Position numbers and translations under genes: made by a program
The notes under the pieces: generated by a model
Told to the model about the DNA's origin: nothing
What the model saw: the letters and a program-made list of their open reading frames with translations, nothing else
Databases searched by the model: none
Part shown: positions 1 to 39,298 of the stretch, piece after piece
How the letters are laid out: the number at the start of each line of letters is the position of its first letter
How positions within the stretch are numbered: position 1 is the first letter of the stretch
Source of the DNA: Dehalococcoidales bacterium
GTDB taxonomy: Bacteria > Chloroflexota > Dehalococcoidia > Dehalococcoidales > RBG-16-60-22
NCBI GenBank assembly: GCA_028706655.1
Contig: JAQTVW010000005.1
Span: forward strand, 1-39,298
Direction: 5' to 3'
Length of the DNA stretch: 39,298 nucleotides

Positions 1-537
1 GCCGGTTCGGCGTGGACGGAGTACCAAAAATCCGGCACGGCGAACGGTATCCCGCTGCCTAAAGGTCTAAAGGAAAGCCAGGAGCTTCCTGAGCCGCTCT
101 TTACGCCGACCACTAAAGCCGATACCGGGCATGACGAGCCGCTGACCATGGCAGAAATGCAACGAATGGTCGGCAAGCAACTCGCGGAAGATATGCGTGA
201 TAAGACCATCGAAATCTATAAATTTGCCCGGGAGCATGCCCGCACCCGCGGCATCATTATTGCCGATACCAAGGTGGAGTTCGGATTGGAAGACGGCAGG
301 ATGACACTGATAGACGAACTGCTGACTCCCGATTCCTCCCGCTTCTGGGATGCGGCACAATACAAGGTTGGGCAGTCCCAGCCCAGCTATGACAAGCAGC
401 CGGTGCGTGATTGGCTGGTGGAGTCAGGCTGGAACAAGGAGCCGCCCGCCCCGGCACTGCCGCAGGAAGTAGTTGCCGCCACGACGAAGCGTTACGTCGA
501 AGCTTACGAAAAGCTGACCGGCAAGAAACTGGCTTAG
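1..537 (+). CDS. purC: Phosphoribosylaminoimidazole-succinocarboxamide synthase, C-terminal part (5' truncated by window edge)
   Basis: Frame 1 is open from base 1 ([48 protein letters not shown]...). SAICAR synthetase motifs: [40 protein letters not shown]. Confidence 0.95.
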
Positions 538-1124
538 CTTTCCAGCCAATCTTTGGTCGTCGGTAATTCTCCGGCAAACCGCTCGTCAATACGCGTCGCT
601 TTATCCAGCGCCCGACCCAGTGCTTTGAACAGTGCTTCCGCCTTGTGATGGTCGTTGGTGCCTGCCAGCACGCGGGCATGCAGGTTCAGCCGACCCTCGC
701 TGGCAAACGATTCCAGGAAATGCCTTATCAAATCAGCAGGGAAGCCGAACATGTCATTATCCGCAAAGCTCAGTTCCAGCGAGGTATAGCCGCGCCCGCT
801 GATGTCTATCGCCACCAGAACCAGCGCGTCATCCATCGGTACAGTCACGTCCGCCATGCGCACAATGCCACGTTTCTCACCGAGGGCTTTACCGAGCGCC
901 TTGCCCAGGCAAATCGCCACGTCTTCCACCAGGTGATGCTGGTCGCTGCCGGTCGCCGATAGCTTCAAATCGAAGGCACCATGCCGCGCCAGTTGCGAAA
1001 TCAGATGGTCGAACATACGGATGCCGGTGGTGATTTCCCACTGTCCGCTGCCATCGACGTTTAATGAAAGGCTGATGTTGGTCTCTTTGGTATCCCGTTT
1101 TATGTTGCCGATTCGGTTAGCCAT
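534..1124 (-). CDS. hisB: Imidazoleglycerol-phosphate dehydratase
   Basis: 196 aa; HisB hallmarks [59 protein letters not shown]. Confidence 0.97.
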
Positions 1125-2223
1125 TGATTTCTGCCTCCAATCCCCGGAGTACTTCGAGGAACCTGGTCATTTGTTCGGTCTTGCCGATACTCACTCTGAA
1201 GCTATTGCCTAAGAACGGCTGGTCGTAGTAGCGCACCAGGATTCCCTTCCGCTGTAACGCCTGCACCAGCTTCAAGGCACTGCCTTTTAATACCGCGCAA
1301 AAGATGAAGTTCGCCTGCGAAGGATAAGGTTTGAGCCAGTTTAGCTTCTTCAATTCTTTGAACAGTTTTTCTCTTTCCGTAATGAGCTTCCGCACATTCG
1401 CCATCAGATAATCGACATCCTGTAGTGCCGCCAGCACGCCGACTGTCGCGGGCAGGCTCACGTTGTAAGGCAGTTTAATCTTCATAAGATAGCGGGAGAT
1501 TTCCGGCGGGAAGATGCCGTAGCCGATTCTCAAACCTGCCAGTCCTGCCCATTTGCTGAAAGTGCGCAGTACCATCAGATTGGGGTACTTTTCAATTTGG
1601 GGGACAACTGTCTCACCGCAAAATTCATAATAGGCTTCATCGACCAGCAGTGGCACACCGGTTTCCGCCAGCGCCAGGAGGTCTTTTACCGGGGTAACGT
1701 TACCCGTCGGGTTATTCGGGTTTGCCAGCACAATGAGCCGGGTCTTTTTGGTAATAGCTTTTTTGATCTTGCCGACATCAATCGCAAAATTGCTGTCCCG
1801 GTTCACATTGACCAGCTTGCCGCGGTTAATCAGTGTGCGGAAGCGGTACATATCAAACGTCGGGATGCAATTTATGACTTCATCACCCGTCTCCAGAAAG
1901 AGCGCATAAATGTCGTCCAGCAACTCGCCGCTGCCGTTGGAGCAGACGATGCGTTCGGCATTGACGCCCACATGCTTTTGCAGGGCGTTGCGCAGACTCG
2001 TCTGGAGCGAATCAGGATATTTGTTCCAGTTGCGTGCTTCTGCCAGTGCCGCAAGTGTCTTTGGCGAGCACCCGTACGGATTCTCGTTAGCATCCAGTTT
2101 GATGACCTGGTCTACCGGCACTTCTACCGTATTGCCGAGCGTCTCCGGAGCTTTGTGCGCCGAGTAAGCGCCCAGCGCCGACAGGTCGGAGCGTATTAAT
2201 TTTTCGATTCCGTCAGGAGACAA
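1117..2223 (-). CDS. hisC: Histidinol-phosphate aminotransferase
   Basis: 368 aa; PLP aminotransferase class I/II motifs ([41 protein letters not shown]). TTG start preceded by GAGGTG. Confidence 0.95.
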
Positions 2224-2310
2224 GTATCACCTCAATTAAGTTAGCCAAACATGGGACATTCTAACACCAATAGCTGGGGAATTCAAAAGTCTGGAATACT
2301 TTGAACTCAG

Positions 2311-3012
2311 CTATTTCTTACTTGCAGGACAGACTTTGATACATTCGGCACAACCGCCGGCGGCGCTGCGGAACGTCAGGCAAGCATACTTGTTCATGGT
2401 GTAAGTCTCGCCTTTGGCAGGTCTGCTGAGTGCTTTCGACGGGCAATTCTTAACACATGCTCCGCAACTAGAACAGGTGACCTTCACCTTCGCCCTGGTC
2501 GGCTCCAGCACCGCCTCGGTAAGGCAGCACGCAAGCCTGACTCTCGGCCCAAATTCGGGAGTAACGAGCAGACTGCTCCATCCTATCTGTCCCATACCGG
2601 CAGCTTCCCCGGCATGTTTGTAAGAAAGCACCGCATCAAGAAAACGGGCATCGCCGGGACAACCGAAAGCAGGCAACGGTAACGCTTTGAATCCCAGTTC
2701 GTGGGACGCCTTGGCAATATCGTGCGCCGCCTTGGTGGCGCGGCTATTGAGAAAGTCCATGTGCCGGTCGAGCAAATCGTTCAGGGAAGCCGCACCGGAA
2801 ATCCGCTCCGGACGGGTCAGTCCGACAATTTCGGGGTAGATTTCCATTGCCAGCACCACCGCCGTTCGGGCTTCCGGCAGCAGTTTTTCTGCCTGTGCGC
2901 GTAAACGCTCCGGTGCTGTTGACAGGTCTGCTACGCCGACGCGGGTAACCTCTAATTTAGCGAGTATGTCCTGTAATACCGAATTTACTTTACCTTTTTG
3001 TTTCTTCACCAT
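2311..3012 (-). CDS. QueG/reductive-dehalogenase-like 4Fe-4S protein (epoxyqueuosine reductase-like, short form)
   Basis: 233 aa; HAGEAAGMGQIGWSSLLVTPEFGPRVRL segment plus CSSCGACVKNCP and C...CAECIKVCP clusters. Start preceded by AGGAGG. Confidence 0.75.
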   Translation of the reverse strand: MVKKQKGKVNSVLQDILAKLEVTRVGVADLSTAPERLRAQAEKLLPEARTAVVLAMEIYPEIVGLTRPERISGAASLNDLLDRHMDFLNSRATKAAHDIAKASHELGFKALPLPAFGCPGDARFLDAVLSYKHAGEAAGMGQIGWSSLLVTPEFGPRVRLACCLTEAVLEPTRAKVKVTCSSCGACVKNCPSKALSRPAKGETYTMNKYACLTFRSAAGGCAECIKVCPASKK

Positions 3013-3027
3013 GGAAACCGCCTCCTG

Positions 3028-4345
3028 CTATTTACCCATCCGCCGCTCGATTGCCCTGGCATGGGCGTCCAGTCCTTCCGCGCGGGCGATGACTGAAGCC
3101 GCCTGACCGAGACTGGTCACACTGGCTTTATCTTCATGAATCACGTTGATAAATTTAAAGAAATCACTGACATTCAACGGGGAACTGAAACGTGCCGTGC
3201 CGCCCGTAGGCAAGGCATGGCTCGGGCCCGCAACATAATCTCCTAATACCACTGTAGCATAATCGCCAGCGACCACGCACCCGGCGTTATTAATCCTGTC
3301 CACATACTTGGCTGCATCTTTCATAAGCAAACACAGATGTTCCGGTGCGTACAGGTTGGCAAGGTCAATCGCTTCGTTCACATTCTTAACGATGGCGATG
3401 ATGCCGTGCTCCAGCGATTCCCTGATAATCTGCGGCCGGCTCAACTCTGTTATTTGCCTTTCGATTTCCTGCAATACTTCGTCCGCAACCTTGCGCGAGG
3501 TCGTCACCAGCACAGTGGCGGCAAGAGTATCATGTTCCGCCTGGGCGAGCAAATCGGCAGCGCAGAACTCCGGTTTCGCGGTCTCGTCAGCAATAATGAG
3601 AACTTCGCTGGGTCCTTGCAGACCATCGATAGCAACCGTGCCATAGACCAGCTTCTTCGCCAGCATGACGAAGATATTTCCGGGACCGCAAATCTTGTCT
3701 ACATTAGGGACGGATTGCGTGCCGTAAGCCAGAGCGGCGACCGCCTGCGCCCCGCCAATATTGAAAACCCGGTCGACCCCGGCGATATCCGCTGCGACCA
3801 GTGTCATGGCAGGAATCGCGCCATTCGATTTTGGCGGTGAGACCAGGATAATTTCACCCACGCCGGCGACCTTCGCGGGGACTGCCGTCATCAATACTGT
3901 GGATGGGTAGGACGCCGTGCCGCCCGGTACGTATAGACCAGCCCTCTGCAAAGGCCGGATAATCTGGCGTAAATTACCTTCGTTCAACTCATGCCAGATA
4001 TTGTCTTTCTGTTTCTGGTGGAAGAAACGGATGTTTTCCGCCGACTGTTTTAGTGCGCTGACCAGAGTTTTGTCTACTTCCTTATAAGCACGGGCGATTT
4101 GCTCTTTACTCACTTCCAGCGAGGTCAGTTTTATCCCGTCTATTTTGAAAGTGAAATCTGTAAGCGCAGCATCGCCTCGCGCCTGCACCTCCGCCACAAT
4201 CTTCCGTACTGCCTCTTCCGGTTCGCCGGTGCCGAAGAGCTTTTGCAGACCCTGGCGCATCTTCGGCGATACCGGGTATGATACTGTCGTGACCTGCCGG
4301 GACAGGACTTTTTTTGATGCGGCAAAACCCTCGATGATTTTCAGC
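3028..4345 (-). CDS. hisD: Histidinol dehydrogenase (start re-assigned to CTG at 4345)
   Basis: HisD motifs: YVPGGTASYPSTVLMTAVPAKVAGV, VDKICGPGNIFV, DGLQGPSEVLIIAD, QAEHD, CVVAGDYATVVLGDYVAGPSHALPTGGTARF. Track ORF extends into hisG; GGAGG lies 6 nt upstream of CTG AAA ATC ATC GAG GGT. Confidence 0.93.
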
Positions 4346-5821
4346 TTAAGCCTCCATTGCCGCCTTGAATTTGGCGATGAGGGACCGAACTCTTTCTTTT
4401 TTTTTGCGACTCGTAATCGGAGCTTCGTTACCAATCAGACATGCGGTCGATTCAAACAATGTATCGATAATCTTCAAATTATGCCGTGCGATGGTGCGGC
4501 CTGTCTCGGTGTTTTCAATGAGGAGGTCGGCATCGTCAGGCAGAAACGCCTCGGTAGCGCCCCAGGTTGGAATGACTCGGTAAGGACTGAGGTGATTTTC
4601 CCGCGCATACCTGTCGGCAATCTGGACATATTCCGAAGCGACGCGCAGCGGCCGCTCCGCTCTCTCTACAATTTCCCGCAGTCCGGCCACGTCATTAGCC
4701 GCTACTTCGTTACCGACGACCGCAACCATGCGTACCTTGCCGAAACCGAGGTTCAGCAGTTCCTTAACCGGGCTGGACGGAAACTGGTTGAGATGCTCGC
4801 GCACCCAATCGCGACCGGTTATCGCCAGGTCGAAGCTGCCGTTGGCAACCTGCAATGGCATGTCCTGCGGACGCACCACTTTTACGTTGACGCCATCCAT
4901 TTTGATATCCGGACGGCGATTGCCTGTCTCCGAAGGATAATCGCTTATCTGGATACCTGCCTTTCGTAAAAGGTCAATCGTAAATTGCTGCTGGTGACCG
5001 TCGGGCAAGGCAATCCAGACCGCATCTGAGCTATCCGGTTTGTTGATTTTCACCATGCCCTTTAACAGAACGTCTACTGGCAGTTCTTTTTGTCCTTCAG
5101 GCACAACAAACTGCAGTGGGCTGCCCTCTGGTTGAGTAAATCGCATTGCAGGTATCGCAGCTGGTTTTTCTTCATTGGCAATTTGACGACAAATCGAATC
5201 CACAATCTCACCCAGGTCTTTTTGTTCCCAGCTATTGCGGTTCGCAATTAGATACGCGCTTGAATCGAAGAACTTCATCACTTCCGTCATACCCGTTAGT
5301 TCGTCTGCTGACTTCACATTAATCAGCGCCATATCGGCGTTCTCCGGCGGATAAGCTTCGGCAGCGCCCCAGACGGGGAAAACACGGAACCGCCCCAGCC
5401 GCTGCTTCAGGGCAAATGATTCCGCCAGATTGGGATATTCGCTGACAATGCGAACGTTAAAATCCCTGTTGAGTATTCGTGACACATAATCCGCCAGATT
5501 CAGCTTGCTAACGGCACAGAGCGTGGTATAGCCATACCCTAAATCCTGTACTTTGACCACAGCGCTGCTGGGATATTTGACGAGAAGCTCCTCGACCCAG
5601 TCCCGGCTGCAAATCCCCAGATCGTAGTTGCCCACCGCAAGCTGGATGGGGATGTCCTTTTCATGGAGCACTTTGATTTGCAGGTCGGGGAATCTGGGCG
5701 ATTTTGGGCGGTAGAAACTGATGCGGGAAGTGTACTCATCGAGTCCCCAGTCTGCACGTTGCAGCAGCGCCGCGGTCTTACGCAGCAGCCGGCCCTTAGG
5801 CAGCGCGATTCTTACCGGCAC
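4346..5821 (-). CDS. hisG: ATP phosphoribosyltransferase, internally duplicated (two HisG domains in one polypeptide)
   Basis: 491 aa. N half MPVRIALPKGRL...RDWVEELLVKYPSSAVVKVQDLGYG...RIVSEYPNLAESFA...RVFPVWGAAEAYPPENAD; C half VWIALPDGHQ...RDWVREHLNQFPSSPVKELLNLGFG...RVASEYVQIADRYA...RVIPTWGATEAFLPDDADLLIENTETGRTI. Confidence 0.9.
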   Translation of the reverse strand: MPVRIALPKGRLLRKTAALLQRADWGLDEYTSRISFYRPKSPRFPDLQIKVLHEKDIPIQLAVGNYDLGICSRDWVEELLVKYPSSAVVKVQDLGYGYTTLCAVSKLNLADYVSRILNRDFNVRIVSEYPNLAESFALKQRLGRFRVFPVWGAAEAYPPENADMALINVKSADELTGMTEVMKFFDSSAYLIANRNSWEQKDLGEIVDSICRQIANEEKPAAIPAMRFTQPEGSPLQFVVPEGQKELPVDVLLKGMVKINKPDSSDAVWIALPDGHQQQFTIDLLRKAGIQISDYPSETGNRRPDIKMDGVNVKVVRPQDMPLQVANGSFDLAITGRDWVREHLNQFPSSPVKELLNLGFGKVRMVAVVGNEVAANDVAGLREIVERAERPLRVASEYVQIADRYARENHLSPYRVIPTWGATEAFLPDDADLLIENTETGRTIARHNLKIIDTLFESTACLIGNEAPITSRKKKERVRSLIAKFKAAMEA

Positions 5822-7055
5822 TATCTGCCTCCAGTATCTTCAAAAGTCCGCCCGCACTTTTCACTTCAGTTTGTTTTCCAGTCGCCTGGTTTTCGGCGCT
5901 GAACCTAAGGGGGTTATCCCTTACATCTACAACCCAATCAAAACTTGCCAGGCTTTGCCCGTCAAGGGCAAGTTCCGCAATGTAGCCGGCGTCACGTAAG
6001 TTACCCGCCAGTTCAAAGGTTTTCTGCAAGGCGTCTGACTCATCAAACATGGCGCGTATCAGGACTCTTTTTTCTTTCTTGTCCGCAACAGGTTTTCCGG
6101 CTAAGCTCATCAGCCGGTCGAGATAGAGCGCAAATCCGGATGCGGGCACGCCTTTGCCGCTCATCGCCGGAATGAGGTCGTCGTAACGACCCCCGCCACC
6201 CAGCTTGTCTTCGCCGTTAAAAAGTTGAAAGACCAGTCCGGTATAGTATTCAAAACCTGCCCCGGATGTTATGTCTATTTGATAGCCGCATCCCAGCATT
6301 TCGAGAAAGTCCGCCACACGAATAAAATCATCGATGTACGGTTGTGCTTCACGCAATTCACCGGCAAACTGGGCGCGCAGGTTGCGGAGGAACCCCGCCG
6401 ATTGTCCTTTCATGCGCAATAAAGAGAGTACTGTCTCGGCAAGTTGCGGATTACTTAATTTCACCCCCGACAGTGCCGCAGTATCTCCGTCCAGCATGCG
6501 GTCGAATACACGATGTTGTTCATCGGCGCTCAATCCGAGTTTGCGCAGCAAAGCTTTGATAAGTCCGGCGTGAGATAGTTTCAAATCCACACCGGAGATG
6601 CCCAGGTTTTTCAGAACATTAAGAGATAGTGAGATAAGCTCCGTATCCGCTACCGGGGAACCGGCGCCGATAAGCTCGACACCCAACTGCCAGCGCTCCC
6701 GGTTTTTCTTGCCTGTTTCATCAAAAATAAACATGTTAGCGACATAAAACAGCCGCGCGAGATCTTTCAGATTATCGATATAGTAACGCGCCACCGGGAT
6801 TGTCCCGTCCGGGCGCAGGACGACCCTTTCCCCGCTCCACCCGTCCCAATCGAGAAAGGAGTAGACTTTACCCAGCATACCCGGCGTCAGCGTACCCGCT
6901 GATGTAAACAGGTGCAGGTACTCGATGGTTGGTGTCCGTACCTCGCGATAGCCGTATTTCAGGCAGCAATCCCGAAAAATCGCCTCGATGCGGCGGAAGT
7001 CCGCCATCTCTTGAGGCGACAAATCACGCGTGCCCTTGTATTTTTCGACTTTCAT
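5796..7055 (-). CDS. hisZ: ATP phosphoribosyltransferase regulatory subunit / HisRS-like protein (HisZ rather than bona fide HisS)
   Basis: 419 aa; class II HisRS-like fold motifs (KGTRDLSPQEM, RTPTIEY, LRPDGTIPVARY, WQLGVELIGAGSPVADTELISL, FEYYTGLVFQLF, LGGGGRYDDLI) in a his operon directly upstream of hisG. Confidence 0.8.
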   Translation of the reverse strand: MKVEKYKGTRDLSPQEMADFRRIEAIFRDCCLKYGYREVRTPTIEYLHLFTSAGTLTPGMLGKVYSFLDWDGWSGERVVLRPDGTIPVARYYIDNLKDLARLFYVANMFIFDETGKKNRERWQLGVELIGAGSPVADTELISLSLNVLKNLGISGVDLKLSHAGLIKALLRKLGLSADEQHRVFDRMLDGDTAALSGVKLSNPQLAETVLSLLRMKGQSAGFLRNLRAQFAGELREAQPYIDDFIRVADFLEMLGCGYQIDITSGAGFEYYTGLVFQLFNGEDKLGGGGRYDDLIPAMSGKGVPASGFALYLDRLMSLAGKPVADKKEKRVLIRAMFDESDALQKTFELAGNLRDAGYIAELALDGQSLASFDWVVDVRDNPLRFSAENQATGKQTEVKSAGGLLKILEADSAGKNRAA

Positions 7056-7079
7056 ATTTCACCTTTAGTCAATAGCTAA

Positions 7080-7108
7080 ATTCTACACTAATCGCGCGTG
7101 GTGTTCAA
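7080..7108 (-). promoter_or_regulatory. Candidate his operon promoter: TTGAAC-N17-TAGAAT
   Basis: Minus strand TTGAACaccacgcgcgattagtgTAGAAT, about 25 nt upstream of the hisZ ATG, followed by AAGGTG SD. Confidence 0.6.
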
Positions 7109-7124
7109 TCGGACTGGTTCCGAT
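7108..7124. promoter_or_regulatory. Palindrome ATCGGA-N5-TCCGAT abutting the his -35
   Basis: Perfect 6-bp inverted repeat atcggactggttccgat in the his/ku divergent intergenic region. Confidence 0.45.
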
Positions 7125-7154
7125 AACAAAATTCATACATTTTTCACAGAGCTA

Positions 7155-7183
7155 TTTACTGTTTCTAAAACACACGATACTAT
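7155..7183 (+). promoter_or_regulatory. Candidate ku-ligD promoter TTTACT-N17-TACTAT
   Basis: Hexamers separated by 17 nt, followed by AAAGGAGGTG SD and the ku ATG at 7205. Confidence 0.5.
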
Positions 7184-7204
7184 TGAATTAAAGGAGGTGC
7201 TATC

Positions 7205-8038
7205 ATGGCGAAGGCATTCTGGAAAGGTGCGGTCAGCTTCGGGATGGTCAGCATTCCGGTTAAGATGTATGTGGCGGCAGCAGGTAAGGCGCTCAATTTT
7301 CATTATCTGCACAAGAAATGCCTGACCCGCCCCAAACAACTCCTGTTTTGCGAACAGGACAACGAATATTTCAGTTCTAAAGAAACGGTACGGGGATATG
7401 AATACAGCAAGGACCAGTATGTCATCCTGAAAGACAGCGATTTCGAGAAAGTACCTGTCCGGACGACGCACAATATTGACATCGTGGGTTTCGTGAACGC
7501 CGCCGAAATTGACCCCATTTACTTCGCAGGCAGTCATTACCTGGAGCCGGAAGAATTTGCCGTCAAACCTTTCTGCCTGCTGCGGGAAGCACTGCGCAAG
7601 AGCCAGCGCGTGGGCATCGCCAAGATTGCGTTCCAGCGGCGGGAACACCTGTGCTGCCTGCGACCGTTTGATTCACTCCTGGCGTTGCATACTTTACACT
7701 TCCCGGATGAAATCTTGCCATCCTCAGACATCAACGTCCCTGAGCAGAAAATCAGTGCTGACGAAATGAAGATGGCGGAATCGCTGATAAGCGCGATGGT
7801 GCGTAAATTCCAGCCCGGGGAATACCGCGACGAATACCGGCAGGCGCTCCAGCAGATTATCAAGGCTAAAGTTGCCGGACAGGAAATCAAAGTCATGGAG
7901 ATGCCGCGCATCGAAGAGATTCCCGACCTGATGACCGCCCTCAAGGCAAGCATTGAGACCGCGACAAAAGAATCCGCGACCCGCCCGCAGGTTTCCGTAG
8001 AAGCGACCGGGAAAAAGGCAGCCAGAATCAGCAAATAG
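7205..8038 (+). CDS. ku: Ku domain protein (bacterial NHEJ)
   Basis: 277 aa; MAKAFWKGAVSFGMVSIPVKMYVAA, HYLHKKC, VRGYEYSKDQYVILKDSDFE, YFAGSHYLEP motifs typical of bacterial Ku. Confidence 0.95.
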   Translation: MAKAFWKGAVSFGMVSIPVKMYVAAAGKALNFHYLHKKCLTRPKQLLFCEQDNEYFSSKETVRGYEYSKDQYVILKDSDFEKVPVRTTHNIDIVGFVNAAEIDPIYFAGSHYLEPEEFAVKPFCLLREALRKSQRVGIAKIAFQRREHLCCLRPFDSLLALHTLHFPDEILPSSDINVPEQKISADEMKMAESLISAMVRKFQPGEYRDEYRQALQQIIKAKVAGQEIKVMEMPRIEEIPDLMTALKASIETATKESATRPQVSVEATGKKAARISK

Positions 8039-8048
8039 ATTTTGAGAT

Positions 8049-10742
8049 ATGCTGAAAGAGTACCAGGAAAAGCGGGACTTCCGCCTCACCGGCGAGCCGC
8101 CTCCGGTCAAGGTTTCCCGGCGTGAAGGTCCCCTGATTTTCGTCATTCAGAAACACGCGGCAAGAAGGTTGCATTACGACCTACGCCTGGAACTTGACGG
8201 CGTCCTCAAGTCGTGGTCTGTCCCGGAAGGACCATCATTAGCCCCGGCGGTCAAGCGGCTGGCGGTAATGGTGGAAGACCATCCGCTCGATTATGCCTCT
8301 TTCGAAGGTGTGATTCCTCAAGGCGAGTACGGCGCCGGACAGGTGATTGTCTGGGACGCGGGTGATTATTCCCCTGACGAGGGCGGCAACCTCACATTTA
8401 ATGACCGTGCGCAGTCTGAGGAGCGCATCAGGCAAGGGCTGGCGCAGGGCAAAATATCTTTTCTCCTGCGCGGTCAAAAGCTCAGAGGTTCCTGGACGCT
8501 GGTCAAGATGAAAAACCAGCCGAACAACTGGCTGCTCATCAAGCACAAAGATAATTCGGCAAACGACTCACGTAACGTGCTTGAAGACGGAATTTCCGTT
8601 CAATCCGGGATGACCATTGAAGACCTCAAAGCGGGGAAACAACCTCCCTCGCGCGCAAACGCCAGATTCAGTCTTGCTTCGCTCCCCAAAGCGAAGCAAG
8701 CATCTTTCCCGGCAACAAATCACCCCATGCTCGCCGGCAGCGCGGATGCTCCTTTTACCAGTCCCGAATGGCTCTTCGAGCCCAAGCTGGACGGCTACCG
8801 CATCATTGCTGTTGGAAATAACGGAAAAGTACGCCTGCTCTCCCGCAACAGTGTAGACGTTACCGCTAAATATAAGGACGTGGCGGCAAGTCTGCAAACT
8901 CAACCGGCAGCGCAGATTATCATTGATGGCGAGCTGATTGCCTTCGATAAACAGGGCAAGCTCTGCTTCCAGTGTTTGCAAGGCTACCTCGACGCGATGA
9001 AACGTTCCGACCGTTCCGGTTTGGAAATCGGGGCAGTCATTTATTATGCCTTCGACCTGCTTTATCTGGATGGATACGACTTTCGCAATGTACCTCTGGA
9101 AGAGCGGAAAAGGCTGCTCCGGCGCATCCTGCTCGCCACTCCCAATTTGCGCTACCTGGAACATTTTGAAGGTGACGGCAAGAAAATTTACCAGGCAGCC
9201 GTCAAGCAGGGACTGGAAGGCATTATCGCCAAGCGCAAAGAAAGTGTCTACCAGTCGGGCAAACGCTCGCCGGACTGGCTCAAGATAAAGTCGATGCGTA
9301 CCGACGATTTTGTTATCGGTGGTTACACGCGGGGAGAAGGCGCGCGAGCCCGCAGTTTCGGGGCGCTTATCCTGGGCTATTATGATGGAAACGGGAAATT
9401 ACACCCGGCGGGACAGGTCGGCTCCGGCTTCGATGATTATCTGCTCGCCGAATTAAGGAAGCGGCTCGATACTCTTGCGACCAATACAAATCCTTTTGCC
9501 GAAACACCAGAAATCAATGCATCGGCGACCTGGGTACGCCCGGAACTCGTCGCCGAGGTGAAGTTTTCCGAGTGGACCCGGGACAACCGGTTGCGCACAC
9601 CGGTCTTTCTGCGCCTGCGGGAAGACAAACCTGCCACTGAAGTCCGTCTGTCACATGAGACCATTGTATCTCCGGGCAAGCTTATCGGAACAGACCCGCC
9701 CAACCGTTCAAATAATATGGTTGACGGCATTCTGGTACAACTCCAAAACCCGCGCCTCAACCTCACCCTTGATGTTGAAGGAAATAAAGTGAGCGTCACG
9801 AATCTCGATAAGCAACTCTGGCCTCAGACAGGAAAACGGCGGCCCTTGACCAAACGCGACCTGCTGGTTTATCTGACCCGAGTTTCCCGTTATCTTCTGC
9901 CGCACCTGCGTGACCGCCCGCTTACCCTCAGCCGCTATCCCCACGGTATTGACGGGGAGCATTTCTTCCAGAAACACTGGGGGTATGCCGTGCCGGATTT
10001 TGTCGCGACAGTGCCTCTGTCCGAACATCACGAAAAGCGCCAGGAGTACCTGCTCTGTAATAACCTCGCCGCGCTGCTCTGGCTGGGACAGGCGGCAGAC
10101 ATCGAGCTGCATACCTGGTTTTCCCGGATTACCGCTGCGTCAGCCGACGAACCGGTCGAAGCGGCTGCCGATATGACCCGCTACCCCGATTTTATTATCT
10201 TCGATATCGACCCCTATATTTATTCCGGCAAGGAGGCACAAGGCGCGGAACCGGAACTCAACCGCGAAGCCTTTACCCGCACCTGCGAAGCCGCCCTCTG
10301 GTTGAAAGAGACTCTCGATTCGCTGTCCCTGGCTGCATTTGTAAAGACATCGGGACGCACCGGGCTTCACCTTCATGTGCCCGTTATCCGACAACTGGAC
10401 TATCACGCAGTCCATGCCGCCGCCCGCACGATTTGTGAATACGTCTTGAAGCGTCACCCCAAAGAGGTGACCATCGACTGGGCAGTGGAAAAGCGTGCCG
10501 GAAAAGTCTTCCTGGATTACAACCAGAACGCCCGGGGTAAAACGCTGGCTTCGGTGTATTCACCACGCCCTTCCCCCGCGGCAACTGTCTCCACGCCTCT
10601 GCGCTGGGACGAACTGGGCAAGGTCTACCCTACCGACTTCACCATTTTGAATATGCCGGAGCGGCTGTCAAAACTGGGCGATCTCTGGAAAGAAATGGAT
10701 GGGTCAAAACGTGACCTCAAAGCTATTTTGAAATTGACCTGA
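8049..10742 (+). CDS. ligD: Multifunctional ATP-dependent DNA ligase D with PE-LIG-POL domain order
   Basis: 897 aa; N-terminal 3'-phosphoesterase (HAARRLHYDLRLELDGVLKSWSVPEGPS), ligase (FEPKLDGYRIIA, DGELIAFD, EGIIAKRKESVYQSGKRSPDWLKIK), C-terminal POL (SRYPHGIDGEHFFQKHWGYAVP, IIFDIDPY, KTSGRTGLHLHVPV). Confidence 0.96.
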   Translation: MLKEYQEKRDFRLTGEPPPVKVSRREGPLIFVIQKHAARRLHYDLRLELDGVLKSWSVPEGPSLAPAVKRLAVMVEDHPLDYASFEGVIPQGEYGAGQVIVWDAGDYSPDEGGNLTFNDRAQSEERIRQGLAQGKISFLLRGQKLRGSWTLVKMKNQPNNWLLIKHKDNSANDSRNVLEDGISVQSGMTIEDLKAGKQPPSRANARFSLASLPKAKQASFPATNHPMLAGSADAPFTSPEWLFEPKLDGYRIIAVGNNGKVRLLSRNSVDVTAKYKDVAASLQTQPAAQIIIDGELIAFDKQGKLCFQCLQGYLDAMKRSDRSGLEIGAVIYYAFDLLYLDGYDFRNVPLEERKRLLRRILLATPNLRYLEHFEGDGKKIYQAAVKQGLEGIIAKRKESVYQSGKRSPDWLKIKSMRTDDFVIGGYTRGEGARARSFGALILGYYDGNGKLHPAGQVGSGFDDYLLAELRKRLDTLATNTNPFAETPEINASATWVRPELVAEVKFSEWTRDNRLRTPVFLRLREDKPATEVRLSHETIVSPGKLIGTDPPNRSNNMVDGILVQLQNPRLNLTLDVEGNKVSVTNLDKQLWPQTGKRRPLTKRDLLVYLTRVSRYLLPHLRDRPLTLSRYPHGIDGEHFFQKHWGYAVPDFVATVPLSEHHEKRQEYLLCNNLAALLWLGQAADIELHTWFSRITAASADEPVEAAADMTRYPDFIIFDIDPYIYSGKEAQGAEPELNREAFTRTCEAALWLKETLDSLSLAAFVKTSGRTGLHLHVPVIRQLDYHAVHAAARTICEYVLKRHPKEVTIDWAVEKRAGKVFLDYNQNARGKTLASVYSPRPSPAATVSTPLRWDELGKVYPTDFTILNMPERLSKLGDLWKEMDGSKRDLKAILKLT
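8673..8700. repeat. Perfect 11-bp inverted repeat CTTGCTTCGCT-ccccaa-AGCGAAGCAAG in the ligD PE-LIG linker
   Basis: Read directly from sequence; arms are exact reverse complements with a 6-nt loop. Confidence 0.9.
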
Positions 10743-10784
10743 GACGTTATGTCATTCTAAGCATGATACTTCTTACAAACAAGA

Positions 10785-10810
10785 AAGGCGAGGCTTTTGC
10801 GCCCCGCCTT
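10785..10810. terminator. Probable bidirectional terminator between convergent ligD and htrA
   Basis: aaggcgaggc-ttttgc-gccccgcctt stem (one mismatch) between convergent stop codons; weak T-tracts. Confidence 0.5.
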
Positions 10811-10832
10811 CTCTTGATGATCTGGAATAGTA

Positions 10833-11996
10833 CTATTCGTCCGAGGAACGGTTACGCCCGCCCCACGGATTAGGGATTCTCGGTTGGGGCTGGGGTATAT
10901 TCGGAGTTACGGTCTGAATCCTGTCCGGCCAGGCTTCCAGAGTCGCCTGGATAGTAGTAGTCTGCCCGTTGCGCAGCACAGTCAAAGCGACAACATCTCC
11001 GACTTTCCTGGTGGCAAGGTAGCTGGATAGTTCTTCGACGGTACTGACCGCTTTGCCGTCCGCCGCAGTGATAACATCGCCGCCGGTACCCGGGGTATTG
11101 CCGGTTCCCGCGCTTGCCGCCTTCAGTCCTGCCTTAGCTGCCGGGCTGTCCGCCACCACAGTCACTACATAGATACCCTTATCTACAGATAGCCCCAGCG
11201 TTTGCGCAGTTGCCGTATTCAGTGCCAGCCCGCTGATACCCAGCCAGGGACGGGTAACTTTCTGGCCGGCTATCAGTTGAGGCAGCACCCTCGTTGCAAC
11301 GTTGGATGGTACCGCAAATCCGATACCGCGCGCGCCGCCGGAAGTTTCAATTGCGGTATTGATACCGATGACCTTACCCGCGGAATTGAGCAGCGGACCA
11401 CCCGAGTTGCCCGGATTAATGGCAGCGTCGGTCTGGAGCATGCCGGTCATGCTGGAGCCGCTGAGGTTGCGGTTCAGTCCGCTGATGACACCCACGGTAA
11501 TGGAATCATCCAGTCCCAACGGATTACCCATGGCAATCGCCAGTTGTCCCGGTTTAACCGTGCTGGAATCGGCAAGTTCGAGCGGAGTGATGCCGGTTAT
11601 CTGCGTGGCATCGACTTTTATTACCGCCAGGTCGTCCATCGGGTCGGTACCGACTACTTTGGCATCAATGGTCTTGCCATCGTCCAGAACAATCTGGACA
11701 GTGGTGGCGCCATCGACTACGTGGTTGTTGGTCAGGATGTGACCCTGGGCATCAATGAGAAAACCGGTGCCCTCTCCCATCCCGCCGCCGAAAAAGCCAT
11801 TGCCCTGTTCGGTGGTTTTAATGCTTACCACCGCCGGGCTTGCGTTATCGTATATCGCGGTAACGGCATCTTCACTATAGAGTACCGGTGTAGCTGAGGC
11901 GCTGTTCGGCGCCAGCGTAGCGCCACCGGCATAAGCCGCCCCGCCGATGACGAGCACCGCCAGGACAGCCATGAGAATATTTCTTAGTCTTTTCAT
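10833..11996 (-). CDS. htrA: HtrA/DegP-type trypsin-like serine protease with PDZ domain
   Basis: 387 aa; N-terminal signal/TM segment; catalytic His (ILTNNHVVDG), Asp (DDLAVIKVDA), Ser (INPGNSGGPLLN); C-terminal PDZ. Confidence 0.95.
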   Translation of the reverse strand: MKRLRNILMAVLAVLVIGGAAYAGGATLAPNSASATPVLYSEDAVTAIYDNASPAVVSIKTTEQGNGFFGGGMGEGTGFLIDAQGHILTNNHVVDGATTVQIVLDDGKTIDAKVVGTDPMDDLAVIKVDATQITGITPLELADSSTVKPGQLAIAMGNPLGLDDSITVGVISGLNRNLSGSSMTGMLQTDAAINPGNSGGPLLNSAGKVIGINTAIETSGGARGIGFAVPSNVATRVLPQLIAGQKVTRPWLGISGLALNTATAQTLGLSVDKGIYVVTVVADSPAAKAGLKAASAGTGNTPGTGGDVITAADGKAVSTVEELSSYLATRKVGDVVALTVLRNGQTTTIQATLEAWPDRIQTVTPNIPQPQPRIPNPWGGRNRSSDE

Positions 11997-12081
11997 CTTT
12001 CCTCCCTTTTCTCCGGACCTTATTCATCCCGGATATTTCCTCCTTCTATCAGCAATGATAACATCACCACATTAATCTGCT

Positions 12082-12097
12082 ATGAACCTTACATGAA
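12082..12097 (-). promoter_or_regulatory. Direct repeat TTCAT-N6-TTCAT (minus-strand reading) upstream of htrA
   Basis: Plus strand ATGAAccttacATGAA; 11-bp period typical of OmpR/PhoB-family sites. Confidence 0.6.
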
Positions 12098-12135
12098 TAC
12101 CGCATTTAATTCAGCTTTGCAAAGAGCTCGGGATT

Positions 12136-12151
12136 TTCATATTGCGTTCAT
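12136..12151 (+). promoter_or_regulatory. Direct repeat TTCAT-N6-TTCAT upstream of the response regulator gene
   Basis: TTCATattgcgTTCAT, ending 10 nt before TATAAT (12162-12167). Confidence 0.6.
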
Positions 12152-12161
12152 CTTGTTTTAA

Positions 12162-12167
12162 TATAAT
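12162..12167 (+). promoter_or_regulatory. Consensus -10 TATAAT of the response regulator-kinase operon
   Basis: Exact TATAAT 23 nt upstream of ATG 12191, adjacent to the direct repeat. Confidence 0.65.
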
Positions 12168-12190
12168 AATAGAAGCCAAGGGGGTTGACG

Positions 12191-12862
12191 ATGAGAGTAC
12201 TGGTAGTTGAAGACGAAAGACACCTTGCCTCGATTATTAAACGCGGACTGCTTGAAGAAGGGTATTCGGTAGATACCGTATACGACGGCGAAGAGGCCGA
12301 ATACATGGCGGAAAATGTAGCTTACGACCTCATCGTCCTTGACATCATGATCCCCAAGAAAGACGGAATCGCCGTGTGTCGTGCCCTGCGGGCGAAAAAG
12401 GTCAACACCCCTATCCTCATGCTTACCGCCCGGGACAGCGTTGAAGACCGGGTCAAGGGACTTGATTCCGGTGCGGATGATTACATGGTCAAGCCGTTCG
12501 CCTTCAGCGAACTTCTGGCACGAATCCGCGCTTTGCTGCGCCGTGAAGCCGTGCCCAAGACTCAGAAACTGCAGGTCGGCGACCTGAAGTTGGACACCCT
12601 GACGCGAGAGGTCTGGCGGGGGCAGCGCGCAATCGAGCTGACAACCAAGGAGTATTCGATACTTGAGTATTTCATGCGGCATCCCAACGCCGTCATTACC
12701 CGTTCGATGCTGGAAGAAAATGCCTGGGATTACGAATATGACAGCCTATCCAATATTATCGATGTCTATATCCGCAGGCTGCGCCGCAAGATTGATGAAG
12801 AAGGCGAAGAAAGCATGATTCAAACTATCCGCGGCGCAGGCTACCGGCTAAAGAAAGCATGA
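12191..12862 (+). CDS. OmpR/PhoB-family response regulator
   Basis: REC domain (VLVVEDERHLA, LIVLDIMIPKKDG, MLTARDS, VKPFAFSELLARI) plus winged-helix output (LELTTKEYSILEYFMRHP, VDVYIRRLRRKI...IRGAGYRL). Confidence 0.96.
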   Translation: MRVLVVEDERHLASIIKRGLLEEGYSVDTVYDGEEAEYMAENVAYDLIVLDIMIPKKDGIAVCRALRAKKVNTPILMLTARDSVEDRVKGLDSGADDYMVKPFAFSELLARIRALLRREAVPKTQKLQVGDLKLDTLTREVWRGQRAIELTTKEYSILEYFMRHPNAVITRSMLEENAWDYEYDSLSNIIDVYIRRLRRKIDEEGEESMIQTIRGAGYRLKKA

Positions 12863-14229
12863 AGTTTATTAAAAGCGTCAAATTTCGCCTCACAGCGTGG
12901 TACCTCATCGTCATCCTGGTACTACTCGGGGTATTCAGCGCTTCAGGCTACCTGTTGCTTTCCCGCAATCTTCACCGGAGCCTGGACAACGCATTGACGG
13001 TCCGTGCCGCCGAACTGCGCACGACCTTTTCCATCGAACAGGGACACGCCATATTCGCCGCGCAACCGACCGACCTCATCCTGATTTACAACTCGCAGGG
13101 AGACCTGTTCCAGAGGTTCGGCCCGTCCGTGGAGCTTCCCGGTATGGAGGGAGCAGTCCAGCAGGCACTTCAGGGACAAGATGTTTTCCTGACTATGAAA
13201 GCCGCTGTCGGGCAGGAGTTCCGCCTTTATGCCATTCCTTTCGTTCCCGATCCCCGTAGCCGCCTCGCGATTATCCTCGGCAGGTCTACCTCTGAAATAG
13301 AGACGGTGCTGGACACCTTCCGCTATGTACTGGGCGTTTCCGGTCTTACCGCTATACTGCTGGCGGCTTTCGGCGGTCTGTTCCTGGCGACCCGCGTCCT
13401 CAAACCGGTCGACCGGATTACCCGCGCCGCGCAGGAAATCGGCGAACACGACCTGACCCGGCGCATCGATGTTCACGGTGAAGATGAGTTAGGCAGGCTC
13501 GCGGGCACGTTAAACGGCATGATTGGGCGTCTCGAAGCGGCGTTCGAACGGCAGCGCCAGTTTACCGCAGACGCTTCTCATGAGCTGCGGACTCCCCTCG
13601 CGATAATGCAGGCGGAGTCTACCCTCGCGCTCAGCAAGGAACGGTCGGAGGCGGAATACCGCAAAGCGCTGGAGCTCATTTCCCAGGAAATATCTTACAT
13701 GACGGCTATTATCGGGAAATTGCTCTTCCTGGCGCGCAGCGATGCGGGCAAAGAACCTTTAACTTTCGAGAGGACCAATCTTAAAGACCTGTTGACCGAA
13801 CTGGCGGCAGATATCGATGTGCTGGCGCGGGACAAAGACCTGAAGTTCACCCTCGGCGCCATGGAAGACCTGAGCGTCAAAGGCGACAGCGTAAAGCTGC
13901 GGCAGCTGTTTCTCAATATTATGCAGAACGCGGTCAGGTATACTCCTAACGGCGGCAGTATTTTCGCCTCGTTGACCGGGAAAAACGGCATGGCGGAAGT
14001 CAGCATTACCGATACCGGCATCGGCATTGCGCCGGAACACCTGCCGCACCTCTTCGAGCGTTTCTACCGAGTGGATAAAGCCCGCTCCCGTGCCGAGGGC
14101 GGCGCCGGGCTGGGTCTGGCTATCGCTAAATACATTGCCGGAGTCCACGGCGGCCGCATTGATGTCTCCAGCGAGGCGGGCAAAGGAAGTACCTTCTCCG
14201 TGTATCTGCCGCTGGAAAACTCGAAATAG
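12859..14229 (+). CDS. HAMP-domain sensor histidine kinase
   Basis: Two TM segments, HAMP, HisKA FTADASHELRTPLAIMQAESTLAL, HATPase NIMQNAVRYTPNGG, DTGIGIAPEHLPHLFERFYRVDKARSRAEGGAGLGLAIAKYI. ATGA overlap with the response regulator. Confidence 0.96.
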   Translation: MKFIKSVKFRLTAWYLIVILVLLGVFSASGYLLLSRNLHRSLDNALTVRAAELRTTFSIEQGHAIFAAQPTDLILIYNSQGDLFQRFGPSVELPGMEGAVQQALQGQDVFLTMKAAVGQEFRLYAIPFVPDPRSRLAIILGRSTSEIETVLDTFRYVLGVSGLTAILLAAFGGLFLATRVLKPVDRITRAAQEIGEHDLTRRIDVHGEDELGRLAGTLNGMIGRLEAAFERQRQFTADASHELRTPLAIMQAESTLALSKERSEAEYRKALELISQEISYMTAIIGKLLFLARSDAGKEPLTFERTNLKDLLTELAADIDVLARDKDLKFTLGAMEDLSVKGDSVKLRQLFLNIMQNAVRYTPNGGSIFASLTGKNGMAEVSITDTGIGIAPEHLPHLFERFYRVDKARSRAEGGAGLGLAIAKYIAGVHGGRIDVSSEAGKGSTFSVYLPLENSK

Positions 14230-14271
14230 ATTATTACGCGCATTCGCCTGGTTGGACAGGCAAACGGCGGT

Positions 14272-15747
14272 TTACTTTTTTACTTCAAAAACTTCTTCTA
14301 TTGAATTTACAGGTAATTCTACCGTAATCCTGGTCCCTTGACCCGGAGCCGATTCGACATCTAGCTTGCCGTCCAGTAGTTGAGCACGCTCCCGCATGGC
14401 GCTGATGCCGGTAGAAGTCCCGACCGCCATCTTACCCATGTCAAATCCGAATCCCTTGTCCTCGATTTCTATCAAAAGCTTCTTATTATCAGCATTTAGA
14501 CGTACGCTGGCTTCGGATACCCCGGCATAACGGATGATGTTGGTGATGGCCTCCTGCACGATGCGATAAGCGGCGGTATTCACTTCCGCGGGGAACATGT
14601 CTTCGATTACTTTATGTTCAAAATTCACTTTTAATCCGCTCTGTTTTTCCACGCGTTCAAAAAGCCAGACCAGAGCGGGGACCAGTCCCAGGTCGTCCAG
14701 CATGCCCGGCCGCAGGTCCAGAGACATATTGCGCACCTGCTGTATTACCGCAGCGACTTCTTTCGCCGCTTCACTAAGCATAGGCGCCGCTTTCTCAGGA
14801 GTTGCTTTGAAGCTCCTGTCCAGCATCAGTTTAATCAGGGTCAGGTGCTGTCCAGTTTCATCGTGTAATTCACGGGCGATAGTGCGCCGTTCCTGCTCCT
14901 GCACTTCAAAAAGCCTCTTGGCGAGCGCCTGTTTTTCGGCATCTGTTTTCCGGCGTGCCGTGATATCACGGGCAACCGTAACGTAATAATCGCCCTGCTG
15001 CTGTTTGACGATACTCGTAGTAAGTTCAACGGGAAAGATTGAACCATCCTTGCGTATGTGCAATGATTCCAGAGAGAGTTTGCCCTCCGCAATAACGGTC
15101 TTGACTCTTTCTTCAAAATGCTTCGCTTCATTAGGCTCAACCAGACTCTTCATCTTCATGCCGAGAAATTCTTCTCTGCTGTAGCCATAAATCCGGCTTG
15201 CCGCCTGGTTGGTATAAATTATGATGTGGTCGCTATTACGGATTGAAATAGCATCCGCTGCCATATCCAGCAACCGGGACTGCAGCCAGAGTTCTTCATA
15301 AGCAGTGGTCAGTTCGAAAGTACGTTCTTTGACTTTGCGTTCCAGGCTTTCCTTAATTTCCGCAAGTTCGTCCCTCATGTGTTTGCGTTCAATTGAATTC
15401 AGCAGGGTGCGGCGCAGCAGCTTATTATCCGCTTGCCCTTTGACCAGGTAATCCTCGGCACATTGGCGCGTCGCCTGTACCGCCAGTTCCTCATCGTCTA
15501 TTGAAGTATGAAGCACTATGGGCATTTTGGGAAAGCCTTTTTGTATGCTGGTGAGTGTTTCCAGTCCGTGGCTGTCCGGCAGGTTCAGGTCGAGCATCAC
15601 CACGTCAAATTCGCGGGAGTTCAGCAGGTCTAAACCAGCCTTGAGCCTTTCGGCGATTTCCAGAGTGTAATCGCCGGGTCCCTCTTTGAGTGTTTCCTGC
15701 ACGAGCCTGGCGTCACCCGGGTTGTCTTCAATTACCAGAATACGCAT
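14272..15747 (-). CDS. REC-PAS-HisKA_3-HATPase protein (NarX/DesK-class kinase with N-terminal receiver)
   Basis: 491 aa; N-terminal REC (ILVIEDNPGDARLVQETL, MLDLNLPDSHG), PAS (ISIRNSDHIIIYTNQAASRIYGYSREEF), HisKA_3 (EQERRTIARELHDETGQHLTLIKLMLD), HATPase. Confidence 0.9.
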   Translation of the reverse strand: MRILVIEDNPGDARLVQETLKEGPGDYTLEIAERLKAGLDLLNSREFDVVMLDLNLPDSHGLETLTSIQKGFPKMPIVLHTSIDDEELAVQATRQCAEDYLVKGQADNKLLRRTLLNSIERKHMRDELAEIKESLERKVKERTFELTTAYEELWLQSRLLDMAADAISIRNSDHIIIYTNQAASRIYGYSREEFLGMKMKSLVEPNEAKHFEERVKTVIAEGKLSLESLHIRKDGSIFPVELTTSIVKQQQGDYYVTVARDITARRKTDAEKQALAKRLFEVQEQERRTIARELHDETGQHLTLIKLMLDRSFKATPEKAAPMLSEAAKEVAAVIQQVRNMSLDLRPGMLDDLGLVPALVWLFERVEKQSGLKVNFEHKVIEDMFPAEVNTAAYRIVQEAITNIIRYAGVSEASVRLNADNKKLLIEIEDKGFGFDMGKMAVGTSTGISAMRERAQLLDGKLDVESAPGQGTRITVELPVNSIEEVFEVKK

Positions 15748-15813
15748 TCATTCACCAGTTGTTGACATCTGCCTAACTATACGCCTATTATCAGGGTTAT
15801 TTCAATTCTGATT

Positions 15814-16257
15814 CTATTTCGGCGGCAGCCGGACAATGGTCAGCCAAAAGTCTTCAATGGTGCGGGTGATTTTCATGAATTGCTCAAAATCTATCGGCTT
15901 GGTGATGTAGCAGTTAGCGTGCAAATCGTATGATTTGAGAATATCCTCTTCACTGCGCGATACGGTAAGGACGACAACGGGAATTCTCTTCAGTTCCTCA
16001 TCTGATTTGACTTCCGCCAGCACTTCACGGCCGCTTTTTCGCGGTAAATTCAGGTCTAACAGAATCAAATCCGGACGGGGCACGCCGGCATATTTTCCTT
16101 CGTGATGGAGAAAGCTCATCGCTTCCACGCCATCTTCGACTACGAAAACATTGTTGCGGACCTTGCTTTCCTTCAACGCCTCCATCGCCAGGCGGACATC
16201 GCCCGGGTTGTCTTCCACCAGTAGTATATCAACTATCTTATTGTCACCCTGGTACAT
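15814..16257 (-). CDS. Single-domain CheY/Rcp1-like response regulator
   Basis: REC only: [75 protein letters not shown] at 16257 has AGAGG upstream (track TTG at 16263 also possible). Confidence 0.92.
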
Positions 16258-16259
16258 TT

Positions 16260-19200
16260 TCAACCTCTCTTCATTTTAAGCGGCAGGGTAAAATAGAAGG
16301 TGGAGCCGGCTCCCGGCTGTGATTCCACCCAGATTCTGCCGCCGTGGCGTTCGATGATTCTCTTGCAGACTGCCAGCCCGATGCCGGTGCCGGGATATTC
16401 CCGCTTGGTATGCAGCCTCTGGAAAAGCAGAAATAGTTTGGTGTGATATTCCGGCGCGATACCGATGCCGTTATCTTTCACCGAGCAGATACATTCGTCA
16501 CCATTGACCTTTACTGAAACATGGATGCGCGGCGGTTCACTGCCCTGGTATTTAATGGCATTATCAATAAGATTCTGGAAGACCTGGGTTATCTGCCCGC
16601 TATCGGCAAATACCCGCGGCAGCGGGTCATGGGTTATCGTTGCTCTTTTGTCATTAATCACCACTTTAAGATTATCCAGCGCATTCGCCAGTGCGATTTC
16701 CAGTTCCATTTCCTCGAACTCTTTACCCCTCGTCCCCACTCTTGAATACGCCAGCAGGTCGGTAATCAATCTTTGCATGCGGGCGGCGCCGTCCCGTGCA
16801 TAGTTGATAAATTCATCGGCATCTGAGTCCAGTTTGCCTTCATACCGCTTGCCGAGTAGCTGGACATAGCTGGAGACCATGCGCAGCGGCTCCTGCAGGT
16901 CATGGGAGGCGATGTAGGCGAACTGTTCCAGCTCGGCATTGGAGCGCGACAGTTCTTCAGAGCGCAACTTGAGAGCCTGTTCCGCTTCCTTACGTTCGGT
17001 GATATCAATGCCCATTCCCACGAGGCAAGATACTTGCCCCAGTTTAATCCGTTTACCGGTAAAAAAGTAGGGAGTCTTGCGTCCGTCTTTGGAAACGAAC
17101 ACGGCTTCGACGCTCGATTCTCCTCGCGAAAATACATTGCCGATGGTCACTCCCACCGATTCTTTATCCTGTCCTTCAAAGAGATCAACAGGAGATATTT
17201 GGCGGATTTCTTCGGCAGAATAGCCGGTGACAACTTCAAAATTTTTATTCCAGCGGAGAAATCTTTCCTTATCGTCGAACAGATAAAAAACTCCGGGCAG
17301 GGCGTCTATAGTTGAATCGGTCAGATTCTTTTCGTGTATCAATGCTTCTTCAACTTCTTTACGCTCGGTGATGTCTTGCCCCTGCGCAATCGTAGCAATC
17401 ACGGTCTTTTCATCGGCGCCAAACAGCGTCGCCGAGTTCCACAGGACGGTGCGTACCGTGCCGTCTTTATGCTTGATGGGAATTTCCACGACTTCCCAGC
17501 GTTCCCCGGCAGCCGTCTTATGAATCAGTTGCAATGACTGCTCACGGCTTTCTTCAGGAAAGAGAATGTCCAGTTTTTTATTGATTGCCTCAACGGTACT
17601 CAAACCGGTCAGGCGCTCGAAAGCATGGTTGAAACGGGTGATTCGCAACTGCGGGTCCCAGACGATAATGGGCGCGTTGGCATAGTTCAGCAGGTTTTCC
17701 AGGTAATCACGGGTTTCCTCAAGAGCCTGCTCGTTCTCCTTGTGTTTGGTGATATCCGTAAACAAGGCGAGGTTAGAGGTATGGATTCCGTTTTCGTCAT
17801 GGAGGGGAGTGCCGTTGACGATAACCCAGATTACCCTGCCATCTTTATGGCGCAAGCGGCATTCGACGGAAATATTTTTTCCTGCCCGGTAGTCCGCCCG
17901 TGCTTTTGCGATGATGTCGCCCTGTCCTTCGGCAAAATATTCCGCCCCGATTCTACCCGGCATTTCTTCGCGGGAGTAACCCAGCATCTCCGCCATCCGT
18001 CGGTTTACCAGCAGGATTTTACCGTCAGGCTCGGTTATCCAGATGCCTTCCTGTGCGGTCTCCACGATGCGCCGGTATTGGTCTTCACTCTCGCGCAGGG
18101 CGTCCATTGTAGCCCTGAGTTCCCCGGTACGTTCCCGGACGCGTAATTCCAATTCATCGCGGGACTTGCTGAGCGCCTGCTGCGCTTTTTTCTGTTCCGT
18201 GATATCGATACCCATCTCCATGATAAGATGGGAGCCGTCAACATCGGTGAACGGGAAATCATAAATATCGTAATTATGCCCGTCCGGACCGGTCCATTCC
18301 CAGTGATGGGGGCTATTGGTTTTCATCGCTTTGTAGGACTCGCAGTTTTCACACGCTTCGCTACGCCCGAACAGGTATTCAAAACAACGCTTGCCGTACG
18401 ATTCGCCGAATCTTTCCCGGAAGAATTTGTTGGCGAAAGGAACGTGATAGTCCGGCGCCAGCAGCACCACATAAGCCGGCAGCATATCCAGGACTTCGTT
18501 AAAGCGCTGGCGCTCCGCATTTACAGCTTTTTCAGCACGCTTGCGCTCGTCGATTTCAATTTGAAGAGCAGCATTGGTTTCGGTGAGGGCATAAGTACGT
18601 TCCCGGACACGCTTTTCCAAAGCCTCGCGTTCAATCTTCAATGCTTCTTCCGCTTGCTTAGTCCCGGTAACATCAGTAAACACAGTTGCAAATTGACCCG
18701 TTTGCGGCGAAAACACAGAAATTTTAAAGTGCTTTCCCATGGGCGGGAAATAGGTTTCAAAATCAGCAGGCAATCCCCCTTTGGCTACGCCGGCATAAAC
18801 ATCCAGATATGGCGGCTGACCGGTGCCGTAAAGTTCGGAGGCTTTTTTACCGATAACCTGCTCCCGTTTGAGACCGGTAATCGCTTCATAAGCGGGATTG
18901 ATGTCCATTATTCTGTAATCTTTCGCCTCGCCATTTTCGTCTGTAATTATGTCATGCAGTGCGAAGCCCTCCGTCATGTTTACAAAGAGATGACGGAATT
19001 TCTGCTCGCTCTGGCTAAGCCGGTTATAGACAAGCTCCGAAGGACGGGTAAGCCCGGTTACGATGAAAGCCTGGTAGATTAACCCGAATGAGATTATCTT
19101 CAAGAGGTGACCTAACATACCGGCTATCCCGTAGGCATCGGCATACAGCGTGAAAGCCATTTCGGAAACGATAGTTATTACCATCGCGGTCACCAGGTAT

Positions 19201-19832
19201 TTCGCCACGTTCTGACCGAATGCTCCGCGATTTCTGACAGTCAGCCAGATAGCTCCCAGCAGAATGAATGAAATAATGTATTCGCTGATTATTTTAAACG
19301 GCGTCAGCCCGACACCTTCGATGAACGCGCGTGGGAAATAACCGCCGAAGATGGACGCCAGCAGGACGGCAACTGCCAGAGTATAAGCCAGCATCACCGG
19401 AGTGAGGTTAAGTTTCCTCCGGATAAAAAGCGGCGCAGCCAGCAGCGATATAGCTTGCAGGTATCTCGTGGTAATCCAGAGCTGCGTCGCCAGATTGGTG
19501 CCGTAGTCTGCGGAAAACACTCCCATGCCGCGGAATGCCAGCGTATGGATGAAATCCATTCCGCCGATGAACAGATAGGCAATACCGATGAACAGGAGAT
19601 ATCCGTTATCTAAAAGACGGCGTGAGTTCCATGCGAATACGAAAACGCCCCAGGCGATAGCAACACTGAATACTTCAGCGAGACTGTGGAACAGGAGGTA
19701 GTTGACTCTGCTCAGCATATAGAATGCCGCCAGACCAATTATACTGATGATAATTGAAATCAGGATTTTAGTGTTTGCCGGTTTCGTTTTAGCTGGTCCC
19801 GCAGGCTGATTTGCCGTTACCGCTTCTCCCAC
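16260..19832 (-). CDS. MASE3-type membrane sensor, multi-PAS (about five) histidine kinase
   Basis: 1190 aa; N-terminal multi-TM MASE3-like region ([17 protein letters not shown]), successive PAS/PAC repeats, His[31 protein letters not shown], HATPase [40 protein letters not shown]. Confidence 0.93.
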
Positions 19833-19973
19833 TCTGCCGCACCTCTATGACCGTTATCGTGTGAATATAAAAACAACGTATTTTAAGCTATATAAGGAAA
19901 AAAGTCCATAGGCTATTGCTGCGGAGATAATTAAGAGTGTTTTAGCGAAGTAAAAATAAGTTGACGGCTAAGA

Positions 19974-20438
19974 CTAGGGATTAGGGCGACTCGCCAGCGT
20001 TGCGGTGTAATTTTCAACAGCTTGCAGCATTGAGGTGAAGGCTTGCAACATGATATTCAAGTCTTCGTTAGTGGTTCCGGCAAGGATTTGAGACATATGC
20101 CCCACCCGTGTCTCTCTGAGTTTCCCTAAAAGTTCATTTCCCTGGTCGGTGGTTCTCACCAGCAATACCCGGCGGTCGTCCGGGGAGCCTTCGCGGGAGA
20201 CCAGCCCTTGCTCGACAAGCCGTTCCACGATTCCGGTGACATTTGACGGAGAAACATTTAACGAAGCGGCCAGGTTTTTCAGATTCGTGCACCCTTCACC
20301 GGCGACGTGATACAGGCACTTAAGCTGAGCGACAGTCAAACCCAGATTCATCCATCCCTCCTGGGTATACCGTCCCATCGAGTGATAGACCTGGTTTTGC
20401 AGTTCAATTACTCTGTTTGTGAGTTCCGCTCTATCCAT
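19974..20438 (-). CDS. MarR-family transcriptional regulator
   Basis: 154 aa; wHTH LTVAQLKCLYHVAGEGCTNLKNLAASLNVSPSNVTGIVERLVEQGLVSREGSPDDRRVLLVRTTDQGNELL. Confidence 0.93.
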   Translation of the reverse strand: MDRAELTNRVIELQNQVYHSMGRYTQEGWMNLGLTVAQLKCLYHVAGEGCTNLKNLAASLNVSPSNVTGIVERLVEQGLVSREGSPDDRRVLLVRTTDQGNELLGKLRETRVGHMSQILAGTTNEDLNIMLQAFTSMLQAVENYTATLASRPNP

Positions 20439-20473
20439 TGACCCGTTAGAGAGCTGTTATATTTGCAGGCTGA

Positions 20474-20704
20474 TTACCGGCGGCTGCCCCGCCGACCGGT
20501 TGCTGCCTGTTCCCTCACATTATTGACAATGACTTCGAGGTCCTTGGTATGTCCACACTGCAGACAATGCATGAACCAGCCATGCTCGTCAGAGTCCAGA
20601 TATACGCTTCCCCCACACTTCGGGCAATTTTCCTGCCCTCTGCCCCGTTTGAGCACTACCATTGAATTCTCCTGTGCCTTTAACAAATCAACGCTCGCTT
20701 GCAT
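20474..20704 (-). CDS. Small zinc-ribbon protein
   Basis: 76 aa; CPKCGGSVYLDSDEHGWFMHCLQCG. Confidence 0.75.
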   Translation of the reverse strand: MQASVDLLKAQENSMVVLKRGRGQENCPKCGGSVYLDSDEHGWFMHCLQCGHTKDLEVIVNNVREQAATGRRGSRR

Positions 20705-20752
20705 AGCCTTCAGATACGTTTTATTTCTACCATTCGGCTTAATTGTTAACGT

Positions 20753-20772
20753 TGTTATAATAATTTATAACA
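20753..20772. promoter_or_regulatory. MarR-type operator palindrome TGTTATAA-taat-TTATAACA (outer GTTAA/TTAAC arms at 20745-20749 and 20775-20779)
   Basis: Perfect 8-bp inverted repeat overlapping the -10 of a minus-strand promoter. Confidence 0.65.
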
Positions 20773-20784
20773 TTTTAACCAATG

Positions 20785-20790
20785 TGTCAA
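20785..20790 (-). promoter_or_regulatory. -35 TTGACA of the zinc-ribbon/marR operon
   Basis: Minus strand TTGACAcattggttaaaatgtTATAAA / TAAATT; consensus -35 with -10 candidates at 15-17 nt spacing. Confidence 0.6.
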
Positions 20791-20853
20791 TATGTAATAT
20801 CTCTGTTTTTTATGGGGGTATTCTTTTAGCTTTTGTCCTGTTATCAACCCGCT

Positions 20854-21420
20854 TCAGCCTTTCAATTTTTTAATGAGATATGCCATGTTTTTCCCGAAGT
20901 TCCAGGCAGTGCGCATACCTTCTTCATCATGTTCCACTTCGCCCTTTTCCCGTCCGATGGCGACATTCCAGTAGGACGAACCGGGAATATAGAATCCCAG
21001 AATCTGGAACCAGAGGGTAAGCTGCGCCATCGTGAAATTTTTACCGGCTCGCCGCGCCACCACCAGCGGACCGCCCGTTTTGCCGCGCAACGGCTCTCCG
21101 TTCCAGCGCGATATATAGCCGACTCGCTCCATGAAACATTTCACCAGTCCCGTCGCCGACCCGTAATAAACAGGAGAACCCAGGATAATACCATCGGCTT
21201 CCTTCAATTTAATATATATTGGAAAGAGGTCGTCTTTGATGGCACATCTTTCCTCGGTCTTGCAGGTCATGCAGGCATTACATGGTTTGATATCCAGACC
21301 GGCTAACCGGACAAGTTCGGTTTCGATGCCTTCCTCGCCAATCGCTTTAAGGGTATGAGCCATTAAAAGTTCCGTGTTGCCGTTTTTACGCGGGCTGCCG
21401 ACGATTCCGATAGCTTTCAT
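20854..21420 (-). CDS. Flavodoxin-like NAD(P)H-dependent FMN reductase (iron-sulfur flavoprotein-like)
   Basis: Start ATG 21420: MKAIGIVGSPRKNGNTELLMAHTLKAI; CNACMTCKTEERCAIKDD; ADGIILGSPVYYGSATGLVKCFMERV. Confidence 0.88.
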   Translation of the reverse strand: MKAIGIVGSPRKNGNTELLMAHTLKAIGEEGIETELVRLAGLDIKPCNACMTCKTEERCAIKDDLFPIYIKLKEADGIILGSPVYYGSATGLVKCFMERVGYISRWNGEPLRGKTGGPLVVARRAGKNFTMAQLTLWFQILGFYIPGSSYWNVAIGREKGEVEHDEEGMRTAWNFGKNMAYLIKKLKG

Positions 21421-21510
21421 CTGTCTGAACCTCCATTTGTTTATCAACACACTCATTATATCCGGTGCCGCGACCTCTGCTATAATGTGTGAAGTTTATT
21501 TGTCTTTATT

Positions 21511-22674
21511 ATGTCACAACTACCGCTGAGAATCGAAGAAATTCCGCTGGGCGACCCGCGCATCAAATCATTTGCCGACCTGCCGTGGCGGCTCTACCGT
21601 GGCGACCCCTGCTGGATACCGCCGTTGCGCGGCGACCTGCTCGGCAACCGGTTTCTCGGACTGGTTGGGCTGCTGAAACCGGAACATCCTTATCACCGCC
21701 AGGCGGAAGTCACTCACTTCCTGGCGCACCGCAACGGCAGTACTGTCGGCAGGATTTCCGCAGCGGTCAATCACCGCTTCAACGAATTTCACCGGACCAG
21801 CATCGGCTTCTTCGGCTTCTTCGAGACAATTGAGGACTATACCGTAGCGGAAGCGTTGCTGGATAAAGCCCGGTCGTGGGTACAAGACCGGAAGATGACG
21901 GTACTGCGCGGACCCGGGGAGTACTCAAATGCTACCTATGAACGACAGGGTATCCTGGTCGAAGGCTTCCAGCACCCGCCCACAATGGAGTTGACTCATA
22001 ATCCGCCCTATTATGCCGGATTATTAGAAAATTACGGTTTCAACAAAGCGAAGGACTATTATGCTTATACCTTCGATGTGCAAACCCCGGTCTTACCGCG
22101 CCTGAAGAAAGTCGTTGATGAGGTGCGGCGCCGCCGTACAATCGAAACCCGTCCGCTCAACCCGAAAGAACTCAACGCTGAGGTACGCCTGATTGTGAGG
22201 ATTTACAACGAAAGCTGGTGCGACAACTGGGGTTTCCTGCCCATTACCGATGAAGAAGCAGACTCTCTCGCGGACTCGCTCAAGATAATTATCGACCCCG
22301 GGCTGATACGCTTTGCGTTCGTCAACGACGACCCGGCTGCCGTCCTCGGCGCTTTCCCCGACCCCTACTATGCCCTGCGCCCGCGCTGGCACCCGTATGG
22401 AAGTTCCGACCTCGTGCGCATCACCCGCCTGCTGCTGACGCGCCGCCATATCCCGTTGATTCGATTGATGTTCTTCGGCATCCGTCCGGGCTTCCGCCAC
22501 ATGGGTATCGACGCCCTGCTCTTTCACGAATCGAAGGAATATGCCATGAAGCGCGGCTACCGCAAATGCGAGACTTCCATGCTGCTGGAAGAAAATGCCC
22601 TCATCCTGCGCGCTTCCGAGTTTATGGGAGCGCACCGTTACAAGACCTGGCGCATCTACGACCTTCCGCTTTAA
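21511..22674 (+). CDS. GNAT/N-acetyltransferase-like protein
   Basis: 387 aa; N-terminal VGRISAAVNHRFNEFH...GFFGFFE..EDY..AEALLDKA and C-terminal acyltransferase-like region (GIRPGFRHMGIDALLFHESKEYAMKRGYRKCETSMLLEEN). Confidence 0.65.
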   Translation: MSQLPLRIEEIPLGDPRIKSFADLPWRLYRGDPCWIPPLRGDLLGNRFLGLVGLLKPEHPYHRQAEVTHFLAHRNGSTVGRISAAVNHRFNEFHRTSIGFFGFFETIEDYTVAEALLDKARSWVQDRKMTVLRGPGEYSNATYERQGILVEGFQHPPTMELTHNPPYYAGLLENYGFNKAKDYYAYTFDVQTPVLPRLKKVVDEVRRRRTIETRPLNPKELNAEVRLIVRIYNESWCDNWGFLPITDEEADSLADSLKIIIDPGLIRFAFVNDDPAAVLGAFPDPYYALRPRWHPYGSSDLVRITRLLLTRRHIPLIRLMFFGIRPGFRHMGIDALLFHESKEYAMKRGYRKCETSMLLEENALILRASEFMGAHRYKTWRIYDLPL

Positions 22675-22692
22675 TCCGAACTATTCCGGAAG

Positions 22693-23670
22693 CTACATGA
22701 AATAGCTTCTCAATTCCACTGCGGAGTGAGGACTGAGCAGCGCCGGCGGAATATCCAGCATCGTAAAGGCACCCTTACTGCCCTGCTGCTGCAACCGGAA
22801 CGCCGCCCGGGCGCACGCGACCAGCACGCTGCCGGTAAATTCGGGGTTGCTCTGCAACTGACAGCGATACTCCGTTATTTGCCGGGTATTTTCCCCGGTT
22901 ATGCCGGATGTCAGCACAAACCCACCGTGAGGCAAAGCGGCGTGGTTCTTCGCCATTTCTTCCTTGGTAATGAAGTTGACCTCTGTGATGTAATCGGCAT
23001 AGTAGGCGGGCATCGTGATAATCTCTTTGGCTATCTTATTGCGGTCGGCGCCTTCTTCGGCAACGACATAGACCACGCGCTTGTGCATTTCCTTCTTGGT
23101 AAATTCCGGCGTCTGACCCGCCCTGACTTTCTGCAAAGCAGAATCAACCGGTATGGTATATTGCCGGGCATCAATGACTCCTTTTACTTTCCGGGCGGCA
23201 TCGGAATGTCCCTGGCTCACGCCGGTGCCCCAGAAGGTGTAATTTTTGCTCCCGGGTAAGAAGGCATCGCCCAAGACGCGCTCCAGCGAATAAATGCCCG
23301 GGTCCCACCCGGTCGAGATAATCGAGACGTGCCCGTTTTTCCCGGCAATATCATTCATTTTCTGGTAGTGCCCGGGAATATTGGAATGGTTATCGTAACT
23401 ATCGACGGTATTGAATAAATGGGCAAACACGGGACCCTGGACCGGCGTGTCTTCCTTCGAGCCTCCGCACAAAATCGCGACATCTATCTTTAAGTCCTTC
23501 GGCAGCGCGATTTTCTCACTGCTCAGAACGGGCACATCATTGAATTCCTTGCTGAGCTGCTCAGGACGCCGGGTAAAAAGGGTGGTAAACTTCATATCGC
23601 CATTTTTTTCTAAAGCACTTCTTACGCCGCGCCCGAGGTTGCCGTAACCCACAATTGCCACGTTTATCAT
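22693..23670 (-). CDS. ddh: meso-Diaminopimelate dehydrogenase
   Basis: 325 aa; INVAIVGYGNLGRGVRSAL, VAILCGGSKEDTPVQGP, NTVDSYDNHSNIPGHYQKMNDIA, STGWDPGIYSLERVLGDAFLP, WGTGVSQGHSDAARKVKGV. Confidence 0.94.
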   Translation of the reverse strand: MINVAIVGYGNLGRGVRSALEKNGDMKFTTLFTRRPEQLSKEFNDVPVLSSEKIALPKDLKIDVAILCGGSKEDTPVQGPVFAHLFNTVDSYDNHSNIPGHYQKMNDIAGKNGHVSIISTGWDPGIYSLERVLGDAFLPGSKNYTFWGTGVSQGHSDAARKVKGVIDARQYTIPVDSALQKVRAGQTPEFTKKEMHKRVVYVVAEEGADRNKIAKEIITMPAYYADYITEVNFITKEEMAKNHAALPHGGFVLTSGITGENTRQITEYRCQLQSNPEFTGSVLVACARAAFRLQQQGSKGAFTMLDIPPALLSPHSAVELRSYFM

Positions 23671-23750
23671 TTACTCAACTCCGTTATTTTATTTCCCATA
23701 AGTATTTTTGATTGAAAATTACGGTGGAATATTTTTCAGTCATCTTTACG

Positions 23751-24719
23751 CTAACGGTACAGGTGACAGGAAGCCCAGTGCCCCGGACGCAATTCGACAA
23801 GCTCGGGCGCTTCGGTTTCGCAGATTTCTTTTTTCTTGTAACACCGCGTGTTGAAACGACAGCCGCGAGGCGGCGCCATCGCGGACGGTACTTCGCCCAG
23901 ATATAACTGCTTGCGGCGTTTCTGGTGCGGGTCAGGCAGGCAGACGGCCGCCAGCAGCGCTTCCGTGTACGGGTGGAGGGGATGCTCAAACAGTTCAGTT
24001 CTATCCGCTAATTCGACTATCTGCCCGAGGTACATTACCGCGACACGGTCGGAGACCTGGTAAATAACCGAGAGGTCGTGGGCGATAAACAAGTAAGTCA
24101 GTCCTAAATCGCGCTGTAACTTGGTGAGCAGGTTGAGAATCTGCGCCTGCACCGAGACGTCAAGTGCGCTCACCGGTTCATCCGCCACGATAAGGTGCGG
24201 ATTGACTGCCATAGCGCGGGATATGCCAACCCGCTGCTTCTGCCCGCCGCTCAGTTCGTGGGGATACCTGATGACGAAACCAGGTTCCAGTCCTACCAGT
24301 GTCAACAGTTGTTGAGTACGCTCCAGCCGCTCCTTTTCATCATTTACCCCATGAATCAGCAGCGCTTCGCCGATGGAATCGCCGATGGTCATGCGGGGGT
24401 CAAGTGAAGATTGCGGGTCCTGGAAGACCATCTGCGCTTCTTTGCGTATCGTTTTCAGACGCGACTTGTCCCATGACACGATATCATTGCCCTGATATAC
24501 TATCTTTCCCGCCGTAGGTTCTTCCAGCCGCAGCACTGTCCTGCCTAAAGTCGATTTGCCGCAGCCCGATTCCCCGACCAGACCCAGCGTCTCGCCTTCA
24601 ATCAGATGAAAAGATACATCATCGACAGCGCGCACATCGGCAACATGGCGGGAAAGCAGCCCTCGCGTCACCGGATAATATTTTTTGAGGTGTTCAACTT
24701 CAAGCAGTTTATTCGGCAT
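23751..24719 (-). CDS. Oligo/dipeptide ABC transporter ATP-binding protein (DppF/OppF type)
   Basis: Start ATG 24719 ([20 protein letters not shown]). Walker [13 protein letters not shown], signature [14 protein letters not shown], Walker [14 protein letters not shown]-terminal oligo_HPY region. Confidence 0.95.
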
Positions 24720-24723
24720 GTTT

Positions 24724-25701
24724 TTATCGTTTGTTGTCGTTACACAAATGACAGGAGACGACATGCTCCCCGGCAACGATCACATCAGGCGGAGAATTCC
24801 GGTTACACACGGGCAAACGACAGGCACAGCGCGGGTAAAAGATACAGCCTGCCACAGGCTCGGTAAGACTGGGAATGGTACCGGGAATCGGCATCAACTG
24901 GCTGCGTTCTTTTGTTATTTTAGGCAGGCAGTTAAGCAGTCCTACGGTATAAGGATGAGTGGGATGATCGAAGATATCGTCAGTTGCACCTGATTCCACG
25001 ATTTTACCGCCGTACATCACGGCGATGCTGTCCGCAATACTCGCCACCGTACCGAAGTCGTGAGTGATAAAGAGGAGAGACATTTCCCGGCTCTGTTTCA
25101 GGTCGATGAGGATGTCCAGAATCTGGGCTTTGATGGTTGTGTCCAGCGCGGCAGTCGGCTCGTCGGCGATAATCACCTCCGGCTGGCAGGTCAGCGCCAT
25201 CGCAATCATGACGCGCTGCTTCATACCCCCGGAAAGCTGGTGCGGATAATCCCGTCCCCTTTCCGCTGCCTGGGGAATACCGACCTGAGTCATAAGCTGC
25301 TGGCTTTTTTCAAGTGCCGCGTTCCGGCTTAACCCGCGGTGCAGCTTCAAAGTCTCCGCAATCTGGTCGCCGACAGTGAAAACGGGATTCAGCGATGACT
25401 GAGGGTTCTGGAATATCATGGCGATGCGGTCGCCGCGTACCTGCCGCAATCTCGCCTCGTCTACTTTAATCAAGTCCTCACCCTGATAGATGATTTCTCC
25501 GCCCAGTATCCGTCCCGGCGGGCTGTCCACCAATCGCAGGATAGAAAGAGCGGCAGTTGTCTTACCGCAGCCTGACTCGCCGACAAGACACAAACATTCT
25601 TTTTTACGCAAAGTGAAACTGACATCATCGACGGCTCTCACGACACCGAGGCGCGTGAAGAAGTGGGTAGTGAGATGCCTGACCTCTAAAACATTATCCA
25701 T
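24724..25701 (-). CDS. Oligo/dipeptide ABC transporter ATP-binding protein (DppD/OppD type)
   Basis: GESGCGKTTAALSILRL, LSGGMKQRVMIAMAL, VIIADEPTAALD, cysteine-rich C-terminal CIFYPRCACRLPVC. Confidence 0.95.
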   Translation of the reverse strand: MDNVLEVRHLTTHFFTRLGVVRAVDDVSFTLRKKECLCLVGESGCGKTTAALSILRLVDSPPGRILGGEIIYQGEDLIKVDEARLRQVRGDRIAMIFQNPQSSLNPVFTVGDQIAETLKLHRGLSRNAALEKSQQLMTQVGIPQAAERGRDYPHQLSGGMKQRVMIAMALTCQPEVIIADEPTAALDTTIKAQILDILIDLKQSREMSLLFITHDFGTVASIADSIAVMYGGKIVESGATDDIFDHPTHPYTVGLLNCLPKITKERSQLMPIPGTIPSLTEPVAGCIFYPRCACRLPVCNRNSPPDVIVAGEHVVSCHLCNDNKR

Positions 25702-25707
25702 GATATT

Positions 25708-26817
25708 CTAAAGCTGGCTCCTCGGGTCGAAGGCATCGCGGATGCCGTCCCCGAGGAAGTTAAAGGCAAGGACGGTTAAAAACAGCATGATGCCCGGTTC
25801 CAGCGCGACCCACCAGGCGTTGTCCAGGCTGCGCTGACCTGCCTGTAAAATAACACCCCAGCTCGTTACGGAAGGGTCACCCAGCCCGATAAAACTGAGA
25901 GCCGCTTCAGAGAGAATAACGCCGGGAATGGAAAGCGTGGTAATGACAATAACAGGGCTTAAGACATTGGGAATAAGGTGGCGGAAGACAATGCGCCCAT
26001 CGCTGGCGCCCAGCGATTTCGCCGCTGTAATATAGTCCCTGGTGCGGAGGGAAAGCGCATCGCTGCGCACTAATCGCGCCGTGCCCGTCCAGCCGGTAAG
26101 TCCGATGGCGAGGATGATGAACAGAAGTGACGGCCCGTAGATAAACACAATGAAAACCAGCAGTAAAAAGAAGGGGAAAGTCATCATGATGTCCGTGAAA
26201 CGCATCAGAATATTATCTACCCAGCCGCCTAAATAGGCAGAACTTACCCCCAAAATTGTACCGATAATAATCGCGATAAGCGTCGCCAGCAAGCCGACCT
26301 GCAGGGAAACGCGCGCTCCGGAGACAATCATGGCGAGCATATCGCGCCCCTTGTCGTCAGTACCGAGCGGGTGCTGCCAGGTGCCTTTAATCTCAGTGGT
26401 GATGAACTTAGCTGTCGCCGTGTCGTACAGCGACTGCTGCACGGAAAAACCCACCGGAGGCACATTCTTCTCCCTGAAATTGGCTTTGGTCGGGTCGGTC
26501 GTGAAAAATGGCCCAGCTATTGCAATTCCGATCAAGAGGATAATGATAAAAAGTCCCGCGACCGCAAGGTGATGTTTTTTCACCCTTTCCCAGTAATATC
26601 TGACCAGCCGCTTGTGAGTAAATAACGGCAGAATCCCGAAAAATATCAAAAACAGACCGAAGACCAGATAAAGGTAATCGAGCGGCTGCAAAAGCTGCTG
26701 CGGAAGTAGAATGTCCAGCACCAGCACACCAGCAAGCGCCAGCATGGTTGCCCCGAATATTATCTTACGCCACCCGCGGAAACGGCTGGAAAATCCGCGC
26801 CTGATTTTATTAGTCAT
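25708..26817 (-). CDS. Peptide ABC transporter permease (DppC/OppC type)
   Basis: Multiple TM segments; HPLGTDDKGRDMLAMIVSGARVSLQVGLLATLIAIIIG; EAALSFIGLGDPSVTSWG. Confidence 0.92.
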   Translation of the reverse strand: MTNKIRRGFSSRFRGWRKIIFGATMLALAGVLVLDILLPQQLLQPLDYLYLVFGLFLIFFGILPLFTHKRLVRYYWERVKKHHLAVAGLFIIILLIGIAIAGPFFTTDPTKANFREKNVPPVGFSVQQSLYDTATAKFITTEIKGTWQHPLGTDDKGRDMLAMIVSGARVSLQVGLLATLIAIIIGTILGVSSAYLGGWVDNILMRFTDIMMTFPFFLLLVFIVFIYGPSLLFIILAIGLTGWTGTARLVRSDALSLRTRDYITAAKSLGASDGRIVFRHLIPNVLSPVIVITTLSIPGVILSEAALSFIGLGDPSVTSWGVILQAGQRSLDNAWWVALEPGIMLFLTVLAFNFLGDGIRDAFDPRSQL

Positions 26818-27787
26818 ATCTGATCCTGGGGTCGAGCCATGTGTAAACAATATCGGTCGTCAGATTGGTCAGGAGCACCACCATCGAGCCGATAAGAGTT
26901 ATCGTTACGACGACCGGGTAATCATTGGCGAAGATGGCATTGAAGGAAATTTTCCCCAGCCCGGGGATGCCGAAGATAACCTCGGTCAGGTAAGCCCCGC
27001 CAAACACGACTCCGCTCAGGTCGAACATGATTATCGTGATGATGGGCAGAATGGCGTTGCGCAGTACGTGTTTTCCCAGCACCACCCGTTCCGGCAGTCC
27101 TTTGGCGCGGGCGGTCTTCACAAAGTCCATGCGCAGATTGTCCAGCATCGCCGAACGGGTGTAGCGGGTGTAGCCTGCCATCGTCCCGGTGCCGAGCGTA
27201 ATCGCGGGCAGAATGAGCGCTTTAAGGTTCGCCAGGGAGAAGATAGCGAGCGAAGTATCATAATAGGTTTTGAACCAGCCCAGCTGCACCGAAAAAAGTA
27301 AAATTAACATGATACCGAGCCAGAAGTTGGGCACGGAAATGCCGATAAACGAGAAAAATGTCGCCAGGTAATCAAGACGGGTGTATTGTCTCACCGCGGA
27401 ATAGATGCCGATGAGCATACCTAGGAGAGCGGAAAACAGGAAACTTAACAATATTAGTTGAAAGGAGTAAATCCAATGGCGTTGGATTAACTTCAAGACA
27501 GGCATCGAGGTACTGAACGACCAGCCCCAGTCGCCGCGAAACAGGTTGACCACGTAATTGGTGTATTGTTCCCAGATTGGCTTGTCCAGCCCGTAGCGAG
27601 ATTCTATCGCGGCAATAATCTGGGTCGGGTTCTGGGTGCGGGCGGACATGTTTGCCAGGTACTTGTCCGCCGGTGAATTGGGACCGAGGCGGAGCAAGAT
27701 GAAGGTAATAGTCACCACCCCGAGGGTGATAAGCACGGCATAGATAAGCCGGCGTAGAATGTAGCCCTGTAGCCCGCCCTTCCGCAA
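26810..27787 (-). CDS. Peptide ABC transporter permease (DppB/OppB type)
   Basis: ILRRLIYAVLITLGVVTITFILLRLGP; YTRYTRSAMLDNLRMDFVKTARAKGLPERVVLGKHVLRNAILPIITI. 8-nt overlap with the downstream permease; TTG start with GGAG SD. Confidence 0.92.
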   Translation of the reverse strand: MRKGGLQGYILRRLIYAVLITLGVVTITFILLRLGPNSPADKYLANMSARTQNPTQIIAAIESRYGLDKPIWEQYTNYVVNLFRGDWGWSFSTSMPVLKLIQRHWIYSFQLILLSFLFSALLGMLIGIYSAVRQYTRLDYLATFFSFIGISVPNFWLGIMLILLFSVQLGWFKTYYDTSLAIFSLANLKALILPAITLGTGTMAGYTRYTRSAMLDNLRMDFVKTARAKGLPERVVLGKHVLRNAILPIITIIMFDLSGVVFGGAYLTEVIFGIPGLGKISFNAIFANDYPVVVTITLIGSMVVLLTNLTTDIVYTWLDPRIRYD

Positions 27788-27805
27788 ATGAGACTCCTTA
27801 CAAGA

Positions 27806-29560
27806 CTATGGCTGGGCGAAATACCACATGTGATAGTTCCAGCTCATTCTCATGCCCGGTTCAATTCCTTCGACATTGGACTGGAATCCTGAATTGCCCT
27901 GCGGGAAAGTGAGAAATATCGCAGGCTGTTCATCCGCAATGGTTCGACTGATATCGGTATAAAGGCTTTTCCGCACCTTGCTGTCGATTGCTTCTTTACC
28001 GCTGACCCTGGCAAAAAGTTCATCGATTTTAGTGCTGCGGTAGCCCCCGAAGTTCAAGCCGCCGTCCGAAGTGAAAAATACGCGGGAGCCGGAAGGGGCG
28101 ATAGGATGTGTGCTAAATGCCATGATAATCATATCCCAGGACTGTTCACTCACTGCCGCGGGACCGTTATTGTAACGGGCTTCCTGGTCTTTGCCGGGCT
28201 CTTTGTTCATGACATATTGCCGCAGCAGAGTGGGCCAGGGCACCAGCTTTATTTCTACTTCAATCCCGATGTCTGCCAGTTCCTGCTTGGCAAGAAACGC
28301 CATGTTCTCCGAGATGGTACTGCCCGGAGTGGTTGCCAGCACGAGTTTAACCGGATTGCCCGCCTTATCCTGCAATACCGACTTACTGTTCACGGTTTTT
28401 ACCTCATAACCTGCGCCGCCCAACAACTGCCTGGCTTTTACTTTATCGTACTGCGCGCCGTAGCCGAATTGCGCCACGCCGTCATCGCTGTACCACGGGG
28501 AAGGCTTGGGGATAAAGCTGAAGGCGGGGTCGCCGAAACCCTGGCGGATTGAGTTGATAACCGCCTGTTTATCGATTGACATGGCGAGCGCCTGCCGCAC
28601 CGCCTGGTTCTTCAGTCCTTCCCATCCGTTGTTACGCAGATTGAGGACCATCAGGTCGTAAGAGCGGGTCGGGGAAGTGTAGACCTTGATTTGGGGCATG
28701 CTTTTGAACTTGGCGACCTGTTCCGGCTCGATACCGGCGGAGGTGACGTCGCCGGCTTCCAGGGCTGCCAGCACGGCTGATGATGTCCCGAAGAGTTTCA
28801 CGATATACTGCAGAAAGAAGGGCGAACCGGCATCTTTCCCGGACTTTGCCAGGTAGTAGTCAGGGTTACGGTCAACGACTAATTTGTCCGTACGGACCCA
28901 TTCTTTATATTTATATGGTCCCAGGTTGCCGGTATAACTAAGGTTATTGAATTCTTCCGCCTGGGTAAATGCTTTGATGTCGCCTTCATATTTGGCGGCG
29001 ATATGTCTGGGATATGGCGTCAGCGAATAGATTGAATTATCGATGAACTCAGGGTCGATGGTCTGCCTCTTTATCGTGAAGGTGGTCTCATTGACGGCTT
29101 TTGCTTCGGTAAACACGGACTCGCCGTTCACCGTTTCCTGCCAATCGCTTTTATACGGATAGTTCAACCAATCGGAGAACATCAGGTTGTGGAGAGTATA
29201 AACGTAGTCCTCGGCGGTTACCTTGACTCCATCGCTCCATTTCAAATCGTCGCGGATAGTCATGGTGTAAGTCAGCCCATCCGCCGAAATTTCCACCGGC
29301 TTTGCCAGGTGCCGCAGAACGACTTCCCAATCGTTGTCATAGGTAGCCAGGCTGTCCAGAGTGTGCCCAACGTAAGAAAAAGAAGAAGCGTCCGCCGCCA
29401 GGAGCCAGTTCAGGGTTTCGGCATCGCCGCCGCTTTCTCCTTCGATGAAAGTACCATGCAGCTTCGGCGCAGCAGTCGTCTGAGCCGCCGGCGGGGCGCT
29501 GGTGGCGCAGCCGGTTGCCAGTAATATTATTAATATACAAATAATAATGACAGACTTCAT
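27806..29560 (-). CDS. Peptide ABC transporter substrate-binding lipoprotein (SBP family 5)
   Basis: 584 aa; lipobox LLATGC; SBP_bac_5 features (DDLKWSDGVKVTAEDYVYTLHNL; VRQALAMSIDKQAVINSI). Confidence 0.93.
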   Translation of the reverse strand: MKSVIIICILIILLATGCATSAPPAAQTTAAPKLHGTFIEGESGGDAETLNWLLAADASSFSYVGHTLDSLATYDNDWEVVLRHLAKPVEISADGLTYTMTIRDDLKWSDGVKVTAEDYVYTLHNLMFSDWLNYPYKSDWQETVNGESVFTEAKAVNETTFTIKRQTIDPEFIDNSIYSLTPYPRHIAAKYEGDIKAFTQAEEFNNLSYTGNLGPYKYKEWVRTDKLVVDRNPDYYLAKSGKDAGSPFFLQYIVKLFGTSSAVLAALEAGDVTSAGIEPEQVAKFKSMPQIKVYTSPTRSYDLMVLNLRNNGWEGLKNQAVRQALAMSIDKQAVINSIRQGFGDPAFSFIPKPSPWYSDDGVAQFGYGAQYDKVKARQLLGGAGYEVKTVNSKSVLQDKAGNPVKLVLATTPGSTISENMAFLAKQELADIGIEVEIKLVPWPTLLRQYVMNKEPGKDQEARYNNGPAAVSEQSWDMIIMAFSTHPIAPSGSRVFFTSDGGLNFGGYRSTKIDELFARVSGKEAIDSKVRKSLYTDISRTIADEQPAIFLTFPQGNSGFQSNVEGIEPGMRMSWNYHMWYFAQP

Positions 29561-29624
29561 ATGTGTCCTCCGTGCTGGCTATAGATAATATTATGATTTA
29601 AGCCCTGCGGGATTGCAAGCAGTT

Positions 29625-29652
29625 TTGCATTGGGTTTCAGATTAGCTATAAT
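29625..29652 (+). promoter_or_regulatory. Candidate promoter TTGCAT-N16-TATAAT for the SDR gene
   Basis: Exact TATAAT at 29647-29652, AAGGAG SD before ATG 29687. Confidence 0.55.
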
Positions 29653-29686
29653 ACGTCAGGTAAATCAAAAAGAGCAAGGAGTCAAG

Positions 29687-30448
29687 ATGAATAACAATCT
29701 GTTTCAACTGGAAGGACAGACCGCCATTGTCACCGGAGGCAGCCGGGGCATCGGCAAAGCAATCAGTCTCGGACTGGCGACTATGGGGGCAGATGTGGCG
29801 ATATGCAGCCGGGATATTACTAAATGCAAGGATGTTGCCGATGAAATAGAGCGAATGCGCAGAAAGTCTCTGGCAATATCTGTCGACGTGACGAAACCGA
29901 GTGACGTAGCTGCGATGGTCGAAAAGGTAAAGAACTCATTCGGTAAGATAGACATTCTCGTTAACAGCGCCGGCATCGGACTGGTGACCCGCACGGACAA
30001 ACTTGCCGAAGCAGATTGGGACAAAGTAGTCAACCTTGATTTGAAAGCAACTTTCTTATGCTGCCAGGCAGTCGGCAGGGAAATGATTGCCGCCCAAAAA
30101 GGCAGCATCATCAACATATCTTCCATGATGGGTCAGCGGGTTGCCTACGGGCATGCCGCCTATTGCGCTGCCAAGGGTGGAGTCGACCAGTTGACCAGAG
30201 TGCTGGCAGTCGAATGGAGCCGCTACAACATCCGGGTCAACTCCATCGCGCCGGGATGGATTGTCACCGATATGACCGATGAACTGCCCGCGGATGTACG
30301 CCCGAAACTCATCGCTTCAGTCCCTTTGAAACGGTTCGGCAAACCTGAAGAAATAGTCGGCGCGGCATTATACTACGCTTCCGAAATGTCTTCATACACC
30401 ACCGGCTCAGTCCTGGTTGTCGATGGCGGTACCACGATCGGAGTTTAA
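29687..30448 (+). CDS. Short-chain dehydrogenase/reductase (FabG-like)
   Basis: TGxxxGIG (VTGGSRGIGKAISLGLA), NSAGIG, S-YxxxK (ISSMMGQRVAYGHAAYCAAKGGVDQLTR), C-terminal GSVLVVDGGTTIGV. Confidence 0.95.
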   Translation: MNNNLFQLEGQTAIVTGGSRGIGKAISLGLATMGADVAICSRDITKCKDVADEIERMRRKSLAISVDVTKPSDVAAMVEKVKNSFGKIDILVNSAGIGLVTRTDKLAEADWDKVVNLDLKATFLCCQAVGREMIAAQKGSIINISSMMGQRVAYGHAAYCAAKGGVDQLTRVLAVEWSRYNIRVNSIAPGWIVTDMTDELPADVRPKLIASVPLKRFGKPEEIVGAALYYASEMSSYTTGSVLVVDGGTTIGV

Positions 30449-30546
30449 ATGGGTGCTGTGTACTGCGCTAATAATTGACTTAATTTTGACAGACAAGGTA
30501 TTACGGTGTCCTATTCTGTACTACTTCGTTCGTAGAAAGTGTTCCG

Positions 30547-31791
30547 ATGAAACGTTTATATTATGGCTGGGTGATGGTTATCCTGGCTTTCGTTGCCCTG
30601 GGAGTAATAGGTATCCAGGGGTATTCCTTCGGTATATTCATGAAGCCGGTCACCGAAGAACTGCACGTCACGAGAGCAGGACTTGCGTTATCTTTGACGC
30701 TGCAGGGTATGCTGGGCGGAATCCTCAATATCTATGCCGGAAGGCTGACCGATAAGTATGGCCCCAGGTTTCTGGTCACGATTTGTGGTGTACTGGTTGC
30801 CCTGGGCTTCTTCCTGATGTCTCAGGTAAATGCCCTCTGGCAAATTTATGTTATAAATATACTTCCAATAGCAATCGGCAGTGCGTGCGGCTACTTGCCG
30901 ATTATGTCCAACCTGTCAAGGTGGTTTGGACCGCGAATGCGCGGTCAGGCAGTGGGAATCGGCGTCACCGGCTTTGCGGTCGGCGGCACAGCAGGCCCGA
31001 TTCTACTCCAATGGCTGATATCGTCTTTCGGCTGGCGTTCAGCTTATATTGTGTTGGGCGCGATATTCTTTGTCGTTCTGGTCACCATTTCCCAGTTTAT
31101 GAAACACAGCCCACAAAAAATGGGGATAAAACTGCAGGGAGAAGAGGTAGCCCGGACCGCATCCGAATCAGGACATTCTTCCAACACGGCTGAAGGGATG
31201 TCTCTGGCAGAAGCCATCAGAACTGCCCATTTCTGGATTTTCAGCATTATAACAATCATGTTTACGATTTCTTACTGGGCAATGGCGCAGCATCTTGCCC
31301 CTTATGCTACAGATATTGGGATACCGGCGATGGTAGCGGCCAGCCTGGTGTCTATCATTGCAGTGGGCGCCATCATCGGCAAACTCTTCCTCGGGTTTAC
31401 CGTAAGCAGGACAGGCGTAAAGAAGGCAGTGTGTTATTGCTTCGTCATCCTTACGCTACCCCAACTCCTATTATTGTTTGTTACAGATACCACGTCTTTA
31501 TATTTGTTCGCGGCGATTTTCGGTTTCGCTTACGGCGGTCTGATGATGCTCTTAAACCTGGCACCAAGCGAATTCTTCGGCATCAAGTCGGTCGGCACAA
31601 TTCTCGGTATCTTTATCTATTGCGCTAACATGGGTTCAGTCGTAGGACCACCCCTATTCGGATACATCTTTGACGTCACCGGCGGCTACAGGCTTGCTTT
31701 CATTATTAATATTGCGCTTTCAGCTGTTGCATTTCTCCTGAGCATCGTGTTATTACGGTCGGGAAGAAAGGAATTTCAGTCTCACAGGTGA
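30547..31791 (+). CDS. MFS transporter (OFA/monocarboxylate type)
   Basis: 414 aa, about 12 hydrophobic segments; N-terminal YYGWVMVILAFVALGVIGIQGYSFGIFMKPVTEELHVTRAGLALSLTL and GRLTDKYGPR. Confidence 0.9.
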   Translation: MKRLYYGWVMVILAFVALGVIGIQGYSFGIFMKPVTEELHVTRAGLALSLTLQGMLGGILNIYAGRLTDKYGPRFLVTICGVLVALGFFLMSQVNALWQIYVINILPIAIGSACGYLPIMSNLSRWFGPRMRGQAVGIGVTGFAVGGTAGPILLQWLISSFGWRSAYIVLGAIFFVVLVTISQFMKHSPQKMGIKLQGEEVARTASESGHSSNTAEGMSLAEAIRTAHFWIFSIITIMFTISYWAMAQHLAPYATDIGIPAMVAASLVSIIAVGAIIGKLFLGFTVSRTGVKKAVCYCFVILTLPQLLLLFVTDTTSLYLFAAIFGFAYGGLMMLLNLAPSEFFGIKSVGTILGIFIYCANMGSVVGPPLFGYIFDVTGGYRLAFIINIALSAVAFLLSIVLLRSGRKEFQSHR

Positions 31792-31845
31792 CGCTTCATA
31801 TTATTCATAACGGCAGTCACCTTCACTATCGAGACAATTCAGAAA

Positions 31846-32430
31846 ATGTCATCAAAACAAGCTTCTGCTGCTAACATCATCGATGTTCCCGGCATCGGCA
31901 GGGTCGTCTGTGAACGCAGCCTGCGCGCCAGGCGGGTCGTCATTTCTATCCGTCTGTTCAAAGGCGTCAGGGTGGCGGTGCCTGCCCGGGTATCCTTTGA
32001 AGAAGCACTGGAATTTGTTCACCGGAAAAAGGCGTGGATACTGAAGCACCTGGCGACCACAAAACAACGCGAGAATGAAATCCGGGAGACCCGTGCACTA
32101 TGCGCTTCAATTGACCCCATATTTGCGAGGGAAATATTGACCGGCAGAATCCGCTACCTTGCCGATAAACACGGTTTTAGCTTTAACAAAGTCTCCATAC
32201 GTAGCCAGAAGACCCGCTGGGGCAGCTGTTCCCGTAAGAATAACATCAGCTTGAATGTGAAGCTGGTGTTGTTACCGGATGACCTCAGAGATTATGTCAT
32301 ATTTCACGAACTCGTGCACACGAAAGTACATGACCACAGCAAACGATTTTGGGCTGAACTGGACAAGTACGTTGGTGACGGGAAGGCTAAATCTAAAATA
32401 TTGAAACAAAACGGGCTCAGCCTTTCCTAG
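31846..32430 (+). CDS. YgjP-like (DUF45) metal-dependent hydrolase
   Basis: 194 aa; TRWGSCSRKNNISLNVKLVLLPDDLRDYVIFHELVHTKVHDHSKRFWAELDKYVGD. Confidence 0.93.
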   Translation: MSSKQASAANIIDVPGIGRVVCERSLRARRVVISIRLFKGVRVAVPARVSFEEALEFVHRKKAWILKHLATTKQRENEIRETRALCASIDPIFAREILTGRIRYLADKHGFSFNKVSIRSQKTRWGSCSRKNNISLNVKLVLLPDDLRDYVIFHELVHTKVHDHSKRFWAELDKYVGDGKAKSKILKQNGLSLS

Positions 32431-32432
32431 CT

Positions 32433-33458
32433 CTAACGTATCAGCATCGCATCGCCGAAGCTATAGAAACGATATTTTTGACTCATTGCTTCCTGATACG
32501 ATTTTTCAATCAATTCTTTTCCGGCGAAGGCGCTGACCAGCATCACCAGAGTAGATTTGGGCAGGTGAAAATTGGTAATCATTGCATCAGCCATACGGAA
32601 ATGAAATCCCGGCAGGATGAACAAGTCAACCCACCCTGAAAAGGGTGCAATTACAGAGCCACCCTGCGCCGCATGTTCCAGCACCCTCACGGACGTCGTT
32701 CCCACGCAGATGACCCGCCTGCCTTCCTGTTTTGCCAGCGCCACTTTACGCGCAACTTCTTCACTTACTATACCGTACTCTTTGTGGATGATATGCTGCC
32801 GCGGGTCGTCCTCCCGCACCGGGCTAAAGGTGTCCAGCCCGATATGCAGAGTCACGAACAGGCATTCGATTCCCCTTGTTTGGAGCTTCTGCAACAATTT
32901 GGGTGTAAAATGCAATCCGGCGGTCGGCGCGGCGGCGCTGCCGGCTATCTTTCCATATACTGTTTGGTAGCGTTCCGGGTCTTTCAGCGTTTCATGGATG
33001 TACGGCGGCAACGGAACCTTACCTAATTTATGAAGCCGGCTTTCGTCTGAGAAGCGCAGTATTTTGATGCCGCCCTGTTTTTCACCGAGGACTTCAGCAC
33101 AGACTTCCACATCTCCCGGCTCATTCTTTATGTCTATCTTGCTGCCGCTGTGCAGATTGCCGCCCCGCCCGGCGAGCGCCTCCCATGTCCCTTCGCTGTT
33201 CCGATGCAACAGCAGCATCTCTATCTTGCCGCCCGTCTTGTTTCGCCTGCCGAATAGCCGCGCCGGAATAACACGACTATCGTTGAACACCAGGACATCA
33301 CCATCTTGGAGATAGTCGGTAATATCATAGAAACGCCGGTGTTCCATGTTTCCGTTGCGCCGGTCCAGCACCAGCAGCCGCGAATGGTCGCGCGGCTCCA
33401 TCGGTGTTTGGGCGATAAATTCCGGGGGCAAGTGGTAATCAAAATCGCTGGTTTTCAT
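32433..33458 (-). CDS. queA: S-adenosylmethionine:tRNA ribosyltransferase-isomerase
   Basis: MKTSDFDYHLPPEFIAQTPMEPRDHSRLLVLDR; GDVLVFNDSRVIPARLFGRR; AAPTAGLHFTPKLL; ITNFHLPKSTLVMLVSAFAG. Confidence 0.97.
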   Translation of the reverse strand: MKTSDFDYHLPPEFIAQTPMEPRDHSRLLVLDRRNGNMEHRRFYDITDYLQDGDVLVFNDSRVIPARLFGRRNKTGGKIEMLLLHRNSEGTWEALAGRGGNLHSGSKIDIKNEPGDVEVCAEVLGEKQGGIKILRFSDESRLHKLGKVPLPPYIHETLKDPERYQTVYGKIAGSAAAPTAGLHFTPKLLQKLQTRGIECLFVTLHIGLDTFSPVREDDPRQHIIHKEYGIVSEEVARKVALAKQEGRRVICVGTTSVRVLEHAAQGGSVIAPFSGWVDLFILPGFHFRMADAMITNFHLPKSTLVMLVSAFAGKELIEKSYQEAMSQKYRFYSFGDAMLIR

Positions 33459-33513
33459 TCTCTGATTCACTATACCTAAAAAGTATACATGGCAGCGCAG
33501 TTAAAGACAAAAG

Positions 33514-33543
33514 TTGAAGCTAATCTGCCGTTTATGCTAAAAT
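33514..33543 (+). promoter_or_regulatory. Candidate promoter TTGAAG-N18-TAAAAT with extended -10 (TGCTAAAAT) for the Flx-like operon
   Basis: -10 ends 10 nt before ATG 33554; no SD visible. Confidence 0.55.
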
Positions 33544-33553
33544 TAAATCGAAT

Positions 33554-34003
33554 ATGAGTCAGGACACGAACTTCGAGCCCAAGTTGTTGGGCTTTCTTTG
33601 TAAATGGTGCAGCTACGCCGGCGCCGATCTTGCCGGCACCAGCCGGAAGAAATATCCGGCGAACATCCGCATCGTCAAGATTCCCTGCTCGGGAAGAATT
33701 GACCCGCTCTTCATTGCCAAGGCGCTGCGCATGGGCTTCGACGGCGTGCTGGTTTCCGGCTGCCACCCCGGCGACTGCCATTACCAGACAGGCAACTACC
33801 GCGCCCGCCGCCGCATCGCCATCACCAACAAGCTCATGGAATACATGGGCATCGAACCGGAGCGTCTGCAGGCAAGCTGGGTGTCCGCTTCCGAAGGCGA
33901 TAAGTGGGCGCAGGTCGTAACCGAAGTAACCAAAGGAGTGAAAAAAGTCGGTCCTAACCGATTATTTACCGATGACGGACACGGAACAGAAACTACAGGC
34001 TAA
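33554..34003 (+). CDS. MvhD/FlxD-like hydrogenase iron-sulfur subunit
   Basis: CKWCSYAGADLAGTSRKKYPANIRIVKIPCSGRIDP...GFDGVLVSGCHPGDCHYQTGNYRARRR. Confidence 0.93.
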   Translation: MSQDTNFEPKLLGFLCKWCSYAGADLAGTSRKKYPANIRIVKIPCSGRIDPLFIAKALRMGFDGVLVSGCHPGDCHYQTGNYRARRRIAITNKLMEYMGIEPERLQASWVSASEGDKWAQVVTEVTKGVKKVGPNRLFTDDGHGTETTG

Positions 34004-34931
34004 AGCCAGAGAACTGCTGGAACAGGGCAAAGTCGAACATATCATCGGGTACGCGGCGGGCAGCCTCAAGTTCACCACGACCCCGCTCATTACCAAAGAT
34101 AAAGACGACACGAGCCGACTGGTCATCACTCCTTTTATCGCCAATAACCTCAGCGTGTTTCTTAACGACTTCAAGGGCAAGGTTGGCATCGTCGCCAAGC
34201 CCTGTGATGCCCGTTCTCTCATCAGCCTCATCCAGGACCAGCAGGTCGTCCGGGAAAATGTTGTTATTCTGGGTCTGCCCTGCCAGGGACTTATCGACCT
34301 CCGCAAGGTTGAGAAGCTGACCGGCAAAGACCGCGATGATATCGAAGATATTGCCCGCGACGGCGATAAAGTAATTGTTACCGCCGGCGGCAAGAAACAG
34401 GAATTTACCGCTAAAGAAGCCTTCTATGACGATTGTCTGAGCTGCGAAACACAGACTCCGCCTGAATATGATTTCCTCTTCGGCGAAGCCAAGCCTATTC
34501 CCGGTGACAAAGAGATGAGCCTGCGCAACATCAAAGAGCTGGAAAAGATGGCTCCCCAGCAGCGCTGGGAGTTCTGGAAGCAGGAGTTCAGCAAGTGCAT
34601 CCGCTGTTATGCCTGCCGCCAGGTCTGCCCGGCATGCTTCTGCAACCGCTGCTTTATTGAAGAGACCGAGCCGGAGTGGCTTTCGCCGCTGCCGCGCTGG
34701 CAGGACAACCTGCTCTTTCAGACTACCCGGATGCTGCATGTCGCCGGAAGGTGCACCGATTGCGGCGAATGCGAGCGCGTCTGCCCGGTAAACATTCCCC
34801 TGCGCTCCATCAGCAAGAAAGTGGAAGAGATTGTCGATGAGCTGTTCCAGTACAAGGCAGGCATGGACAAGAATGCCCAACGGCTGGCGACCGCCTATGA
34901 ACCCACCGAAGCCGAAGATCTGATGCGATAG
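33972..34931 (+). CDS. 4Fe-4S protein with FrhB/AsrA-like region (FlxB/FlxC-like)
   Basis: 319 aa; GIVAKPCDARSLISLI, DDCLSC, CIRCYACRQVCPACFCNRC, CTDCGECERVCPVNIPL. Confidence 0.82.
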   Translation: MTDTEQKLQAKARELLEQGKVEHIIGYAAGSLKFTTTPLITKDKDDTSRLVITPFIANNLSVFLNDFKGKVGIVAKPCDARSLISLIQDQQVVRENVVILGLPCQGLIDLRKVEKLTGKDRDDIEDIARDGDKVIVTAGGKKQEFTAKEAFYDDCLSCETQTPPEYDFLFGEAKPIPGDKEMSLRNIKELEKMAPQQRWEFWKQEFSKCIRCYACRQVCPACFCNRCFIEETEPEWLSPLPRWQDNLLFQTTRMLHVAGRCTDCGECERVCPVNIPLRSISKKVEEIVDELFQYKAGMDKNAQRLATAYEPTEAEDLMR

Positions 34932-34935
34932 AACC

Positions 34936-35955
34936 ATGAAGAAAATCAAAAAACAAGATTTAAACAAACTTCTCGCTCAGTGGCAGAAACAGTATACTGT
35001 TTTTACGCCATCGAATAACGGCGTGGTCAAGATGACCGCGTGGGACGGCAAAGATACTACCTTCCTCGATTGGTACCGCAACACGGTCATTCCGCCCAAA
35101 AAGAACTTCCTGCCCAATATGGAAAAGATGTTCGTTTTTCAGAATGACGGCAAGACCCAGTTACAGCCCGTCGATACCGCTGCCGATAAACAGCTTGTCT
35201 TTGGCGTGCGCCCCTGCGATGCCCACGCCCTATCGCTTATCGATTTGAACTTCACCGACGGCTACGAAGATGTCTATTATGTCAATCGCCGCAAAAACGG
35301 ACTGCTGGTCGGCATGGGCTGCGCCAGTCCCTGCGCCAGTTGCTTCTGTACCTCTCTGGGCATCGAACCCGGCGATTCCAAAGACGTCGATATTATGGTG
35401 AATGACATCGGCGGCGAATTACTGATTACCGAAATTACCGATAAAGGCAAGGCGCTGCTCGCCGCAACCAGCGGACTGGAAGAAGCCACCGCCGCGGACG
35501 AAGCAAAGGCAAAACAGGCAAAAGAATCCGCGCACCAGAAAGTAAGCCGCAAGATTAACACTGCCGAAATCAAAGAGCGGCTGATGCCCTCTTTTGAAAA
35601 TGAAGAGCACTGGGAAAAGGTCGCCGCCAAGTGCGTTAGCTGCGGCATCTGCACCTTCCTTTGCCCCACCTGCTACTGTTTCGATATCAACGACGAACAG
35701 TCCAAGGGCAAGGGCGCCCGCTTCCGCAACTGGGACTGCTGCAGCTTCCCCGTCTATACGAGGATGCCCATGGAAAATCCCCGCGAGGATAAGTGGCGCA
35801 GAGTTCGGCAGAAGGTCAACCACAAGTACAGTTTCTTCCCGATGATTTATGACAAAATAGCCTGCACCGGCTGCGGCAGGTGCATCCGCCAATGCCCGGT
35901 CAACTGGGATATCACCCAGGTCTTGAGCACTTTGCCCGTAAAAGCGAAAGCCTGA
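34936..35955 (+). CDS. 4Fe-4S protein similar to sulfhydrogenase beta/anaerobic sulfite reductase A (FlxB/FlxC-like)
   Basis: 339 aa; VRPCDAHALSLID, GCASPCASCFCTSLG, CVSCGICTFLCPTCYCFDI, CTGCGRCIRQCPVNWDI. Confidence 0.85.
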   Translation: MKKIKKQDLNKLLAQWQKQYTVFTPSNNGVVKMTAWDGKDTTFLDWYRNTVIPPKKNFLPNMEKMFVFQNDGKTQLQPVDTAADKQLVFGVRPCDAHALSLIDLNFTDGYEDVYYVNRRKNGLLVGMGCASPCASCFCTSLGIEPGDSKDVDIMVNDIGGELLITEITDKGKALLAATSGLEEATAADEAKAKQAKESAHQKVSRKINTAEIKERLMPSFENEEHWEKVAAKCVSCGICTFLCPTCYCFDINDEQSKGKGARFRNWDCCSFPVYTRMPMENPREDKWRRVRQKVNHKYSFFPMIYDKIACTGCGRCIRQCPVNWDITQVLSTLPVKAKA

Positions 35956-35966
35956 ATGGAGAACCG

Positions 35967-36839
35967 ATGGTAGTCCGCGATATCAGCCAGCGTAAAAGAT
36001 TTTTGAATAACGGCAACGTCTATCTGCCGCATATCGCCGTGATTGAAAAGATAATTGAAGAGACGCCCACTATCCGCACCTTTCACTTCAATATCAAAGA
36101 CGAAAAAGTGCGCGAGCAGTTCACGTTTGAATCCGGGCAGTTCGCCGAGTACTCCGTTTTCGGCGTCGGTGAAGCGCCTTTCTGCATTTCCTCCAGCCCT
36201 ACGCGAAAAGACCACCTGGAAGTTGCCTTTCAGAAAGTCGGACACGTTACCAACGCCATGAGCCGGTTAGCCGTCGGCGATGAAATCGGCTTCCGGGGGC
36301 CTTACGGCAACACTTTCCCGATGGACTTCATCAAAGGCAAGAATCTCGTCTTTGTGGCGGGCGGTATCGGCATGGCGCCGCTGCGCTCACTCATCTGGAA
36401 CGTCATCGATAACCGTGACAAATATGAGAAAGTAACGATTATCTACGGCGCGCGCAGCCCCGACCTGCTCTGCTTCAAATACGATTTAACCGACTGGCAG
36501 AAGAATGCCTCGCTGAATACCGTCGTGACTGTTGACCGCGGTACTCCCGAGTGGAAAGGCAACGTCGGCTTTGTGCCGCAGGTCCTGGAAAAGACTGCGC
36601 CATCAGCCGCCAATACCGTCGCGGTGGTCTGCGGACCGCCTATCATGATTCGCTTCACCTTCCCCGTCCTGGACAAGCTGGGCTTCAAGCCGGAGCAGAT
36701 GATTACCACGCTGGAAAAGCGGATGAAGTGCGGCATCGGCAAGTGCGGGCGCTGCAACATCGGTGATGTGTTTGTCTGCCGTGACGGCCCCGTTTTCAGC
36801 TACGCCGAAATCAAAGGCTTAGTCTCTAGCGAGTACTAA
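35967..36839 (+). CDS. FAD/NAD(P)-binding oxidoreductase, sulfhydrogenase gamma/AsrB/FlxA-like, with C-terminal [2Fe-2S] motif
   Basis: RTFHFNIKDEKVREQFTFESGQFAEYSVFGVGEAPFCISS; GPYGNTFP; LVFVAGGIGMAPLRSLIW; MKCGIGKCGRCNIGDVFVCRDGPVFSY. Track start extends into the upstream gene; ATG 35967 preferred. Confidence 0.93.
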   Translation: MVVRDISQRKRFLNNGNVYLPHIAVIEKIIEETPTIRTFHFNIKDEKVREQFTFESGQFAEYSVFGVGEAPFCISSSPTRKDHLEVAFQKVGHVTNAMSRLAVGDEIGFRGPYGNTFPMDFIKGKNLVFVAGGIGMAPLRSLIWNVIDNRDKYEKVTIIYGARSPDLLCFKYDLTDWQKNASLNTVVTVDRGTPEWKGNVGFVPQVLEKTAPSAANTVAVVCGPPIMIRFTFPVLDKLGFKPEQMITTLEKRMKCGIGKCGRCNIGDVFVCRDGPVFSYAEIKGLVSSEY

Positions 36840-36865
36840 GCGTCCAACTACCTTCAAATCATTTT

Positions 36866-36884
36866 AGGAATGTCTGCTATTCCT
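36866..36884. terminator. Weak hairpin AGGAAT-N7-ATTCCT after the Flx-like operon
   Basis: Perfect 6-bp inverted repeat 27 nt past the stop; no clear T-tract. Confidence 0.3.
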
Positions 36885-36934
36885 TGAGTATGTGTGAGTG
36901 CTGCAAAATACTATCACGGCGTGAATGGTACATT

Positions 36935-37462
36935 TTAGTCCATATGCTCCATTTTTTTACTGGCGGGCTGCTTACCTCTTAACACCATCGCAAATTGGTC
37001 GAATCGCTCTTGTGTTGCGGGGTCAACATCATGCCATCGGGCTATAAGCTCGTCTTCAGTCAAATAGGTCCTGCGAAACGATGATGGGTCTTCAAAAACG
37101 ATGATATTATTGATATACCAGACGATAATCGCATAGTGACCGTCATCATTATCTACTTTCCAATCATCGTTGGTCATATAGCGATCAGCCCACGCTTGTA
37201 ACAGAACTATCACCGGGGTCTCTTCATCTACGTATTTTCTTACAGTCGCCAAAGATGTTCCGCAACTAGCCTTAACCTCGAAACCTTTCTTTTCAGCCAA
37301 GGATATCATTTTTTTAGGCGAAGTACCGCTAGAGATACAGCCAAGTTGTGCCATCAGTTCATCTTCGCGAACTTCTACGCCGTAGTAAGCCATCACAGTT
37401 TGTAACGCTTTTGCCCCGCAATCATAGTCAAAAGTCTGTCTGACGCTCGGCAGGTTGATCAC
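36935..37462 (-). CDS. Peptidase C39-like (papain-fold) protein
   Basis: 175 aa; VRQTFDYDCGAKALQTVMAYYGVEV...; GHYAIIVWY; FEDPSS gives Cys/His/Asp triad spacing of the C39-like family. Confidence 0.8.
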   Translation of the reverse strand: MINLPSVRQTFDYDCGAKALQTVMAYYGVEVREDELMAQLGCISSGTSPKKMISLAEKKGFEVKASCGTSLATVRKYVDEETPVIVLLQAWADRYMTNDDWKVDNDDGHYAIIVWYINNIIVFEDPSSFRRTYLTEDELIARWHDVDPATQERFDQFAMVLRGKQPASKKMEHMD

Positions 37463-37608
37463 GGATTGCCTCCAAAGCTAGCATTGTATTATATAAACTG
37501 GAAAGATCACATGGACATAATAAGCGAGCCATATTCCAGGAATCGTCTTGTCTACCAGCGAGTACAAAATCCCCTCCAGATAATCTGAAGAACGTTTACA
37601 ATCTCACC

Positions 37609-38088
37609 CTATTTGTTTTCCGTTGCCGCTCTAACCATAAAAACCGGAGTCTTGCCAAAGCGCAGAATCTTATCCGCCACGCTGCCGAATGCCCACCGGC
37701 TTATCCCGGAACGCCCGTGAGTCGATATCGTAATCAGGTCAGTCTTTAGTTCGTCAGAAGCCTTGAGAATCTCTCCGGCAGTGTCATTACCGACCCTTAC
37801 CAGCGTTGTGACGGTAACATTGGGTCCCTTCTTCAATTCCACGCTAATCTTTTTAAGATAGGCTGTGGTAAATTTCTTGATTTGCTCCAGTTCCCCGGCA
37901 GTATAAGGGACGTGAATAAACGCCCCCACTCCCTCTCCGATTTCATCGCGGTCAGCGGGAACAATCTGGAGAAGGGTGATTTCAATTTTCCTGCTCTCTT
38001 TTGCCCCGGAAATAATTTCATTTACGAAGGGTATTACCGCTTCACCCAGCTCTGACCCATCAAGTGGAACAAGAATCCTGTTGTACAT
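37609..38088 (-). CDS. Universal stress protein (UspA family)
   Basis: Start ATG 38088: MYNRILVPLDGSELGEAVIPFV...; DLITISTHGRSGISRWAFGSVADKILRFGKTPVFMVR. Confidence 0.95.
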   Translation of the reverse strand: MYNRILVPLDGSELGEAVIPFVNEIISGAKESRKIEITLLQIVPADRDEIGEGVGAFIHVPYTAGELEQIKKFTTAYLKKISVELKKGPNVTVTTLVRVGNDTAGEILKASDELKTDLITISTHGRSGISRWAFGSVADKILRFGKTPVFMVRAATENK

Positions 38089-38105
38089 CTCTTTACTCCT
38101 TTTCA

Positions 38106-38279
38106 TCACCACTGAGTGCTCTTATCGCGTTTGGCTTTTTGGGTTTTCAACCTGCTTTGACCCAGAGCACCCCAGCTGAGCATACCGATAGCCGTCGTGA
38201 TTGCTTCTTTTTCTTCAACATTTAGGGACGGTTTTTCCAGGATGGTTTTCAATATGGAGATTGCTTTGTCGTATTCCAT
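38106..38279 (-). CDS. Unlisted 57-aa small protein upstream of uspA
   Basis: Manual translation: MEYDKAISILKTILEKPSLNVEEKEAITTAIGMLSWGALGQSRLKTQKAKRDKSTQW*; below the length cutoff of the ORF track; ends 17 nt before the uspA ATG. Confidence 0.6.
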   Translation of the reverse strand: MEYDKAISILKTILEKPSLNVEEKEAITTAIGMLSWGALGQSRLKTQKAKRDKSTQW

Positions 38280-38329
38280 AGATTATCACAAACAAGCCCG
38301 ACAACCCACCGAAGCAAACTCGCAGGTAA

Positions 38330-38357
38330 GAGATTGCTTCGCTACGCTCGCAATGAC
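38330..38357. repeat. Dispersed imperfect-palindrome repeat GAGATTGCTTCGCTACGCTCGCAATGAC
   Basis: Intergenic, 14 nt past the metF stop; matches from memory the GTCATTGCGAGCGTAGCGAAGCAATCTC-type element recurrent in many bacterial genomes. Confidence 0.65.
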
Positions 38358-38370
38358 AGCTTGTAAAATA

Positions 38371-39246
38371 CTATAAACCGGCGGCGGTCAGGATGTCCGG
38401 CACTTTCCGCTCCGAGCCAATCGCCATGATATGTACGCCGTGGCAGAGCCCCTTGAGCTCTTTAATCAGCTTGGCGGCAATTTCGATGCCGGTCTTCACC
38501 TTGTCCTGTGCCGCAGTCATCTGCGCAATAATGTCATCCGGGACGTAAATGCCCGCCACGTTCTTATTCATGAACTTCGCCATGCCGGCGGATTTTAGCG
38601 GTATGATGCCCGCCAGGATAGGAATATTGAACTTGCTTGCCCGCTTCATGAACTTATCGAAAGAAGCCGCTTCAAACACGCCCTGTGTCTGGATGAACTT
38701 CGCTCCGGCAGCCACTTTCTTTTCCAACTTGATTAGCTGAAGCTCGAAAGAAGCCTCGGTGTTATTGGCGACCTTGACTACTGCTCCGGGAAAAAAGTCG
38801 GGCTTGCCTTTGAGTTCATTGCCCATCATGTCATGCCCTTCGTTCAAGCCTTTAATACATTGCAGCAGTGTAACCGCATCCAGGTCATATACTTTCTTGG
38901 CGCCGGGATGGTCGCCCAGCTCGGGCAGGTCGCCGGTGAGGGTCAGGACGTTCTGAATTCCCAGCACCCAGGCGCTGAGCAAATCAGACTGGAGAGCGAT
39001 ACGATTACGGTCGCGGCAGGTCATCTGCAAAATAGGGTCAAGCCCTTTCTGCTTGAGGATATGGCAGGTCACCAGCGAACCCAGCCGCATCACTGAACTT
39101 TGCTGGTCAGTGGCGTTGGCGGCATCGATTTTGCCTTTGAGTAATTCTGCTATCTCCTCGACATCATGAATGTCAGTTCCTTTTAATGGTCCTATTTCGG
39201 TGGTGACGGCGAATTTGCCGGCTTCCAATTGTGATTTTAAACTCAT
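38371..39246 (-). CDS. metF: Methylenetetrahydrofolate reductase
   Basis: 291 aa; FAVTTEIGPLKGTD, QMTCRDRNRIALQSDLLSAWVLGIQNVLTLTGDLPELGDHPGAKKVYDLD, FIQTQGVF. Confidence 0.94.
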   Translation of the reverse strand: MSLKSQLEAGKFAVTTEIGPLKGTDIHDVEEIAELLKGKIDAANATDQQSSVMRLGSLVTCHILKQKGLDPILQMTCRDRNRIALQSDLLSAWVLGIQNVLTLTGDLPELGDHPGAKKVYDLDAVTLLQCIKGLNEGHDMMGNELKGKPDFFPGAVVKVANNTEASFELQLIKLEKKVAAGAKFIQTQGVFEAASFDKFMKRASKFNIPILAGIIPLKSAGMAKFMNKNVAGIYVPDDIIAQMTAAQDKVKTGIEIAAKLIKELKGLCHGVHIMAIGSERKVPDILTAAGL

Positions 39247-39298
39247 TTCACGCCTCCCGGTTCTTTCTGTTCCAGTCCGAAGACCGGCTTCGCCAGAA
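39243..39298 (-). CDS. 3' end of a CDS translationally coupled to metF (probable metV, truncated by window edge)
   Basis: Minus-strand ...LAKPVFGLEQKEPGGVK* whose TGA overlaps the metF ATG (ATGA). Identity inferred from acetogen-type metVF synteny. Confidence 0.45.
   Translation of the reverse strand, partial: LAKPVFGLEQKEPGGVK

Follow-up and report, generated by a model that had tools for sequence, protein, structure and literature searches.

Two genes that diverge from a short gap, one for a protease and the other for a response regulator (RR) in operon with a sensor kinase, raise the question of whether the repeated TTCAT words between them are operators of that RR. The window, i.e. the whole stretch of DNA that was analysed (39,298 nucleotides from a Dehalococcoidales bacterium), had been given a sequence-only reading, in which these repeats face htrA on one side and the RR operon on the other and predict an autoregulated envelope-stress regulon resembling CssRS/CiaRH-HtrA. 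Our analysis indicates that the two repeated words between htrA and the RR-kinase pair are very probably the regulator's own predicted binding sites. That they work as operators of an autoactivated OmpR/PhoB-type envelope-stress regulon, with promoters of CiaR-like geometry, we regard as highly likely from the comparisons described below.

The type of switch is textbook, ordinary and well known; for the operator word, the regulon and the lineage we found no description in the literature searched, nor did we find there any described response-regulator binding site for Dehalococcoidales. For a two-component system that is so far uncharacterised, in an order that is largely uncultured, the analysis supplies a concrete predicted operator and a short list of candidate targets; short DNA and purified protein would suffice to test the prediction, and the organism need not be grown. 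Work on Dehalogenimonas calls for verifying the role of its two-component systems (PMC13390414).

The locus and its repeats

The features of the locus are as follows.

10833..11996, minus strand: HtrA/DegP-type serine protease, 387 aa, P0002 (PF13365 6.4e-36, PF13180 6.3e-16); divergent from the RR operon
12055..12060, minus strand: TATCAT, preceded by TGn and spaced 10 nt from TTAAT; likely the -10 element for htrA
12071..12086, minus strand: TTCAT-N6-TTAAT, promoter-proximal pair of the predicted htrA operator, at the -35 position (pattern and matrix)
12082..12097, minus strand: TTCAT-N6-TTCAT, distal pair of the predicted htrA operator (three- and four-half-site arrays in relatives)
12136..12151, plus strand: TTCAT-N6-TTCAT, predicted operator of the RR-kinase operon (best matrix score in the window; exact in five other ortholog promoters)
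12162..12167, plus strand: TATAAT as -10 element for the RR-kinase operon, separated from the second TTCAT by exactly 10 nt
12191..12862, plus strand: OmpR/PhoB-family RR, 223 aa, P0001 (PF00072 9.5e-30, PF00486 2.8e-27)
12859..14229, plus strand: sensor histidine kinase, 456 aa, P0003 (HAMP, HisKA, HATPase_c; 4-nt overlap with the RR gene)

The RR has the domain content of the OmpR/PhoB family, a receiver (PF00072) and a C-terminal winged helix (Trans_reg_C, PF00486), both above cut-off. The protease combines a trypsin-like domain (PF13365) with a following PDZ domain (PF13180), again both above cut-off; against TIGR02037 it scored 306.5, below the cut-off of 416.2.

A gap of 194 bp separates htrA (10833-11996) from the RR-kinase operon (12191-14229). 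As the sequence-only reading had it, TTCAT-N6-TTCAT pairs are present at 12136-12151 on the plus strand (TTCATATTGCGTTCAT) and at 12082-12097 on the minus strand (TTCATGTAAGGTTCAT); both are located in this gap and they are the sole exact matches in the window, where 0.09 would be expected from shuffles (0 of 100 shuffles gave two). The plus-strand pair does end exactly 10 nt before the TATAAT.

Each site had also been said to have the orientation expected for its own promoter. The pair quoted for htrA lies 21 nt (10 + 11) from TATCAT, outside the 8-12 nt that had been proposed. The minus strand continues as TTCAT-GTAAGG-TTCAT-AGCAGA-TTAAT-GTGGTGATGT-TATCAT, a three-word array (TTCAT-N6-TTCAT-N6-TTAAT) in which the distal and proximal pairs share the middle TTCAT. 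As the words run on to TTAAT and then TATCAT, we take the -35-position pair of htrA to be TTCAT-N6-TTAAT (12071-12086), which is one step of 11 bp closer to htrA than the quoted pair, 10 nt from TATCAT and within that range.

On the same strand we saw a short ORF (12027 to about 11900) with start ATGAATAAGG and a good ribosome-binding site, AGGAGGAAATATCCGGGATG. It begins ∼30 nt upstream of htrA and overlaps the htrA start out of frame; it is possibly a leader, or else a chance ORF.

Conservation in the order

Of 156 genomes searched in the order, 11 contain an ortholog of the RR (E < 1e-72). TTCAT-N6-TTCAT-N10-TATAAT stands ahead of the RR gene, 23-43 nt upstream of its start codon, in six of them: the window's own genome (G000) and five relatives with RR identity of 65-84% (G097, G096, G146, G148 and G031). 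The comparison with relatives, proposed earlier as a check, thus turned out strongly in favor of the predicted sites. Outside the exact 16-base core, the aligned 72-nt RR-promoter blocks of the six genomes are 34% identical; the 100% identity of the core is a selection effect, since the six are those with an exact match, and the informative point is the occurrence of exact matches in 6 of 11 genomes amid diverged surroundings.

The exact element was not found ahead of the RR gene in the other five ortholog genomes. G034 and G090 have an RR-side element that is degenerate or arranged in another way, and they retain the outward array; in G100 an array is present upstream of the RR without the exact promoter; G083 and G089 have no element ahead of the RR ortholog. 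Several ortholog genomes have a second array across the gap, pointing away from the RR; its form in G034 and G031 is TTCAT-N6-TTCAT-N6-TTAAT-N6-TTCAT-N10-TAAACT or TAAAGT. The gene on that side is htrA in G000 and G097 alone, where it diverges from the RR; in the other genomes it encodes other proteins, mostly with signal-peptide-like starts.

The element occurred in 7 of 11 genomes with the RR ortholog versus 15 of 145 without it (Fisher P = 1e-4, a guide only because related genomes are not independent). Order-wide, TTCAT-N6-TTCAT-N10-TANNNT had 57 exact matches versus 5 for the reversed pattern.

When the first spacer was left free (0-20) in eleven genomes, the 54 matches counted after removal of near-identical families peaked at N6 (24/54) and N17 (9/54); N17 corresponds to three words in register, the middle one being TTAAT, TTAAC or TTCAT. 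When the distance to TATAAT was left free (0-25) order-wide, N10 was found in 23 of 31 cases and N21 in two. N6 gives an 11-bp pitch, within the 10-11 bp typical for direct repeats of the OmpR/PhoB type, and N17 amounts to two further turns in register.

Occurrence in the genome

The genome of the window is a draft of 1.82 Mb (94.6% complete, 6.6% contamination). Genome-wide scans were made by pattern, and matrix ranking was done within the window. The pattern TTMAT-N6-TTMAT-N10-TANNNT has three matches in the 1.82 Mb (reversed control, 0), two of them in the htrA/RR gap; the three belong to the RR operon, to htrA and to C35:17194, ahead of a MacA/MacB-type export operon. The many equally good random matches that would have spoken against the sites were thus not seen.

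A matrix trained on other genomes only, with the window's genome held out, ranked the RR promoter first in the window (36.1) and the htrA promoter (12055-12086) second (22.5), the null maximum in 60 Markov sequences being 18.3. As the training sites were chosen by pattern, this is a test of transfer between genomes rather than of the motif from scratch. Together with the RR-ortholog core that is kept while its flanks diverged, the ranking backs the predicted autoregulation and control of htrA.

Five-letter words are short, and pairs without a -10 element exist elsewhere in the genome, so one could speculate that we are looking at chance repeats in an AT-rich intergenic stretch. We consider this extremely improbable given the excess over shuffles in the window (2 versus 0.09), the fixed spacings, the conservation across families of the order and the held-out matrix; for the RR-side site chance is effectively refuted.

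Exact TTCAT-N6-TTCAT pairs number eight in the genome versus one for the reversed pattern. Those at C7, C111, C118 and C100 are without a correctly spaced -10 element and were taken as chance or doubtful pairs. The site at C68:17320 has a matrix score of 20.3, but its second word is TTGAT, and it was set aside. The site at C104:6919-6934 (L122), TTCATCTTCTGTTCATCTTGTTTAGATTATTAT, is much like the RR-side site and has a possible -10 element one base off; located ∼250 nt ahead of an ABC-transporter operon, it is a weak candidate for a fourth target.

Genes behind the element

The operon preceded by C35:17194 codes for an HlyD-type membrane-fusion protein, an ABC ATPase and a MacB/FtsX permease. 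PF13437, PF00005 and PF12704 with PF02687 are present in one operon, as in a MacAB-type exporter; its MacB is split and does not reach the equivalog cut-off for fused MacB. In G097 this element is likewise followed by an operon of that kind, and in G146 and G148 the element is upstream of a first gene similar to that of the MacAB-type operon; G097 and G096 have in common a target operon with an ApbE-type gene.

In G097 htrA homologues at two loci have the element, and one of these loci has two arrays; the htrA homologue of G096 has it without adjoining the RR, the last spacer there being 11 instead of 10. No TTCAT array was found at the closest htrA homologue in G034 and G100. Overall, the element-bearing genes of relatives include htrA, MacAB-type, ApbE and lipoprotein genes. 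The envelope regulon predicted earlier is thus matched by a small, coherent set of envelope genes behind the other sites and by the htrA arrays of relatives, one of which does not adjoin the RR. The nature of these targets points to the cell envelope as the place of the signal.

Proposed control

From these observations we infer that phosphorylated RR would bind head to tail on TTCAT/TTAAT half-sites one DNA turn (11 bp) apart. The bound RR would take the place of a -35 element and, with its last half-site spaced 10 nt from the -10 element, recruit RNA polymerase. For the plus strand this would mean that the RR-kinase operon is positively autoregulated, and for the minus strand that htrA is activated via the three-half-site array, with TTCAT-N6-TTAAT as the promoter-proximal pair. 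Of more distant targets, the regulon would include at least the MacA/MacB-type export operon of this genome.

Sequence alone does not tell activation from repression, and a perfect TATAAT lies near the RR-side site; the RR could instead repress through its sites, either as autorepressor or as repressor of htrA. We find this quite unlikely: the element replaces the -35 element with a fixed N10 to the -10 element, the geometry of CiaR-activated promoters (PMC3091779), and there is no consensus -35 element ahead of the TATAAT, as a half-site occupies that place. Activation by the RR is the reading we prefer for both promoters.

More tentatively, and rather against the balance of probability, one RR subfamily and one operator code could run the envelope-stress response in this lineage: tandem TTCAT at 11-bp pitch would serve the regulator and exporters, longer arrays with internal TTAAT would serve htrA-type and other secreted-protein promoters, and half-site number and identity would set the response of each target. 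The lineage is one without a transpeptidase found: PF00905 (penicillin-binding transpeptidase) was not found in the window's genome (∼95% complete) and was present in 10 of 14 control genomes, so the usual peptidoglycan synthesis may be missing. An HtrA/MacAB-type response would thus belong to a genome that yielded no transpeptidase.

Comparison with known systems

CiaR controls htrA in streptococci (consistent with the work on its promoters), and CssRS of Bacillus subtilis provides two-component control of HtrA-type proteases together with the kinase operon. PhoB and PmrA bind head to tail to 11-bp-spaced half-sites over the -35 region.

The closest solved structures to the RR are DrrD, PrrA, PhoP and BasR/PmrA. 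Its best NCBIfam matches are TIGR01387 (CzcR/CopR/SilR; 261.4 bits, below the cut-off of 279.2) and NF041734 (RppA; 256.7, above 250). The kinase is nearest to CzcS/CopS (270.3, below the cut-off of 292.55), scores 229.3 against RppB (cut-off 400) and stays below every NCBIfam cut-off among the matches listed. The pair is thus neither RppA/RppB, with the RR alone above its cut-off, nor a CzcRS/CopRS heavy-metal system, with both proteins below theirs; also, in contrast to CzcR/CopR/SilR/RppA, the targets found here code for exporters and envelope proteins, with no recognised metal-resistance operon among them.

A CiaR model was absent among the best NCBIfam matches listed for the RR, and no CssR/CssS model was among the best 25 listed; by sequence, the RR appears closer to CzcR/CopR/RppA than to CiaR or CssR. 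Of the resemblance to CssRS/CiaRH-HtrA suggested earlier, the promoter geometry of the CiaR type therefore stands, while by the NCBIfam matches listed the RR-kinase pair does not appear to be an ortholog of CssRS or CiaRH.

The geometry used for CiaR promoter prediction is TTTAAG-N5-TTTAAG with ten nt to TATAAT; the likeness is in the tandem repeat of 11-bp pitch and in the exactly 10 nt to TATAAT (PMC3091779). The words differ, TTTAAG versus TTCAT/TTAAT, and the sites here do not have the CiaR operator form NTTAAG-N5-WTTAAG. In the crystal of VbrR, an OmpR/PhoB-family regulator of Vibrio, the half-sites are TTCTAAT and TTCATCG, i.e. a TTCAT half-site is bound (PMC10157535); in the literature searched for a TTCAT word with an OmpR-family regulator this was the sole precedent. 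The geometry equal to that of CiaR and the TTCAT half-site bound by VbrR are the reasons for reading both promoters as RR-activated.

Paralogous regulators and other arrays

Three genomes without a close RR ortholog (G086-G088) have 19 element matches, several of them beside paralogs 41-49% identical to the RR. The predicted sites may be genuine operators whose additional or main ligands are paralogous OmpR/PhoB regulators from the RR's subfamily; the regulon would then not be private to this RR. We think this unlikely: in the window's genome two of the three sites flank P0001, and the other two RRs found at E < 1e-40 are only 44% and 40% identical; G001, of the same genus and without the RR ortholog, has no element match. 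While the adjacent RR remains our preferred ligand, the many similar sites near 41-49% identical paralogs in G086-G088 indicate that the operator code may be common within the RR subfamily.

Most of the 19 sites (G086, L203-L205; G087, L206-L210; G088, L211-L214) are near-identical copies of TTCATCTCCCGTTCATGTTGGGGTGGTATAAT. They precede genes for lipoproteins, ABC transporters and other envelope or unknown proteins, and look like expanded, duplicated promoters. A role as reductive dehalogenase promoters was rejected, as no reductive dehalogenase was seen among the genes behind them.

At about 54% identity and below, homologues of the RR are mostly without the element, and some have other 11-bp arrays. 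Homologues of ∼50-54% identity at L016, L012 and L013 have CTTAA- or TTAGA-type 11-bp arrays upstream, which suggests a separate word for each branch of regulators.

Two further loci are of note. Near the RR ortholog of G090 (L138, 552-1937) there is a reductive-dehalogenase-like gene with a twin-arginine RRDFMK start, along with a further RR gene. In G031 (C10:66955-67333, L215), three tandem units of ∼173 bp, each with TTCATCAGGTCTTCAT and TATACT, are located ahead of a small membrane-protein gene.
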